Below, in pieces: positions 1 through 64,000 of a stretch of DNA of 64,000 nucleotides. The notes beneath the pieces were generated by a model that made no database searches, was not told the origin of the DNA, and saw only the letters and a list, made by a program, of their open reading frames with translations. The stretch covers positions 1,857,419 through 1,921,418 of the forward strand of contig NZ_CP061315.1 of NCBI RefSeq assembly GCF_018688315.1, written 5' to 3'. This stretch comes from Polynucleobacter sp. AP-Kolm-20A-A1 (GTDB lineage: Bacteria; Pseudomonadota; Gammaproteobacteria; Burkholderiales; Burkholderiaceae). Both the position numbers and the translations under genes were made by a program. Numbering within the stretch: the stretch's first letter is position 1; every line of letters begins with the position of its first letter.

Positions 1-1
1 T

Positions 2-160
2 TTTGATCGCACCTTGGCCGAACTCAGAAAGAAAAATCCCAAGCTAGTTTGCATTGGGATTGGTTTTGATTGGCAAGAACTTAATGATGATCAGTGGTCA
101 GCGCAGACTCATGATGAACCACTAGATATGCTCCTGACGGAGTCTGGGCTATACAGCTAG
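2..160 (+). CDS. 5-formyltetrahydrofolate cyclo-ligase, C-terminal end (partial)
   Basis: An open frame runs in from the left edge and stops with TAG at 158-160, giving about 52 residues. The tail contains GIGFDWQEL and then THDEPLDMLLTESGLY, which fits the C-terminal motif of the 5-FCL (YgfA) family, where a glycine-rich strand is followed by a His-Asp pair and a VTE/LTE segment. The family converts 5-formyl-THF to 5,10-methenyl-THF using ATP in the cytoplasm. Its neighbour metF, convergent with a 1-base gap, uses the next one-carbon intermediate, which supports the call. The N-terminus lies outside the window. Confidence 0.8.
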   Translation, partial: FDRTLAELRKKNPKLVCIGIGFDWQELNDDQWSAQTHDEPLDMLLTESGLYS

Positions 161-161
161 A

Positions 162-992
162 TTACTTCGTTAAGTCTAGATTGTCTGCAATGGCCAAAAC
201 AGCATCGGCCTGGTTTAACGAGTAGAAGTGAATGCCAGGAGCGCCCGCAGTTAATAGCTGATCACATAAATCTGTCACAACCTCTTCGCCAAATGCGCGG
301 ATAGAAGCAACGTCATCTCCATATGACTGAAGACGTAAACGAATCCAGCGTGGAATTTCAGCACCACACGCATCGGAAAAACGCAGCAGCTGAGTGCTAT
401 TAGTAATCGGCATAATACCGGCGATGATAGGCTGAGTTACACCAAGATCGTATGCCTCATCCACAAAGCGGAAATAAGCATCGCTGTTATAAAAATACTG
501 GGTAACGGCTGAATTTGCACCCGCCTTCATTTTCTGCACAAAGAAATCCACATCGCTCGCAGGTGACTTTGCCTGGGGATGCGTCTCTGGATATGCGGCT
601 ACATCAATATGAAACCAATCACCCGTTTCTGCGCGGATAAATTCAACCAACTCATTGGCATGGTGAAACTCGCCGTACTGACCCATGCCAGATGGCAAGT
701 CGCCACGCAAAGCCACAATTCGCTTCACGCCTAAAGCTTGGTACTGCTTCAACATTTCACGCACGCTTTCACGTGAGCTACCAACACAAGATAAGTGTGG
801 AGCAACGGCTGCACCAGCAGCATGAATATCGCTCACTACCTTTAATGTGCCAGACTGAGTAGAGCCGCCGGCACCAAAGGTCACGGAATAAAACGCAGGC
901 TTGAGCGTTTCACTAAAGCGCTCGCGCACAAGATGCAACTTACTCTCACCTTCAGGTGTTTTAGGAGGAAAGAATTCGACGCTTAATTCCAT
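162..992 (-). CDS. metF: Methylenetetrahydrofolate reductase
   Basis: The 276-residue product is slightly shorter than typical bacterial MetF (about 290). It begins with the family opening VEFFPPKTPEGE, followed by VTFGAGGST, APHLSCVG and ALRGDLP, the expected landmarks of the FAD-binding TIM barrel. The enzyme reduces 5,10-methylene-THF to 5-methyl-THF, the methyl donor for methionine synthesis. It lies 37 bases after the ahcY stop on the same strand, so metK, ahcY and metF can form one methyl-cycle transcription unit. Expression may therefore respond to the SAH riboswitch at 2541-2648. The ATG at 992 starts the conserved region directly. Confidence 0.97.
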   Translation of the reverse strand: MELSVEFFPPKTPEGESKLHLVRERFSETLKPAFYSVTFGAGGSTQSGTLKVVSDIHAAGAAVAPHLSCVGSSRESVREMLKQYQALGVKRIVALRGDLPSGMGQYGEFHHANELVEFIRAETGDWFHIDVAAYPETHPQAKSPASDVDFFVQKMKAGANSAVTQYFYNSDAYFRFVDEAYDLGVTQPIIAGIMPITNSTQLLRFSDACGAEIPRWIRLRLQSYGDDVASIRAFGEEVVTDLCDQLLTAGAPGIHFYSLNQADAVLAIADNLDLTK

Positions 993-1029
993 GATTTTGG
1001 GCCTAGGTATCTATTGAACAGTGATTGGA

Positions 1030-2475
1030 TTAATAACGATAGTGGTCAGCCTTGTATGGGCCTTCCTTCGTTACGCCAATGTAGGAGGCCTGCTGATCAG
1101 ACAACACAGTTAACTCCGCATTGAGAGTCTTGAGTTGTAAGCGTGCAACCTTCTCATCTAAATGCTTAGGCAATGTGTAAACACCGATTGGGTATTTATC
1201 TGTACCTACAGCATTCCACAGTTCAATTTGGGCGATCACTTGATTTGCAAATGAAGAACTCATCACGTATGAAGGATGTCCTGTACCGCAGCCGAGATTA
1301 ACCAAGCGACCTTTAGCCAAAATGATGATGCGCTTTTCAGGCTTGCCATTGCTTGCTGGGAAAATCACATGGTCAACCTGTGGCTTAATCTCTTCCCACT
1401 TATATTTTTCAATACCAGCAACATCGATCTCATTATCAAAGTGGCCGATGTTACAAACGATGGCTTGATTCTTCATCTTAGCCATGTGGTCATGTGTAAT
1501 CACGTGGTAGTTACCAGTTGCAGAAACAAAGATGTCTGCTTTATCAGCGGCGTAATCCATTGTTACAACGCGGTAGCCTTCCATCGCAGCTTGCAATGCG
1601 CAGATTGGATCTACTTCAGTCACCCAAACTTGAGCAGACAAAGCACGCAACGCTTGCGCTGAACCTTTACCCACATCGCCGTAGCCACAAACAACCGCAA
1701 CTTTACCCGCCACCATCACGTCAGTAGCACGCTTAATCGCATCCACTAAAGACTCGCGGCAACCATAGAGGTTGTCGAACTTGCTCTTAGTAACAGAGTC
1801 ATTTACGTTGATTGCTGGGAATTTCAAGTCGCCTTTAGCAAACATTTGATACAAGCGATGCACGCCTGTCGTTGTTTCTTCAGTAACACCCTTTACTTTT
1901 TCCAAGCGTGTTGAGTACCAAGTTGGGTCTTGTGCCAATTTTTTCTTAATAGCAGCAAACAGAATAGTTTCTTCTTCGCTGGTTGGATTATTCAAGCAAG
2001 CTTGATCCTTTTCAGCACGGGCACCGAGGTGCAACAACAAAGTCGCATCGCCACCGTCATCCAAAATCATATTGGTGTAGCCGCCATCAGCCCACTCAAA
2101 AATACGATGCGTAAAGTCCCAGTATTGCTCAAGGGTTTCACCCTTGATTGCAAATACTGGCGTGCCGTTGGCAGCGATTGCAGCAGCAGCATGATCTTGT
2201 GTAGAGAAAATATTGCATGATGCCCACTGCACTTCAGCACCAAGTGCCTCAAGTGTCTCGATCAACACGGCAGTTTGAATGGTCATATGCAATGAGCCAG
2301 TAATGCGTGCGCCACGCAATGGCTGCTGTGAAGCAAACTCGTCACGAATGGCGATCAGGCCAGGCATCTCTGTTTCAGCAATAGCGATTTCTTTACGACC
2401 GAAGTCAGCCAAAGAAATATCAGCAATTGCGCAACGAGTCGCTACAAAGTTATTTAAATCAGAAACGGTATTCAT
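1030..2475 (-). CDS. ahcY: Adenosylhomocysteinase (S-adenosylhomocysteine hydrolase)
   Basis: The 481-residue product opens with [20 protein letters not shown], has the NAD-binding loop [15 protein letters not shown], and ends in DHYRY, the family's usual C-terminus. It hydrolyses S-adenosylhomocysteine to adenosine and homocysteine, removing the inhibitory by-product of methylation. The open frame extends 20 codons further upstream, to 2535. I choose the ATG at 2475 because homology begins there, a GGAG ribosome site sits just before it, and the upstream codons coincide with the riboswitch expression platform. Regulation is very likely by the SAH riboswitch at 2541-2648. Confidence 0.97.
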
Positions 2476-2480
2476 TAATG

Positions 2481-2546
2481 CTCCAGCTAAATACGACCCA
2501 ATGCTGGAGTAGAAACTCGCTAGCCATTGAATCATGGGTTAGCGAG
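2481..2546 (-). promoter_or_regulatory. Expression platform of the ahcY SAH riboswitch
   Basis: Two mutually informative stems are visible. CTCCAGC (2503-2509) pairs perfectly with GCTGGAG (2481-2487), burying the ahcY ribosome site GGAG. Upstream, CTCGCTA (2540-2546) pairs perfectly with TAGCGAG (2516-2522). The latter shares bases 2544-2546 with the 3' pseudoknot strand of the aptamer, so SAH binding should disrupt it. The logic is inferred: translational control, with SAH favouring access to the ribosome site. Confidence 0.65.
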
Positions 2547-2648
2547 CGCGGTTGCAATTAGCAAACTCCGGGGATTACCTTAGAGCCCACTCCCTTCAAG
2601 CCTGGGGAAGTGCTGGGTCTCAGCATTCCTTGCAACGCTCCTTGAAGG
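2541..2648 (-). promoter_or_regulatory. SAH riboswitch aptamer upstream of ahcY
   Basis: P1 is CCTTCAAG (2641-2648) paired with CTTGAAGG (2593-2600), a perfect 8-bp helix. The 5' strand runs into GGAGCGTTGCAA and the 3' side carries CCAGGCTTG, both hallmark segments of the SAH element. The pseudoknot pairs GAGCG (2636-2640) with CGCTC (2544-2548). The element precedes ahcY at the expected distance. SAH riboswitches are known to activate ahcY-type genes in beta- and gammaproteobacteria when SAH accumulates. Confidence 0.92.
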
Positions 2649-2678
2649 TATGCCGTAATTGTAAACAATTACGGCATA
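2649..2678. repeat. Perfect 13-bp inverted repeat between metK and the SAH riboswitch
   Basis: The arm at 2649-2661 is the exact reverse complement of the arm at 2666-2678, with a 4-base loop (2662-2665). It abuts P1 of the SAH aptamer with no gap and lies 38 bases after the metK stop. No U-run follows on the minus strand, so a standard intrinsic terminator is unlikely. It could be an RNA-stabilising or processing hairpin, a stem coaxial with P1, or a protein operator. Confidence 0.85.
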
Positions 2679-2716
2679 TTTCGCCTCAATACACCTACAA
2701 ACTGCGAATTTCCTTC

Positions 2717-3883
2717 TTACAGACCTGCTGCTGCACGTAATGCAGCCGCTTTATCTGTTTGCTCCCAAGTAAATTCTGGCTCTTCGCGACCAAAGTGGCC
2801 GTAAGCAGCAGTCTTTTTATAAATTGGGCGCAAGAGATTGAGCATCTTCACGATGCCTTTTGGACGCAAGTCAAAGTGCTCAGAAACCAATTGAGCAATC
2901 TTTTCATCCGAAATCTTGCCTGTACCAAAGGTGCTCACCATTACTGAAGTTGGCTTAGCAACACCAATCGCATAAGAAATCTGAATCAAGCACTTGCTTG
3001 CCAAACCAGCAGCAACCACGTTCTTCGCGACATAACGTCCAGCGTATGCAGCAGAGCGGTCAACCTTAGAAGGATCTTTACCAGAGAAAGCGCCACCGCC
3101 GTGAGGGGCTGCGCCACCGTAGGTATCAACAATAATTTTGCGGCCAGTTAAACCGCAATCGCCTTGTGGGCCGCCGATAACAAAACGACCTGTTGGGTTA
3201 ACCAAGAAATTAATGGCGCCTTTGATCAAATGCTTTGGCAATACTGGTTTGATGATTTCTTCGATCACTGCTTCACGCAATTTCTCAAGAGAAATATCTT
3301 CATCATGCTGAGTGGAGAGCACAACAGTATCGATAGAGTCAGGCTTGCCATCCACATAACGCAAAGTTACTTGTGACTTCGCATCAGGACGCAACCAGTT
3401 CAAACGACCATCGCGACGTAACTGTGATTGACGCTCAACCAATCGGTGCGACAAATGAATTGGTAAAGGCATGAGCTCTGCCGTCTCATCACAAGCGTAA
3501 CCAAACATTAAGCCTTGGTCACCAGCGCCTTGATCTAAGCCGTCATCATGCGCCTTATCAACACCTTGAGCAATATCAGGGCTTTGCTTGTCATAAGCAA
3601 CCAATACCGCACAACCTTTGTAGTCGATGCCGTAATCAGTGTTGTCGTAACCAATTTCACGCAAGGTATTGCGTGCAACTTGAATGTAGTCAACATTAGC
3701 GTTGGTAGTAATTTCACCAGCCAAAACTACTAAGCCGGTATTACATAAAGTTTCTGCTGCCACACGCGCTGTTGGATCTTGAGCCAGGATGGCATCGAGA
3801 ATCGAATCAGAGATTTGGTCTGCTACTTTATCGGGGTGACCTTCAGAAACTGATTCTGAGGTAAAGAAGTAATCGTTTGCCAT
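2717..3883 (-). CDS. metK: S-adenosylmethionine synthetase
   Basis: The 388-residue product begins [19 protein letters not shown], with the ATP-binding GHPDKV motif. It contains [12 protein letters not shown] and the glycine-rich [20 protein letters not shown], all diagnostic of MetK. It makes SAM from methionine and ATP. The frame stays open 19 codons upstream, but I place the start at ATG 3883: a ribosome site (AAGGA) precedes it and the family sequence starts there. A SAM-II-like riboswitch (3945-3997) and a promoter (4004-4033) lie upstream, so feedback by SAM is the likely control. The next gene downstream is ahcY. Confidence 0.98.
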
Positions 3884-3944
3884 TGCATTCCTTAAGTTAT
3901 TAACACGATCTTGGGACAACTCACGTGCCAGGAACCACAACGGC

Positions 3945-3997
3945 GACGCTTTAGCAGAATTTATGAATCGCTCTGCAAGTTGTCTTAACTCAGCGAT
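3945..3997 (-). promoter_or_regulatory. SAM-II-like riboswitch upstream of metK
   Basis: On the minus strand, P1 is ATCGCT (3992-3997) paired with AGCGAT (3967-3972). The loop then pairs with downstream sequence as an H-type pseudoknot: GCAG (3973-3976) with CTGC (3954-3957), and GAC (3982-3984) with GTC (3945-3947). Between these lie CATAAAT and GCTAAA, which match the conserved A-rich joining segments I recall for SAM-II (GATAAAT and GCTAAA). A 9-pair alternative helix, 3976-3984 with 3915-3923, would break the pseudoknot and could act as the switch. The identification rests on topology and motif recall, not on a covariance search. Confidence 0.75.
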
Positions 3998-4003
3998 GTG
4001 AAG

Positions 4004-4033
4004 ATTTTATCCGGAAATTGCCCTATTGAGCAA
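4004..4033 (-). promoter_or_regulatory. metK: Sigma70-like promoter for the metK leader
   Basis: On the minus strand there is TTGCTC (4028-4033), an 18-base spacer, then TAAAAT (4004-4009). The predicted start is about 7 bases further, right at the beginning of the SAM-II-like aptamer, as expected for a riboswitch leader. Confidence 0.5.
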
Positions 4034-4082
4034 GGGCCACTGAAATCCACACACCAAGAGCGGCATTGAATATCATTGGGGG

Positions 4083-4943
4083 GTGCGAAAATTCTTACTT
4101 AAGTTCAGCCTCGATGCAATTGCTGCCCTTCCCCTTGCGCTAGTGCAAGCAATTGGGGCTTTTTTGGGCATTCTGGCTTACATCGGCTCAAAACAATACC
4201 GCTCACTCTTTCGCCCCCAATATGAAGCTGTAGTGACTGCCCGAGGCCTGCCATTTAAGCTGTGGGCCGCAGTTAGAGCCTCTGGAATGCTGTTTTCAGA
4301 CAGCTTATGGATTTGGCGCAATCCCAAAAAGGCATTGGAGATCACCAAAGTCAATAACTGGGATGTTGTGCAGAACGCAATGTTAGAAGGCAAAGGAATC
4401 ATTATTCTCTGCCCGCATTTAGGCGGTTTTGAAATCATCCCCCGCTATCTTGCAAATCATTGTCCGGCAACAATCATGTATCGCCCCTCTCGCCAGGAAT
4501 GGCTAAACGAATTAGTTGAAGAAGGTCGCGCTTACCCAAATATGCATTTTGTTCCAACCAACTTGAACGGCGTAAGACAAATGACGCGCGCCCTCTCTAA
4601 GGGGGAGGCAATCGCCATTCTTCCCGATCAAGTCCCAAGTGGTGGCGACGGTATTTGGATCGATTTTTTTAATCGCCCCGCCTACACCACCACTCTGCCA
4701 ATTCGCCTTGCAAAGCGTCATGACACGCCAGCACTGATGTTTACAGCAAAAAGGCGTGGGCTCGGCAAAGGATGGGTCATTGATGTTCGGCGCCTGGATT
4801 CTTTTTCAGATGACGCCAATCACGCAGGCAGAGAATTAAATGCGGCGATTGAGAATGCCATCATGGTTGCTCCAGAACAATTTATTTGGTCATATAACCG
4901 CTACAAGCACCCCGCCGGCGCAGAATTGCCCCCAAGCAATTAG
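4083..4943 (+). CDS. LpxL/HtrB-type lysophospholipid acyltransferase
   Basis: The 286-residue product starts at GTG 4083, closely preceded by a G-run. It has a hydrophobic N-terminal segment that is probably a membrane anchor. The acyltransferase box CPHLGGFE appears near residue 110, followed by MYRPSR and ILPDQVPSGGDG, matching the LPLAT family with its HX4(D/E) catalytic motif. The family adds secondary acyl chains to lipid A at the inner membrane. It heads a plus-strand cluster with a second acyltransferase 15 bases downstream and then dapF. The exact acyl donor and position cannot be told from sequence. Confidence 0.85.
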   Translation: MRKFLLKFSLDAIAALPLALVQAIGAFLGILAYIGSKQYRSLFRPQYEAVVTARGLPFKLWAAVRASGMLFSDSLWIWRNPKKALEITKVNNWDVVQNAMLEGKGIIILCPHLGGFEIIPRYLANHCPATIMYRPSRQEWLNELVEEGRAYPNMHFVPTNLNGVRQMTRALSKGEAIAILPDQVPSGGDGIWIDFFNRPAYTTTLPIRLAKRHDTPALMFTAKRRGLGKGWVIDVRRLDSFSDDANHAGRELNAAIENAIMVAPEQFIWSYNRYKHPAGAELPPSN

Positions 4944-4958
4944 TTATAAAATTTTGTA

Positions 4959-5858
4959 ATGGCCTGGTTACAAAACCTTTTCAATTTTTTGGCGCTCAGC
5001 CTTTTGCGCCTCTTTGCCTTTCTGCCTTACACCATCACCGTACACGTGGGCTATGGTCTTGGGTGGCTTGCAGCTCACATTCCAAACGGCCGAACCCATG
5101 TTGTGAAAACCAATTTGCGCCTATGTTTTCCTAAGCTTAGCGAAAAAGAAATTAATGATCTTGCAGTTGAGCACTGGAAACTTTTTGGTCGCAGCGTATT
5201 AGAAAGAAGTCGCATTTGGCTTGGAAGCGGCAAACAAATTACTGACATTGTGACAATCAAATCAGCCATTACTCTGGGCGATCGAAAGCCACGTCTTTTA
5301 ATCAATCCTCACTTTGTGGGACTTGAGGGCGGCTTCATGGCGTTATCAGTATTAGCCAGTCAACATGACTGGCCGCGTGGCGCAGGCCTGTATCAAAACA
5401 TGAAGAATCCATTCTTTAATCAAAAAATGATTGAGTGGAGAAATCGTTTCGGCGGCAAGTCAATTGAAAGGCAAAGTCGCTTGCGTGATCTCATTCGCGA
5501 AATTCAAACAGGCAACTTTATATTTATTGCTCCGGATATTGACTTGGGTCCGCGTGACTCCGTCTTTGTTCCTTTCTTTGGTGTACAAACCAACACTATC
5601 ACCTCAGTATCGCGCCTGGCAAGACTTAGTGGGGCAGAGGTCTGCCTGATGACAACCACACTAAACAAAGATCGTAAGGGCTACACCTGTCATATCAGCG
5701 AACCTTTGCCAAACTTTCCAAGCGATGACGTAGAAAAAGATACTGCGCGCTTAAATCAATACATCGAAGAACTTGTTCGCGAAAGACCGGCAGAGTACTA
5801 TTGGGTACACAAGCGCTTTAAACATAGACCGCCTGGCGAACCCAGTCTTTACGATTAA
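4959..5858 (+). CDS. LpxL-type lipid A acyltransferase (paralogue 2)
   Basis: The 299-residue product has an N-terminal hydrophobic anchor (about residues 8-30), the catalytic region [11 protein letters not shown] near 115-125, and the family motif [18 protein letters not shown]. It ends with [16 protein letters not shown], typical of LpxL C-termini. It is much closer to the product of 27247-28146 than to its immediate neighbour: both share PFFNQK, WRNRFGG and QTNTIT. Its position between an acyltransferase and dapF suggests a cell-envelope operon. Late acylation of lipid A is inferred from the family. Confidence 0.88.
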
Positions 5859-5869
5859 ATGGAAATATT

Positions 5870-6772
5870 TTGAGCACCAATACAAGCAACCTAGTACGCA
5901 AGTTACGCTTCACCAAAATGCATGGTGCTGGCAATGACTTCATTGTGCTCAATGGTATCGACCAAGATCTCAGCGGCATTACGCGCGAGCAATGGCAAGC
6001 ATTAGCTCATCGTCAATTTGGTATTGGAGCCGATCAAATTCTTATCGTAGAAAAATCTACACGCCCAGATGCCGATTTTCGCTATCGCATTTTTAATGCA
6101 GATGGCGGTGAAGTGGAGCAGTGCGGCAACGGCTCTCGTTGCTTTGTGCGTTTTGTATTAGATCAAGGTCTATCCAATCAAAATCCCTTACGAGTAGAAG
6201 TTGCTCATACCGTTCTGACTCTTAAATCTCATCCCGATGGTCAGGTTGAGGTGGATATGGGCGCACCAATTTTTGAACATAGCCTTATTCCATTTAATGC
6301 AAACGGTTTGGCAAGTGTTCAAGAGCTTCAGGAAACTCTGTATGCGCTTCCTCTAAATCAACCCGCTACACATGACAGTTTTGTTGGTGTTCTTTCTATG
6401 GGCAACCCGCATGCTGTGCAAGTAGTTGGCGATGTGGATAGCGCACCAGTCCTTGAAGAAGGCCCTGAAATTGAAAAGTTTGCCGCGTTTCCTAAAAAGG
6501 TAAACGTAGGCTACCTACAAGTAATTCATCGCAATGAAGTGAAATTGCGCGTGTTTGAACGTGGCGCTGGAGAAACCTTGGCTTGCGGCACTGGCGCTTG
6601 CGCAGCCGTGGTTTCTGGCATTCGCAGAGGTCTTTTGGATTCACCGGTGAAAGTACGCACACGCGGTGGAGACTTACAGATAGCCTGGGGTGGAATTGTT
6701 GATGACGTTATTCAGCCTGTCATCATGACTGGTCCTGCCGTCACCGTCTTCGAAGGCGAAACAACAATCTAA
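5870..6772 (+). CDS. dapF: Diaminopimelate epimerase
   Basis: The 300-residue product carries the signature [13 protein letters not shown] and both catalytic cysteines: CGNGSRC in the N-half and ACGTGACA in the C-half. It converts LL-diaminopimelate to the meso form for lysine and peptidoglycan. I use TTG 5870 because GGA lies at a suitable distance; the next ATG is residue 17 and would cut into the conserved opening. It follows the acyltransferase gene by 11 bases and overlaps the convergent pyrE by 4 bases, so the two stop codons interlock. Confidence 0.95.
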
Positions 6773-7437
6773 ATGCCGTATTTTTCGCGGTAGGCTTTTA
6801 CTGCTGGCAAATAATTGGTCAACTGGGCATCGCTTGAAGAAGTTAAAAAAGACATTAGCCCGGCCAAGTTTGCAATTGCAATGACTGGCAAGCCAAATTC
6901 TTGCTCTACTGCCTGTACAGCAGACTTATCTCCAATCTCAACAGCATTCCCCGAGCGCTCCATGCGATCAAGCGCAATAAGTACTGCTGCCGGCTCTGCA
7001 CCGGCACCACGAATAAGGTCCACCGACTCTCTCACTGAAGTGCCCGCTGAAATCACGTCATCAATAATGACCACTCTTCCTTTAACTGGCGCGCCAACCA
7101 ACATACCGCCTTCGCCGTGATCTTTTGCTTCTTTGCGGTTATAGGCATACGGCACATTAATGCCGTTATCTGCCAAAGCAATTGCTGTGGCAGCAGCAAG
7201 CGTGATTCCCTTATATGCAGGGCCATACAGCATATCGAACTGAATATTCGACTCTTGTAAGGCCTTGGCGTAATAACGGCCCAAGGCGCTCAAGCGAGCC
7301 CCATCATTAAATTCGCCTGCATTAAAGAAATAAGGTGAGAGTCTTCCGGCTTTAGTTTTAAACTCCCCGAAGGACAAAACCTTTGCCTCTAAGGCAAAAC
7401 GAATAAAGTTATCTTGATTTGAATTATTTGAGCTCAT
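6769..7437 (-). CDS. pyrE: Orotate phosphoribosyltransferase
   Basis: The 222-residue product has the PRPP-binding motif [15 protein letters not shown] and the family segments [12 protein letters not shown] and LYGPAYKGI. It adds ribose-5-phosphate from PRPP to orotate in pyrimidine synthesis. Its ATG lies only 8 bases from the divergent xth ATG, so its promoter or ribosome site must overlap the neighbouring coding region. The C-terminus overlaps the end of dapF by 4 bases. Confidence 0.97.
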
Positions 7438-7445
7438 AGGCCTAC

Positions 7446-8228
7446 ATGTTACGCATCATTTCAGCGAACCTCAACGGTATCCGTTCCGCAGTCAAAAAAG
7501 GCTTTCTGCCGTGGGCAGTTCAGCAAAAAGCAGACTTCATTTGCATGCAAGAGCTCAAGGCCCAGCGCGATGATCTAGAGGATGCCATCCTCAATCCAGA
7601 TGGAATGCATGGCTTTTTCCATCACGCAGAAAAAAAGGGCTACAGCGGCTGCGGCATTTATACCCCCCATAAGCCAGATGAAGTTTTGTATGGGTATGGC
7701 AATGAGGAGTTTGATGCTGAAGGGCGTTATGTAGAAGCGCGCTTTAAAGGGCTTGCCGTCATTTCGGTCTATATGCCCTCAGGCTCAAGCTCACCAGAGC
7801 GCCAAGAGGCCAAATATCGCTATCTCGATAGCTTTTTGCCACACCTCATATCCCTTAAAAAATCTGGGCGTGAAATCGTACTTTGCGGCGACGTCAACAT
7901 TGCACACCAAGAAATTGATCTGAAAAACTGGAAAGGCAACCTCAAAAATTCAGGCTTTTTGCCTGAAGAGCGCGCATGGCTCACCAATCTTTTTAACAAA
8001 GTTGGTTATGTAGACGTTTACCGTCAGCTCGAGCCTGAGGCAACTGAGAGCTGTTACACCTGGTGGAGTAATCGCGGCCAAGCCTATGCAAAAAATGTAG
8101 GTTGGCGCATCGACTATCAAATCAGCACACCAGGTATTGCGGCCGCCGCCAAAAAAACTGCTGTTTACAAAGATGAGAAATTTTCAGATCACGCACCACT
8201 CACAGTGGACTACGACTGGAAGCTTTAA
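7446..8228 (+). CDS. xth: Exodeoxyribonuclease III (AP endonuclease)
   Basis: The 260-residue product starts [15 protein letters not shown] and contains the metal-binding MQELKAQ, the segment [14 protein letters not shown] and the closing [10 protein letters not shown]. These are the conserved active-site blocks of the ExoIII/APE1 endonuclease-exonuclease-phosphatase fold. It cuts DNA at abasic sites and trims 3' blocks in base-excision repair. It is divergent from pyrE with only 8 bases between the start codons. Confidence 0.96.
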
Positions 8229-8243
8229 AAACTTCAGAGGAAA

Positions 8244-9605
8244 TTACTCCCCTTCTTTTTTAATCTGAACAATCTTGAAATGAATCGTCGCCCAAATTAA
8301 GAGCAGAACTGGGGCGCCAATAATGGCGGTGCCATAGAAGAAAGCTTGGTACCCAAAGTTATCAACAAACACGCCCGAGAATCCCGCCAACCATTTAGGC
8401 AAGAGCAGCATCATCGAGCTAAACAACGCGTACTGTGTTGCTGAGTAGCGAATGTTCGTTAGCGAAGATAAGAAAGCAATGAATGCAGCGCTTGCAATGC
8501 CTGAGCTTAAGTTGTCTGCTGAGATCACCCAAATCAAACCATGCAGATCATGGCCTTGCGTTGCAAGCCAGGCAAATAATAAGTTGCTAACTGCTGATAA
8601 TACTGCGCCAACAAAGAGAATCCGCAAAACACCAAAACGCAGTGTGAGCACACCCCCAACAAAAGCGCCCACTAAAGTCATCACTACGCCGAATACTTTG
8701 CTCACAGCAGCTACTTCATCTTTGGTGTAGCCCATATCAACATAAAATGGATTAGCCATGATGCCCATCACTACATCGCTAATGCGATACACGGCAATTA
8801 AAGACAGAATCAAAACGGCATGCCAGCGATAACGTGTAATAAATTCTGCAAATGGTTCAACTAGGGTTTGATAAAGCCATGCTTTTGCAGTGCGTACTTG
8901 TGCCAACTCATATCTAGCAGGCTCCTTACTTAACAAGGTTGTTATTACACCAACGCCAATTGATGCCGCCATACAAAGATAAGCAAATTGCCACGCACCC
9001 GCGTCATATCCAGCGCCTGTTTCAGCCCGTGCAGCAAGCCAGAGAACGCCGGCACCAGCCCAAATTAACGCAAGTCGATATCCGGTTTGATAGGTAGCAG
9101 CTAAGGCGGCCTGATGGTCGCTGTTAGCCGATTCAATACGAAAAGCATCTAATGCAATATCTTGAGTGGCAGAACCAAACGCAACTAGTAACGCACACCA
9201 AACAATGGAATTTAAGGCGAGCTTAGGATCTAGTGTCGACATCCCAACAAGGCCCAAAATAATGAGCGCTTGTGCAAACAGCAACCAGCTTCGACGACGT
9301 CCAAATAACTTAGTCAATAAAGGTATTTGTAAACGGTCTACGAGAGGCGCCCAAACCCACTTAAAGGCATAGATCAAGCCTACCCAAGTTAAATAGCCGA
9401 TAGTGCTGCGATCAATTCCCGCCTCTCGCAACCAAAAGCTCAGCGTTCCGAGAATCAGCAATAAAGGAAGGCCCGCAGAGAAGCCCAAGAAGAGCATGCG
9501 CAAACAAGGCCATTCGAGATATACCCGAAAGTCTTTTAGCCACGACTGCACTACATTCAGTAGCTTGTTAGGCACGACGAATACGGAATAAAGCAAGACT
9601 GCCAA
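8244..9605 (-). CDS. AmpG-like MFS permease (muropeptide transporter family)
   Basis: The 453-residue product is almost entirely hydrophobic, with about 12 predicted membrane segments. It has AmpG-type features: FSAGLPLLLILGTLSFWLRE at the N-terminus, TWVGLIYAFKWVWAPLVDR, and GSATQDIALDAFRIE in the middle. AmpG imports anhydro-muropeptides for cell-wall recycling, but substrates cannot be assigned from sequence alone. The chosen ATG at 9605 overlaps the 3' end of metW by 38 bases. A slightly later start is possible because the first 20 residues are poorly diagnostic. Confidence 0.85.
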   Translation of the reverse strand: MAVLLYSVFVVPNKLLNVVQSWLKDFRVYLEWPCLRMLFLGFSAGLPLLLILGTLSFWLREAGIDRSTIGYLTWVGLIYAFKWVWAPLVDRLQIPLLTKLFGRRRSWLLFAQALIILGLVGMSTLDPKLALNSIVWCALLVAFGSATQDIALDAFRIESANSDHQAALAATYQTGYRLALIWAGAGVLWLAARAETGAGYDAGAWQFAYLCMAASIGVGVITTLLSKEPARYELAQVRTAKAWLYQTLVEPFAEFITRYRWHAVLILSLIAVYRISDVVMGIMANPFYVDMGYTKDEVAAVSKVFGVVMTLVGAFVGGVLTLRFGVLRILFVGAVLSAVSNLLFAWLATQGHDLHGLIWVISADNLSSGIASAAFIAFLSSLTNIRYSATQYALFSSMMLLLPKWLAGFSGVFVDNFGYQAFFYGTAIIGAPVLLLIWATIHFKIVQIKKEGE

Positions 9606-10161
9606 ATAGGTTTGACATCAAGGTAACTTGGCGACCTTCATGCAAGATGCATTGATCAATCACCTTCAGACCAAGGCTTGAAGCTAGCTTCTCAAAGTCG
9701 GCAACAGTTAATACACGTACGTTTGGTGTGTTGTACCACTGATAAGGCAAGCTCTTAGAAACTGGCATGCGGCCCAGACCAACAGCGAGGCGATGAGACC
9801 AATGTCCAAAGTTTGGAAATGAAATAACAGATTCTCTTCCAACGCGAACCACTTCACGCAAAATCTTTTCAGTTTGATGAATCGTTTGCAATGTTTGCGA
9901 CAAGACTACCGTATCAAAACTATCGTCTTCAAAGAGCGCTAAGCCGCCCTCTAAATCTTGCTGAAGCACATTCAAACCTTTTTGAACGCATGACAGTACT
10001 CGCGCATCATCAATTTCTACGCCATAGGTATGAACTGGTTTTTGTTTCTGCAAAAACTCTAAAAAGCTACCATCACCGCAACCAAGGTCAAGCACTTGGG
10101 TATTCGGTGCAATCCAATTGGCAATAGCAGCAAAGTCGGCGCGCTTATTCAAATTACTCAT
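9568..10161 (-). CDS. metW: Methionine biosynthesis protein MetW
   Basis: The product is a small class I methyltransferase-like protein of 197 residues. It has the SAM-binding motif [15 protein letters not shown], the family segments YGVEIDD and [10 protein letters not shown], and the ending [12 protein letters not shown]. MetW accompanies MetX in many proteobacteria and is reported to be needed for full acyltransferase activity. The ATG at 10161 overlaps the metX stop as ATGA, so the two are probably translationally coupled. Confidence 0.93.
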
Positions 10162-11297
10162 GATTGAGACTCGCACATCTGCTTAAAGTAAGCGCGCACC
10201 AAATTATGGTAACGCTCATCATCCAATAAGAATGCATCATGCCCATGCGGTGCATCAATCTCTGCATAGGTAACTTCGCTCTTATTGCTTAACAAAGACT
10301 GAACAATTTCGCGACTTCGATTCGGCGGGAAGCGCCAGTCAGTTGAAAAGCTGACCACCAAAAACTTAGCCTGCACTTCTGCCAATGCACGATTCAGACT
10401 GCCATCAAAGCGACGTGCAGGATCAAAGTAATCAAGTGCACGAGTAATTAATAAGTAGGTGTTTGCATCAAAGTAAGTTGAAAACTTGTCGCCCTGATGG
10501 CGCAAGTAACTTTCAACCTCAAATTCGACATCAAAACTAAATCGATAATCATTTGACTCGCCATTTGGGCGTTGTAGTTCACGTCCAAATTTTTCAGCCA
10601 TATCATCATCAGAAAGATAAGTAATGTGGCCGACCATGCGAGCCAAACGTAAGCCGCGCTTTGGCACAACACCATGCTCGTAATAGTTGCCACCATGAAA
10701 ATCTGGGTCGGACAATATGGCATTGCGCGCCACTTCATTGAACGCAATATTTTGGGCGCTCAGTTTTGGGGTCGACGCAACAACTACGCAGTGCTCTAGA
10801 CGCTTAGGAAACTGAATGGCCCAAGCCATTGCCTGCATGCCACCCAAACTACCGCCCATAACTGCAGCAAATTTTCGAATGCCTAACTTATCGGCTAAGC
10901 GAGCTTGTGTATTAACCCAATCTTCAACCGTTACAACCGGAAAGTCGGCACCGTAAGGCTTGCCAGTCGCTGGATTAATGCTCATTGGTCCAGTAGAACC
11001 AAAGCAAGAGCCTAGATTATTGACGCCAATAACAAAGAAATGGTTGGTGTCTACCGGCTTGCCGGGGCCAATCATGTTGTCCCACCAGCCGATATCTTCT
11101 GGATCTTCAGGACTTGGGCCGGCTACATGGTGCGATGCATTTAGTGCATGACATACCAATACCGCATTACTTTTATCCGCGTTGAGTTTGCCGTAAGTTT
11201 CAATGACTAAATCGTAGCCAGACAACATGGCGCCACTCTGCAAAGGCAGGGGCTCGGCAAAATGAATAGTATTTCTAGAGAGGTGTAGCTCGCTCAT
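10158..11297 (-). CDS. metX: Homoserine O-acyltransferase
   Basis: The 379-residue product has an alpha/beta-hydrolase fold. It carries CHALNASHH and [12 protein letters not shown] near the N-terminus, the nucleophile elbow GGSLGGMQA, and the catalytic His in [12 protein letters not shown]. It acylates homoserine to start methionine synthesis. Proteobacterial MetX paired with MetW often uses succinyl-CoA rather than acetyl-CoA; I cannot settle the donor here. It overlaps slmA upstream and metW downstream by 4 bases each, so slmA-metX-metW is a tightly coupled operon. Confidence 0.95.
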
Positions 11298-11944
11298 TCT
11301 GACAGGAGAAGGCGCAAACTAACATCGGAGGCTTCGGTCGGCAACTTCTTAAATCCGCTACGGGCAAAGCGATGCCAACGGCCCAAAACAAAACTCATCA
11401 ACATGGCAGCGCGGATGCTGACTTCTTCCTGGCCCAGCTGTGCCCAGTTACCACCTTGGGTTTGAGCAATGCGCAATGCCTGCTTTAGAGACGCTTCAAC
11501 GCGATCTAGGACCTGAGTGATGCGCTCTTGTAAACGGTCATCCTCTTGCAATAAGGCATCGCCTAATAAAACGCGAGTCATACCAGGATTCTTTTCTGCA
11601 AAGAATAAGAGCATTTGCAAGATGCCACGCGCCTGCGCAAGACCAGACTCTTCCTTCTGATTAATTTGATTAATTAATCCGAAAACTGTTTGCTCAATAA
11701 AAGAAATCAACCCTTCAAACATCTGCGCCTTGCTTGCGAAGTGGCGATAAAGAGCCGCCTCAGATACTTCAATCTTCGCCGCCAAGGCCGCAGTAGTAAC
11801 GCGCTCGCCCTTTGGGTTTTGCAGCATCTCAGCGAGCACTTGCAGAATCTGTAAACGACGCTCGCCTGGACGTGGGCGCTTACGGGCCTTACCAGCGTCA
11901 GCAGTGCTGTCGTTAATATCTGTTGGCTCTAAAGATTCACGCAT
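11294..11944 (-). CDS. slmA: TetR-family regulator, SlmA-like nucleoid occlusion factor
   Basis: The 216-residue product begins with a basic stretch ([12 protein letters not shown]), followed by a TetR helix-turn-helix at about residues 25-70 with [20 protein letters not shown]. SlmA binds DNA and blocks FtsZ assembly over the nucleoid in Enterobacteria. The beta-proteobacterial homologues are annotated by similarity only, so the division role is inference. The gene lies between argB and metX, with its start immediately after a triple 8-base repeat. Confidence 0.8.
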
Positions 11945-11968
11945 ACTTATCTACTTATCTACTTATCT
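11945..11968. repeat. Three tandem copies of an 8-base unit at the argB-slmA junction
   Basis: ACTTATCT is repeated exactly three times with no spacers. The argB stop codon lies inside the third copy as read on the plus strand, and the slmA ATG starts directly beside the first. A change of copy number would alter the argB-slmA spacing. Confidence 0.95.
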
Positions 11969-12865
11969 CGAGCGGATCATCGTGCCGAACGCTTGCTCGG
12001 TCAGAATTTCTAGCAATAAAGAATGTTCAATTCGGCCATCAATGATGTGCACTGAATTCACGCCGCTCTTAGCTGCATCTAACGCAGAAGAAATCTTTGG
12101 CAACATGCCGCCAGAAATCGTGCCATCGGCGAACAATGCGTCAATTTCTCGCGCAGTTAAATCTGTCAGCAACTTGCCATCCTTATCCATCACGCCAGGA
12201 ATATTAGTCATCATGACCAACTTCTCTGCATGCAGAATTTCCGCCATCTTGCCGGCAACCAAGTCCGCATTAATGTTGTATGCCTGACCTTCTGCACTAA
12301 AGCCAATCGGAGAAATCACGGGAATAAAGGCATCGTCCTGCAATGCTTTAACAACTGCAGGGTTAATTGCCTCAATTTCACCCACAAAACCGATATCTAC
12401 TTTTTTACCCGGCTCTGTATCGCTCGGAATCATCATTTTCTTAGCGTGTATGAGTCCGCCGTCTTTGCCGGTCAAGCCAACAGCTTGGCCACCAAAGTGG
12501 TTAATTAACATCACAATATCTTGTTGCACTTCACCGCCCAGAACCCACTCCACTACTTCCATGGTTTCTTCATCGGTCACGCGCATACCTTGAATAAAGG
12601 TACCGGTCTTGCCGATTTTCTTAAGGGCTTCATCAATTTGTGGGCCGCCGCCATGAACCACAACCGGATTCATGCCAACTAATTTCAACAAAATGACATC
12701 GCGCGCAAAACTTTCTTTGAGGCGCTCTTCAACCATGGCATTTCCGCCGTACTTAATCACGATGGTCTTGCCGTGATACGCGCGGATATAAGGCAAAGCC
12801 TCAGCAAGAATCTCCGCCTTTAATAAAGGAGAGATATCACTAATGGTGGGTAAATGCTTAGTCAT
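11963..12865 (-). CDS. argB: Acetylglutamate kinase
   Basis: The 300-residue product has the amino-acid-kinase landmarks [11 protein letters not shown] near residue 35, [23 protein letters not shown], and [13 protein letters not shown] for substrate and ATP binding. It phosphorylates N-acetylglutamate in arginine synthesis and is usually the arginine-inhibited step. It lies 13 bases after dksA and upstream of slmA on the same strand. The stop codon falls within the ACTTATCT repeat tract. Confidence 0.97.
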
Positions 12866-12878
12866 TGCTACTTAAATT

Positions 12879-13367
12879 TTATTCGCCAAACAATTTTTGA
12901 CGGAGTTCACGACGCTCTTGAGCCTCAAGAGATAAATTGGCTGTAGGCCTTGCAATTAAACGGTTCAGGCCAATTGGCTCGCCAGTTTCTTCGCACCAAC
13001 CGTAATCGCCAGACTCAATGCGTGCCAACGCTTGTTCTACTTTTTTCAACAACTTACGCTCGCGATCACGAGTGCGTAATTCCAGTGCATGCTCTTCTTC
13101 AATCGTTGCACGATCAGCAGGATCTGGAACCAAAATATTTTCACGTAGATGCTCAGTGGTCTCGGATGCATTTTTCAAAATGTCATCCTTAAGGGTGAGT
13201 AATTTTTGACGGAAAAAATCCAACTGGGCAGCACTCATGTAGTCCTTCTCGGACATCTTGAGCAATTCCGCTTCAGTTAATGGAGCACCTTTTGCAACTT
13301 TGGCGCTCGCAGCTTTGCTGCTAGCTTTTGCAGCGGTCGCTGGTTTTGTTGCTGTTTTTACCGTCAT
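12879..13367 (-). CDS. dksA: RNA polymerase-binding transcription factor DksA
   Basis: The 162-residue product has an Ala/Lys-rich N-terminal tail (about residues 1-30). It then has the DksA coiled-coil with DPADRATIEEEHALELRTRDR, whose tip reaches the secondary channel of RNA polymerase. The zinc-finger region is degenerate: GWCEETGEPIGLNRL keeps one cysteine, with LIARPTANLSLEAQ replacing the CxxC partner. DksA works with ppGpp in the stringent response. The low cysteine content suggests a zinc-independent DksA, as known in some proteobacteria. Confidence 0.92.
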   Translation of the reverse strand: MTVKTATKPATAAKASSKAASAKVAKGAPLTEAELLKMSEKDYMSAAQLDFFRQKLLTLKDDILKNASETTEHLRENILVPDPADRATIEEEHALELRTRDRERKLLKKVEQALARIESGDYGWCEETGEPIGLNRLIARPTANLSLEAQERRELRQKLFGE

Positions 13368-13466
13368 CTCATTCTTTCCTGGTTTGAAGCATTATTGCCT
13401 CATTCTGCCAAACTTTTACAGCCTTTATTAATATTGACCGTGGCGGCGGATTGTACCCGAATCTTT

Positions 13467-14534
13467 CTAGGCCAAACATCCCTCAAGCCCAGCCAGTAGG
13501 GTGTCTTTAGGCAAATCAATGCCAATAAACACCATACGGGTTTGCTTAGGTTCTGCACCCCAAGGACCGGCTAAATCGCTACCCATCATCTGATGAACCC
13601 CCTGGAACACCACTTTTCGGCTGCTTCCCTTCACATAGAGCACGCCTTTATAGCGCAGCATCTTCTCGCCAAAGACCTCCAAAATGCCGCCAAGGAAGTC
13701 TTCCAATTTTTTGTGATTAAAGGGTTTATCACTACGAAAAACGAAGGACTGAATGCGGTCTGTATGGCCAGCATGCCCATGATGGTGATGGTGGTCATGA
13801 CTATGATCATGGCCGCAGGTGCTGTGATCGTGATCATGGCTATGGTCGTGGCCACAATGCTCGTGGTCATGGTCATCCTGCTCCAAGAAATGGGGGTCAA
13901 TATCCAGCTTAGCGTTCAGATTGAAGCCCTTGAGGTCCAAAACGGCATTTAATGGCACCACGCCCTTAGAAATGCCTGCAATAGGCGCTCTTGGGTTCAT
14001 ATGCATTAGACGATTGCGCAAAGCGTCTACCTCTGCAGGGCTGACTAAATCTGTTTTGGTAATAAAGATCTGGTCGGCAAAACCAACTTGGCGCTGCGCC
14101 TCTTCGTGTTCATTCAGCTGCTGCTGGCCATGCTTAGCATCCACTAAGGTGACTACAGCGTCTAGGACGTAATGGTCAGCAACATCATCATCCATAAAGA
14201 AAGTCTGGGCCACTGGGCCTGGATTGGCTACGCCTGTGGTTTCAATCACTACGCGATCAAAACTAATTTTCTTGTCTTTGCGCTGCTCCCAAAGCTCATT
14301 AAGGGCCTCTACAAGATCTCCACGAATGGTGCAGCAAATACAACCATTGCTCATTTGCACAATGTTCTCTTGGTTGTCTTGCACCAAGATATCGTTATCA
14401 ATGTTTTCTTCGCCGAATTCATTCTCGATCACGGCAATTTTTTTGCCATGTTCTTCAGTCAGAATGTGTTTGAGCAAAGTCGTTTTGCCGCTTCCTAGGA
14501 AGCCCGTCAAAATGGTTACCGGAATTAATGCCAT
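13467..14534 (-). CDS. CobW/ZNG-type GTPase, putative zinc metallochaperone
   Basis: The product is a G3E GTPase of 355 residues. It has the Walker A motif [14 protein letters not shown], the metal-binding CxCC in [12 protein letters not shown], and a C-terminal CobW domain. Between residues about 230 and 270 lies a His-rich insertion of alternating His and Asp with two cysteines, which should bind zinc or a similar metal. Family members insert metal into client proteins under zinc shortage. I use the ATG at 14534 ([10 protein letters not shown]), since the five extra upstream codons lack homology. Nearby dksA is notable because DksA-type proteins may be metal-dependent. Confidence 0.88.
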
Positions 14535-14603
14535 GGATGATCCAATCAAAATCTAAAAGCCAACATTTCCCAAAGCGGGAAACCTTCTATATTACCGAGT
14601 TCC

Positions 14604-15605
14604 TCAGTCTTTGCCAGCCTTTGCACGAGGATGCGCTTTATCGTATGCCTGAGCTAGGTGCTGAAAATCTAAGGACGTATAAATCTGGGTGCTAGCAATG
14701 CTGGCATGCCCCAACATCTCCTGGACAGCTCGTAAATCTTGGGAAGATTGCAAAACATGGCTTGCAAAACTGTGGCGCATCATATGCGGGTGTACATGAG
14801 TGGGCAATCCTGCGCGCATCGCTAGAGTACGCAGCCGCGCCTGTACGGTGCGAGGGGACAAACGCTTACCTGTAGCAGACAAAAATAAAGCTATCGACTC
14901 TTGGGCATAGGTGCCCGCATCACGCAACTCTCGCCATGCTGCAAGAGACTGCATTGCAGGCGCACCCACTGGAACAGAGCGGCGCTTACCGCCCTTACCC
15001 AAAACCGTTACCTCAGCAGCATCCCAATCTAGCCATCCCGCAGATTCATGTTGGCGATCTTTGCTCTGCATGACATCAATCCCCAAAAGCTCTGAAAGAC
15101 GCAAGCCGGAGGAATAAAGCAAATCAATAATGGCCGCATCGCGAATCGATTCCAAATCCTTTTTTTCTTCAGCTTCTTTGACAGCTTGATTTACAAGGGA
15201 AAGCGCCTGCTCTACAGATAGCGCCTTAGGCAAGGACTTTAAGCGCTTTGGCGCCTTCACGTCATCAACAGGATTGGCAATTAAATTACCAGTTACCTTA
15301 CCCGCACGTGCATCACGCTTCGCATCTTTTTCAGTAAGCCAGTCATACCAGCCACGCCATGCAGAAAGTGCTCTTGCAATACTTCTCGAGGACTTACCTT
15401 TGGAATGTAGTCGGCCAGCCCATCGACGCACATGACCATTGCCAACTTTTAATAACTCAACACCATCTTCTAGAGCGAAATTTTGTAAGTCGCTTAGATC
15501 CATGCCATAGGCTTTGAGCGTATGGGGCGAGAGTTGACGCAGCACATGCAATTCATGCAAATACTCTTGCATGAGTGGATGAAGATCAGTCGCCTTTAAT
15601 TTCAT
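14604..15605 (-). CDS. xerC: Tyrosine recombinase XerC
   Basis: The 333-residue product has an N-terminal SAM-like core-binding domain (about 10-110). The catalytic domain includes SSGLRLSELLG (Arg I), VLGKGGKRRSVP (Lys), HPHMMRHSFASH (His-x-x-Arg), LGHASIASTQIYT (His) and the final Tyr. It resolves chromosome dimers at dif with XerD. The DUF484 gene upstream overlaps by 20 bases, the usual xerC partner order. Being housekeeping and far from the tRNA-Phe island, it is not evidence of a mobile element. Confidence 0.95.
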   Translation of the reverse strand: MKLKATDLHPLMQEYLHELHVLRQLSPHTLKAYGMDLSDLQNFALEDGVELLKVGNGHVRRWAGRLHSKGKSSRSIARALSAWRGWYDWLTEKDAKRDARAGKVTGNLIANPVDDVKAPKRLKSLPKALSVEQALSLVNQAVKEAEEKKDLESIRDAAIIDLLYSSGLRLSELLGIDVMQSKDRQHESAGWLDWDAAEVTVLGKGGKRRSVPVGAPAMQSLAAWRELRDAGTYAQESIALFLSATGKRLSPRTVQARLRTLAMRAGLPTHVHPHMMRHSFASHVLQSSQDLRAVQEMLGHASIASTQIYTSLDFQHLAQAYDKAHPRAKAGKD

Positions 15606-16260
15606 AAGCCTGGATGCGATCCAAAGCTGCAGCAGTTAATTCAGCGATCTGGCGCAAATAGAATGCGCCCATATCGGCCGTAAAGCGAGACTCGTCTTTG
15701 CTCGCCAACAGCAATACCGCAGGAGATTGGGTGGCGCCAACGCTCTTGCCCAAAGGAAGGCCAATCGCCACCATGCTTTGCCACTCAGGCTCAATTGTGG
15801 TTTGGCTTGCTAATAGATCCACGCTGGCAGCGGCCAACTCCTTAGCCGAGCCGCAAAGCGGTGTATCTACCCATGGACCAAAAGCAGAATTGGGCGACAA
15901 CAATTGCGCGGACTCCACCTCAAACACCTCGGCCAAGCCGGAGGTGATTGCTGATTCCACATCAGCTTTATTGTTGGCCTTCATTAAGCGCAGCAACCAA
16001 GCAACCAAACTTTGTTGCGTTTTATCGTTGCGACTACCGAAATGCAGCATCTCGCTAAGACGACGATTGAGTTCCTGGTTCTGCGTACGCAATACCGTCA
16101 TCTGACGTTCTTGCAAAGAGATTGTGCGATCCTCATGTGGATGCTTAATCCGAATCTCATTAAAGAGATCAGCGTAGCGCTCAAAAAATCCTGGGGTTAC
16201 GCGTAACCACTCAGCAACCAACTCTTCTTGTTCTGCTTGCTTTGGATCTATTGCACTCAT
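15586..16260 (-). CDS. DUF484 (GAF-like) family protein
   Basis: The 224-residue product starts with a helical segment containing VAEWLRVTPGFFERYADLF. It then has RTISLQERQMTVLRTQNQEL, a coiled-coil hallmark of DUF484, and a GAF-like C-terminal domain. The family often sits next to xerC; its biochemical role is not established. The start at 16260 is an ATG directly before the conserved helix. It overlaps xerC by 20 bases, implying coupled translation. Confidence 0.9.
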   Translation of the reverse strand: MSAIDPKQAEQEELVAEWLRVTPGFFERYADLFNEIRIKHPHEDRTISLQERQMTVLRTQNQELNRRLSEMLHFGSRNDKTQQSLVAWLLRLMKANNKADVESAITSGLAEVFEVESAQLLSPNSAFGPWVDTPLCGSAKELAAASVDLLASQTTIEPEWQSMVAIGLPLGKSVGATQSPAVLLLASKDESRFTADMGAFYLRQIAELTAAALDRIQAYEIKGD

Positions 16261-16287
16261 CAGTTTCTTTCTAAATAGTTTCTTTTA

Positions 16288-17760
16288 TTAGCTAAGTTTT
16301 TTACGCAGAAGCTCATTCACTTGACCAGGATTTGCTTTACCTTGAGAGGCCTTCATGATTTGACCTACCAATGCATTGAAGGCTTTTTCTTTGCCTGAGC
16401 GGAACTCTTCAACCGATTTCTGGTTGGCCGCCAAGACTTGATCAATGATGGCCTCAATCGCGCCGCTATCGCTAATTTGCTTCAGGCCTTTTACCTCAAT
16501 CACTTGATCAACAGTGCTAATGGTTTTGCCTGCAACAGCTTCTTCCCAAAGAATCGCAAAAATATCTTTAGCGATCTTGTTGGAGATAGTCCCATCAGCC
16601 ACACGCGTCAGCAAAGGCGCTAAGTGCTCAGCTTTTAATGGCGCATCACTCATTGCAATGCCAGCACGATTTAATGACGATGCAAGCTCACCGGCAATTA
16701 AATTAGCAGCTGCTTTTGCTAATGGCTTGCCAACGATTGCCAATAGATCTTCAAATACTTTTGCAGTATCGCGGTCTTGGGTGAGCAACTGTGCGTCGTA
16801 TGCACTTAAACCAAACTCGCTTTGCCATTGTTCGCGCAATTGTGCAGGCAGAGCAGGCATCTTGCTACGAACATCTGCAATCCAAGCATCGTCAATCACT
16901 ACTGGCAATAAATCTGGGTCTGGAAAATAGCGATAGTCATTGGCATCTTCTTTGCTACGCATGCTACGAGTTTCACCACGATCGGGATCGTATAAGCGCG
17001 TTTCTTGAACTACAGTACCGCCATCTTCAATCAACTCAATCTGACGCCGCACCTCATACTGAATCGCCTCTTCCAAAAAGCGGAAGGAGTTCAAATTCTT
17101 AATTTCGCAACGAGTGCCAAACTCCGCTTGACCCTTAGGGCGAACGGATACGTTGGCGTCGCAACGGAAGGAGCCTTCTTGCATATTGCCGTCACACACC
17201 CCTAACCAAACTACCAGGCCGTGTAGGGCTTTGGCATAAGCAACGGCTTCAGCAGCACTGCGCATTACTGGTTCGGTCACGATTTCTAATAGAGGTGTGC
17301 CAGCGCGGTTTAAATCAATGCCGCTTGAGGGTTCGCCATGGGGGCCAGTAAAGCCTTCTTCATGGACTGATTTACCAGCGTCTTCTTCCATATGAGCACG
17401 AGTGAGCTCAACCACCTTGACTTCGTCGCCCACCAGGATTTCAAGATGGCCGCCGACCACAACCGGAATTTCCATCTGGCTAATTTGATAGCCCTTAGGT
17501 AGATCGGGGTAGAAATAATTCTTACGCGCAAAAATACTTGCTGGAGAAATCTTTGCATTGACTGCCAAGCCAAAACGAATTGCATGCTCTACAGCCTGAC
17601 GATTAAGCACAGGCAAAACGCCGGGCAATGCTAGATCAACTGCACATGCTTGTGTATTTGGTTCTGCACCAAAGCGCGTGCTTGCTCCGCTAAAAATCTT
17701 GGATTGTGTTTGCAACTGTGCGTGGGTCTCTAGACCAATAACGACTTCCCATTGCATCAT
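16288..17760 (-). CDS. gatB: Aspartyl/glutamyl-tRNA(Asn/Gln) amidotransferase subunit B
   Basis: The 490-residue product begins [23 protein letters not shown], the family signature, followed by [12 protein letters not shown] and [15 protein letters not shown]. GatB binds the misacylated tRNA and phosphorylates it before GatA delivers ammonia. Two adjacent ATGs (17760 and 17757) are possible; 17760 overlaps the gatA stop as ATGA and has GAGGTGG at a proper distance. The C-terminal YqeY-like tail is intact. It forms the gatCAB operon with the next two genes. Confidence 0.97.
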
Positions 17761-19274
17761 GCCACCTCGCTTGCTTGACGCAAATGCCAATCACTGGCCT
17801 GCTGATATTGATGAGCCACTTGCAATAAGCGCGCTTCTGAAAAATAGTTGCCGATGAGTTGCATGCCAATAGGTAAGTTATTGGTATTAAATCCGCATGG
17901 GACACTCATTGCTGGCAGACCCGCTAAGTTCGTTGAGAGCGTATAAATATCTTCTAAGTACATTTGCACCGGGTCTTTTGATTTCTCGCCCAGGCGCCAG
18001 GCCACATCAGGGGCTACGGGCCCCAAGATCACATCGCATTGATTAAATGCGGCCTGAAAATCTGCCGCAATAATGCGACGAATTTTTTGTGCCTGTAGAT
18101 AGTAAGCATCATAGTAACCATGACAAAGAACGTAGGTTCCAATCATGATGCGGCGCTTTACTTCAGAACCAAAACCTTCGGTGCGTGACTTCGCATACAT
18201 GTCGCCAAGGTCACGATATTCATTCGCACGATATCCATAGCGCACGCCATCAAAACGACTCAAATTACTTGATGCCTCGGCCGGCGCCAAGACGTAATAG
18301 ACCGGAATAGATAACTTGGTTTTTGGCAGACTCACTTCAATAAGTGTGGCGCCTAAGTTTTCCAAAAGCTTCGCTGCTTCATTGACTGATTTAGCAACAT
18401 CACTTGCCAAACCTTCTGCGAAAAATTCCTTTGGCAAACCAACGCGCAAACCTTCCAGCGGTTTTGCAGAATTTGTGCTGCCTTCATTCCAGGCTTGATT
18501 GAGATAACGACCGTAGTCCTCGCCAGAGTCGGCCAAGGAAGTGGAGTCACGCGAATCATGAGATGACATTGCGGACAAGAGGAGCGCGCAGTCTTCCGCA
18601 GTCTTACCCATCGGACCAGCTTGATCGAGTGAGGAGGCATAGGCAATCATGCCGTAACGAGACACGCGCCCGTAACTGGGCTTAATTCCGGTCAAACCAC
18701 AAAATGCCGCTGGCTGGCGAATCGAGCCACCGGTATCGGTTCCTGTGGCGATGGGCGCTAAACCTGCTGCAACTGCTGCAGCAGAGCCGCCTGAAGAGCC
18801 GCCTGCTACGTGGGCCGCATTCCAAGGATTTAATACTGGTCCAAAGGCAGAATTTTCATTAGACGAGCCCATTGCAAACTCATCCATATTGGTCTTACCA
18901 AGACAGACCATGCCGGCACCATGGGGATTGTTTTCATCTGGAATACCCAAATTAGCAACCACGGTAGCGTCGAAAGGGCTTTGATATCCAGACAAGATTT
19001 TGGAGGCGGCAGTCGACTTCCAACCACGCGTTACAAAGACATCTTTATGCGCAACAGGGATACCAGTCAATTTACCAGCCTTCCCAGAAGAAATTAACTG
19101 ATCCGCCTTATTTGCTTGCTCTAAGCTTAAGTGAGCATTCACATCAAGGTAAGCATTCCACTGTTTTCCAGCCTCAATGCGGTCCAAAAAGTACTGGGTC
19201 AACTCGGTGCTAGAAACCTCTTTTGCAGCAAGCGCTTTTGCCATTAAGGCGATAGGGGTCTTGTGCCAACTCAT
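17757..19274 (-). CDS. gatA: Glutamyl-tRNA(Gln) amidotransferase subunit A
   Basis: The 505-residue product is an amidase-signature enzyme. The catalytic lysine sits in [13 protein letters not shown], the cis-serine and nucleophile in the [15 protein letters not shown] block, and the substrate loop in [19 protein letters not shown]. It hydrolyses glutamine and passes ammonia to GatB for transamidation of Glu-tRNA(Gln). It overlaps gatC and gatB by 4 bases each, so stoichiometric expression is likely. Confidence 0.97.
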
Positions 19275-19564
19275 TCGATCACCCTTGGAACCAGGAAGTA
19301 GCCGTCCTGCTGCGCAGGGGCTGATTGCATATTTTCGGAGCGATGATCTGACTCGGTAACTTGGTCAGCGCGCATGGGCTGGGCCAAATCACGCAAAAAG
19401 AGGATCGGATGGGCCAAAGGCTCAAGTCCGGTTGTATCAACGGCCTGCATTTCCTCGACCAAGGAAAAAATAGCCTGCAATTGAGGCAAAACTGCCTCGG
19501 CTTCTGCCTGATTTAACTCAAGCCTAGAAAGGTGCGCAATGCGCTGGACATCATCAAGTTTCAT
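19271..19564 (-). CDS. gatC: Glutamyl-tRNA(Gln) amidotransferase subunit C
   Basis: The 97-residue product opens with [21 protein letters not shown] and has the conserved middle GLEPLAHP. It stabilises the GatA-GatB complex. It is the first gene of gatCAB and is divergent from mreB across 61 bases, which must hold both promoters. Confidence 0.95.
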
Positions 19565-19601
19565 GGGGCGCTAGAGTATCATTCCTATATATTTTCATTA
19601 A

Positions 19602-20669
<1,068 letters not shown>

Positions 20670-20693
20670 GCGACATACACGTCGATCAGGGAA

Positions 20694-21629
20694 TTGCAAC
20701 ATAGCGCTCCACCACTTTTCAGACAGGGCATTCCGGCCTTACTTAAACTGATTGTCTGTCTGTCGATCAGCATCGCTCTGATGCTGATCGATTTTCGCTT
20801 TAAAGCACTCGATCCGATTCGCAACAATGTCAATTGGATTTTGCGTCCACTTGAATATGTCATGATGGCGCCGCGAAATGCATACGAAGCAACATCAGAA
20901 TATTTCACAACAAGATCTACTCTTGATCAAGAAAATCAAGTAATGAAAGTTCGCCAAGCAGAGCTTTCTCTGCTGGCCAATCAATCTGAATTTCTCATGG
21001 TCGAGAACCAAAATTTGCGCGAGCTAATGGCTTTGCAAAAACAGATTCCATTCAAAACATTACCGGTGGAAATTTTGTTCAATCCACCAAATCCAATTTC
21101 TCAACGTATTGTGATTAATCGCGGTAGCAACGATGGCCTCAAGCTTGGCAACCCGATTGCCAATGATTCCGGCATATTGGGCCAGGTAGTGCGCCTTTAT
21201 GAGCGCTCTGCAGAGGTTTCTCTGCTGGAGGACCGTGATTTTGCGGTTCCCGTCCAAGTAGCTCGTAACGGGCTTCGAGCTGCGGTATTTGGTGCCGGAA
21301 GAGGCAATCCCCTAGAACTTCGCTATTTACCTGTAGCCAGTGATCTGGAGGTGGGTGATATTTTGTTGACGTCCGGAATTGATGGCGTTTACCCCCCTGG
21401 ATTTGCAGTAGCAGTCATTAGCAAAATTGAACGCAACATTGATAAGAACTCTTCTAATGTGTTTTGCGTACCTGTTGCCGCAGTCAATCGCTACCGTCAA
21501 GCACTTGCTCTTTTGTATGACCCACAGTTTGACGCTAAAGCACCAACCATTAGCAACAAATCTACTTCTGGCGCGCCATTAAGTAATACACCCGGTAGAC
21601 GCCAAACGCGCGCGCGAGGAATGCAATGA
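20694..21629 (+). CDS. mreC: Rod shape-determining protein MreC
   Basis: The 311-residue product has one N-terminal membrane segment (about residues 15-35). A coiled coil follows at about 70-110 (LDQENQVMKVRQAELSLL), then the beta-barrel MreC domain with INRGSNDGLKLGNPI and SGIDGVYPPGFAVA. It bridges MreB and the penicillin-binding proteins in the periplasm. I use TTG 20694 with AGGGA just upstream. It overlaps mreD by 4 bases. Confidence 0.94.
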   Translation: MQHSAPPLFRQGIPALLKLIVCLSISIALMLIDFRFKALDPIRNNVNWILRPLEYVMMAPRNAYEATSEYFTTRSTLDQENQVMKVRQAELSLLANQSEFLMVENQNLRELMALQKQIPFKTLPVEILFNPPNPISQRIVINRGSNDGLKLGNPIANDSGILGQVVRLYERSAEVSLLEDRDFAVPVQVARNGLRAAVFGAGRGNPLELRYLPVASDLEVGDILLTSGIDGVYPPGFAVAVISKIERNIDKNSSNVFCVPVAAVNRYRQALALLYDPQFDAKAPTISNKSTSGAPLSNTPGRRQTRARGMQ

Positions 21630-22150
21630 TCGATTTCCAGAGCGGCTACATTCTGCGTCCGGTAAATCCGGTCTTTATTTATTTCAGCTTATTTTGTGCG
21701 CTGTTATTAAATCTGCTACCGATTGGCAACTATGGTTGGGTGCCTGACTGGTTAATTCTATGTATTGTGTTTTGGAATATCCACCAACATCGCTATGTGA
21801 GTGTCATCACTGCCTTCATTCTTGGTCTGATGATGGATGTTCACAATTCAGATCTGCTGGGCTTACACGCTTTTAGCTACTCCCTCGTCGCATACGTCGC
21901 TATTTCATGGCATCGACGGATTGTGGCTCTCACAGTTCTTCCACAAGCCTTACATTTGCTTCCAATCTTTTTACTGGTATCGCTTTTCCCCGTATTGGCA
22001 CATTGGCTGCTAAGCGGCGAGCTATATTGGTGGGCCCTCACAGGCGCTATTCAGGCGCTAATAGAAGCAATGCTATGGCCACTGGCGACACGCATCTTAT
22101 TGGCACCGCAGCGTCGACCATTAGATGTTGATCACAATCGCCCTCTCTAA
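21626..22150 (+). CDS. mreD: Rod shape-determining protein MreD
   Basis: The 174-residue integral membrane protein has about five segments and a central FILGLMMDVHNSDLLGLHAF, typical of MreD, whose conserved Asp sits in a membrane helix. It helps couple MreC to the elongasome. Its ATG overlaps the mreC stop as ATGA. mrdA begins 8 bases after its stop. Confidence 0.93.
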   Translation: MIDFQSGYILRPVNPVFIYFSLFCALLLNLLPIGNYGWVPDWLILCIVFWNIHQHRYVSVITAFILGLMMDVHNSDLLGLHAFSYSLVAYVAISWHRRIVALTVLPQALHLLPIFLLVSLFPVLAHWLLSGELYWWALTGAIQALIEAMLWPLATRILLAPQRRPLDVDHNRPL

Positions 22151-22158
22151 GAAGCGGC

Positions 22159-24066
22159 ATGGTTTCTTTTAAAAAACCGGATCTCGACTCATTTCAAGAG
22201 CGCATTCATATTGCGACGCTATTTGTCACATTTTGTTTTTTACTGCTAGTTACTCGTTTGGTTTGGCTACAGCTAGTTAGCCATGGAAAATATGCTCTTC
22301 TAGCGGAGAGTAACCGCATTGCTTTAGTTCCGGCGCCAGCCAATAGAGGCCTTTTAATTGATCGCAATGGCATCGTTATCGGTAGAAATTATTCCGCCCT
22401 CACGCTAGATGTCAATGCCGAGGAAGTAAAAGGCAATGTCGATCAGCTCATTAGCGATCTTTCTGAAATCATTGATATTTCCCCTAGAGATCGCCGCAAT
22501 TTCAAGCGCTCTCTAGAGGATTCTCGCAATATGGGGACATTTCCCCTGCGCTCCATGCTCAATGAAGCAGAAACTGCCCGATTTATGGCCAATCGCTACC
22601 GTTTTCCTGGGGTGGAGATCCGCGCCAGGAGCTTTCGGGAGTACCCATACAACGAATTAGCCTCCCATTTAATTGGCTATATTGGTCGCGTTTCCCAGAA
22701 AGATAAGGAGCGCATGCAGGCTGAAATTGAGGGCGCTAAAGCTGATGATCCAGATGCTTTGCAAGCTTCATTTCTACCGGGCATTCAATATGTAGGAAAG
22801 ATTGGCCTAGAGCAAAGTTATGAAACTGTTTTGCGTGGCGTGCCCGGATACGATCAAGTAGAAATCACTGCGGGTGGCAAACCAGTGCGCACACTTTCTA
22901 GCGCACCTTCGGTGCCCGGAAAAAATGTGGTTCTCTCGGTAGATATTAAGTTGCAATATTTAGTAGAGCAGCTGTATGGCAATTTCCGTGGTGCCTTTGT
23001 AGCGATTGAACCGGAGACGGGTGATGTATTGGCATTCGTCTCTAAACCTAACTTCAATCCAAATGATTTTGTTGAGGGCATTGATTCGGTCACCTGGAAG
23101 GAGCTCAATGACTCCCCACAAAAGCCTCTCTATAACCGACCACTCAAAGGCATCTACCCACCAGGGTCAACTTACAAGCCCTTCATGGCGCTAGCCGCTC
23201 TAGAGAATAAAAAGCGCACACCATCACAAACCATTTCTGACCCTGGTTACTTTGACTTTGGCAACCATACATTCCGCGATGATAAAAAAGGTGGTCACGG
23301 AATTGTTGATATGCAAAAGTCTATCGTTGAATCATGCGACACCTACTACTACATGCTAGCGCGTGACATGGGCGTAAACATGATGCATGACTTTATGAAG
23401 CCGCTTGGCTTTGGCCAAATTACAGGAATTGATTTACAAGGTGAGGCGAGAGGCGTTTTGCCGTCTACCGAGTGGAAGAAAAATACCTTCAAAAAACCAG
23501 AGCAGCAAAAATGGTATGAAGGTGAAACAATTTCACTTGGCATTGGACAGGGTTATAACGCTTTCACTATTTTGCAATTAGCTCACGCTATGGCAAACGT
23601 TGCTAATAACGGCGTCGTGATGAAGCCGCACTTAGTTAAAGCGATTGAAGACCCATTCACGCGAAATAGAGTTCTGACAACACCAAAAGAAAGTTATCGC
23701 ATTGATCTCAATGCGGAGAATATTGAGGTGATTAAAAAGGCCATGTTAGAAGTAAACGTCTCGGGTACTTCAGCAGCAGCGTTCAAAGGAACCGGCTATC
23801 AAGTTGGCGGAAAAACTGGCACCGCACAAGTCTTTAGCTTGAATTCCAAAGAATATAAGCACGGCTCAACTGCAGAATTTTTACGAGACCATGCTTTGTA
23901 TATTGCTTTTGCGCCAGCAGATAAACCAACGATTGTGATTGCAATGGTTGTGGAGAATGCGGGCTTTGGCGCGCAGTATGCAGCTCCAATTGCGCGCAAA
24001 GCATTAGACTTTTACATAGAGGGCAAATGGCCTAAGGAGATTCCTGAATGGAAAAGAGCCCCTTAA
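22159..24066 (+). CDS. mrdA: Penicillin-binding protein 2 (peptidoglycan transpeptidase)
   Basis: The 635-residue product has one N-terminal membrane helix (about 18-40) and a dimerisation domain. The transpeptidase domain carries the catalytic PPGSTYKPF (SxxK), the ESCDTYY motif (SxD-like) and GGKTGTAQV (KTG). It cross-links lateral wall peptidoglycan with RodA. The 3' end overlaps rodA by 19 bases, so the two partners are translationally linked. Confidence 0.97.
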   Translation: MVSFKKPDLDSFQERIHIATLFVTFCFLLLVTRLVWLQLVSHGKYALLAESNRIALVPAPANRGLLIDRNGIVIGRNYSALTLDVNAEEVKGNVDQLISDLSEIIDISPRDRRNFKRSLEDSRNMGTFPLRSMLNEAETARFMANRYRFPGVEIRARSFREYPYNELASHLIGYIGRVSQKDKERMQAEIEGAKADDPDALQASFLPGIQYVGKIGLEQSYETVLRGVPGYDQVEITAGGKPVRTLSSAPSVPGKNVVLSVDIKLQYLVEQLYGNFRGAFVAIEPETGDVLAFVSKPNFNPNDFVEGIDSVTWKELNDSPQKPLYNRPLKGIYPPGSTYKPFMALAALENKKRTPSQTISDPGYFDFGNHTFRDDKKGGHGIVDMQKSIVESCDTYYYMLARDMGVNMMHDFMKPLGFGQITGIDLQGEARGVLPSTEWKKNTFKKPEQQKWYEGETISLGIGQGYNAFTILQLAHAMANVANNGVVMKPHLVKAIEDPFTRNRVLTTPKESYRIDLNAENIEVIKKAMLEVNVSGTSAAAFKGTGYQVGGKTGTAQVFSLNSKEYKHGSTAEFLRDHALYIAFAPADKPTIVIAMVVENAGFGAQYAAPIARKALDFYIEGKWPKEIPEWKRAP

Positions 24067-25199
24067 TCAAAGTAAAAGCATTTTTCTTTAGCATTTTTGC
24101 TGGCTTAGATCGCCAGCTAGGCCTTATTCTGCTTGGCTTGGCGGCCGTTGGCTTTTTTACTTTTTTATCAGCAAGTCAAAATACTCCCGTACAAATTGCA
24201 GATGAATTACGCAATCTCGCACTCTCATTTGCAGTAATGTGGATTGTGTCGCGCATTCCACCAAAGTGGCTGGAGATGGGCGCTGTTTGGATTTATGGGC
24301 TTGGTGTTGCGCTCTTAATCGCAGTAGCTGCGTTTGGACTTATTAAAAAAGGTGCACGCCGTTGGTTGAACATTGGCGTCGTGATTCAGCCATCTGAAAT
24401 TATGAAGATTGCAATGCCATTGATGCTTGCTTGGTATTTTCAGAAGCGTGAAGGCATTCAAAAATCTTGGGACTATGGAGTTGCAGCGATTATTTTGGCA
24501 ATACCCGTATTCTTAATTGCTCGCCAACCCGACTTAGGTACGGCGCTCTTAGTTTTTGCGGCGGGTCTTTATGTCATTATTTTGGCGGGCCTGCCTTGGA
24601 AATGGATTCTGCCGTTTGTTGGCCTAGGCGTTGTTGGCATTTTGTTAATCATTATTTTCGGCAGCACCATTTGCGCGCACGATGTTGTTTGGCCATTTGT
24701 ACATAACTACCAAAAGCATCGTATCTGCACCTTGCTCGACCCCACTAGCGATCCATTAGGAAAAGGCTTTCACACAATCCAATCCATGATTGCTATCGGA
24801 TCTGGTGGGTTCTTTGGCAAAGGCTGGTTTCAAGGAACTCAAGCGCATTTGGAATTTATTCCAGAAAAACACACTGACTTTGTCTTTGCTGTGTTCTCAG
24901 AAGAATTTGGCCTATTAGGCAACTTAGTATTGCTTGCCCTTTTCTTCTCACTTATTAAAAGAGGTTTAGCTATTTCTGCAAGCGCGCCCAATTTATTTAC
25001 ACGACTATTAGGCGCTGCAGTAACTTTAATTTTCTTTACCTATGCTTTTGTGAACATCGGAATGGTGAGCGGCTTATTGCCGGTTGTTGGGGTGCCGCTA
25101 CCATTTATTAGCTACGGTGGCACCGCGCTCGTTACCCTTGGTTTTGGTGCCGGCATCTTAATGAGTATTCATCGCCATCGCCGTTTAGTGCAGAGCTAG
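24048..25199 (+). CDS. rodA: Peptidoglycan glycosyltransferase RodA
   Basis: The 383-residue SEDS-family membrane protein has around ten segments. It carries IKKGARRWLNIGVVIQPSEIMKIAMP, the catalytic periplasmic region, RQPDLGTALLVF, and the C-terminal PFISYGGTALV. It polymerises lipid II into glycan strands with PBP2. Compared with the shorter E. coli loop, the middle has an extra CAHDVVWPFVHNYQKHRI stretch. It is last in the operon and followed by a strong terminator. Confidence 0.97.
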   Translation: MEKSPLIKVKAFFFSIFAGLDRQLGLILLGLAAVGFFTFLSASQNTPVQIADELRNLALSFAVMWIVSRIPPKWLEMGAVWIYGLGVALLIAVAAFGLIKKGARRWLNIGVVIQPSEIMKIAMPLMLAWYFQKREGIQKSWDYGVAAIILAIPVFLIARQPDLGTALLVFAAGLYVIILAGLPWKWILPFVGLGVVGILLIIIFGSTICAHDVVWPFVHNYQKHRICTLLDPTSDPLGKGFHTIQSMIAIGSGGFFGKGWFQGTQAHLEFIPEKHTDFVFAVFSEEFGLLGNLVLLALFFSLIKRGLAISASAPNLFTRLLGAAVTLIFFTYAFVNIGMVSGLLPVVGVPLPFISYGGTALVTLGFGAGILMSIHRHRRLVQS

Positions 25200-25240
25200 G
25201 TAGAAATAGCTTTAAACGCTTCGAGAATTATTGAGGAAAT

Positions 25241-25268
25241 AAAAAAGCCCGGCATGCCGGGCTTTTTT
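25241..25268. terminator. Bidirectional intrinsic terminator between rodA and the HU gene
   Basis: A perfect palindrome of GCCCGGCATGCCGGGC is flanked by six A on the left and six T on the right. It can end both the plus-strand rodA transcript and the minus-strand HU transcript. Confidence 0.95.
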
Positions 25269-25284
25269 ATCAACAAGGGAAGAA

Positions 25285-25569
25285 TTACTTCTTACGCTTG
25301 TTAACTGAATCTTTAAATGCTTTACCAGCAGAAAACTTAACAGTTTTTGCAGCAGCAATTTTGAGTGGCTCGCCAGTTTTTGGGTTACGACCCATACGTG
25401 CAGCACGTTTGCCAGAAGCAAATGTACCAAAGCCGATCAGTTGTACTGAGTCACCTTTAGTAACAGCTTTGATGATTGTGTCGATTGCAGAATTCAATGC
25501 GAATTCTGCTTTGGCTTTAGAAATCTCCGCGTCGTCAGCAATCGCTGCGATTAGTTCGGCTTTGTTCAA
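25285..25569 (-). CDS. hupB: HU family DNA-binding protein
   Basis: The 94-residue product starts [21 protein letters not shown], has the DNA-binding arm [21 protein letters not shown], and ends in NKRKK. HU bends and compacts DNA and is abundant in the nucleoid. A longer frame exists upstream, but I place the start at TTG 25567-25569. AAGGAG sits at an ideal 6-base distance and the family sequence begins at that codon. An N-terminal extension from an upstream ATG would be unprecedented for HU. Confidence 0.94.
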
Positions 25570-25682
25570 GTGAAGCTCCTTATAGATATTGATGTCAGCG
25601 CACATTACGCTTACATGATTTTAACCACAAAAAATTACAAAAATAAAGTTGCGTTACAGCAATTTTTTACTACGACTACAAA

Positions 25683-26048
25683 TTACTCATCCAAAACAGT
25701 GATATCAGAAACAAAATACTCGGTATCGCCAAAACAAGAGGTTGGCAAACCAATGTGTTGCTCGTACTTTAGAGCAACCTTTTTGCCTAAATTAGCATTT
25801 ATTTTTTGCGCAACAGCATCTTCACGCACCGTAAAGAGGAATTTTTCTGACATGGTACCCGGCATTGAGACCATGGCTAATTCACCTTCCCAGGTTTTAC
25901 ATACATAGCCGCGATTAGAGAATTTCTGCACATATCCTGCACGCTCACCGCTTCCGTAGCTCCAATTTAGCATCGCCCATGTGTATACAGAAATACCTAC
26001 AAACCCAATTAAAACAAGGCTTAAGAGCCACTTTATAAAGCTATTCAT
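25683..26048 (-). CDS. Hypothetical protein with N-terminal membrane anchor
   Basis: The 121-residue product has one hydrophobic segment at about residues 5-28, then a soluble region. That region contains GSGERAGYVQKFSNRGYVCKTWEGEL and two well-separated cysteines. The pattern of signal anchor plus small beta-rich domain suggests periplasmic exposure. I recognise no named family with certainty. A clean ATG and codon usage like the neighbours support a real gene. It is 77 bases upstream of the HU frame on the same strand. Confidence 0.7.
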   Translation of the reverse strand: MNSFIKWLLSLVLIGFVGISVYTWAMLNWSYGSGERAGYVQKFSNRGYVCKTWEGELAMVSMPGTMSEKFLFTVREDAVAQKINANLGKKVALKYEQHIGLPTSCFGDTEYFVSDITVLDE

Positions 26049-26254
26049 AAGATCTTCCTTAATAAATCTTCACTCAAACCCTAAGTAGGTCATTACATCT
26101 TCTATATGCAGTATATGGGCATCCGAATACTAAAAATGATCTATTTGTGGTCAGCGCAGCATGTTTATTTTGCAGTCTCGAAATATGGGTCCGCCCTAAT
26201 GAAAAAGTTAGCGATAAATTATTTTGAGTATTTTGCAGGCAGTTATTTGGTGAC

Positions 26255-26551
26255 TTAGGGCGCCAATATCTGGGCAATCTGTTCTGGGCTAATCGACCCC
26301 CATATTTCCACTCGCTTCTTGCGGCTATTTTGCCCAGAAACGAATTGAATCTGTTTCTGCGGCACTCTCAGCTGCTTAGAAAGCCAGGCCAATAAAAGCT
26401 CATTAGCCTTATTTTCTAGGGCTGGGGCTTGAAGAGAGATCTTCAGGCAGCCGTCATGCAGCCCAACCACCTTGGTCTGTTTTGCCCCTGGTTGGCAATG
26501 CAAACTTAAGATGATTCCGGCGGGGGTTTGCTTTAACCAAATAGGCATCAT
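26255..26551 (-). CDS. DUF167 (YggU family) protein
   Basis: The 98-residue product contains LHCQPGAKQTKVVGLHDGCLKI, LQAPALENKANELLLAWLS and GQNSRKKRVEI, the typical DUF167 pattern. The family is a small alpha/beta fold of unknown function. It lies divergent from the carbonic anhydrase gene across 22 bases. Two ATGs start the frame; either is possible. Confidence 0.9.
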   Translation of the reverse strand: MMPIWLKQTPAGIILSLHCQPGAKQTKVVGLHDGCLKISLQAPALENKANELLLAWLSKQLRVPQKQIQFVSGQNSRKKRVEIWGSISPEQIAQILAP

Positions 26552-26573
26552 TAAAGTACTTTAAACTGAAACC

Positions 26574-27245
26574 ATGACGACTAAGAATTCTCAAGCCCTC
26601 GAGCAACTGTTTGCAAATAATCGGACTTGGGCCGAAAGTATGGTGGCAAAAGATGGCGATTTCTTCAAACGCCTAGTTTCCCAGCAAGCCCCCGAATATC
26701 TCTGGATAGGCTGTTCTGATAGTCGAGTACCCGCCAACGATATTGTGAATTTATTGCCCGGCGAATTATTTGTTCACCGCAATGTTGCAAACGTTGTGGT
26801 TCATACCGACTTAAATTGCTTATCGGTAATTCAGTTTGCTATCGACCTGCTTAAGGTTAAGCATATATTGGTTGTAGGTCACTACGGCTGCTCTGGCGTA
26901 CATGCAGCATTAACTGACAAGCGGGTTGGTCTAGCGGATAACTGGCTGCGTCATGTAAAAGATGTGCACCAGAAACATGAGCGTTATCTTGGCGATGTCA
27001 TTCCAACACCAAAACGTCAAGATCGTTTATGTGAACTCAATGTCATTGAGCAGGTTGTTAACGTGTGTGAGACAACCATTGTTCAAGATGCATGGGCACG
27101 CGGCCAGGACCTCACCGTCCACGGCTGGGCTTATCGTCTTGAAACGGGCCTAATAAATGATTTAGGCATGTCAAGTAGCTCAATCGAAGAAATGACTGAG
27201 CGCTATTCCAAGTCCATCAAGCGTTACGAATCAGAGCAAAGTTAA
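26574..27245 (+). CDS. can: Beta-class carbonic anhydrase
   Basis: The 223-residue product has the zinc ligands in WIGCSDSRVPANDI and HYGCSGVHAAL, and the conserved GELFVHRNVANVV. It interconverts CO2 and bicarbonate, feeding carboxylases such as those of fatty acid and pyrimidine synthesis. Its stop is one base before the start of the third LpxL paralogue, so the two are likely co-translated. That coupling makes sense if bicarbonate supply is tied to lipid synthesis, but this is inference. Confidence 0.96.
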   Translation: MTTKNSQALEQLFANNRTWAESMVAKDGDFFKRLVSQQAPEYLWIGCSDSRVPANDIVNLLPGELFVHRNVANVVVHTDLNCLSVIQFAIDLLKVKHILVVGHYGCSGVHAALTDKRVGLADNWLRHVKDVHQKHERYLGDVIPTPKRQDRLCELNVIEQVVNVCETTIVQDAWARGQDLTVHGWAYRLETGLINDLGMSSSSIEEMTERYSKSIKRYESEQS

Positions 27246-27246
27246 T

Positions 27247-28146
27247 TTGCTCAAATCTTTTTTGAACTACCTAGGAGTCGCCTTTCTTGCGCTCCTCTCG
27301 CTTCTTCCCTATAAGCTTTTAGTCGCCATTGGATATGGCCTAGGCTATATAGCTGCTCGCATCCCAAGCGATAGAGCGCGAGTTGTCAAAACCAATCTCC
27401 GTCTTTGTTTTCCAAACCTAAACTCAGACGAAATTGATCAGCTTAGTAAGCAGCACTGGCGACTGCTTGGTCGCAGCCTGGTTGAAAAAAGTATCATCTG
27501 GTTTGGTAGCTCAAAAAAATTGGGCAAAATGATTGAAGTGAAATCAGCCGTAGACCTTGCCAGCAAAAAACCACGCATCTTGGTGAATATGCATTTCACG
27601 GGAATTGAGGGCAGCATTATTTTGAGCGCGCTCTCTAAAGAAAAGCACTGGCCCCGCACTTCAGGATTTTTTCAGAGAATGAAAAGTCCGTTTTTTAATC
27701 AAAAAATTGTGGGGTGGCGCAATCGCTTTGGCGGCAACTCCATTGATCGCCAGGGGAATGCCAAAGCCATCATTCGTGAAATCCGTAATGGCGATTTCAT
27801 CATCATTGCCCCTGATATTGATCTGGGGCTAAAGGATTCTGAGTTTGTTCCTTTCTTTGGCATGCAAACCAACACCATCACTACCATCTCTCGTTTAGCA
27901 AAAATTACTGGTGCAGATGTATGCCTGATGACCACCACCTTAAAAGCCGATGAATCAGGCTATCTTTGCGAGATTAGAAAGCCTTTAGAAAACTTTCCGG
28001 GAACAGATCCAAAGTCAGATACGGCCCGACTCAATCAATATTTTGAATCTGAAATTCGTCTTCGCCCGGCCGAATACTACTGGGTTCATAAGCGCTTCAA
28101 AAACCCCCCCAATGGTGGCTCAAACCCCTATAACCCTTCTAACTAG
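27247..28146 (+). CDS. LpxL-type lipid A acyltransferase (paralogue 3)
   Basis: The 299-residue product closely matches the acyltransferase at 4959-5858, with the same length, the shared APDIDLGLKDSEFVPFFG block, WRNRFGG, and the ending [12 protein letters not shown]. The catalytic region is VNMHFTGIEGS. The start is TTG, one base after the carbonic anhydrase stop. Two similar enzymes plus the more distant one at 4083-4943 give this genome at least three such enzymes in the window. Different acyl-chain lengths or sites are plausible but not visible from sequence. Confidence 0.88.
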   Translation: MLKSFLNYLGVAFLALLSLLPYKLLVAIGYGLGYIAARIPSDRARVVKTNLRLCFPNLNSDEIDQLSKQHWRLLGRSLVEKSIIWFGSSKKLGKMIEVKSAVDLASKKPRILVNMHFTGIEGSIILSALSKEKHWPRTSGFFQRMKSPFFNQKIVGWRNRFGGNSIDRQGNAKAIIREIRNGDFIIIAPDIDLGLKDSEFVPFFGMQTNTITTISRLAKITGADVCLMTTTLKADESGYLCEIRKPLENFPGTDPKSDTARLNQYFESEIRLRPAEYYWVHKRFKNPPNGGSNPYNPSN

Positions 28147-28171
28147 AGGTCTTTTGTCCTATCATTAAGGG

Positions 28172-28924
28172 ATGACCGAACGTATTGGGCTCTTTGCCGA
28201 TCTCCACAGTAATTTAGAAGCTTTTGAGGCCTGCATGGCCCGCGCCGAAGAGCTTGGCGTTACCCGCATGGTTTTCTTGGGTGATCTCGTCGGCTATAAC
28301 GCAGACCCAGTAGCAGTGATAGAGCGCATCGCCGCACTCGTAGAAAGCAAAAAGGCCATTGCCGTTCTTGGCAATCATGATGAGGCTATTTTTAAAGACG
28401 CGCGCAATCAGATGAACGCCAGTGCAAATGCTGCTATCGAGTGGACAAAGTCTCAACTAAATAATAGTCATATAGAGTTTTTAAAAAACCTGCCGCTTAT
28501 TGTTCAAGAAGAAAAAATTTGTTTTGTGCATGCCTCTGCACACAATCCTGCCGACTGGAATTACATTACCGATAGCATGAGCGCATGGCGTTGCGTACAG
28601 AACTCTGGAAAGAGTTATACATTTGTAGGACATGCACATGAGCAAGCCCTTTTTTATCAAAGTGCCGTTGGTAAATTAATTCGCTTTGCACCACACCCTG
28701 GCGATGAAATTCCCGTCCTGCAGCACCGCCAATGGGTGGGCGTTGTTGGATCACTTGGTCAGCCTAGAGACGGTAATCCAGAAGCCTGCTTTGCTGTTTT
28801 TGAGCCCGAATCTGAAGTGTTGACATTCCACCGCACCTCTTACGATCACTTTTCTGCCGCAGATAAAGTTCGTCGTGCTGGGCTGCCAGAAGATCTGGCA
28901 AACCGCCTCATTACGGGCAAATAA
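28172..28924 (+). CDS. Metallophosphoesterase (calcineurin-like)
   Basis: The 250-residue product carries all five metal-ligand motifs: GLFADLHSNLEAF, FLGDLVGYNADP, AVLGNHDEAIF, CFVHASAHNP and FVGHAHEQALF. The layout is typical of the YfcE/PrpE-like bacterial phosphodiesterase branch of the metallophosphoesterase superfamily. The gene is 5 bases upstream of a Ser/Thr kinase, so it may act as the matching protein phosphatase, though a nucleotide or sugar-phosphate substrate is equally possible. Confidence 0.87.
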   Translation: MTERIGLFADLHSNLEAFEACMARAEELGVTRMVFLGDLVGYNADPVAVIERIAALVESKKAIAVLGNHDEAIFKDARNQMNASANAAIEWTKSQLNNSHIEFLKNLPLIVQEEKICFVHASAHNPADWNYITDSMSAWRCVQNSGKSYTFVGHAHEQALFYQSAVGKLIRFAPHPGDEIPVLQHRQWVGVVGSLGQPRDGNPEACFAVFEPESEVLTFHRTSYDHFSAADKVRRAGLPEDLANRLITGK

Positions 28925-28929
28925 TATTC

Positions 28930-30348
28930 ATGGGAATCAATACTGACATTGAAGCAGTAGACGATATATTTCAAGAAGGCAAAGTAGTAGATGGCTTTGT
29001 CTTGGGCAAAGAAGTTCATCGCGGCGGAATGGCGAGTCTTTTCTCTGCCACCAAAGCAGGAATTGATATTCCTATTTTGCTAAAGATACCGCGAGTTGGC
29101 AGAGATCAGCCAGTAGAGAGTTTGATTGGATTTGAAACTGAGCTCACTATCTTGCGCTCACTAAAAAGCCCGTACGTTCCAAAATATTTAGGCTCTGGCA
29201 ATATGGCCACGCGCCCATATATTGCAATGGAAAGAGTTGAGGGTAGACCGCTTGAGGACTACATCAAAGAAGGCAAAGTTTTTACTATTGATGAAGTGGT
29301 ACGTATTGGCGCAGATCTAGCGCAAGCGGTTCAATCACTGCATTCACAAGATGCTATTCATCTAGACATCAAGCCAGAAAATATTTTGGTTGATGACAAA
29401 GGTAAGCTGACATTAATTGATTTTGGTTTGTCGCACCATGCACGCTATCCAGACTTGCTTGCAGAAGAGATGCGAAAAGGCGTTGGCTCTGCGCCATATA
29501 TTTCTCCCGAGCAAGTAGCGGGAATTCGCTCTGATTCACGAAGTGATATTTTTTCTATCGGCGTCATCATGTATGAGTTGCTCACTGGCGAGCTGCCATT
29601 TGGTAACCCACAAACGATGAGTGGCCTACGTAGACGTATGTGGGCTGAGCCATTCCCGTTGAGAGCAATTCGCCGTGAGATTCCTCGCTGGCTACAAGAG
29701 GTAGTTCTAAGATGTTTAGAGCCGCGCGCTGCCGATCGATATCAAAGTGCTGCACGCTTACGACAAGTATTGAGAGATCCTGAGGGCGTCACGCTTACGG
29801 AGCGAGCTGACCGAGTTGAGCCTCCCAGCTTTTGGGAAAACCTTAAAGGCATGTTTAAGGCTGCCGGCTATGAACCTTCTCCTAGCCCGCGCCCTAGTAT
29901 GGGCAATTTTGATGCGCCACTCATGATCGCTGCAATTGATACCCGTCAGTCTGATGAAGACTTGCGTGAGCGCATGCAAATTACCGCAAAAAACTTATTG
30001 CAGGCCTATCCTGAGAGTCGTTTAGTTTGCTTAAGTACTATTAGCAGTACCCCCACTTTCGAAGGCAATCAAGAAAATGAAACTGCCAGCGGGATTGTGC
30101 GAGGCCACTTGGTGCAACTAATGGATTGGGCCAAGCCCCTTAAGTTGCCGCCAGAAAGAATTTCTTATCACGTGCTTGAGGCGCTTGATCCTGCATCTCG
30201 AATTGTGGAGTTTGCCAAAGACAATGATGCATCCCTCATTCTGATTGGGGCATCGCACAAGCTTCCTAATAAGGTAACGCCCTGGAGAACGTCGATGACC
30301 AAGATCGTCGAAGAGGCGCCCTGCAGCGTGCATATCGTCAGAACCTAG
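28930..30348 (+). CDS. Ser/Thr protein kinase fused to a UspA-like domain
   Basis: The 472-residue product has a kinase domain at about residues 20-280. It has a glycine loop (GKEVHRGGMASLFSA), invariant Lys52 in LLKIPR, catalytic HLDIKPEN with Asp146, DFG at 164-166, and SPE at the activation-loop end. The usual HRD is HLD, so it lacks the Arg that many kinases need for activation-loop control. From about residue 330 to the end lies a universal-stress domain ending LILIGASHKLPNK and SVHIVR. No transmembrane or PASTA segment is present, so it is cytoplasmic. The metallophosphoesterase directly upstream suggests a reversible switch. Confidence 0.9.
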   Translation: MGINTDIEAVDDIFQEGKVVDGFVLGKEVHRGGMASLFSATKAGIDIPILLKIPRVGRDQPVESLIGFETELTILRSLKSPYVPKYLGSGNMATRPYIAMERVEGRPLEDYIKEGKVFTIDEVVRIGADLAQAVQSLHSQDAIHLDIKPENILVDDKGKLTLIDFGLSHHARYPDLLAEEMRKGVGSAPYISPEQVAGIRSDSRSDIFSIGVIMYELLTGELPFGNPQTMSGLRRRMWAEPFPLRAIRREIPRWLQEVVLRCLEPRAADRYQSAARLRQVLRDPEGVTLTERADRVEPPSFWENLKGMFKAAGYEPSPSPRPSMGNFDAPLMIAAIDTRQSDEDLRERMQITAKNLLQAYPESRLVCLSTISSTPTFEGNQENETASGIVRGHLVQLMDWAKPLKLPPERISYHVLEALDPASRIVEFAKDNDASLILIGASHKLPNKVTPWRTSMTKIVEEAPCSVHIVRT

Positions 30349-30395
30349 GCAGACCTGACGCCCCTTATGGCCTACATTTGACGGATAATGCAGGC

Positions 30396-31133
30396 ATGGA
30401 AGAAAAAGTTCGCGTCTCAAAATTGCTCTCTGAGCTAGGCCTATGCTCACGTCGCGAGGCTGATTCATACATCGAGCAAGGTTTAGTCACTGTAGACGGC
30501 GAAGTAGTAAATGAGCTCGGCGTGCGTGCTTTTCGTCACCAAAAAATTGAATTGCAATCTGGGGCCAAAGCGCAGCAGGCATCTCGTATTACCGTCATTC
30601 TGAATAAACCGGTTGGCTATATTTCTCATTACGATGACGAGCAAGAATATCAACCTGCAGCTTCATTAATTACGCCTGAAAATTACTTTGCTAGTCCGCT
30701 AGATAAAGGTAGAAGCCCTCGCTTTAATACTAAGGGCTTAGCCCCTGCAGGAAGGCTAGATATTGACTCCACGGGCATGCTGGTTTTAACTCAAGATGGC
30801 CGCATTGCTAAATTGCTGATTGGAGAAAATAGTCCGATCGAAAAAGAATATTTAGTACGCGTTGAAGGAAGACTCTCGTTCGAAGATTTAGATCGTCTAA
30901 GACACGGCCTGTCACTTGATGGAGTGGAGTTAAAGCCTGCACAAGTAAGCTGGCAAAATGAAGACCAACTTCGCTTCGTATTGCGTGAAGGGCGTAAGCG
31001 TCAAATTCGCAGAATGTGTGAGATGGTGGGGCTTAAAGTTCTCGGCCTAAAACGCGTAAGAATGGGTCGAATCTCATTGGGCCCGCTGCCACCAGGTCAA
31101 TGGCGCTATGTAGGGCCTCATGAGCAGTTCTGA
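30396..31133 (+). CDS. Pseudouridine synthase, RsuA/RluB family
   Basis: The product of about 245 residues has an N-terminal S4 RNA-binding domain (VSKLLSELGLCSRREADSYI) and the catalytic GRLDIDSTGMLVLTQDG, whose Asp is the nucleophile. The end is RKRQIRRMCEMVGLKVLGLKR. RluB acts on 23S rRNA and RsuA on 16S; a possible insertion after KPVGY and the sequence FNTKGLAPAGRLD leave the target open. I chose the ATG at 30396 because the upstream in-frame TTG at 30378 precedes the S4 domain by many non-homologous residues. Confidence 0.88.
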   Translation: MEEKVRVSKLLSELGLCSRREADSYIEQGLVTVDGEVVNELGVRAFRHQKIELQSGAKAQQASRITVILNKPVGYISHYDDEQEYQPAASLITPENYFASPLDKGRSPRFNTKGLAPAGRLDIDSTGMLVLTQDGRIAKLLIGENSPIEKEYLVRVEGRLSFEDLDRLRHGLSLDGVELKPAQVSWQNEDQLRFVLREGRKRQIRRMCEMVGLKVLGLKRVRMGRISLGPLPPGQWRYVGPHEQF

Positions 31134-31154
31134 GGCGCCTTGGGACGCTTATAA

Positions 31155-32819
31155 TTGCGTCCAATCCAGATTAATCAGCGCAGAATTACCATCGAAACTT
31201 TAACCTCCAGCACTCCAGGCGCAGAAGTACTTAGACGCCGCAGCTTTGCCATCATCTCTCACCCAGATGCCGGGAAAACGACGCTTACTGAAAAGTTACT
31301 GCTATATGCAGGAGCAATTCAAATTGCAGGAAGCGTTAAAGCTCGTAAAGCGAGTCGTCATGCAACTTCTGACTGGATGGAAATTGAAAAGCAACGCGGT
31401 ATTTCGGTAGCAAGCTCGGTAATGCAGATGGAGTACCGTGACTGCATTATTAATTTGCTTGATACCCCAGGCCACCAAGACTTTTCGGAAGACACCTATC
31501 GCGTACTTACTGCAGTGGACTCAGCGCTGATGGTGATCGACGCCGCTAACGGTGTTGAATCTCAAACCCTGCGCTTGCTTGAAGTTTGCCGTGCGCGTAA
31601 TACGCCTATCGTGACATTCATTAACAAGATGGATCGCGAGGTAAAGCCTCCGATGGAGTTGATGGATGAGATTGAAACAGCTCTTGGCATTGAAGTGGTT
31701 CCCTTTACATGGCCTGTTGGCATGGGCAAATCCTTTGCAGGAGTGATTGATATTGCCAACATGCGGATGCGGATGTTTAAAGCTGGCGAAGATCGTGTCA
31801 CCGAAGATTCTCATGCAGTGGTTGATGTAAATGATCCCGCACTGAAAGAGCGCCTAGGCACCGACCTAGAGAACGCATTAGCTGAGGTCGAGCTCATCAA
31901 AGAAGCCATGCCAGCATTTGACCTTGAGGCCTTTTTAGCTGGACGTCAATCGCCAGTCTTCTTTGGATCGGCCATTAACAATTTTGGCGTACGTGAGATT
32001 CTCAATACGCTAGTTGAATTAGCGCCATCACCGGGTTCACGCAAAGCTTTACAGCGCGAAGTTAGTCCAGCAGAAAATAAGTTCTCCGCCGTCGTATTCA
32101 AGATTCAGGCAAACATGGATCCCGCTCATCGCGACCGCGTAGCATTTTTACGTATTTGCTCTGGTCACTTTCAGCGCGGCATGAAATTAAAAATTTGCCG
32201 CAATGGAAAAGAAGTTCGCACGAACAATGCCCTATCTTTCCTATCTCAGAGACGCGACATTTTGGATGAAGCTTTTCCTGGCGACATCATTGGCCTACCA
32301 AATCACGGTTTACTGCGTTTAGGCGACACCCTGACCGAAGGTGAACAATTGCAATTTACTGGCTTGCCATTCTTTGCGCCAGAAATCTTCCGCATGGTTG
32401 AGTCCGCTGATCCATTACGGTCGAAGCAGTTGCGCACCGGACTGATGCAATTGGGTGAAGAGGGCGCTATTCAAGTATTCAGACCCATGGCCGGCGGCAC
32501 CATGCTGCTTGGCGCCTTTGGCCAACTTCAGTTTGAGGTAGTGAGCCATCGCCTGCAAACAGAATATGGCGCAGAAGTCCGCCTATTGCCAGCTCGCTAT
32601 AGTTTGGCTCGCTGGGTTAGCTCGGACGATCCTGTTGCATTGAAAAAATTTACCCTAGAAAATATACACCGCATGGCGGAAGATGTTGTCGGCGCGTCAG
32701 TATTTCTAGCCTCACATAAATCAGAGCTCGATGTAGCGCAACAGCGTTGGGAGTCTATTCAATTCCACGCCCTAAGAGAGCATGCTGGCTTGATTTACCA
32801 ATCAGACTTGGCAGGCTAA
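31155..32819 (+). CDS. prfC: Peptide chain release factor 3
   Basis: The product is a GTPase of about 554 residues. It has RRSFAIISHPDAGKTTLTEKL (G1), LDTPGHQDFSEDTYR (G3), TFINKMDRE (G4), and an RF3 C-terminal domain ending WESIQFHALREHAGLIYQ. It releases RF1/RF2 from ribosomes after peptide release. The exact start is uncertain. The frame begins at TTG 31155 and no ATG precedes the conserved domain, so a nearby non-ATG start is required. Confidence 0.92.
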   Translation: MRPIQINQRRITIETLTSSTPGAEVLRRRSFAIISHPDAGKTTLTEKLLLYAGAIQIAGSVKARKASRHATSDWMEIEKQRGISVASSVMQMEYRDCIINLLDTPGHQDFSEDTYRVLTAVDSALMVIDAANGVESQTLRLLEVCRARNTPIVTFINKMDREVKPPMELMDEIETALGIEVVPFTWPVGMGKSFAGVIDIANMRMRMFKAGEDRVTEDSHAVVDVNDPALKERLGTDLENALAEVELIKEAMPAFDLEAFLAGRQSPVFFGSAINNFGVREILNTLVELAPSPGSRKALQREVSPAENKFSAVVFKIQANMDPAHRDRVAFLRICSGHFQRGMKLKICRNGKEVRTNNALSFLSQRRDILDEAFPGDIIGLPNHGLLRLGDTLTEGEQLQFTGLPFFAPEIFRMVESADPLRSKQLRTGLMQLGEEGAIQVFRPMAGGTMLLGAFGQLQFEVVSHRLQTEYGAEVRLLPARYSLARWVSSDDPVALKKFTLENIHRMAEDVVGASVFLASHKSELDVAQQRWESIQFHALREHAGLIYQSDLAG

Positions 32820-32835
32820 CTACACCGCCTTTATT

Positions 32836-33084
32836 TCATTGGCGCGTTGTTTTGCAATCAAATACAGTGACTAACTGAGTGTCGCTACTTTTGAATGCGG
32901 CTACCTTGCCATATTGCTCACAGTAGGCACTTGCTTTTTTGCTTAGCTGCTCGATTGATTCACCACTGGTATTTAGAAAAGTCACGTGGTTTGAATCTGA
33001 GGCATCTGTATAAACAGCAGCACATGAACATAGGGCCAAAATACAGCTGATAGCTAATGCTAAAAATTTCAGCGATGAATTCAT
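32836..33084 (-). CDS. Small predicted lipoprotein
   Basis: The 82-residue product has a signal peptide with lipobox LCSC at about residues 18-21, so the mature protein is likely lipid-anchored. The remainder, including ISLAED-like polar stretches and a final DCKTTRQ, has no recognised domain. It overlaps the next minus-strand gene start by 4 bases, suggesting a two-gene unit with the membrane protein at 33081-33314. Confidence 0.7.
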   Translation of the reverse strand: MNSSLKFLALAISCILALCSCAAVYTDASDSNHVTFLNTSGESIEQLSKKASAYCEQYGKVAAFKSSDTQLVTVFDCKTTRQ

Positions 33085-33314
33085 TTGCCCACCCCCAGTC
33101 TATTAAGAATCTTAGCGCTGATCTTGCTGGCCAATGGTCTATAAATCAGAATGCAAACGATGGCTACGGGATAGGCTACCAACCAAACCTCTAACCATAC
33201 CAAGAAGAAATTTTCTGCGAGGCCAACACGCACAAATGTGGTGGCGAGAGTGATGCTTAAGGACATTAAAAAGCCCATTACAAGGGCAAACACAAGATTA
33301 GCTAAATTCATCAT
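33081..33314 (-). CDS. Small DUF2798-like membrane protein
   Basis: The product of about 77 residues starts NLANLVFALVMGFLMSLSITLATTF and holds two membrane helices separated by a short charged loop (VGLAENFF). The shape fits the DUF2798 family of small two-helix proteins. The function is unknown. The start at ATG 33314 is chosen over an upstream TTG. It overlaps the lipoprotein gene by 4 bases. Confidence 0.65.
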   Translation of the reverse strand: MMNLANLVFALVMGFLMSLSITLATTFVRVGLAENFFLVWLEVWLVAYPVAIVCILIYRPLASKISAKILNRLGVGK

Positions 33315-33441
33315 ACATACATCATAGCGTCTCAAGTGCTTAACTGTTATTCTGAACTGTGATCACTATTGTGCGCCCTAGACAGGGGAATCTTATTAGC
33401 AACGCTTTGAGATTCATCATTCCATTACTCTAGGAAAATTC

Positions 33442-33624
33442 ATGGCTGTTGGCCAAAATCAAAGAACCAGAAAAAATGACTCTATGCTTACCAAAACAGG
33501 TAAAACGCGCCTAGGACCCCTTAATGCAACCCAGCTTACTAAGCTACTAGAAGCAAGCACTAAACCAAAGGAAAAGGGCAAGCTTTTACGAGCACTCAGC
33601 AAACACAAAGTTGTTGCCGCATAA
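33442..33624 (+). CDS. Conserved-looking 60-residue basic protein
   Basis: The product starts AVGQNQRTRKNDSML and continues TKTGKTRLGPLNATQLTKLLEASTKPKEKGK, rich in Lys and Thr with a short helical C-terminus. It is too basic to be membrane-bound. A clean ATG and an immediately following intrinsic terminator support an independent expressed gene. I recognise no named family. Confidence 0.65.
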   Translation: MAVGQNQRTRKNDSMLTKTGKTRLGPLNATQLTKLLEASTKPKEKGKLLRALSKHKVVAA

Positions 33625-33625
33625 C

Positions 33626-33656
33626 TAAAAAGCCCCGTTATATCGGGGCTTTTTTA
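33626..33656 (+). terminator. Intrinsic terminator after the 60-residue gene
   Basis: AGCCCCG (33631-33637) pairs with CGGGGCT (33644-33650) around a 6-base loop, followed by five T. It starts within ten bases of the stop codon. Confidence 0.9.
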
Positions 33657-33674
33657 TATTCATATTGGAATAGA

Positions 33675-34550
33675 TTACGCCCTTTTAATCAACATTCTTT
33701 TTCCAAGAATAACTGTCGACACAACTAACATAGCGAAAATAAAGTTCATCGCCGTTAGTGAATCACCGAGCAAAACGCTGGCGGCCACTAATGTACAAAA
33801 GGGTTGTATCAACTGCACTTGGCTAACGCGCGCAATGCCTCCAATTGCAAGCCCCTCGTACCAAAAAAAGAATCCCAGAAACATAGGGAATAGGCTTAAA
33901 TAAACAAAACTGGTCCAAGCAATTGTGCCAGCGTGAATATATTCTGGGCTATAGGTAAGCCATGCCATTACAGCATTCAAAGGCAATGAAATTACCAATG
34001 CCCATGAAATAACTGCGCGTGGATTCATCTTTCTGGAGAGCTCACCGCCCTCCACGTACCCAATGCATGCACTGATACCGCCCAATACCAGTAAACCATC
34101 AATATAAGTAAAGCTACCCGAGCTCTTTAGCAGGGCATACAAGACCACAAGGCCAGCACCCAGGAAAGAAACCAACCAAAATCCTAGTGAAGGTCTCTCT
34201 TTAAAACGCAGAACCCCAATCACGGTTGTGGCAAGAGGCATCATCCCCAAAATAACTGCACCGTGTGATGACGAGCCTTGGGTCATCGCAACCGTTGTAA
34301 AAATTGGAAAGCCAAATACAACACCCATAGAAATGACTACAAACTTAATGAAATCTACTTTGCTGGGAATGGCTTCTTTTTTATAAAGGAGATAGGCTAG
34401 CGCTACTAGGCCTGCCAGTAATGCTCTCCCAAATGCAATGAAATAGGGGTTAAAGCTTAAAACCGCAATCTTGCTTACCGGTAGCGTTAAGCTAAATATC
34501 AAAATGCCAATAAAACCAATTAGCATTCCCTTGCTTTCTCTATTCACCAT
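33675..34550 (-). CDS. EamA/DMT-family transporter
   Basis: The 291-residue hydrophobic protein has two EamA repeats and about ten helices. It contains FSLTLPVSKIAVLSFNPYFIAFGRAL in the first half and SWALVISLPLNAVMAW in the second, ending in a positively charged cytoplasmic tail (GKRMLIKRA). Family members export amino acids or other metabolites; the substrate is unknown. It is convergent with the small basic gene. Confidence 0.88.
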   Translation of the reverse strand: MVNRESKGMLIGFIGILIFSLTLPVSKIAVLSFNPYFIAFGRALLAGLVALAYLLYKKEAIPSKVDFIKFVVISMGVVFGFPIFTTVAMTQGSSSHGAVILGMMPLATTVIGVLRFKERPSLGFWLVSFLGAGLVVLYALLKSSGSFTYIDGLLVLGGISACIGYVEGGELSRKMNPRAVISWALVISLPLNAVMAWLTYSPEYIHAGTIAWTSFVYLSLFPMFLGFFFWYEGLAIGGIARVSQVQLIQPFCTLVAASVLLGDSLTAMNFIFAMLVVSTVILGKRMLIKRA

Positions 34551-34623
34551 TACCCTTTTCTAGTCCTCAATTGATTGTATTAACAATCTGCAGACCGTGG
34601 GCTGTAATATGTATTCACTACCT

Positions 34624-35130
34624 ATGAAACTCAACGCCCACATTCAATCTATATATCTTTCGCCCGCGGCTGGGGCGCCGATGCAAAGCTTCAGCCAGGT
34701 CAAGGTCAACGCCGGCTTGGGCATTGAAGGTGATCGCTATGCGCTTGGGGTCGGAGCCTACTCTGACACCAAACCCCCGAAGATTCGCCATATCAGCCTC
34801 ATTGCCATGGCAGGCATAGAGATTGCAAATGATTGGCTCAAGGCGGGCGATGAACCAATTTTTGATGGGGCTGAAACGCGCCGTAATATTTTGCTTGAGG
34901 GAATCACGGCAAATGAGCTGAATGCTTTAGTTGGAAAACAATTCCAACTTGGAGAAATTCTATTGCTGGGTACCGAGCTTTGCGCGCCATGCGAAAGACC
35001 GGCCCAATTACTAAATAGACCAAGCTTTATGAATGCATTTGAAGGGCGTGGCGGCATCAGAGCTGAAGTTCTCAATTCAGGCAACCTTCAAGTTGGCAAC
35101 AAGCTTCTTTTACCTACTGAAAATCCATGA
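34624..35130 (+). CDS. MOSC-domain protein
   Basis: The product of about 168 residues carries VNAGLGIEGDRYALGVGAYSD, RRNILLEGITANELNALVG and LCAPCERPAQLLNRP; the conserved Cys is the presumed sulfur or molybdenum carrier. MOSC domains occur in molybdenum-cofactor sulfurases and related detoxification enzymes. The exact reaction is unknown. I prefer ATG 34624, which begins KLNAHIQ, to the GTG at 34597. It overlaps the next gene by 4 bases. Confidence 0.85.
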   Translation: MKLNAHIQSIYLSPAAGAPMQSFSQVKVNAGLGIEGDRYALGVGAYSDTKPPKIRHISLIAMAGIEIANDWLKAGDEPIFDGAETRRNILLEGITANELNALVGKQFQLGEILLLGTELCAPCERPAQLLNRPSFMNAFEGRGGIRAEVLNSGNLQVGNKLLLPTENP

Positions 35131-35522
35131 TTGAATACCGCGATAACGCCAGTATCACTGCAGAGCAAGCCATTGATCTATACACGCGCTCAACACTGGG
35201 GGAGCGCCGCCCAATAAACAATGTCACAACATTCGAGGCGATGCTCAAAAATGCTAACCTCACCATTACCGCCTGGGATAAAGAGAAACTAGTAGGCATT
35301 TCTCGATCTCTGACGGACTTTGCCTATGTCGCCTATCTCGCCGATCTAGCCGTAGATCAACAGTACCAACGCTCAGGCATTGGTAAGCAATTGATTGAGG
35401 AAACTAAATCGCGACTTGGGCCAGAATGCATGATTGTGTTGCTAGCCGCGCCTAAAGCCAACGAGTATTACGAGCACATTGGCTTTGAACATAATCCCCG
35501 CGCCTGGACTCTAAAAAAATAA
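35127..35522 (+). CDS. GNAT-family N-acetyltransferase
   Basis: The 131-residue product has the acetyl-CoA loop QQYQRSGIGKQLIEETKSRL and a C-terminal NEYYEHIGFE, both typical of GNAT enzymes. The substrate is not evident. Its ATG overlaps the MOSC stop as ATGA. Confidence 0.88.
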   Translation: MIEYRDNASITAEQAIDLYTRSTLGERRPINNVTTFEAMLKNANLTITAWDKEKLVGISRSLTDFAYVAYLADLAVDQQYQRSGIGKQLIEETKSRLGPECMIVLLAAPKANEYYEHIGFEHNPRAWTLKK

Positions 35523-35543
35523 TATGGCGTTTATCATCACCTC

Positions 35544-36188
35544 ATGACTATTACTCGCTTTTGCTTAGTACGCCATGGGGAAACCGACTGGAATGCCGAG
35601 CACCGCCTTCAGGGACATACCGATATTGACTTGAACCAGCATGGCTTGGCGCAAGCAAAACAAATGGCACGTGCACTCAAGCGCATCGAGCTCCAGTTTG
35701 ATGTTCTATATACCAGCGACCTTCGCCGTGCCGCCAAGACCGCACAAGCTATTGAAGAATTGTTTGCGGTATCTGCAATCACCGATGCTGAACTCAGAGA
35801 GCGAAATTTGGGCGCACTTCAAGGACTCACTACCGATGAAGGCCCAGAGCAAGAACCCGTACTTTGGAAGTCGCACCTGAGCAGAAATATTGAAGAAAGC
35901 TTACGCGGTGGTGAGAGCATTCAACAATTTGCTAATCGAGTCCACAAAGTCCTTGAGAAAATCCGTAATCAGCACGTCGGAAAAACAATTTTGCTGGTTA
36001 GTCATGGTGGCACACTTGACATGATGTACCGACTTGCAAGCAATCAACCATTAGAAGCTCAAAAAGCTGTTGCAGTACCTAATGCATCCCTTAACTGGAT
36101 TAGTCATGATGGCCATCGCTGGAAGGTTGATAGTTGGGCCAATACAGATCATCTGGAAAAATCGGCCCTAGATAATCTTGACCTCTGA
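35544..36188 (+). CDS. Histidine phosphatase family protein
   Basis: The 214-residue product starts with the catalytic LVRHGETDWNAEHRLQGH, where the first His is the phospho-acceptor. It also has LRERNLGALQG and VSHGGTLDMM, the second catalytic His. The family includes phosphoglycerate mutases and alpha-ribazole phosphatases; the sequence does not settle the substrate. Confidence 0.9.
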   Translation: MTITRFCLVRHGETDWNAEHRLQGHTDIDLNQHGLAQAKQMARALKRIELQFDVLYTSDLRRAAKTAQAIEELFAVSAITDAELRERNLGALQGLTTDEGPEQEPVLWKSHLSRNIEESLRGGESIQQFANRVHKVLEKIRNQHVGKTILLVSHGGTLDMMYRLASNQPLEAQKAVAVPNASLNWISHDGHRWKVDSWANTDHLEKSALDNLDL

Positions 36189-36221
36189 GCCACCAGAAAA
36201 ATAAAGGCCCATCATTCCCAT

Positions 36222-36992
36222 ATGAAAAAGATTTTTTACGCACTGACTCTCATTATTGCAGCATCAGTATGCATTCCAGCCCACGCAATCGATGACGTGC
36301 CGGATGGGCTTCCTGATCGTATCGTTGGAGATATTGGCGGCGCTATTTACACCTCCAACTTACACATTGGGACAGAAGGAACGCAATCTCTAGTTCTTCC
36401 TTATGCCTTTTTTGACTACAAGCGTTTTTTTGCTCGAATCGATGAAGTGGGCATTAAAACATTCAAGCTGGGCTACGGCTATTTTGAGGTGATTGGGAAA
36501 ATTAACTTAGACACCTACAAAGTAAAGTCGTCTATTAATGGAAATGTTATTAATCGAAGCGATCCGATTCCTCTGGGCTTGGGCACCTTTCAGGAAACCC
36601 CGATTGGTGGATTTTTTGTCAACGCCTATCATGACTTCGGAAAATCCAAAGGTGGGCTTTATGAATTTTTATATTTCGCCGAAATAGAAACTTATAAAAA
36701 AGTGGTGGTTTATCCTCAGGTCGGAATAGAAAGACAATCCAGTCAATATGCCAACTATTACTATGGCATCAACCCGGGGGAGTCGAACCTGACTGGCTAC
36801 GGAGCCTATACAGCCCCAGCGACCAATAATCTTTTGGCAGGCCTCATGGTTGAAATTCCGGTGGTAGATAACTGGTACATCAACATCTATGGCAAGCGAA
36901 AATGGATGGGCAGTGGAATTAATAACAGCCCTGTTATGAATCGCTCATTCCAAGACAATATTTTTGCAGCGCTCGCTTATCGATTTAAATAA
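36222..36992 (+). CDS. MipA/OmpV-family outer membrane protein
   Basis: The 256-residue product has a signal peptide (about residues 1-22, ending AHA), then alternating beta-strand sequence, and the terminal residues FAALAYRFK with an aromatic last strand typical of outer-membrane barrels. The middle holds YPQVGIERQSSQYANYYYG, the family signature. MipA-like proteins scaffold murein enzymes, and OmpV-type ones are general barrel proteins. It ends just before a terminator that mainly serves the opposite strand. Confidence 0.88.
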   Translation: MKKIFYALTLIIAASVCIPAHAIDDVPDGLPDRIVGDIGGAIYTSNLHIGTEGTQSLVLPYAFFDYKRFFARIDEVGIKTFKLGYGYFEVIGKINLDTYKVKSSINGNVINRSDPIPLGLGTFQETPIGGFFVNAYHDFGKSKGGLYEFLYFAEIETYKKVVVYPQVGIERQSSQYANYYYGINPGESNLTGYGAYTAPATNNLLAGLMVEIPVVDNWYINIYGKRKWMGSGINNSPVMNRSFQDNIFAALAYRFK

Positions 36993-36994
36993 GC

Positions 36995-37022
36995 CAAAAT
37001 AAAAAGCCACCCGAAGGTGGCT
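36995..37022 (-). terminator. Intrinsic terminator of the 63-codon gene
   Basis: On the minus strand AGCCACC pairs with GGTGGCT (37005-37022) around a TTCG loop, followed by TTTTTATTTT. The same CCACCCGAAGGTGG core, as read on plus, recurs at about 41086, 43637 and 45609. Confidence 0.9.
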
Positions 37023-37036
37023 GATCTCGCATGCGC

Positions 37037-37228
37037 TCACTTGGCGGGATGCAATTTATTTTGATCTGAAATACAAAAATCTACGATCACATCAGCAAAA
37101 CTTAAATAACGAGAATTGCTTTTTCTAAAGCGATCAATCTCGGTGGCAAGGGGTGAGGCTGCGCCTTTAAAACCTGCATCTTCGTAGCCTGGATGATATG
37201 GAGCTTCTTCAACAAATTTGTTTGTCAT
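37037..37228 (-). CDS. 63-residue protein downstream of a glycine riboswitch
   Basis: The small, mixed-charge protein starts TNKFVEEAPYHPGYEDAGFKG. It has no signal or membrane segment and ends CISDQNKLHPAK. Ribosome site AAGG sits 7 bases from the ATG. It is the only gene in the transcription unit driven by the promoter at 37596-37622, after a riboswitch, a minigene and a terminator. No family is recognised. An intrinsic terminator follows 15 bases after the stop. The complete unit argues for expression, but nothing in it reveals function. Confidence 0.6.
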   Translation of the reverse strand: MTNKFVEEAPYHPGYEDAGFKGAASPLATEIDRFRKSNSRYLSFADVIVDFCISDQNKLHPAK

Positions 37229-37285
37229 ACATTTACCTTAATGAATTTGCACCCGAAATGAATCCATTTCGAGATATATCGATGA

Positions 37286-37307
37286 AATAAAAAGCCGCCA
37301 AGCGGCA
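37286..37307 (-). terminator. Intrinsic terminator between the glycine riboswitch minigene and the 63-codon gene
   Basis: On the minus strand GCCGC (37302-37306) pairs with GCGGC (37294-37298) across a 3-base loop, followed by TTTTTATTT. It follows the minigene stop by 18 bases. Confidence 0.85.
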
Positions 37308-37324
37308 CGATAAAAGTCGACGAA

Positions 37325-37345
37325 CTATTCGATCTGAATTTGCAT
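37325..37345 (-). CDS. Six-codon leader minigene (MQIQIE)
   Basis: ATG at 37343-37345 encodes MQIQIE and then stops at 37325-37327. A strong purine-rich ribosome site, GGGAGGG, lies 5 bases before the ATG, immediately after the riboswitch hairpin. A terminator lies downstream. It may be a regulatory leader peptide or the remnant start of a lost gene. Confidence 0.55.
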   Translation of the reverse strand: MQIQIE

Positions 37346-37398
37346 AGAAACCCTCCCAAAGCAGCCCATCACCGTCATAGCAAGCTATGTCGACGGAT

Positions 37399-37589
37399 GC
37401 CGCTCCCCCTGTCCTTGATACCTGAGAGATTCACACTAAGCCTGGCTTAGTGCTTGCTCCTTCGGTGCACCATAAAGATGGTGACTCTCCAGACGGCTAT
37501 TTAGGATAAGCAGTACCTTCCTGGTGGATACCTGAGCGTTCATGGGAGTTTGCGCCTTCGGTGGAGGGAATTCCCTCACTCTCCTGCTT
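37399..37589 (-). promoter_or_regulatory. Tandem glycine riboswitch (two aptamers)
   Basis: On the minus strand aptamer 1 spans 37508-37589, with AAGCAG (37584-37589) paired to CTGCTT (37508-37513) and the cores CACCGAAGG, GCGCAAA and CTCAGGTAT. Aptamer 2 spans 37399-37497: GCCG (37494-37497) pairs with CGGC (37399-37402), with GTCTGGAGAG, CACCGAAGGAGCAA and CTCTCAGGTATCAAGGACAG. The two-domain layout matches the gcvT-type glycine riboswitch. Normally it controls glycine cleavage or transport genes; none is present here. Downstream lies a hairpin (CCGTC...GACGG with CATAGC...GCTATG) before the minigene ribosome site. Confidence 0.93.
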
Positions 37590-37595
37590 ATGAAA

Positions 37596-37622
37596 ATTAT
37601 AACCTGCTGACACTTTTATCAA
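37596..37622 (-). promoter_or_regulatory. Sigma70-like promoter for the glycine riboswitch
   Basis: On the minus strand there is TTGATA (37617-37622), a 15-base spacer and TATAAT (37596-37601), with the predicted start at or beside the first aptamer helix. The spacer is slightly short, but the -10 is perfect. Confidence 0.6.
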
Positions 37623-37646
37623 ACTAATGATTTATACCAATGTGCC

Positions 37647-38381
37647 TTAAAAAGACATGGCCAAAATTGAAAGGCCCGAGATCAGCATCACCAACTCCAT
37701 TAGCAATAAAAATTTCTTTTCCGGCAATGCGAGAACAATTCGCTTAGAGAAAATAGAGCCGACTAATACGCAACTACCTATCAGCAGCCCTTGAATAATG
37801 GCAATGGAATTTAAAAAACCTAGCTGGTGGAAAGTAATTCCTTTGGTAAACAAAATCGACAATGTACTAGCGGCCTCTGTTCCTAAAAATGCACCTTTAC
37901 TTAGGCCGAATGCCAGAAAGAAAGGTGTATTAATTGCGCCAGTAGTTGCAACAATGCCAGTAAGGTAGCCAATGCAAGCACCCACCAAACTCATTTGCCA
38001 AAGTTTTAGGTAAAAATTCTTTTTGCGCATCCAGCGACGAACTGGAATGAGCGCAATCAAGAAAAATCCTAAAGTAATTTCAATTAATCTTTCGTTAAGG
38101 GCAATTAAAGTATTTACGCCCAGAATGGTGAAAGGTATTGCAGTTACGCTATAGACAAAGCAAACCCGCCAATTGATAACGCTCCACCATAAAAATATTC
38201 GGGAAAGATTTGCCACCGTTGCAACTAAGGCAATAACCGGAATTGCCTGGATAGGTCCATAAAAGTAGACCAAGGCGGGCATTAAGATGATTGTTGTGCC
38301 AAAGCCAATCACACCGCCTAAGACGCCGGCGCCCAATCCCAAGACCCCCAGAACCAGGGCTTGAAGAATCAGCTCAGACAA
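37647..38381 (-). CDS. TauE/SafE-family (TSUP) sulfite/anion exporter
   Basis: The 244-residue protein has about eight helices, starting LILQALVLGVLGLGAGVLGGVIGFGTTIILM, the TSUP opening, and repeated GTEAASTLSILFTKG in the second half. Family members move sulfite, sulfonates or organic anions. It ends 25 bases before the glycine riboswitch promoter on the same strand, so readthrough is possible, but it has no obvious glycine link. Confidence 0.88.
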   Translation of the reverse strand: MSELILQALVLGVLGLGAGVLGGVIGFGTTIILMPALVYFYGPIQAIPVIALVATVANLSRIFLWWSVINWRVCFVYSVTAIPFTILGVNTLIALNERLIEITLGFFLIALIPVRRWMRKKNFYLKLWQMSLVGACIGYLTGIVATTGAINTPFFLAFGLSKGAFLGTEAASTLSILFTKGITFHQLGFLNSIAIIQGLLIGSCVLVGSIFSKRIVLALPEKKFLLLMELVMLISGLSILAMSF

Positions 38382-38434
38382 GCTTGCTCATCTCGATGAA
38401 TTGAATTGGCATCCATCATTTAAAGCCGTATCAG

Positions 38435-39232
38435 CTAGCCCAATGACTTCTTTAGAAGCAATAAGTCTCTGTTGAACTCCCCAAAAGGCATTAACAAATT
38501 AGGGTACTCAAGCGAAAGAATGACATGAAGGCCTAGGCCCATTAATAGCACATAAATCACCGCCATAAACCAATCGCTCTCCAGCTTTACGGCCATGGTG
38601 TAGCCAATCAACAGGGCGCCAATGCATAGCAAGATATATAAAAAACGCATCAACAAAGTTGGCGGATGAGACTTTGTCTTAATCGCATCTGCACCAAAAA
38701 TAGTCACCAGATTGCGCATTTGTGGCAGCAAAATTTCACCAATCACAGGCTTGTTCTCTGGAGATGCGTTTAATGATGCCGCTACCACCTCTTCATTAAT
38801 TTTATTAACCATGTCTGACACTCGATCGCTGCCGCGATCAATGTCTGCCATGCTTTCAATATTTTCGTAGGCCTCTAGACGCAGATCCAAAAGGTCGGAC
38901 AAAGATTTCTTAATAGCAACTTGATCCTCGGGCTGCAAGTACTTCGTTGATGCATACAAAGCCTTAATGCTGCTAGCCTGAATCCGAATAGTTTCTATGC
39001 GTGAGTCATAGTGATTTGAGGCGCTTGAAAACGTGAAGCTTAAAACAAGAGCAGATAGGCCAAAAATAGAAGCAACTAATGAATCACGAACGGCTACGCT
39101 ACCTTCCCCGTACTTATTAATCAAAAAGCGTCCAAAAAGCCATCCCAATGCCATAAATAGGGAAATTGAGATCGCAAAAAAAACTGGGGCATAGCGAATT
39201 AATTCAAGACTCAGACCATATAGTGGCTCCAT
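38435..39232 (-). CDS. DUF4239-like membrane protein
   Basis: The 265-residue product has two N-terminal helices (about 13-30 and 48-65), a long soluble helical region (about 75-185, rich in ESMADIDRGSDRVSDMV), and two C-terminal helices (about 195-245). The layout and the segment FGLSALVLSFTFSSASNHYDSRIE match DUF4239. The function is unknown; a bestrophin-like or sensing role has been suggested for relatives. It is monocistronic between TauE and the small lipoprotein. Confidence 0.75.
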   Translation of the reverse strand: MEPLYGLSLELIRYAPVFFAISISLFMALGWLFGRFLINKYGEGSVAVRDSLVASIFGLSALVLSFTFSSASNHYDSRIETIRIQASSIKALYASTKYLQPEDQVAIKKSLSDLLDLRLEAYENIESMADIDRGSDRVSDMVNKINEEVVAASLNASPENKPVIGEILLPQMRNLVTIFGADAIKTKSHPPTLLMRFLYILLCIGALLIGYTMAVKLESDWFMAVIYVLLMGLGLHVILSLEYPNLLMPFGEFNRDLLLLKKSLG

Positions 39233-39240
39233 ATCTCTTC

Positions 39241-39393
39241 CTATCTACCTTCGCAACCGACAGGCATTTCCCACAAGGGCTTCTGTTGGCTGAAGTCGCA
39301 GTTCTCTCCAATTGGAGAAGTACTGCTTGCGGCACACGCAGTCAGCAGCAAGGAAAAAAGTGTTGTTAGCGCTAATGTATTTAATCGTTTCAT
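39241..39393 (-). CDS. Small predicted lipoprotein
   Basis: The 50-residue product starts KRLNTLALTTLFSLLLTACAASS, a signal peptide with lipobox LTAC at residues 17-20. The mature part is only about 30 residues, ending PVGCEGR. I place the start at ATG 39393 rather than the longer upstream frame, whose first 15 residues would spoil the signal peptide. Function unknown. Confidence 0.65.
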   Translation of the reverse strand: MKRLNTLALTTLFSLLLTACAASSTSPIGENCDFSQQKPLWEMPVGCEGR

Positions 39394-39443
39394 ATTCACA
39401 TAAGATTGATTGAGTTTGATGAAGTCATTCTCCCACATTGGCC

Positions 39444-39845
39444 CTATATCAGAAACAACTTATAAAGAGCCCAACCCAAATTGATCGCAACTAATGTGAT
39501 CAGAGTGCTGAACGTAAATTTCATCCCCAGCACCCGCTTACTGAAATCAGGCGGAGGCTCGTTAATTCCTATCGCGTGAATCAAGCGCCCAATAATTAGG
39601 GTGACACCAGGGGTTGCAACCAACCACCAAGGGGCGCCATTTAACTCCAAACAAGCAATCAATATGATCCCAAAAGGAACGTACTCAGCAAAGTTGCCCT
39701 GAGCCCGAATAGCCCTCTCAAGATCTTCATGGCCGCCGTTACCTAAACCAACCTTATTCTTCCTGCGAAGGCCAATAACAGCAAAAGAGAGTTTGATAAA
39801 AATGATGGTTAAAACAGAGGCGATGATTGAGGTAATGAGTAACAT
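39444..39845 (-). CDS. MAPEG-family membrane protein
   Basis: The 133-residue product has four helices with the motif GHEDLERAIRAQGNFAEYVPFGIILIACLELNG, the MAPEG (membrane-associated eicosanoid and glutathione metabolism) signature. Bacterial members often act in glutathione-linked or peroxide reactions; the substrate is unknown. It is 10 bases downstream of the dehalogenase gene. Confidence 0.85.
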   Translation of the reverse strand: MLLITSIIASVLTIIFIKLSFAVIGLRRKNKVGLGNGGHEDLERAIRAQGNFAEYVPFGIILIACLELNGAPWWLVATPGVTLIIGRLIHAIGINEPPPDFSKRVLGMKFTFSTLITLVAINLGWALYKLFLI

Positions 39846-39855
39846 GAATTTCTAC

Positions 39856-40539
39856 TTAGATCACTTCTAATACTTTACTAAGCGAGCTACCTTCATAGTT
39901 AGGCTTTTCGCCAATCTCTTCAAATGGGTGGCCCAAGCGATTAACCCAGAACACATCAAAACCAAACCACTTGGCAGCCAGAGCATCCCATGCGTTACTA
40001 GAGACAAACAGAACTTCTTCTTTCTTCACAGGAAATGCTTTTAGTAAAAGCTCATAAGCCTGAGGGGCGGTTTTAAATAGTCGCACATCTTCAACCGTTA
40101 CAACCTTATCTAGATAAGACTGCAAACCATTGCTATCAACTACGGTTGCCAACATTTCCCTGCTTCCGTTAGATAAAATTGCAGTCGATAGTCCTTTATC
40201 TTTAATTGTTTTAAGAACGGTCAAGCTATCTTCAAAGCCGGTGAGCTTGGCATACTGATCCATCAGCCTCTTTTCATATTCAGGCGTAAGGTTCAAGCTC
40301 ATACGCTTACAGACATACCGCAATGAGCGAATGGTTAGCTCCCAAAACGGAAGGTAGTGCTTGCTACCATTGGCATTAGGGTCACTCATCGTCACTAAAC
40401 GGGTGTACTCGATTTGACGGTCACGCCACATCAAGGCAAAGGCTTGGCCATGCCCCGGAAATAATTCTTCTGCCAATTGCCCCATAGAGTAAACATCAAA
40501 CAATGTGCCGTAGGCGTCAAAGGCAATGAGCTTATACAT
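39856..40539 (-). CDS. Haloacid dehalogenase, type II
   Basis: The 227-residue product starts KLIAFDAYGTLFDVYSM, with nucleophile Asp8. It has LSNGSREML for the Thr/Ser motif, followed by WDALAAKWFGFDVFWVNRLG. The type II L-2-haloacid dehalogenase group hydrolyses 2-halo acids; many relatives are plain phosphatases. A short spacer links it to the MAPEG gene. Confidence 0.86.
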   Translation of the reverse strand: MYKLIAFDAYGTLFDVYSMGQLAEELFPGHGQAFALMWRDRQIEYTRLVTMSDPNANGSKHYLPFWELTIRSLRYVCKRMSLNLTPEYEKRLMDQYAKLTGFEDSLTVLKTIKDKGLSTAILSNGSREMLATVVDSNGLQSYLDKVVTVEDVRLFKTAPQAYELLLKAFPVKKEEVLFVSSNAWDALAAKWFGFDVFWVNRLGHPFEEIGEKPNYEGSSLSKVLEVI

Positions 40540-40617
40540 CTTGTCTCCGATTTTTATTATGAATTTGATTACTATTTAAAACTGTACTTCTTATATCAAC
40601 ACGCTAGCAGGGGACAT

Positions 40618-41007
40618 TTAATCCTTATCTGCGTATTGCATCTCACCATTACCAAATGACCAGTTTTCTTTGTCCACTTCAAGTAAATTAATGAAGACAT
40701 CTTGAGGCCTAACCCCAAGCGTTTGAACCAAGGATCCACAGATTGCTTTATATAAGTTCTTTTTAACTTCAACAGTTCGGCCAAAGCTGATCGTCGCCTG
40801 AATAAAAATGATTCCCTCGGAATATTCAATTCCCAGATAGCTTTTGGGAATATTGAGCTCCATTGAATCGTGCCTAGTAATTATTTGAAACTTATCGTCT
40901 TCAGGAACATTGATTTGTTCTCGCATGACGTTGTAAACAATATCGCCAACTTGCCGAGCAAAGCTTTCAGAGTGTTTATTGCTTAAATCAATTCTGACCA
41001 ACGGCAT
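40618..41007 (-). CDS. Tautomerase/4-oxalocrotonate tautomerase-like protein
   Basis: The 129-residue product starts PLVRIDLSNKHSE, with the N-terminal Pro that acts as the catalytic base in this superfamily. A second PQDVFINLLEVDKENWSFGNG block resembles MIF-like tautomerases. The exact substrate is unknown. It is the last gene before the tRNA-Phe-linked island. Confidence 0.8.
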   Translation of the reverse strand: MPLVRIDLSNKHSESFARQVGDIVYNVMREQINVPEDDKFQIITRHDSMELNIPKSYLGIEYSEGIIFIQATISFGRTVEVKKNLYKAICGSLVQTLGVRPQDVFINLLEVDKENWSFGNGEMQYADKD

Positions 41008-41080
41008 AGTAATTCTCCTTAGATCTCATCATCTTATACGGGCCCAAGAATTTTCACTTGGCCTTGATGTACCCTTAATA

Positions 41081-41139
41081 GAAAAACCACCCGAAGGTGG
41101 TTTTGGTGTTTCTTGGTGGCCCGGGGCGGAATCGAACCA
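41081..41139 (-). repeat. Copy A of the tRNA-Phe 3' end with its terminator
   Basis: These 59 bases match 45603-45662 with two differences: one missing A in the A-run and one G for A. They comprise the terminator hairpin, the spacer and the last 26 bases of tRNA-Phe including CCA. This is what attR looks like after integration into a tRNA 3' end. Confidence 0.9.
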
Positions 41140-41158
41140 GGGCCGAGGATGTCCGATC

Positions 41159-41635
41159 CTACTTCAGCTTATATCCGGCATGGCAAGCTACGCATGCTTG
41201 TGTTGTTTTGCTAAGAGCCAAGAGGGCAGGCTTTAGATCCCCAGTTGCTCCGGTATTTTGTACTTCAATAGCAAACTTACTAGCATTGCGGTGCATTTGA
41301 GTGCCGACGTCTTGCATTCCCTTTGGCATGAACTTGGCATTTTCATGCGCGCCGTGTGCTTTTAAAGCCGTTTGACCCAAACGAAGCTCAGCAATCTGGG
41401 CTGCCTTATCGTATTGGCCGTCTGCCATTGCTTCTTGTATTTGGGCGATCGCTAATAGGTGATCTCTCATATTGGCTAATGTATGTTCTTTCATGGCAGG
41501 CGGGAATTCTACGGTAACTCGATTATCTGTAGGTGGGGCTCTGTGTCCATGATCATGTTGGGCAGTTGCTATCTTGAAAATAACAATACCGCACAGGGCA
41601 AGTACCGTACTAAGAATGATTTTTGTTTTTTTCAT
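41159..41635 (-). CDS. Cytochrome c'-like periplasmic protein
   Basis: The 158-residue product has a signal peptide (about residues 1-25, ending ATA). It has a His-rich beginning (HDHGHR), a four-helix-type body, and the heme site CVACHAGYKLK near the end, as in cytochrome c'. The family binds NO or CO and protects cells from these gases. It is just inside the island boundary and its transcript ends at the captured tRNA terminator at 41082-41104. Loss of other canonical c' features cannot be judged from sequence alone. Confidence 0.75.
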   Translation of the reverse strand: MKKTKIILSTVLALCGIVIFKIATAQHDHGHRAPPTDNRVTVEFPPAMKEHTLANMRDHLLAIAQIQEAMADGQYDKAAQIAELRLGQTALKAHGAHENAKFMPKGMQDVGTQMHRNASKFAIEVQNTGATGDLKPALLALSKTTQACVACHAGYKLK

Positions 41636-41705
41636 AAGTTGCTATTGTCTAATTATTAGAAACGCAGAAAACCACCCGAGAGTGGCTTCCCAACTCCAAA
41701 CTGCT

Positions 41706-42065
41706 TTATCCACACATTCTTCCTGACATCATTTGTGGGCCATGTCCTGCCGGCAATGTAATGCCCTTTTCTTTAGCCCGCTTTTCCATCTCTGCATGTG
41801 TAGCTGTCATGATTGCTTGGCGCTCTTCTGCTGTTTTGGCATCAATCATTTTATCCATCATGGCAAGTCTTTCGGCTGGCGTCATTAACTCGCGCATGAT
41901 TTTCATGTTGGCGTTTTGCTCCATCATCTGACCTTGCATCATTTGGCCGCGCATCATGCCTGGGCCTATGCCATTACCCATTGGACCTGGCTGAGCATAG
42001 GCTACAGCCAATCCAAGACCCATGACAGTGGCAACGCTAATTGCAATTTTGTTTACAGTTTTCAT
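41706..42065 (-). CDS. Methionine-rich periplasmic protein (CopC/Spy-like)
   Basis: The product of about 119 residues has a signal peptide (residues 1-25, ending AYA) followed by PGPMGNGIGPGMMRGQMMQG, a Met/Gly-rich stretch that can bind copper. A helical Spy/CpxP-type segment follows: MTPAERLAMMDKMIDAKTAEE. Such proteins act in periplasmic copper handling or as chaperones. I chose ATG 42065 because AGGAAATT precedes it at 8 bases. It is 22 bases from the copZ-like gene. Confidence 0.75.
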   Translation of the reverse strand: MKTVNKIAISVATVMGLGLAVAYAQPGPMGNGIGPGMMRGQMMQGQMMEQNANMKIMRELMTPAERLAMMDKMIDAKTAEERQAIMTATHAEMEKRAKEKGITLPAGHGPQMMSGRMCG

Positions 42066-42087
42066 TTTGAATTTCCTATTCATTTAG

Positions 42088-42366
42088 TTAGTTACAGCAA
42101 CAACTTGTGCCACTCTTACAAGAACCACTCTTAGCCTTTGCTTGAGGCGATGCATCAGAACTGATCTTTGCGGGATAACCATCCTCTTCTAATGCCGCAA
42201 TAATCTCTTTTACCTGTTGCGAGATATTGCCTTCAACCTTGACTGCGCCAGAGGCAAGATCTACCTCAACCTTTTGCACCCCAGCAATTGAATTAATGGC
42301 TTTTTCAACATGCTTTACGCAAGCACCACAAGTCATTCCACTTACCGTTAAATTGATTGTTTCCAT
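42088..42366 (-). CDS. CopZ-like copper chaperone
   Basis: The 92-residue product starts METINLTVSGMTCGACVKHVEKAINSI, a canonical HMA domain with GMTCGAC as the metal site, to about residue 68. It then has a Cys-rich tail (SCKSGTSCCCN), unusual for CopZ. It delivers Cu(I) to P-type ATPases or regulators. AAAGGAGG precedes the ATG. It is divergent from the Crp/Fnr gene and upstream of the Met-rich gene on its strand. Confidence 0.9.
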   Translation of the reverse strand: METINLTVSGMTCGACVKHVEKAINSIAGVQKVEVDLASGAVKVEGNISQQVKEIIAALEEDGYPAKISSDASPQAKAKSGSCKSGTSCCCN

Positions 42367-42417
42367 ACCAACCTCCTTTGTATGAATTGATTATTCGCTC
42401 AATCATCCAAAGAGCGT

Positions 42418-42431
42418 ATGATTTAAATCAT
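42418..42431. promoter_or_regulatory. Palindromic operator ATGATTTAAATCAT
   Basis: A perfect 14-base palindrome ends one base before the Crp/Fnr start codon and overlaps TATGAT (42417-42422), a good -10. If used, transcription would start at about the ATG, giving a leaderless mRNA. The repressor or activator binding it is unknown; the Crp/Fnr product itself is a candidate for autoregulation. Confidence 0.6.
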
Positions 42432-43037
42432 ATGGACATTTATATTCCTGAACTGCTAAAGGAGCTCCTGCCCAAAGGACTATTGGGGCAATGTCATGCC
42501 CATCACTTTGAAAAAGGTGATTACCTTTTCCATCAGGGCAAAAAACCTGAATACATGTTCTTTATTGTTTCGGGCGAAGCTGTTCTTACGAGAATCAGTA
42601 GCCATGGAGAGCCCACTACATTACAAAGATGTAAGGGTGGCTTTGTCAGTGAAGCCAGTTTGTTAGTAGATGCTTATCACTGTGATGTTATTGCGACTCA
42701 CAATGGACAAGCGATCACGCTACCCATTAAATCTTTAAGAGAAGCACTCGCCGATAGCAAGTTCTCAATGAAATGGGTGCAGTTGCTAAGCAAAGAGATC
42801 ATGCGCCTTCGAACACAATCTGAACGATTGGGACTCAAAGACATTCGCAGTAAATTAATTCATCTGATTGAGACCGAAGGCAAACAAGGCGTATTGACAC
42901 TTCAGTCTGATTTCAAATCCATGGCTTCAGAGATCGGCGTTACGCATGAGGCGTTATATAGGGCTATCGCCACATTAGAAAAAGAAGGTCTACTAGAAAA
43001 ACATCCTGATTCCTTGGAATTGCTAAAGAAAAAATAA
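42432..43037 (+). CDS. Crp/Fnr-family transcriptional regulator
   Basis: The 201-residue product has a cyclic-nucleotide-type N-terminal domain with PKGLLGQCHAHHFEKGDYLFHQG, and a C-terminal helix-turn-helix with MASEIGVTHEALYRAIATLEKEGLL. No conserved FNR cysteine cluster is seen (CHAHHF has one Cys), so it is not a typical oxygen sensor. The start at ATG 42432 is chosen from the homology and has no Shine-Dalgarno. An upstream ATG (42357) overlaps copZ and is less likely. Its position suggests metal or redox control of the island genes. Confidence 0.82.
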   Translation: MDIYIPELLKELLPKGLLGQCHAHHFEKGDYLFHQGKKPEYMFFIVSGEAVLTRISSHGEPTTLQRCKGGFVSEASLLVDAYHCDVIATHNGQAITLPIKSLREALADSKFSMKWVQLLSKEIMRLRTQSERLGLKDIRSKLIHLIETEGKQGVLTLQSDFKSMASEIGVTHEALYRAIATLEKEGLLEKHPDSLELLKKK

Positions 43038-43050
43038 TACTCAAGAGGTA

Positions 43051-43111
43051 ATGTCGTTTAAAACGACATCTCAAGCACCGACCCTAGATGAGTGTCGCTT
43101 AAATCGACACT
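43051..43111. repeat. Two TTTAAA-centred palindromes in tandem
   Basis: The first is ATGTCGTTT with AAACGACAT (43051-43069) and continues CTCAAG to 43075. The second is AGTGTCG with CGACACT (43091-43111). Between them GACATCTCA and TGAGTGTC pair with one bulge, so the tract can fold into three adjacent stems. Confidence 0.75.
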
Positions 43112-43226
43112 TGACCACTACAGGGATGTCAAATCCCCCGTTCATTAAGCGTCCTTTAAAAGGAAAGTTCATGATGGGGATATCCGGCTCTTATGGCGAT
43201 TAACCCTGCCAAGCCTGAAAAGAAAA

Positions 43227-43245
43227 TAGCCCAGCAAGTGGGCTA
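43227..43245. terminator. Short stem-loop before tRNA-Phe copy B
   Basis: TAGCCCA pairs with TGGGCTA (7 bp) around GCAAG. It has only a weak A-tract on the left, so use as a terminator on the minus strand is uncertain. Confidence 0.5.
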
Positions 43246-43251
43246 TTGAGA

Positions 43252-43300
43252 TTCTTGGTGGCCCGGGGCGGAATCGAACCACCGACACAAGGATTTTCAA
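43252..43300 (-). repeat. Copy B: 3' half of tRNA-Phe
   Basis: These 49 bases are identical to 45633-45681, i.e. the tRNA from CCA through the anticodon, after which identity stops. It is a truncated tRNA-Phe and not functional. Confidence 0.9.
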
Positions 43301-43444
43301 CTCTCCGATAGACCGTACTTTCGCTTTCTACCCCACAAGGTTAACCCCACCATAGGCAAACTTTGTGCACAAAACTTTGATGGAGCGATCTAAGAGGCTG
43401 AATTGGTTGAGTTTTTTGACCCACGCAAGGATAGCGAGAAGGTT

Positions 43445-43491
43445 TGGTGGCGTAGCGAGGATTTGACTGACACAAGGATGCATTCTCCTTG
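43445..43491 (-). pseudogene. Copy C: degenerate tRNA-like 3' end
   Basis: The stretch keeps TGGTGG at one end and GACACAAGGAT further in, in the same spacing as tRNA-Phe, but the T-arm has diverged. A decayed older insertion or another tRNA fragment are both possible. Confidence 0.5.
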
Positions 43492-43518
43492 TCGTGATCG
43501 GGGCATCCCACGCATGAA

Positions 43519-43543
43519 ACGTCCTTTAAAAAGACGTCTCCAG
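43519..43543. repeat. TTTAAA-centred palindrome, second member
   Basis: It agrees with the unit at 43051-43075 at 20 of 25 positions by eye, with the same arm, AT core and trailing TCTC.AG. Confidence 0.8.
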
Positions 43544-43630
43544 AATATTTGCATATATACGCATTAACGAATACTTATCAATCACATAAGTCAATAAGCC
43601 TAATTGTTTGACGGCAATGTCTGCCCAAAT

Positions 43631-43654
43631 AAAAAACCACCCGAAGGTGGTTTT
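43631..43654. terminator. Bidirectional terminator, CCACCCGAAGGTGG type
   Basis: A-run, ACCACC with GGTGGT around CGAA, then TTTT. It can end the minus-strand zinc-ribbon transcript. The same core occurs at 37006, 41086 and 45608. Confidence 0.85.
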
Positions 43655-43751
43655 AGTGTCTCCCCCAGCCAATAACAATCTCGGCGTGGAATTAAAAGCA
43701 GGCCCCAATCTAACATCTATTAACGAGCTCTGTATTGGCACTTACCCTTGT

Positions 43752-44057
43752 TTACCAATATTTAAAAGGCCTCTCGGCATCTACATCTCCGCCTAGGGCC
43801 CTCATATTCATATTGCAGTGGGGACAGGTAAGGCCATCCCACTCCGATAGATGACTACTAGAGTGGCAACTGGTACAAACCGGCGGCATACTAATTTCAG
43901 TATTAATGCTTCCTGGATGAGCAACTGTATAAGCATCAATTGTTGAGCAAGATTTGCAAACCATTGCCACTTTAGAAGAGTGAAGCCCCACTTCTTTGCC
44001 GATACCGCTAATACATTCAAACTTGCAGGAACGACATACAAATTTATATCTAGCCAT
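43752..44057 (-). CDS. Zinc-ribbon protein of unknown function
   Basis: The 101-residue product has three CxxC pairs: FVCRSCKF, MVCKSCSTI and VCTSCHSSS, with TCPHCNMN as a fourth. That makes two treble-clef-like ribbons. It lacks a signal peptide and membrane segment, so is probably cytoplasmic. I know no named family with this exact layout. It is the last coding element before the non-coding tract of the island. Confidence 0.75.
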   Translation of the reverse strand: MARYKFVCRSCKFECISGIGKEVGLHSSKVAMVCKSCSTIDAYTVAHPGSINTEISMPPVCTSCHSSSHLSEWDGLTCPHCNMNMRALGGDVDAERPFKYW

Positions 44058-44069
44058 AAATCAACCTCA

Positions 44070-44591
44070 TTAATTCTTTTTAGGTTGAAGTGCTAGCTTC
44101 TTCATATGAGCATCCTGAATTAGCAATTGCCTTTCTTGATTGGCTACTCCAATAGTGATCTTTCTGGCTATAAGATCCGCATACACGCCATCAATCTTTT
44201 TAAAGAAATCTTCGTAGACCGCTTTCTTTGCGGGGCTTAAGCCTTCCAAAGCAATGGGTCGACAGGAGTTTGCTTCAGCCAGATAATTCGTTAGTGCCTT
44301 AGCTTGCTCGTCTGTCAATTTATCCGCGGAGCTAAACAAGGCCTTTGCATGAGCATTATTTCTTGTTACAGCAATAACCTGACTATCGACCAATAAAGCA
44401 TCAGCACTTTGATTTCCGCGAATGATGCAATCATTAAGTCGCTTTGCTACAGGGCCTGAATGATCGGGAGCTGGAGCTGTCATTGGTGATGGGGTTTTAG
44501 CAAGCTGTACTGGATTATTAGGCGCAACATTTGTCGCACATCCACCTAGGAAAACAATTCCTATCAAACTTAATTTAAATATATTTTTCAT
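44070..44591 (-). CDS. Predicted lipoprotein of unknown function
   Basis: The product of about 173 residues starts KNIFKLSLIGIVFLGGCATNVAPN, a signal peptide with lipobox FLGGC, then a Pro-rich linker and a helical domain. It has DCIIRGNQSADALL and two cysteines (DCII and NSCR). It lies 15 bases from the Pal-like gene on the same strand, implying co-expression in the envelope. I recognise no family. Start ATG 44591 preferred to the upstream ATG at 44603. Confidence 0.65.
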   Translation of the reverse strand: MKNIFKLSLIGIVFLGGCATNVAPNNPVQLAKTPSPMTAPAPDHSGPVAKRLNDCIIRGNQSADALLVDSQVIAVTRNNAHAKALFSSADKLTDEQAKALTNYLAEANSCRPIALEGLSPAKKAVYEDFFKKIDGVYADLIARKITIGVANQERQLLIQDAHMKKLALQPKKN

Positions 44592-44606
44592 TTGGTAGTC
44601 CATTAG

Positions 44607-45098
44607 TTATTGATAGACAAAATCAGCGCGACGATTTTCTTTAAATGCCGCCTCTGTCTGAGCTGGGTTAGCTGGCTTTTCTTTACCAAAGCTAACCGCC
44701 TCTAACTGAGATTCGCTGACGCCTTGTGCGAGCAGGGCCTTCTTAACGGCTTCAGATCGCTTTTGGCCCAAGGCTAGGTTGTATTCAGCCGTTCCGCGAT
44801 CATCGGTATTGCCTTGAATAATGATCGATGCTTTTTGCCTTTGAAATGCTTTTAAGTAGGAGGCATGTGCTGAGATTGTTGAAACATATTTTGGATCTAC
44901 GGTAAAGCTATCAAACTCAAAATAGATTGAGCGCTTACCATACACACTAGACTTTGGATCACCAATGGGGTCGTAAGTCATAGAGCCCTTCGCATTAACT
45001 TCAGCCACCCCATTGGCGTCATCTAACTTGACGCTACTACAGGCAGAGACGAATAAAACCAATAGCGCCAAAGGCAATATTTTTAAAAATTTAAACAT
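44607..45098 (-). CDS. Pal-like OmpA-domain lipoprotein
   Basis: The product of about 163 residues has a signal peptide with lipobox SACSS (residues about 17-21). An OmpA C-terminal domain follows with RSIYFEFDSFTVDPKYVST, IIIQGNTDDRGTAEYNLALGQKRSEAVKKALL and ENRRADFVYQ, the peptidoglycan-binding motif. Pal anchors the outer membrane to the wall. The chromosomal pal in relatives sits with tol genes, so this is probably a second copy. Start ATG 45098 preferred. Confidence 0.85.
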   Translation of the reverse strand: MFKFLKILPLALLVLFVSACSSVKLDDANGVAEVNAKGSMTYDPIGDPKSSVYGKRSIYFEFDSFTVDPKYVSTISAHASYLKAFQRQKASIIIQGNTDDRGTAEYNLALGQKRSEAVKKALLAQGVSESQLEAVSFGKEKPANPAQTEAAFKENRRADFVYQ

Positions 45099-45181
45099 GA
45101 TGAAATTTCCCAAACGTGGCTACATACTGGTAGCCAAATAGCAAAGGGACATGCCCATAAGGTATGCCCCACCTAAGAAAA

Positions 45182-45535
45182 TTAGGCTATAACTTTGGGT
45201 GGTTTAAATGCTGAGTCGGGAAAGTTTTGTGAAAACAACACTTCATTTGCTGTAGCAAATTTATGCTTGGTCATTGGCGGAAGAAAAATCACAATTCCAA
45301 CGTCGCTAATATTTGCAGTCACATGACTCATGAGGTACATGGTATGAACCTGCTCTTTATCGTCAGCCGATTCAGAACTACTATGCGCTTGCTGTGAGAC
45401 TGAAGTATTGCTATAACCACCAGCGAGCTCTGCCCGCTCAATCGCAGACTGGATAAAAATATTTCCGGCCGCCGCCTTAAATGCAATTAAGAAGAGGCAT
45501 ATTAATAGAACGAGTGTTTTACTACGAAGTAACAT
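45182..45535 (-). CDS. Hypothetical periplasmic protein, possibly metal-linked
   Basis: The 117-residue product has a signal peptide (about residues 1-24), a soluble Ser-rich stretch, and a C-terminus ending SAFKPPKVIA. The ending resembles small proteins beside cobalt-zinc-cadmium or copper systems, but no metal-binding motif is obvious. The link to metals is inferred from that resemblance and from the island context. It is the first gene before tRNA-Phe. Confidence 0.6.
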   Translation of the reverse strand: MLLRSKTLVLLICLFLIAFKAAAGNIFIQSAIERAELAGGYSNTSVSQQAHSSSESADDKEQVHTMYLMSHVTANISDVGIVIFLPPMTKHKFATANEVLFSQNFPDSAFKPPKVIA

Positions 45536-45603
45536 GGGTCAAATTCTATACCCGATTGGTATATTTGTCGGTTTAAACGACGCCTCCACTAAACCCCCAA
45601 ATG

Positions 45604-45627
45604 AAAAAACCACCCGAAGGTGGTTTT
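45604..45627 (-). terminator. tRNA-Phe terminator
   Basis: On the minus strand AACCACC with GGTGGTT around TTCG, then TTTTTT, 10 bases after the CCA end. The hairpin is also present in copy A. Confidence 0.85.
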
Positions 45628-45636
45628 GGTATTTCT

Positions 45637-45712
45637 TGGTGGCCCGGGGCGGAATCGAACCACCGACACAAGGATTTTCAATCCTCTGCTCTACCGACTG
45701 AGCTACCAGGCC
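45637..45712 (-). tRNA. tRNA-Phe (anticodon GAA)
   Basis: The cloverleaf is complete: 7-bp acceptor (GGCCTGG with CCGGGCC), TAGCTCAGTCGGTAGAGCA D-arm, anticodon loop TTGAAAA with GAA, GGTTCGATTCC T-arm, and an encoded CCA. The length is 76 bases. Its 3' end is the apparent attachment site of the island. Confidence 0.97.
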
Positions 45713-45722
45713 AAGACTGAGA

Positions 45723-45753
45723 ATTATAACGAATTGGCTTAAGGAGCCATCAA
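45723..45753 (-). promoter_or_regulatory. Promoter of tRNA-Phe
   Basis: On the minus strand TATAAT (45723-45728) is perfect; the best -35 is TTGATG (45748-45753) with a rather long 19-base spacer. The tRNA 5' end lies 11 bases beyond. Confidence 0.55.
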
Positions 45754-45815
45754 ATTTCCTTTGGACGCCCTTGATATGTCCATTTTTCTTGGCCAGGCTA
45801 GGCCTAGATTGGGGG

Positions 45816-46496
45816 TTAGCTTTCGCTCTTATTGCGAGAGGTATCAATTCCCAAGGCTTTGAGCTTGCGATATAGGTGGGTTCGCTCTAGGCCGGTGTAT
45901 TCAGAAATCTTGGTCATACTGCCGCCCATGATTTGCATTTGGTGCTCAAAGTAAGCCTTTTCAAACAAATCTCTAGCCTCTCTTAAAGGGAGGTCAAAAT
46001 AGGTTTTTGCGATACCACTGATGTACTCACCCTCTGGTGCGGCAGATGCCGCCTCCGAGCTTGCTGGCTTAGGAGCAGCAGTCGCATTTGCGGTTGGTGA
46101 GACCGCCTTTTCTTCGGGCTCTACATATTTTGGGGAGCTCTCCAATGCTTTGCTCACCGTTTTCAAAAGCTTTTGTAGTGCAATTGGTTTTTCTAAAAAA
46201 TTTAGAGCGCCAATACGTGTTGCCTCAACTGCAGTATCAATTGTTGCGTGACCTGACATCATCACAACAGGCATGGTGAGCTGGCCGGTTTTAGACCACT
46301 CTTTTAATAAAGTAATGCCATCGGTGTCTGGCATCCAAATATCCAGCAATACAAGATCAGGGCGCATTTGTTCACGAATGGTGCGAGCTTGAACGGCACT
46401 TTCTGCTGCATAAACAGTATGGCCCTCATCCGTGAGGATCTCATTGAGGAGCTCACGAATTCCCATCTCATCATCAACAACCAAAATACTAGCCAT
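45816..46496 (-). CDS. Response regulator, NtrX-like without AAA+ domain
   Basis: The 226-residue product has a receiver domain (1-120) with phospho-acceptor in VLLDIWMPDTDG. An Ala/Pro-rich linker follows (about 125-155), then a Fis-type DNA-binding domain ending TKISEYTGLERTHLYRKLKALG. NtrX normally has a central sigma54-activating AAA+ domain; here it is missing, so action through sigma54 is unlikely. The partner kinase is directly upstream with 2 bases between. Confidence 0.9.
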   Translation of the reverse strand: MASILVVDDEMGIRELLNEILTDEGHTVYAAESAVQARTIREQMRPDLVLLDIWMPDTDGITLLKEWSKTGQLTMPVVMMSGHATIDTAVEATRIGALNFLEKPIALQKLLKTVSKALESSPKYVEPEEKAVSPTANATAAPKPASSEAASAAPEGEYISGIAKTYFDLPLREARDLFEKAYFEHQMQIMGGSMTKISEYTGLERTHLYRKLKALGIDTSRNKSES

Positions 46497-46498
46497 AC

Positions 46499-48805
46499 TT
46501 AGGCGGCCTCTTTTGCTAGATTCATAAACAATATTGATACTTGCGCACCAACCACGTCTTCTCCGTGCATACGGTTTCGTATTTCGATTTTGGCAGAGTG
46601 ATCATCAACAATTTTTTTCACTACCGCTAAACCTAATCCCGTGCCTTTACTCTTTGTGGTGACGTAGGGCTCAAATGCTCTTGCCAATATCTTAGCTGGA
46701 AATCCAACTCCACAATCACTTATTGTTAAACGGACCGCACTTTGCGCTGCGCCATTGTGCTCACCATAAGGAACTAACTCGGTTTTAACCTCTACCGGCT
46801 CTTTTGGGCGAGGGCCCTCGAGCGTGGCATCTTGTGCATTTTGCAACAAATTATGGATAACCTGCCTTAGCTGGGTAGGATCACCCATGATATTTGGGCA
46901 GCGCGGATCAAGTTGGGTGCGCAATGGGCTGCCCTCATATAAGCCCAAAATTTCAGATGTCAGAGTATTGATGGAGATTGGCTTTAGCTGTGGTGATGGG
47001 GTCTTTGCAAAATCTCTGAAGTCATTCACCATTTCCTTCATCGCCTGCACTTGACCAATAATAGTTTCGGTACTGCGATTAATCATCTCTTCTTGCTCTG
47101 GGCTTAGCTTGCCAGCAAGCTTATGCTGCAATCTCTCGGCTGAGAGCTGAATTGGCGTGAGTGGGTTTTTAATTTCATGGGCCAAGCGTCTAGCAACTTC
47201 GCTCCAAGCAATTGATCTTTGCGCACTAACCACATCGGTGATGTCATCAAATACCACCATACGTAAATCACCAGTAAGCTCTGTGCCACGCACAAACAAA
47301 GTAATGCCTAATTCATTTTCAAATTCGTTGGTGCTGTGAAGTTGAATTTGTTTTTGCCACACAGGGGCGTTTAGTGGGGCGCCCTGCGTGGGTGAACCCT
47401 CTCCTGCCACTGCCAACTTCATCGTGGCAAAGCCCTCCTTCACAGCCTCTTCAAACTCGACCAATGCAGGGCTGTTACTTAGGGGCTTTCCATCCAGATA
47501 AGTCAGGTCCTGGCCAAAAATACGATCTGCGCCGGCATTGCTAGACACTACGTTGTAACTTTTATCGAAGATACAAACACCTGCAGTTAAGCTACCAAGC
47601 ACCCTCTCCAAAAAGGCCTTGGACTCCTGTAAGGAAGTGCGCGTATCCGCCAATTGGCGCGTCATCACATTAAATTGGCGCGTAAGCATACCCAGCTCAT
47701 CCCCAGTATCTAATTCTGGCTTGGGCGACAAGTCCCCTTGTGCAACCGCTTGCGTGCCCCTCAATAGCATCAAGAGCGGTCGCGCCAGTTGGCGGCCCAG
47801 CATGAGTGCGAGCGTAATGGCTACAAAGACGGCAAAGAACAAAGTCAGCGTTAAGGTGCCGACAAACATTTTGCGCAGGCCAGTGCGGCCTAAGGCCTTT
47901 TCTTGATATTCACTATAGGCAGTCTCAACCGCAAAAATATTCTTTGCAAATGGGGTTGGTATATAGCGAACTAGTTGTAAAAAATATTTATCGTCGGCCT
48001 CTTTGCCCGAATCTAATTTGCTATGAGCCAGTTTTTTTCGAACTATCGGGATAATTGCTCTTACTCGGTAGCCGCGCTGCCCACCCTCTACCTCAATTTG
48101 ATCTAAAAAGGTAACGCCTTTCTTTTTAAATGCCTCTGCGACGACTTCTGCACTGGGCGCAGGAAAATATTTTTTAGGTCTTAACTCGCTAGTTAAGATC
48201 AAATTACGTTGCATATTGAAAAGACTTACTTCTTGAATGCCGAATTGGTTACGAATCTTCATAACCGTAGTGCCAACTTGATCAGAGGTTGCGCCGGCCG
48301 GAGCTTGAACAATCTGCTCCGCAATGAAGTTTCCCTCGGCCAAAATCTCTTCTTGAGCAACCCTTAAGGTAACGCGTGCCAACTCCAGGCCGGAGTTAAG
48401 GGCTGACTCAACTTTCACATCAAACCAAGTTTCAATACTTCGAGAAACGAACTGGAGAGAGACGCCATACAAAATTAAGCCGGGGACAATACCAACCAAA
48501 GCAAAAATCATGGCTAGCTTTGCAATGAGGCGCGTACCAAAATGTCCCCGATACCAGCGCACAGCAATTACCGCTACCAGAATCAAAATAACCAAAGTAA
48601 GGCAAACGCCAATCACCACGTTGGCGGCATACAACCAAATAAAGTAGTTATCAAAAAACTCTGTATTCGATGATGCAATAGAAAGCAAAACTAAAAGGAG
48701 TAAAGCAAAAGCGCCAATCAAACCAATCGCAATTGGAATGGCTTTTTTTCTCCAAGCTTTGGAAGTAAAAAAGCCGGCATTAAGAAGAGATGTTGTCGAT
48801 CTCAT
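46499..48805 (-). CDS. NtrY-like sensor histidine kinase
   Basis: The 768-residue product has N-terminal membrane helices at about 22-45, 55-80 and 90-115, an extracytoplasmic region, and another helix at about 330. HAMP (QLARPLLMLLRGTQAVAQGD), PAS, HisKA (RLAHEIKNPLTPIQLSAERL) and HATPase (GTGLGLAVVKKIVDDH) follow. NtrY senses a signal that affects nitrogen or redox metabolism in other proteobacteria; the signal here is unknown. The 5' end overlaps the DUF4390 gene by 4 bases. Confidence 0.93.
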   Translation of the reverse strand: MRSTTSLLNAGFFTSKAWRKKAIPIAIGLIGAFALLLLVLLSIASSNTEFFDNYFIWLYAANVVIGVCLTLVILILVAVIAVRWYRGHFGTRLIAKLAMIFALVGIVPGLILYGVSLQFVSRSIETWFDVKVESALNSGLELARVTLRVAQEEILAEGNFIAEQIVQAPAGATSDQVGTTVMKIRNQFGIQEVSLFNMQRNLILTSELRPKKYFPAPSAEVVAEAFKKKGVTFLDQIEVEGGQRGYRVRAIIPIVRKKLAHSKLDSGKEADDKYFLQLVRYIPTPFAKNIFAVETAYSEYQEKALGRTGLRKMFVGTLTLTLFFAVFVAITLALMLGRQLARPLLMLLRGTQAVAQGDLSPKPELDTGDELGMLTRQFNVMTRQLADTRTSLQESKAFLERVLGSLTAGVCIFDKSYNVVSSNAGADRIFGQDLTYLDGKPLSNSPALVEFEEAVKEGFATMKLAVAGEGSPTQGAPLNAPVWQKQIQLHSTNEFENELGITLFVRGTELTGDLRMVVFDDITDVVSAQRSIAWSEVARRLAHEIKNPLTPIQLSAERLQHKLAGKLSPEQEEMINRSTETIIGQVQAMKEMVNDFRDFAKTPSPQLKPISINTLTSEILGLYEGSPLRTQLDPRCPNIMGDPTQLRQVIHNLLQNAQDATLEGPRPKEPVEVKTELVPYGEHNGAAQSAVRLTISDCGVGFPAKILARAFEPYVTTKSKGTGLGLAVVKKIVDDHSAKIEIRNRMHGEDVVGAQVSILFMNLAKEAA

Positions 48806-49383
48806 CGTTTAATTAAGTTTGGGCCCGAAGGCGAAAGCGGGAAGCGCAACCAATCGCTCGAAACGCTCCAGTCGCGGTTATTAAGAGCATTTACCTGAAA
48901 TGGCTTGGGTAACTTGCTTAAATCCAAAGTCATTCTCAAGCTAGCGGTATAGAGCTTGCTAGGGTCAAGTTGTGAATTGTCTGCAACGCGCCAACCACCA
49001 ATACTGCCCGCGCCCTGTAAAGCCTCCGCAATTGTTCTTGCGGAAAATGTCAGCCCATCAGATGCGATGCGATATTGCTGAGTAAGGGGTTGATATGACA
49101 AACGCGTTTGTCTTTGAGCAATGGCTGGCTTTTCATCAAACCAATACCAGCGGGAGCGGGACAAATCAAACTCCGTTTGAAAATAAAGTACCACTCCTTT
49201 TTGCACGGCATCTTCAAGGCCTGGAGAAAGTTCAATTTGAAAACTGGCATTTAATAGCCAATCGTTATCCACCCTTTCCAACTCAAAGGATTTGATCTTG
49301 ATTCCTTCTGCGTTGACGGCTGTTGAGAAAACAGACGCTGCCATCAAACATAAAAAGATGAATTGTTTAATTCTTTGGCTCAT
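48802..49383 (-). CDS. DUF4390 periplasmic protein
   Basis: The 193-residue product has a signal peptide (about residues 1-24, ending NAE). A beta-rich domain follows with FELERVDNDWLLNASFQIEL, FQTEFDLSRSRWYWFDE and LSYQPLTQQYRI, the DUF4390 pattern. It is probably periplasmic. The gene overlaps ntrY and rsmB by 4 bases, so it belongs to their operon. The function is not established; coupling to NtrY suggests it could shape the periplasmic signal. Confidence 0.88.
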   Translation of the reverse strand: MSQRIKQFIFLCLMAASVFSTAVNAEGIKIKSFELERVDNDWLLNASFQIELSPGLEDAVQKGVVLYFQTEFDLSRSRWYWFDEKPAIAQRQTRLSYQPLTQQYRIASDGLTFSARTIAEALQGAGSIGGWRVADNSQLDPSKLYTASLRMTLDLSKLPKPFQVNALNNRDWSVSSDWLRFPLSPSGPNLIKR

Positions 49384-50696
49384 GGCCCATTTTTCTTAAA
49401 CAAGGCATAGTAAAAACCATCGTTTATCTCAGAGGGCAACAACTGCCCTGGAGCGTCTAATCGTACCGCATTGGGATGCTCAGCAGCAAACCAAATTGCT
49501 TGCTCCTCGCCCTCCTCGGGGAATATAGAACAAGTCACGTAGAGCATTGTGCCCTCGGGCTTTAGCATCGACCATGCTTGAGTCAGTATGGCGCGCTGCT
49601 TTTGTTGCAAAGCCTTGATGTCAGATTCGCGCCTTAAGAATGGGATATCTGGATGCCTTGAAACAATGCCGGCAGCAGAACAAGGGGCATCCAGCAAAAT
49701 CTTGTCAAACAAGGCCCCATCCCACCAGGCGGCTTTAGAGGCGTCACCCCTCAATACTTTCACATTCTCAGACTGTAAGCGTAGGCGATCCAGGTTGCCG
49801 CTGATCTTCCCAAGGCGAGCACCATCTAACTCCAGGGCAACCATTTTGCAATCGGATAGCTCGAGTATGTGTGCAGTTTTTCCGCCAGGGGCAGCGCAAG
49901 CATCCAATACCAACTCGTTAGGCTGAGGATCAAGTAATACTGCCGCCAACTGAGCGCCAGCATCTTGCACAGATACTGCGCCGCTATAAAACCCAGGCAA
50001 TTCAGAAACAGGCACAGGATCTGCCAATAGGAGCGCGGCAGGCAATTTAACGCCGGCAACTTCTTCAATCACGCTTGAGGAGATTCCAGCATCGCTTAAT
50101 AGTCCTTGATATTGCTCACGAGAGTATTGCTTTTGATTCACTCGCAAAATCAAAGGGGCTCTCTTTGCTTGCTGAAATAAGATCGCTTGCCATACCTTGG
50201 AGTAATTGCGCTTTAAGCTTGCCCGCCACCAAGCTGGCACAAACATCGGGATAGGGTCGGGAGGGTAGCGCGTTTCCCCTTCGGGTGGCTGCACCAGAAG
50301 ACTCACCTTACGCAAAACGGCATTCACTAAACCCTTGGCATACATCGTCTTGTCATACTCACCACAGGCTTTCACAGCCTGATCAACAATGGTGTGAGAC
50401 GCATAACCTTTACCTTCGGCTGCATCCTGCAAAAATAAGGCGATTGCAACACTTAAGAGATGGTCCACCTCTGGTGGCGGAGTTTTGGGAATAAATTGTT
50501 TGATGAGCTCGTGAGAACGATTCCATTTACGTAAAGCATCAAAGCTGAGGCTTTGCACAATAGGGCGCTCGTGTGCCTCTAATTCTTCTAGCACCTCTGT
50601 GAGTGACCGACCACTCATGACCTCGCTAATGGCTTGTGCTGCAATTGTGATTGCTTCAGAAAGCGGGAGACTGCGTGGTGTTTTTTGATCGATCAA
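49380..50696 (-). CDS. rsmB: 16S rRNA m5C967 methyltransferase
   Basis: The 438-residue product has an N-terminal NusB-like domain (about 1-145). The catalytic domain follows, with VLDACAAPGGKTAHILE for SAM, DKILLDAPCSAAGI and MLYVTCSIFPEE, whose two cysteines are catalytic. It methylates C967 of 16S rRNA. It overlaps the DUF4390 gene by 4 bases and is one base from htpX. Confidence 0.95.
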   Translation of the reverse strand: MIDQKTPRSLPLSEAITIAAQAISEVMSGRSLTEVLEELEAHERPIVQSLSFDALRKWNRSHELIKQFIPKTPPPEVDHLLSVAIALFLQDAAEGKGYASHTIVDQAVKACGEYDKTMYAKGLVNAVLRKVSLLVQPPEGETRYPPDPIPMFVPAWWRASLKRNYSKVWQAILFQQAKRAPLILRVNQKQYSREQYQGLLSDAGISSSVIEEVAGVKLPAALLLADPVPVSELPGFYSGAVSVQDAGAQLAAVLLDPQPNELVLDACAAPGGKTAHILELSDCKMVALELDGARLGKISGNLDRLRLQSENVKVLRGDASKAAWWDGALFDKILLDAPCSAAGIVSRHPDIPFLRRESDIKALQQKQRAILTQAWSMLKPEGTMLYVTCSIFPEEGEEQAIWFAAEHPNAVRLDAPGQLLPSEINDGFYYALFKKNGP

Positions 50697-50697
50697 A

Positions 50698-51564
50698 TTA
50701 ATTCGCTCCGGGATATGCCCCGTTTTTTGCCATACTCATCAGGCGAGCCACCCGCTCTTCAGTCGGCGGATGGGTTGAAAATAACTGGGCAAGGCCGCCC
50801 GCACTTAAGGGATTCAAAATCATCATTTGGGCAGTTTCAGGGTGTTGCTCAACCGCCTGAAATGGGATGCCCTGAGCATAGTTATGAATTTTCTCAAGCG
50901 CATGTGCTAGCGCCTCGGGATCTGCACTAATTTCTGCCCCACCACGATCCGCCTCATATTCTCTAGCACGTGAAATGCTCATCTGAATCAAACTAGCAGC
51001 AATTGGCGCTAAGATCGCCACCATCAAGCTGGCTATTGGATTGTTTGGCCTGCCCTCAGAATCACGCCCACCAAAAAACATGGCAAAGTTTGCTAATGCA
51101 GAGATAGCGCCAGCCATTGTTGCGGCAACTGTTGATATCAAAATATCGCGATGTCGCACGTGCGCAAGCTCATGGGCCATCACACCGCGTAATTCGCGAT
51201 TAGAAAGAATCTTCAAGATCCCAGTCGTTGCGGCGACCGATGCATTGTCTGGATTACGCCCTGTTGCAAAAGCATTGGGTGCATCCTCATCAATTAAAAA
51301 TACTTTGGGCATGGGAAGGCCGGCCTTTTCAGATAGCTCTTTAACAAGCCCGTAGAACTGAGGCGCAGATCTTTCATCGACCTGTTGAGCATTGGTCATT
51401 TTTAAGACCATCGTATCCGAGAACCAGTAGCTGAAGAAGTTCATGCCAACGGCCATTAGCAATGCCATCAACATACCCTGCTCACCACCCAACATCCCGC
51501 CAACCACAATAAATAAAGCAGTAATTGCTGCCATCAAAACAGCAGTCTTTGCAAAATTAAACAT
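50698..51564 (-). CDS. htpX: Membrane zinc metalloprotease HtpX
   Basis: The 288-residue M48-family protease has the zinc site [13 protein letters not shown] and ADRGGAE as the third ligand region. There are two N-terminal and two internal helices (about 5-45 and 150-200), and [15 protein letters not shown] near the end. It clears misfolded inner-membrane proteins, usually under heat or envelope stress. It sits between rsmB and fmt. Confidence 0.95.
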
Positions 51565-51566
51565 TT

Positions 51567-52565
51567 CTACTCCTTTGCTTGAAAGCGCAACAATTTTTCA
51601 CTTGGGTCCATCGACTGTATACATGTCTTGGCACTCATTCTTTTTCCACCAGGCTTTTGCATTTCCAAAACCTCAATGACACCTTTGCCACACTGGACGT
51701 AAACGCCATCCTCACTAAAGCCCAGCCGTTCACCTATATTTGAGGTTTCTGTGCAAACGCCCGCATTTGGAATACGAGAATTCCAAAACTTGATTGCCTG
51801 TCCTTCGAGAGTGCTGGTAGCACCAGGAAAAGGATTGAACGCGCGAATCCGAAAATCAATTTGCTTCGCACTTAAATGCCAATCGATTTCTGCTTCTGTT
51901 TTTAATATCTTTTCTGCATAGGTAATGCCAGTTGTCGGCTGCGGCGTCCTGTTTACGGACTTGCCTTCTTGCAAATCTCGCAATACATCCACAATTAATT
52001 TGGCACCCAAATCTGCCAGTCGATCATGCAAGCTCTCACTCGTTTCTGCGGAGGTCACTTCGAGATCAGCAACTAAAACGGTGTCGCCCGTATCAAGCCC
52101 CGCATCCATTTGCATGATACAAACGCCGGTTTTAGCATCTCCCGCCTCGATCGCTCTTTGAATTGGGGCTGCGCCGCGCCAACGCGGCAATAACGAAGCA
52201 TGAATATTAAAGCTGCCATGTCTGCCTGGCTTTTGCGCAATATCTAAAACCTCTTGAGGAAGAATTAAGCCATAAGCCACCACAACCATTGCATCAAATT
52301 CAATTTCAGAAAGCCGCTGATAGGCTTCTAATGCTTGCACCCTCTTTGCAGGATCTGCATGATTAACTTTTAGTGTTTCTGGCTGCAATACAGGAATATG
52401 ATTTTCTTTTGCGAACTCTTTCACGGGGCTTGCTTGTAGATGCATCCCCCTACCCGCACGACGATCGGGCTGAGTAAACGCCAAAACAATTTCATGTCCC
52501 GCGTGATGAATTGCGCGCATTGCTTGTGCAGCAAATTCTGGAGTACCAGCAAATACAATTTTCAT
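51567..52565 (-). CDS. fmt: Methionyl-tRNA formyltransferase
   Basis: The 332-residue product has the formyl-THF binding region [21 protein letters not shown] with catalytic residues, and a C-terminal OB-type domain with RAFNPFPGA. It formylates Met-tRNA for initiation. def is 8 bases upstream in the same operon, as usual. The metF/5-FCL block supplies the one-carbon pool. Confidence 0.96.
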
Positions 52566-52573
52566 TGGGGCGC

Positions 52574-53089
52574 TTAGCGCTGACTCTCTAATTCTTTTGC
52601 GCGCTTCTTCATTTTTTGCGAAATACGACTGCGCTTGAGAATTGATAAATACTCAACAAACACCTTGCCCTGCAAATGATCTAGCTCGTGCTGCAAGCAA
52701 ACCGCCAGAAGGCCATCTGCATCCAGCTCAAATTCTTTGCCTCCAATGTCTAAGGCCTTTACTCTTATCTCGGAAGGTCGCTCAACCTCATCGTAGTAAT
52801 CGGGCACTGAAAGACATCCTTCGCGCCAAGATTTTTTTTCGGGGCTTGCCCAAATAATTTCTGGGTTGATAAAAACCATGAGTTCGTTTTGATCGTCAGA
52901 TACATCAATAACTACGATGCGCTCATGTATATCTACTTGAGTTGCAGCGAGGCCAACACCAGGCGCGTCATACATGGTCTCTGCCATATCAGCGACTATT
53001 TTCTGAATACGTGCGTCTACTTGTGCCACAGGTTTGGCAACCTTGTGCAAGCGTGGGTCTGGATAACAAAGGACGGGTAATAAAGCCAT
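52574..53089 (-). CDS. def: Peptide deformylase
   Basis: The 171-residue product has [16 protein letters not shown], the metal Cys in [14 protein letters not shown] and the metal His pair in [12 protein letters not shown]. It removes the N-formyl group from nascent proteins. It is the first gene of def-fmt. It is divergent from dprA, whose longest frame overlaps it; I place the dprA start downstream of that overlap. Confidence 0.96.
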
Positions 53090-53160
53090 ATAAGAATTAT
53101 CTAACAGAGCAATCCATCTGTCCTGATTGCTGCAATTTCCCTAAAGATCAAAATTGTTTG

Positions 53161-53835
53161 ATGCAGACAATAAAACCAGCCAGCCCGATCGTCAAAATTG
53201 CACGCGGGACCAAATACTACCCGGCGCGTTTAAATGATTTACACGATCCACCCAGCAATCTATATATAAAGGGGGATGTCCACTTGCTGCACCAGCCTAT
53301 GATCGCCATCGTGGGCTCTCGTAACGCCAGCGCCGAAGGCCTTCAAAACGCTAGCATTCTTGCTAAAGCGCTAGCTCGGGCCGGCTTACTCATCCTATCT
53401 GGGATGGCAAAAGGGGTTGATGGCGCGGCCCATAGGGCTTGTATAGAGCTGGGGGTGAATCACTTCACGGGCGCCGTATTTGGGACGGGCGTTGATGTTA
53501 TTTATCCCAGGGAACATGTTGGGCTAGCAAAAGCAATTACCCAACAGGGGCTTTTATTGTCTGAATTTCCTCCGGGAACTAGACCCCAGCGCTTTCACTT
53601 TCCCAGGCGCAACAGAATCATTGCAGCCCTAGCCCTAGGTGTCGTGGTGGTTGAGGCCGCTGAGAAATCGGGCTCCCTCATTACCGCCCGTCTGGCAGCA
53701 GACCTCGGAAGAGAGGTATTTGCTGTGCCAGGATCCATCCAGAACCCCACTTCAGGCGGTTGCCATCTACTTATTCAGCAGGGCGCAAAACTGGTCCGCG
53801 GGTCAGCAGACATCCTAGAAGAGCTCAATTTATAG
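53161..53835 (+). CDS. dprA: DNA processing protein DprA (short form)
   Basis: The product of about 224 residues contains the Rossmann core: IAIVGSRNASAEGLQNA, LSGMAKGVDGAAHRACI, GTGVDVIYPREH, FPPGTRPQRFHFPRRNRIIAAL and EKSGSLITARLAADLGREV. It helps load RecA on incoming single strands during transformation. Neither an N-terminal SAM-type domain nor the C-terminal winged helix is present. Homology extends to the first residues, but no better start exists upstream without overlapping def. It may be a compact functional form. Confidence 0.85.
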   Translation: MQTIKPASPIVKIARGTKYYPARLNDLHDPPSNLYIKGDVHLLHQPMIAIVGSRNASAEGLQNASILAKALARAGLLILSGMAKGVDGAAHRACIELGVNHFTGAVFGTGVDVIYPREHVGLAKAITQQGLLLSEFPPGTRPQRFHFPRRNRIIAALALGVVVVEAAEKSGSLITARLAADLGREVFAVPGSIQNPTSGGCHLLIQQGAKLVRGSADILEELNL

Positions 53836-54058
53836 GCAAAAACCGCATTTAAATAGCCTAAAAGGGGGTTTTATAGAAAATAGAGGGGATTTCTACGATC
53901 GTCCAAAACGGCTGAAATGAGGCTTTTTGGACTTTTCTTAATTTATCGGTTAATAATAAAAAAGGGGTAAGCAATAGACCAAGCCCTGATTTGGTTTAAA
54001 TTGTTCATCCTTTTTCCCTATTAAAAACATCATTTCAGGCTCAAATTTAGGCAAACGC

Positions 54059-56731
54059 GTGGCTAAAGCATCTACCAAAAGCAGCTCAAAGACCTCATCC
54101 GTAGACCACCCTAAGGCGCTCATCATTGCTGAGAAGCCCTCGGTTGCTAACGATATCGCCAAGGCATTGGGAGGCTTTACCAAGTACGAGGACTATTTTG
54201 AAGGTGATGACTTTCTAATTTCATCAGCCGTTGGCCACCTTTTAGAAATCGCCGCCCCAGAAGAATATGACGTTAAGCGTGGCAAGTGGTCTTTTGCCAA
54301 TCTACCTGTTGTGCCGCCTTATTTTGATTTGCGCCCTATCGCTAAGACCGAGTCTCGTCTTAAGGTTTTACAAAAACTCATTAAACGCAAAGACGTTACT
54401 TCTTTAATTAATGCATGTGACGCGGGACGAGAAGGCGAGCTGATATTCCGTTTGATTGCTCAACACGCTAAAGCATCACAATCCATTAAACGTCTTTGGT
54501 TGCAATCCATGACACCTGCCGCTATCAGAGAGGGCTTTACTAATCTGCGCTCTGATGAAGACATGCAACCGCTAGCAGATGCAGCGCGTTGTCGCTCCGA
54601 AGCAGACTGGTTGGTTGGAATTAATGGCACCCGCGCCATGACTGCTTTTAATAGCAAGAGCGGCGGATTCTTCCTCACAACAGTTGGCCGCGTACAAACA
54701 CCAACACTTTCAATTGTTGTCGAGCGCGAAGAATTGATTCGTAAATTTGTTTCAAAAGATTACTGGGAAGTTAAAGCTGAATTTATCGCCGCAGCCGGCA
54801 TCTATGAAGGCCGCTGGTTTGATCCGAAGTTTAAGAAAGATGCTGCCGAGCCTGATGCCCGTGAGAATCGCCTTTGGAGTGAGGCTGCCGCTCAAAGCAT
54901 CGTTGCTGCATGTCGCGGAAAAAAGGCAACCGTAACTGAAGAAGCCAAGCCCGCTACGCAATTAGCGCCACAGCTATTTGACTTAACAAGCTTGCAACGT
55001 GAAGCTAATGCACGCTTTGGTTTCTCAGCAAAAAATACCTTGGGTCTCGCACAGGCCCTCTATGAGCGCCATAAAGTTTTGACCTATCCGCGTACCGATG
55101 CCAAAGCACTGCCCGAAGATTATCTCGATACAGTGAAACAAACTATGGAGAATCTTGCAGAGCATTCGCAAGACTATCGCGCATTTGCCAAACAAATATT
55201 GCAAGGCGATCCAAAAGATCCAAAAGCAAAAACGGGCTATGGCTGGGTAAAACCAAACAAGCGCATTTTTGATAACTCCAAAATTTCAGATCACTTTGCG
55301 ATCATTCCAACTCTTGAAACACCGAAGAGCTTAAGTGAGCCAGAGGCAAAGCTTTACGACTTGGTAGTGCGCCGTTTCTTGGCAGTGTTTTATCCTGCAG
55401 CTGAATTCCGAGTCACAACCCGAATTACAGAGGCATCTGGACACCATTTCAAAACCGAGGGACGCGTACTGGTAAATCCAGGCTGGCTCACTGTCTATGG
55501 CAAGTCTAACCAGGCCGATGATGAGCTCGTACCAGTTCAAGAGGGCGAAACCGTTCAGAACGAAGCTGTAGTTGCTGTGCCATTAAAAACGAAGCCTCCC
55601 GCACGCTATACAGAAGCGACTTTGTTGTCCGCAATGGAAAGTGCTGGCAAGTGGGTTGATGATGACGAAATGCGCGAGGCAATGGCAGAAAAAGGTCTTG
55701 GAACTCCTGCAACGCGTGCAGCCATTATCGAAGGCCTGCTAGCTGAAAAATATATTGTGCGTGAAGCGCGCGAACTCATCCCAACAGCAAAAGCATTTCA
55801 ATTGATGACTTTGTTGCGCGGCTTGGATGTGGAAGAACTAACCCGTCCTGACTTAACTGGCAGCTGGGAAAATAAACTCTCGCTCATCGAACAAGGCAAG
55901 ATGAATCGCGACACCTTCATGCAAGAAATTGCACAGATGACGCAGCGCATTGTTAAGCGCGCCAAGGAATATGACAGCGATACCATTCCTGGTGACTATG
56001 CAACGATGACCACGCCATGCCCGCACTGCAAGGGGCCGGTAAAGGAAAACTATCGTCGCTTTGCTTGTGAAAAGTGTGGTTTTACGATTAGCAAAACACC
56101 TGGTGGGCGCGCCTTTGAATACCCAGAGGTTGAAGAGTTGTTGCGCGAAAAAACGATTGGGCCACTGCAAGGATTCCGCAGCAAAATGGGGCGACCATTT
56201 GCAGCAATCATTAAGTTAAGCGAAATACCAGAAGATGATGCTGACTATCCAAACGCAGGATTCAAATTAGAGTTCGACTTTGGCAACACTCAGGATGATG
56301 AAACTGAGGCCATTGATTTCACGGGACGACTTGCTTTAGGAGCATGTCCTAAATGTTCTGGAGCCGTCTATGAGGATGGAATGCGCTATGTTTGCGAAAG
56401 CAATACTGGCCCGAACAAATCATGTGACTTTAAAACTGGCAAGGTAGTTTTACAGCAAGAGATCTCTCAAGAACAAGTTCAAAAATTGTTGAAAGAAGGC
56501 AAGACTGATCTTTTGACCAACTTTAAATCGAACCGCACTGGACGTGGCTTTAAGGCTTACTTAGCCTTGGGTGCTGATGGAAAGATTGGCTTTGAATTTG
56601 AAGCTAAGGCGCCCAAAGCTGCGGGTGCAGCTAAAGCGCCAGCAAAGAAACGTGCTGGGGCAAGCGCTGCAACTAAGTCAGCAGCAAAACCTAAACGCGC
56701 CAGTAAAGCAAAATCATCTTCTAGCAGTTGA
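54059..56731 (+). CDS. topB: DNA topoisomerase III
   Basis: The 890-residue type IA enzyme has the TOPRIM region ALIIAEKPSVANDIAKALGG with DAGREGELIFRLI. It also has GFFLTTVGRVQTPTLSIV and the catalytic tyrosine in VLTYPRTDAKALPEDYL. There are two zinc ribbons (CPHCKGPVKE to FACEKCG, and CPKCSGAVYE). It decatenates DNA. The C-terminal 45 residues are a Lys/Ala/Ser-rich tail (about 846-890), probably DNA-binding, and the last 175 bases overlap the antisense mnmC. The start is GTG 54059. Confidence 0.93.
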   Translation: MAKASTKSSSKTSSVDHPKALIIAEKPSVANDIAKALGGFTKYEDYFEGDDFLISSAVGHLLEIAAPEEYDVKRGKWSFANLPVVPPYFDLRPIAKTESRLKVLQKLIKRKDVTSLINACDAGREGELIFRLIAQHAKASQSIKRLWLQSMTPAAIREGFTNLRSDEDMQPLADAARCRSEADWLVGINGTRAMTAFNSKSGGFFLTTVGRVQTPTLSIVVEREELIRKFVSKDYWEVKAEFIAAAGIYEGRWFDPKFKKDAAEPDARENRLWSEAAAQSIVAACRGKKATVTEEAKPATQLAPQLFDLTSLQREANARFGFSAKNTLGLAQALYERHKVLTYPRTDAKALPEDYLDTVKQTMENLAEHSQDYRAFAKQILQGDPKDPKAKTGYGWVKPNKRIFDNSKISDHFAIIPTLETPKSLSEPEAKLYDLVVRRFLAVFYPAAEFRVTTRITEASGHHFKTEGRVLVNPGWLTVYGKSNQADDELVPVQEGETVQNEAVVAVPLKTKPPARYTEATLLSAMESAGKWVDDDEMREAMAEKGLGTPATRAAIIEGLLAEKYIVREARELIPTAKAFQLMTLLRGLDVEELTRPDLTGSWENKLSLIEQGKMNRDTFMQEIAQMTQRIVKRAKEYDSDTIPGDYATMTTPCPHCKGPVKENYRRFACEKCGFTISKTPGGRAFEYPEVEELLREKTIGPLQGFRSKMGRPFAAIIKLSEIPEDDADYPNAGFKLEFDFGNTQDDETEAIDFTGRLALGACPKCSGAVYEDGMRYVCESNTGPNKSCDFKTGKVVLQQEISQEQVQKLLKEGKTDLLTNFKSNRTGRGFKAYLALGADGKIGFEFEAKAPKAAGAAKAPAKKRAGASAATKSAAKPKRASKAKSSSSS

Positions 56732-57792
56732 GCTGTAATTAGCTTTGCTGCAAGAGCTGACCACAGAACGCCTCGCGACCCCAGGGCAGTAGCCAAGAAA
56801 ATCCCTGGGCGCTGAGGCAGGGCGCCAATGATTGGTAGGCGATCGCCGGCAACGCATCGAATACCCACAAATTCACCTTTTTTACGCAGCTCATCGAGAT
56901 CGCCAACCCCATAATTAACCAGGCCGCCGGCTTGTTCACGATTAAAGGCGTCACTGCCAGCCCGAGGAGATAAATCATCTTCTCCCTCATCAAAACTAGA
57001 GCCAACAATCCACTGATAATCGCCGTCCTCTAGCCGCTCTGCCGGCAAACAGTAGCCATCACCAGAAATGCCCACTCTTGGCAATTTTTCTATCCATGGA
57101 CTATTTTTTTGAATCGAGAAAATGCTTAACTGGCCGCGTACTGGCTTTAGCGGCAAGCGGATGCCGACGCTACCAATTAGGGCTTTGCTCTCCATTGCTG
57201 CAGCAACCACTAATTTATCTGCAAACAGAATGCATTCGTTTTCTGAATTAAATAATTTCCACTTGTCAGCGCCGTCTTCCAATCGAGCAATGCGTGTATT
57301 GAATAGGCAGCTCAGTCCATCTTGAGGGCGCAAGAGATCGTTGCTTGCCTCAAATAAATTTAAGCTCGCACCTCGAGGCAACCAAGTTCCGTTCTGCGCA
57401 ATACCGCATTTCTCTTTAGCATTTTGCGCATCCAAAGCAATCGCCATTTCTTCATCCAACCCAAGAGACTGAAGGTGGGCGGCAAGCTCTGCGCGATCAA
57501 AAACTTTGTCTTTTTTGCTTGGCTGAAATATTCCGTGCTGGCGCCAAGCCTTACCCCACCTAGCTTCAGCCAATAGAAATGCAATGCGCGTTAAACGCAA
57601 TAAACGTGGTGAGCCCTTACCAATATGTGGGTGGGCTATTGCATAAGCATGACTAGAGCAAGCAGTTGCGGGAGAGGATGCTGCATCAACAATGCAGACA
57701 GATTTACCGCGGCGAAGTAATTCGTTGGCAATTGTGGCACCACAAATGCCTGCCCCAATCACCACTATTTCATGGTGTTGGGGTTTGGTCAT
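56557..57792 (-). CDS. mnmC: MnmC-type FAD oxidase domain protein
   Basis: The 411-residue product is a D-amino-acid-oxidase-fold protein with FAD motif EIVVIGAGICGATIANELLRRG and GVRGQL-like segments in the middle. It ends near LVAALAPARFFAGALA, the usual MnmC C-terminus. It removes carboxymethyl from cmnm5s2U34 of tRNA. The usual partner methyltransferase domain (N-terminal in the bifunctional enzyme) is absent, so only one half is encoded. The gene overlaps topB by 175 bases, antisense. mnmE is 2 genes away. Confidence 0.88.
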   Translation of the reverse strand: MTKPQHHEIVVIGAGICGATIANELLRRGKSVCIVDAASSPATACSSHAYAIAHPHIGKGSPRLLRLTRIAFLLAEARWGKAWRQHGIFQPSKKDKVFDRAELAAHLQSLGLDEEMAIALDAQNAKEKCGIAQNGTWLPRGASLNLFEASNDLLRPQDGLSCLFNTRIARLEDGADKWKLFNSENECILFADKLVVAAAMESKALIGSVGIRLPLKPVRGQLSIFSIQKNSPWIEKLPRVGISGDGYCLPAERLEDGDYQWIVGSSFDEGEDDLSPRAGSDAFNREQAGGLVNYGVGDLDELRKKGEFVGIRCVAGDRLPIIGALPQRPGIFLATALGSRGVLWSALAAKLITAQLLEDDFALLARLGFAADLVAALAPARFFAGALAAPAALGALASNSKPIFPSAPKAK

Positions 57793-57845
57793 TAAACTAA
57801 TTTAGATAAAACGTTTTGTATTGCTAAGACTATGCGCCGATGCAA

Positions 57846-59711
57846 TTAAGCATTTAAGCGTTGTTCGATTTTGGCGCGAGTATCTTTCAACTCTTTTGGC
57901 AAACGATCGCCAAGGTGGTCGAACAATTCGGTGTGCAATTTCAACTCATTCTTCCAGTCATCAATTCCAACATTGATGGCTTTGGTGAAGTTCTCTGATG
58001 AGTAGTCAAGACCACCCCAATGCATATCGGCGTACTCTGGAGTAATGCCAAACGGGGTTTCTTTGCCATTTGCCTTGCCTTCTGCACGATTCAAAATCCA
58101 TGAGAGAACACGCATGTTTTCACCGAAACCAGGCCATACAAACTTGCCATTCTCATCTTTGCGGAACCAGTTCACACAATAGATTTTTGGTAGTACTGCG
58201 CCTTCAGCTTCAAGCTTCTTACCAATGTTAAGCCAGTGTTGGAAATAGTCGCTCATGTTGTAACCAGCGAATGCGATCATCGCAAATGGGTCGCGACGCA
58301 CAACACCGATCTGGCCTGTAATTGCTGCGGTAGTTTCTGAGCCCAATGTTGCAGCCATATAAACACCCTCAACCCAGTCGCGCGCTTCGCTAACCAAGGG
58401 CACAGTGTTTGAACGGCGACCACCAAACAAGAATGCGTCAATTGGAACGCCTTCTGGATCATCCCACTTAGGATCAACTGCTGGGTTATTGGTTGCCGCC
58501 ACAGTAAAGCGTGAATTTGGATGTGCGGCTTTGCGTCCAGCAGCACCATCAGCTGGAGTCCAGTCTTTGCCCTGCCAATCAATTAAGTGTGCAGGAGGCG
58601 TGTCTGTCAAACCTTCCCACCAAACATCACCATCATCAGTCAAACCAACGTTTGTAAAAATAACGTCTTGGTTCAGAGAGTCGATACAGTTTTGATTGGT
58701 TTGACGATTGGTGCCTGGGGCAACGCCAAAGTAACCAGACTCTGGATTGATCGCAAACAAACGGGTCTTACCAGTAACAGCATCTTTGCGTGGCTTAATC
58801 CATGCAATGTCGTCACCGATAGTGGTTACCTTCCAGCCATCAAAACCTTTTGGCGGAATCATCATGGAGAAATTGGTTTTGCCACAAGCAGACGGGAACG
58901 CAGCAGCAATGTGATATTTCTTGCCTTCGGGCGAAGTCACGCCAAGGATCAACATATGTTCTGCCAACCAGCCTTGATCACGGCCCATGTTGGAGGCGAT
59001 GCGCAATGCAAAACATTTTTTGCCTAATAAAGCATTGCCGCCGTAGCCTGAACCAAAAGACCAGATCTCGCGAGTCTCTGGGTAATGAACGATGTACTTG
59101 TTCTTATTGTTTGGCCATGCAACATCTTTTTCGCCGGCAGCTAATGGCTTACCAACCGTGTGGATACAAGGAACGAACTCACCATCCGCGCCCAACTGAT
59201 CAATAACCGCCTTGCCCATGCGGGTCATCAGCTTCATGTTGATTGCAACGTATGGGCTATCGGACAACTCAACACCGATGTGTGCAATTGGCGAGCCAAT
59301 TGGGCCCATAGAGAATGGCACCACATACATTGTTCTGCCGCGCATACAACCATCAAACAAAGGTTGCAATGTTGCACGCATTTCGCTTGGCTCAACCCAG
59401 TTATTAGTCGGGCCCGCATCTTCTTTTTTAGCGGAGCAGATAAATGTGCGGTCTTCAACACGCGCCACATCTTCAGGGTCAGAAAGCGCTAAAAATGAAT
59501 TTTTGCGTTTAGCTGGATTGAGGCGCTTGAAAACACCTGCTGAAACCAATAGCTCGCAAAGTTCATCGTACTCAGCTTGAGAGCCATCACACCAACGAAT
59601 TGCATCGGGCTTGGTAAGGGCGGCAACTTCACCCACCCACTCAATTAAACGCTTATTTTTAACGTAAGCCGGCGCATTTACATTGATCTGGCCGGTGGTA
59701 GTTGAAGTCAT
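57846..59711 (-). CDS. pckG: Phosphoenolpyruvate carboxykinase (GTP)
   Basis: The 621-residue product has the family opening [20 protein letters not shown], the GTP/metal loop [25 protein letters not shown], and [14 protein letters not shown]. It decarboxylates and phosphorylates oxaloacetate to PEP for gluconeogenesis, or runs in reverse for anaplerosis. It is single-gene between mnmC and mnmE, with no sign of regulation visible in the 53-base gap. Confidence 0.97.
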
Positions 59712-59801
59712 ATGTTTCCCTATGAAGATTGAATTTTTTAATCCAATGATTTTAACATTTTGGGCAAATTTATACCTTCCGCCCTACACCGCACAAACCC
59801 T

Positions 59802-61166
59802 TTACTTGCCGATGCAGAATTGGCTGAAAATTTTGCCCAAAAGGTCGTCCGGAAGCAGTTTTCCAGTGATTTCTCCAAGGCGGCCCTGGGCCAAAGAGAG
59901 CTCTTCTGCGAATAACTCCAGCGAATTGTTGCCATTTGCTGCGAATTCTTCGGATTTTGCAATATGTTCTGCGGCGCGCTCCAAGCAGTCTAAATGCCTT
60001 CTGCGAGCCACAATTGCACCCTCTTGAGGGCCACCCCAACCCACGATTTCAAGGATTTTTTGCTTCAGGGCCTCAATTCCATCGCCGGTTTTGGCTGAAA
60101 TCAAAAGGGTGTCTTTTAGCTCCGCTTTTGAGCTCTGATCAAGTAAATCTGCTTTGTTGAGCACCTCTAATACAGGGCATTTGGATGGCAATGCTGCCAA
60201 TATTTGCTCTTTTAGGTCATCCTGCCCTTGGTTTGAATGGGTGTCTGACAAGAAAATCACCAAATCAGCCAAACGGATAGCGTCCCAGGACCTTTCGATG
60301 CCCTTCGCCTCGACCACGTCAGCCGTTTCTCTGAGGCCGGCCGTATCGATGATGTGCATTGGCACGCCCTCTATTGAAATACTTTCTTTGACACGGTCAC
60401 GAGTCGTTCCTGCAATAGGGGTAACAATGGCCACCTCTTCGCCTGCGAGCCTATTTAGCAGCGAGCTTTTTCCAACATTGGGAGCTCCAGCCAAAACCAG
60501 CTGTACGCCGTCGCGCAAAATTTTTCCCTGCTTAGCGCCTTCGCGCAAAGCTTGTAGTTTTGCTTTCACAGCTGATAAGCGTTGTCTTGCCTGTGCGCTC
60601 TCTAGAAACTCAATTTCTTCTTCGGGAAAATCTAGAGTCGACTCAACCAGAATGCGTAATTGGGTAATTTCCTCAATAAGATCATTAATGTCATTTGAAA
60701 ACTCGCCCTGCAAAGAGCGCGCAGCTCCACGCACCGCGGCTTCGCTTTGCGCATCAATGAGGTCAGCAATTGCTTCTGCCTGGGCCAAATCAATTTTGTT
60801 ATTGAGATAAGCGCGCAGAGTAAATTCGCCCGGCTCAGCAATTACCAGGCCTTCATCCTTGCCCAACTCCAAGCAGCGCTTCATTACCAACTCGAGGAGT
60901 TGAGGGCCTCCATGACATTGAAGCTCTAAAACATCCTCGCCCGTAAAAGATGCGGGCGCAACAAAATGAATGGCAATTAGCTGGTCAATTACCTGACCGG
61001 CAGCATCGCGCAAAGTAAGCAGGTTTGCTTGGCGTGGAGCAAGCTTTTTTTGGAATAGGGCAGCTGTAATAGCATTGAGATTTTGTCCGCTAATGCGGAT
61101 AACACCAACGCCCGCTTTACCGGGGGCCGTCGCCACAGCAATGATGGGCAACTTTCTAGTCATCAT
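59802..61166 (-). CDS. mnmE: tRNA modification GTPase MnmE
   Basis: The 454-residue product starts IIAVATAPGKAGVGVIRISG (formyl-THF binding domain). It has the P-loop LAGAPNVGKSSLLNRL, IAGTTRDRV, DTAGLRE and the C-terminal CIGK that binds in the active site. With MnmG it makes 5-carboxymethylaminomethyl-U34. It precedes pckG on the same strand and lies 39 bases after yidC. Confidence 0.97.
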   Translation of the reverse strand: MMTRKLPIIAVATAPGKAGVGVIRISGQNLNAITAALFQKKLAPRQANLLTLRDAAGQVIDQLIAIHFVAPASFTGEDVLELQCHGGPQLLELVMKRCLELGKDEGLVIAEPGEFTLRAYLNNKIDLAQAEAIADLIDAQSEAAVRGAARSLQGEFSNDINDLIEEITQLRILVESTLDFPEEEIEFLESAQARQRLSAVKAKLQALREGAKQGKILRDGVQLVLAGAPNVGKSSLLNRLAGEEVAIVTPIAGTTRDRVKESISIEGVPMHIIDTAGLRETADVVEAKGIERSWDAIRLADLVIFLSDTHSNQGQDDLKEQILAALPSKCPVLEVLNKADLLDQSSKAELKDTLLISAKTGDGIEALKQKILEIVGWGGPQEGAIVARRRHLDCLERAAEHIAKSEEFAANGNNSLELFAEELSLAQGRLGEITGKLLPDDLLGKIFSQFCIGK

Positions 61167-61205
61167 TGCTGTGCGTTTTCTGTTGAGTTTGGATGCCGCG
61201 CTTAA

Positions 61206-62885
61206 TTACTTGGCCGGCTTTTTTCCAAACATATTATTGATTTGCCACTGCTGTGCAATCGACAACAAGTTATTCACAACCCAGTACAAAACCAGACCAG
61301 CCGGGAAGAAGAAGAACATGATCGAGAAAACGATTGGCATGTACATCATTACCTTGGCCTGAATTGGATCTGGAGGTGTTGGATTGAGTTTGGTTTGAAC
61401 AAACATAGATACCGCCATGACGACCGGCAAGATGTAATACGGGTCTGGAACAGATAAGTCATGTATCCATAAAACCCAAGGCGCACCACGCATCTCAACC
61501 GATGACAATAAAACCCAGTACAAAGAAATAAACACCGGAATCTGAATCACAACCGGCAAGCATCCACCCAATGGGTTGATCTTCTCTTTGCGATACATCT
61601 CCATCATTGCTTGATTGAGCTTTTGTGGCTCGCCCTTATATTGCTCTTTCATGGCAACCAAGCGTGGCTGGACCTCTTTCATGCGCGCCATCGATTTATA
61701 GCTGGCGGCAGACAAGGGGAAGAAAACCAACTTAATAAGGATCGTCAATAGAATGATTGACCAGCCCCAGTTACCCACATATGAGTGAATATTTTCTAGC
61801 AACCAGAAAATGGGTTTGGCCAAAATGGTCAAGTAACCATAATCTTTCAACAATTCAAAACCTGGGGCAATAGTTTCCAGAACGCTCTCTTCTTGAGGTC
61901 CAACAAAGAGGCGTGCTTTTTCTACCAAAGTAGCGCCAGGGGCAACAACACCAAGGGGTGTCTGCATTCCGATGCGGTACAGGCCGTTATCTATTTTTCC
62001 TGCATAAATATCGCGAGCAGATTTGTCGCCGGGAATCCAGGCGCTTGCGAAGTAGTGTTGAACCATAGCAATCCAAGCTGGATCGCCGGCCGCAACTTGC
62101 GTAGGAATCGTTATTTTATTTTTATCAATTGCCGTAAATTCGAGCTTATTAAATTTCTCTTTTTCGGTATAAGCAGCAGGGCCTGTAAAGGTGCTTGCTG
62201 AAAAGGCGCCATTAAATGGGCCAATTTTTTGTTCTTGCGTTGCATCGCGCACGATTTCTGTATAGAGAACTAATGGGCTTGCATTGGATGAGGCCTGTGT
62301 AACTCGGTGGCCAACATCAACAACGTAACTTCCTGGGTTTAAAACAAACGTTTTTTCAAGCTTAACGCCATTGCGCTCACTTGCAAAAACAGCAAATGGT
62401 CTACCTGAACCGTCTTTACCCGATTGAATTAACTTAAAAGGGCTTGTGTGGTTTGGCAGATCGTTATTGCCCAAAGAAATGAGGCCAGATCGCGCAAAGT
62501 ATTTATGTGTTGCTGTGTATTGAAATAACTCAACAGGCTTTTTCTCTGGGGTAAGTTGCTTGAGCAACTTTGCATCAATAACATTTGCGCCGCTTGCGCT
62601 AATTTCTAAAACCAATACATCATTTTGTAGTGTGAATTTTTCAGCGCCCTCTATAGCGCCGCTATTGACGGCCGGGGTTGCGGCAACTACTGGTGATCCA
62701 GACAATTGAGTTGGCACATCAACCTTATTGTTTGCTGTGGCCTTATCAGCTGTGGCTGGGGTGCTTACGGGCGCGCCACCAAACAAAGATGGTTTGCCCT
62801 CATGAACCTGCCAATTGTTGTAGAGCATCAAACCCGACATCGAGAATACTGCCCAAAGAATTGTTTTTTTAAAGTCCATTTGCAT
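61206..62885 (-). CDS. yidC: Membrane protein insertase YidC
   Basis: The 559-residue product has an N-terminal helix (DFKKTILWAVFSMSGLMLYNNW), a periplasmic beta-domain (about 90-330), and a C-terminal helix bundle. That bundle includes NWGWSIILLTILIKLVFFPLSAASYKS and GGCLPVVIQIPVFISLYWVLL. The Arg in the groove is in the ILIKLVFF..SYKSMARM part. It inserts inner-membrane proteins alone or with SecYEG. It stands with yidD and rnpA, the classic order. Confidence 0.97.
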   Translation of the reverse strand: MQMDFKKTILWAVFSMSGLMLYNNWQVHEGKPSLFGGAPVSTPATADKATANNKVDVPTQLSGSPVVAATPAVNSGAIEGAEKFTLQNDVLVLEISASGANVIDAKLLKQLTPEKKPVELFQYTATHKYFARSGLISLGNNDLPNHTSPFKLIQSGKDGSGRPFAVFASERNGVKLEKTFVLNPGSYVVDVGHRVTQASSNASPLVLYTEIVRDATQEQKIGPFNGAFSASTFTGPAAYTEKEKFNKLEFTAIDKNKITIPTQVAAGDPAWIAMVQHYFASAWIPGDKSARDIYAGKIDNGLYRIGMQTPLGVVAPGATLVEKARLFVGPQEESVLETIAPGFELLKDYGYLTILAKPIFWLLENIHSYVGNWGWSIILLTILIKLVFFPLSAASYKSMARMKEVQPRLVAMKEQYKGEPQKLNQAMMEMYRKEKINPLGGCLPVVIQIPVFISLYWVLLSSVEMRGAPWVLWIHDLSVPDPYYILPVVMAVSMFVQTKLNPTPPDPIQAKVMMYMPIVFSIMFFFFPAGLVLYWVVNNLLSIAQQWQINNMFGKKPAK

Positions 62886-62894
62886 TCACTTAAT

Positions 62895-63128
62895 TTAATG
62901 AGATGTTTGTTTTACTGCAGGGTCGTGACCGCCTCGTGACCATGGGTTACAGCGCAAAATGCGCCACACCATTAAGCCAAAGCTTTTAATGAATCCGTAA
63001 TGATTAAAGCAGTCGCAAGCGTATTGTGAGCAGCTAGGCACAAACTTGCATTGAGTACCAAAATAAGGGCTAAGAGAAAGTTGATAAATTCTTACCAACT
63101 TCACTGCCACATAATTTAGTGGGCGCAC
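62895..63128 (-). CDS. yidD: Membrane protein insertion efficiency factor YidD
   Basis: The 77-residue product has KLVRIYQLSLSPYFGTQCKFVPSCSQYACDC and a CNPWSRGGHDPA ending, both hallmarks of YidD. It assists YidC-dependent insertion. It lies one base from the rnpA stop and 9 bases from yidC. Confidence 0.95.
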   Translation of the reverse strand: MRPLNYVAVKLVRIYQLSLSPYFGTQCKFVPSCSQYACDCFNHYGFIKSFGLMVWRILRCNPWSRGGHDPAVKQTSH

Positions 63129-63129
63129 C

Positions 63130-63447
63130 TTAAATCAATCCTGATACTTGTGTGCGCAAGAGTGTCTTTTCTTTTTTTCTGAGTCTGCCACGGGTTTCGC
63201 GACCAATCGGTTTTTTAAGCTTCACCACAACATCCTCTTTAAGGCTTGTGGATTGGGCCGATCGAACCAGTTCGCGAATCATCCGCTTTAAGCGATTTCG
63301 GTCTACAGCTCTTTTAGCCAATTTCTTGGCCACCGCAATTCCTAGATCAGGCTTTTGACCGTCCTTGGTGGACGCAAAATACATACCCCAATACAAACTT
63401 GTCTTGGGGCGTGTTTTTAATAATTCAGAAATCCTTGCGCTGTTCAA
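63130..63447 (-). CDS. rnpA: Ribonuclease P protein component
   Basis: The 105-residue product contains DRNRLKRMIRELVR, the RNR motif, and PDLGIAVAKKLAKRAV. It binds the RNase P RNA to process tRNA 5' ends. It follows rpmH by 7 bases on the same strand, the classic arrangement. Confidence 0.96.
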   Translation of the reverse strand: MNSARISELLKTRPKTSLYWGMYFASTKDGQKPDLGIAVAKKLAKRAVDRNRLKRMIRELVRSAQSTSLKEDVVVKLKKPIGRETRGRLRKKEKTLLRTQVSGLI

Positions 63448-63454
63448 TGATTAA

Positions 63455-63589
63455 TTAAACAGCCAAACGTTTGCGACCTTTTGCACGGCGAGCATTTAAA
63501 ACTGCGCGTCCGCTTTTGGTTTTCATACGAATGCGAAAGCCGTGGGTACGTTTACGACGTGTTACTGAGGGTTGGTATGTTCTTTTCAT
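63455..63589 (-). CDS. rpmH: 50S ribosomal protein L34
   Basis: The 44-residue basic protein starts [20 protein letters not shown] and ends [11 protein letters not shown], the full L34 sequence pattern. It is divergent from dnaA, with DnaA boxes between. The length is normal. Confidence 0.98.
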
Positions 63590-63736
63590 GATAGATCCCG
63601 GGAAAACCAAGTATTTTCCTTGTTGCAGAGCAAAAGGTCAATCTATCTTGGTGAATATGTAGGTGTTTTTCTCTATTTTTGCGTAGTTTTTATCTAAATC
63701 ATTAATTTAAATGGAGATTTTTTCTTTATTCACAAG

Positions 63737-63776
63737 TTATCCACAGCTTTTCCACGTTTTTCTAGCTTGTGGATAA
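63737..63776. promoter_or_regulatory. Two DnaA boxes in the rpmH-dnaA intergenic region
   Basis: TTATCCACA (63737-63745) and TGTGGATAA (63768-63776) are perfect consensus boxes in opposite orientation, 22 bases apart, in AT-rich DNA. The second overlaps a likely -35 (TTGTGG, 63767-63772) 18 bases before TACAAT (63791-63796), which would place DnaA autoregulation on the dnaA promoter. A full oriC would need more boxes; the visible region may hold only part. Confidence 0.85.
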
Positions 63777-63811
63777 CTTTGGGCTATCGCTACAATGGAT
63801 CCTCCAAAAAT

Positions 63812-64000
63812 ATGAGCAACTTACACAATCCCCCCACCTTGAATTCAATTAGCCCACTGGGTTTTTGGGATGATGCCATTGGCATTTTATCCCGCGAGCT
63901 GTCGCCCCAACAGTTTAAAACATGGATTCAACCATTAACCCTGTTATCGCAAGATGATAGTGAAGACTCACTAACAATAGGCGCTCCCAACAGGTTTAAA
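63812..64000 (+). CDS. dnaA: Chromosomal replication initiator DnaA, N-terminus (partial)
   Basis: The first 63 residues are seen: GFWDDAIGILSRELSPQQFKTWIQPL is the DnaA domain I signature, used for DnaB and DnaA contacts. The frame is open to the window end. The start is ATG 63812 after the TACAAT box. Confidence 0.95.
   Translation, partial: MSNLHNPPTLNSISPLGFWDDAIGILSRELSPQQFKTWIQPLTLLSQDDSEDSLTIGAPNRFK

Follow-up and report, generated by a model that had tools for sequence, protein, structure and literature searches.

A tandem glycine riboswitch, a minigene of six codons and a conserved gene for a small protein, here called orf63, follow one another in Polynucleobacter, and the explanation that we think best fits the compared sequences, and consider reasonably probable, is that glycine sets the translation of the minigene and that the ribosome on the minigene unmasks orf63. 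At 37229..37622 of the window (the whole 64,000-nucleotide stretch of Polynucleobacter sp. AP-Kolm-20A-A1 DNA that was analysed), all elements of this riboswitch-orf63 unit lie on the minus strand (Table 1). Promoter, tandem riboswitch, six-codon minigene, orf63 and terminator may thus form a self-contained, glycine-responsive unit, in which (i) the riboswitch would act on the minigene ribosome site, the nearest one downstream of it; (ii) the minigene codons and the bases after its stop would serve as the masking strand for the ribosome site and start codon of orf63; (iii) a ribosome that starts on the minigene and translates to its stop would open the orf63 site; and (iv) glycine would thereby set the amount of a protein of 60-odd residues.

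Table 1. Parts of the glycine riboswitch-orf63 unit (positions in the window)
Feature	Position	Strand	Basis or remark
Promoter-like pair TTGATA + TATAAT	37622-37617 + 37601-37596	-	read from sequence; 15-base spacer
Glycine riboswitch aptamer 1	37596-37501	-	RF00504, 50.9 bits, E 1.2e-9
Glycine riboswitch aptamer 2	37502-37399	-	RF00504, 59.5 bits
Minigene Shine-Dalgarno (SD) GGGAGGG	37357-37351	-	read from sequence; purine-rich
Six-codon minigene MQIQIE	37345-37325 (ATG 37345; stop TAG 37327-37325)	-	
Post-stop segment of minigene	37309..37324	-	partly paired with orf63 SD and start in a single-sequence fold
Terminator-like GC hairpin, then TTTTTATTT (U-tract)	37306-37294	-	terminator scan
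orf63 SD AAGG	37239-37236	-	read from sequence
orf63, small protein	37228-37037	-	63 codons; motif EAPYHPGYED, C-terminal helices
Terminator ending the unit	37022-37005	-	terminator scan

Glycine riboswitches linked to orf63, a gene under selection

Both glycine aptamers named by a sequence-only reading of this DNA are covariance matches to RF00504, and with 59.5 and 50.9 bits in a whole-genome search they score above the gathering threshold of 32; no other glycine aptamer turned up in that search of the 1.92 Mb genome. A cmscan of the window listed aptamer 2 and not aptamer 1, probably because the two matches overlap by 2 bases and the best overlapping match is kept. The other parts named by that reading were all located as well: the minigene with its ribosome site, the hairpin with its U-tract, the 63-codon open reading frame (ORF) with its own SD, and the terminator. 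The terminator scan is weak on its own, as it finds these two terminator-like sites where shuffles already give 0.8 +/- 1.0. A promoter consensus scan, which excludes 15-base spacers such as that of the TTGATA/TATAAT pair, found no promoter (shuffles 1.8 +/- 1.3). The -10 element is nevertheless conserved: of the 41 scorable orf63 riboswitch loci (L045 and L048, at contig ends, were left out), 35 have TATA[AC]T ahead of aptamer 1, against 0.4% of random stretches. A second riboswitch lies elsewhere in the window, at 2649-2537 on the minus strand, and matches the SAH aptamer (RF01057, 47.4 bits).

To place the unit in its genus we used a sample of 121 genomes from the larger genus Polynucleobacter, of which 77 contain RF00504 matches and 49 an orf63 homologue. 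Judged from the orf63 side, with all 49 loci fetched, a glycine riboswitch stands directly upstream of orf63 on the same strand in 43 (L001, L041-L080, L082 and L107). Both aptamers were matched in 39 of these 43, including two loci at contig ends (G071 and G085), and a single one in the other four (G044, G059, G087 and G121). Among the RF00504 matches listed, orf63 was the next gene in 40 of 40 riboswitch loci chosen by the size of their aptamer match, seven of which were already known to have orf63. A riboswitch directly before orf63 in 43 genomes, 42 of them with the minigene, is more than chance, and the riboswitch, which had been taken for an orphan, is in view of this linkage not one. 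The usual target of a glycine riboswitch, a gcv or transport gene, which is common and not defining, does not follow here, where orf63 stands downstream instead. That no gcv gene lies at the locus was noted correctly: the unit is flanked upstream, on the same strand, by a TauE-family gene and downstream by a convergent MipA-family gene, and the genome gave no GcvT match.

The genes around the unit vary between clades (tauE lies within 1 kb upstream in 12 of 42 orf63 loci) and the -10 box stays, which argues that the unit is self-contained. Polynucleobacter necessarius, an endosymbiont with a reduced genome, retains the riboswitch, with aptamers weakened to 38.8 and 35.5 bits, a minigene encoding MQIPIQ and orf63 (L107). 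Six divergent orf63 copies (L101-L106) have neither riboswitch nor minigene; their fetched stretches gave no Rfam glycine match at E 0.01, and each has its own strong SD, GGAGGAT. Glycine control is thus not essential to the orf63 protein. We also observed that a TATGCTACATTGA or TGTGCTACATTGA stretch lies upstream of each of these six copies, and that in them FLG replaces the FC that carries C52. In one further locus (L080, G121) orf63 has only 55 codons, the tauE and MipA matches are partial and one aptamer was matched; the unit there looks to be decaying.

The other glycine riboswitches of the genus, read at 46 loci among the matches listed (L037 and L090 were left out), stand before gcvT, DadA-like and ketopantoate-reductase-like genes; these gene names are our reading of the sequences, and some of the loci are overlapping stretches of one place. 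None of the 46 gave an orf63 match. The ketopantoate-reductase-like gene was seen behind glycine aptamers at L081, L083-L085, L088, L093, L027 and L036, and the DadA-like FAD dehydrogenase at L011-L025, L028, L031, L032, L039, L086 and L087. It is possible that both are unreported glycine riboswitch targets.

The orf63 sequence is itself conserved. Across the 89 pairs whose pS lies from 0.05 to 0.6, dN/dS has a median of 0.079, and the median pS of these pairs is 0.52, which is near saturation (L080, L082 and L107 were left out). By this comparison orf63 is a real gene under strong purifying selection, and the coding constraint that had been proposed as a check on the 63-codon frame is present. 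Seventeen residues are invariant across 16 diverse copies, among them EAxxHPGYED near the N-terminus. We found no orf63 match in Pfam and NCBIfam at E 0.001; the best E-value against PDB sequences was 0.55, and against PHROGs 0.033, to a family without an assigned function. A profile search returned 285 homologues. Among the 120 of these that were listed, none has a Pfam domain, the function labels read 'hypothetical protein' with the exception of one 'ribosomal protein L31', and the organism names are either Polynucleobacter or no narrower than Pseudomonadota. Searching one genome each of 16 other genera gave no homologue at E 0.1. The predicted structure consists of helices at residues 26-37 and 39-59 and a low-confidence N-terminal part (mean pLDDT 79.7, pTM 0.43), with a mean pLDDT of 79 over residues 21-30 and of 96-97 over residues 31-50. 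As nine of 43 inner branches of the orf63 gene tree are starred, we do not use the tree to say how the minigene arose.

These data bear directly on the proposal that a gcv or transporter gene was lost from this place, leaving a live sensor whose ORFs are by-products. A genome that gives no GcvT match is what such a loss might leave behind; orf63 nevertheless stands beside the riboswitch in 43 genomes and evolves at the dN/dS given above, and the -10 element and minigene are conserved with it. We reject a lost-gene relic on the riboswitch-orf63 linkage and the selection on orf63, and find it scarcely credible as an account of the locus.

A minigene of conserved place and length

An SD-like word followed by a minigene lies between aptamer 2 and orf63 in 42 of the 43 loci. 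The minigene has six codons in 38 of the 42, five in three (L067, L075 and L076) and sixteen in one (L060, G023); it starts with ATG in 41 and with GTG in one, and all three stops, TAA, TAG and TGA, are used. The distance from its stop to the orf63 start is 63-108 bases (39 in L060). In shuffled leaders the six-codon result has a probability of 0.044, a figure to be read with the relatedness of the loci, which are not independent trials. The script asked for an SD-like word and then an ATG or GTG 8-14 bases on, so that SD and start are partly built into this result, whereas length and stop are not. In an alignment of 40 leaders (L060 and L082 were left out, as was L043 from all distinct counts, its leader being identical to that of L042), three of 171 columns are invariant: the T and the G of the minigene start and the T of its stop, the last of which follows from the fixed length of the minigene.

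The encoded peptide behaves differently from this frame. Over 113 close pairs the pN/pS of the minigene is 0.52, and sequence comparison indicates that the peptide is hardly constrained, whereas place and length are conserved. The minigene therefore looks like a translational device and not like a product. The suggestion of small products that form a novel response to glycine is consequently supported in part: for orf63, as a conserved target, but not for the minigene peptide.

A scan of the other glycine riboswitch groups of the genus, which covered 34 distinct leaders with a similar script that accepted ATG only, found no minigene of five to seven codons; some gcvT starts in this control were placed inside the gene, and L095 had no stretch to scan. 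Two of these leaders (L011 and L012) have frames of 15-16 codons, and in a third (L016) the frame runs into the gene. Within the orf63 loci, one lineage (L082, G133) has no minigene, and there the orf63 start occupies the place of the minigene, following the conserved aptamer 2 strand AGGGGGAGCGGC. This locus is a natural control for the idea of a relay.

A short leader ORF before a gene that may respond to an amino acid recalls a classical ribosome attenuator, whose codons would sense charged tRNA. However, beyond the start there is no codon that all minigenes share, the MTRYSG minigenes are the only ones with a glycine codon, and the aptamers already sense the ligand. We reject the tRNA attenuator on the lack of shared codons, and regard it as very improbable. 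Glutamate appears only at codon 6 of some clade 1 minigenes.

The presumed action of the riboswitch on the minigene is the weak link of this scheme. The P1 strand GGGGGAGCGGC of aptamer 2 can pair forward towards the minigene SD, but folding from this strand to the minigene showed no clear effect on access to the SD, which was unpaired at 0.57 with the P1 strand free and at 0.41 when the strand was blocked; blocking left the wider start region of the minigene more open in 17 of 41. In the window (37357-37346) and its relatives the bases between the SD and the start of the minigene are rich in pyrimidines and could pair with that SD; in a fold of all rows, where the SD forms a hairpin of four pairs, one pair is A-U in 19 and G-C in 19 of the 40 rows. 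Judged by eye, these bases also match the GGGGGAG strand in aptamer 2 as a complement.

Glycine riboswitches are usually ON switches. This usual logic favours the same direction here, and glycine would presumably switch the unit on. ON cases are mentioned in PMC2258182.

What the protein might do is hinted at by the distribution of the glycine cleavage system. Strong GcvT matches (E < 1e-70) occur in none of the 49 genomes with orf63 (G116 has only a 165-bit match) and in 21 of the 72 without it, an exclusion that is confounded by clade and only a hint. Together with the result for the genome studied here, it makes it plausible that these bacteria have a different answer to excess glycine, and the orf63 protein may adjust glycine/serine metabolism where the glycine cleavage system is missing. 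Serine hydroxymethyltransferase and PII-type regulators are candidate partners for it.

Possible pairing of the minigene region with the orf63 ribosome site

The arm directly behind the minigene stop is complementary to the bases just 5' of the orf63 SD, with which it can form a helix of ten pairs. In the MAFFT alignment 69.9% of its pairs are standard, against 20-41% when the arm is slid, and 21 changes affect both sides, against 13.0 +/- 2.9 in shuffles, 2 of 500 of which reach as high. Three further measures did not stand out from the 500 shuffles, with 234 for pairs changed on both sides, 375 for pair types and 55 for the covariation score. When two helices between minigene codons and the SD and start of orf63 are included, 66.4% is paired, against 28-38% when slid, and 42 both-side changes against 29.7 +/- 4.8 (2 of 500), with the same three measures again not outstanding (114, 481 and 61 of 500).

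RNAalifold on all 40 rows (alignment A2) returned no such helix and only the four-pair hairpin around the minigene SD. As there was no genus-wide helix in that fold, the clades had to be folded separately. We drew the clades by eye and left out clade 1d, which has two loci, from the folds, L082 and L060 from the clade tests, and L060 also from the duplex tests. In all six separate consensus folds, minigene or post-stop bases pair with the region around the orf63 start. Clades 1a and 1b pair the two starts, of minigene and orf63, with each other, and the fold of clade 1a includes the post-stop helix. Over the whole consensus folds 87-96% of cells are paired, and the numbers of pairs changed on both sides are 6, 11, 4, 3, 1 and 0. 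When the orf63-side block was swapped among seven clades, an equal or better sum was reached by 29 of the 5040 arrangements, a count that includes the real one, and for 35 of the 40 leaders the own duplex was better than its dinucleotide shuffles are on average. The helix of post-stop bases is strong in the clade 2 leader L042. The copy in the window pairs poorly in this scheme: its own duplex is at -8.6 kcal/mol, its dinucleotide-shuffled 3' blocks have a mean of -9.2 and swaps are no worse. In a single-sequence fold of the window, orf63 SD and start do pair with the post-stop stretch, in another register. Taken together, the alignments and clade folds seem to make the ribosome site of orf63 the minigene's conserved partner.

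A relay is the simplest scheme built on the conserved features. On finishing six codons, a ribosome would cover the masking strand whatever peptide it had made, and this would account for a fixed length and stop beside freely changing residues. We infer that the minigene is translated and that its ribosome relieves the masking. A more specific form of this reading, which we put forward tentatively, takes the length-locked, sequence-free minigene for a mechanical relay that holds a ribosome at a fixed distance, with a masking helix re-evolved clade by clade, and whose output is a small regulator protein, induced by glycine, in bacteria that lack the glycine cleavage system.

The same minigene could act as a brake or spacer that holds Rho off the leader or competes for ribosomes, without opening the orf63 site. 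A conserved ORF with a hardly conserved peptide fits any role that needs translation alone, and a Rho component is reported for the Mbox leader of Mycobacterium tuberculosis (PMC12810186); yet neither the pairing in six clade folds nor the outcome of the clade swap would be expected, and we think such a role unlikely.

In the window, the hairpin with its U-tract falls inside the masking region, and here a transcriptional reading has its place, in which glycine or the minigene ribosome decides whether polymerase passes the hairpin before orf63. The window hairpin is followed by TTTTTATTT, and two other loci (L057 and L059) have clean U-tracts too. However, a terminator-like hairpin lies between minigene and orf63 in just nine of 41 distinct loci, with a clean U-tract in three of the nine (the third being L001), while a terminator-like site follows orf63 in 34 of the 41. 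Moreover, the window hairpin begins 18 bases past the minigene stop, beyond the reach that the footprint of a terminating ribosome usually has. We judge control at this hairpin to be quite unlikely, and the idea that the minigene couples translation to the downstream terminator is not supported, as that terminator is not conserved. A leader-peptide transcription attenuator was rejected on the same count and on the absence of conserved regulatory codons.

The preferred reading, unmasking of orf63 by the minigene ribosome, matters beyond this locus. In the usual description, a riboswitch acts either on the start of its gene or on a terminator. If the sensor acts instead on a minigene conserved in its place and six-codon length, the position of the ribosome would itself be the signal. 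The 42 natural minigene variants, with one lineage that lacks the minigene, are a ready mutational series, and the conserved orf63 protein family is a candidate for a glycine response in freshwater bacteria.

Comparison with known systems

Known glycine riboswitches are found with gcv and transport genes. The riboswitch described here resembles other tandem RF00504 riboswitches in having two aptamers above the gathering score, and differs from their known contexts in the minigene and small-protein gene downstream. A second aptamer is reported in 88% of leaders with one glycine aptamer (PMC2258182). Our search found no open-access paper with both glycine riboswitch and Polynucleobacter, nor one with both glycine cleavage system and Polynucleobacter; subscription papers were mostly outside its range. 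PMC8632094 used the P. necessarius genome, and the term 'glycine riboswitch' is absent from its main text. An arrangement of riboswitch, minigene and small protein is not described in the accessible parts of PMC12810186, PMC11109978 and PMC8632094. The combination of glycine riboswitch, six-codon minigene and small protein looks new, and its elements have separate parallels.

That an amino-acid riboswitch sets a small protein is known from the cyanobacterial gifB glutamine riboswitch, which controls IF17, an inhibitor of glutamine synthetase (PMC7760959). The unit described here would be like it in this respect. We know of no minigene in the gifB (IF17) system.

The pe20 Mbox of M. tuberculosis directly controls a conserved small ORF, rv1805A, which has a homologue outside the switch context (PMC12810186), much as six orf63 copies stand without a switch. 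The Mbox differs from the present unit in its ligand, Mg2+, in Rho-dependent termination and in a small ORF that is highly conserved.

A mini-ORF over structure is also known in mgtQ of the Salmonella mgtC-mgtB leader, an ORF of eight residues behind a strong SD, which overlaps a stem whose opening frees the ribosome site of the next gene, mgtB (PMC8092293). The minigene would resemble mgtQ if it masks the ribosome site of the next gene, for which the clade comparisons speak, but not the window's own copy or the fold of all rows. mgtQ requires Asp/Glu codons, unlike the minigene, in which such codons are not conserved, and the accessible part of PMC8092293 mentions no riboswitch for it.

A relay behind a riboswitch has been described for the ppe2 B12 riboswitch of M. 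tuberculosis, which controls the upstream ORF (uORF) uPPE2, whose translation is needed for that of the next gene and which its authors term an indispensable relay (PMC11260477). Stop and start overlap there in AUGA, the main ORF has no SD and is reached by termination-reinitiation (PMC11260477). Like uPPE2, the minigene is a uORF with an SD directly behind the aptamer and before the main gene (42 of 43 loci). Unlike uPPE2, it has only six codons and lies 63-108 bases from the next start (39 in L060) with no stop-start overlap, and orf63 in the window has its own SD.
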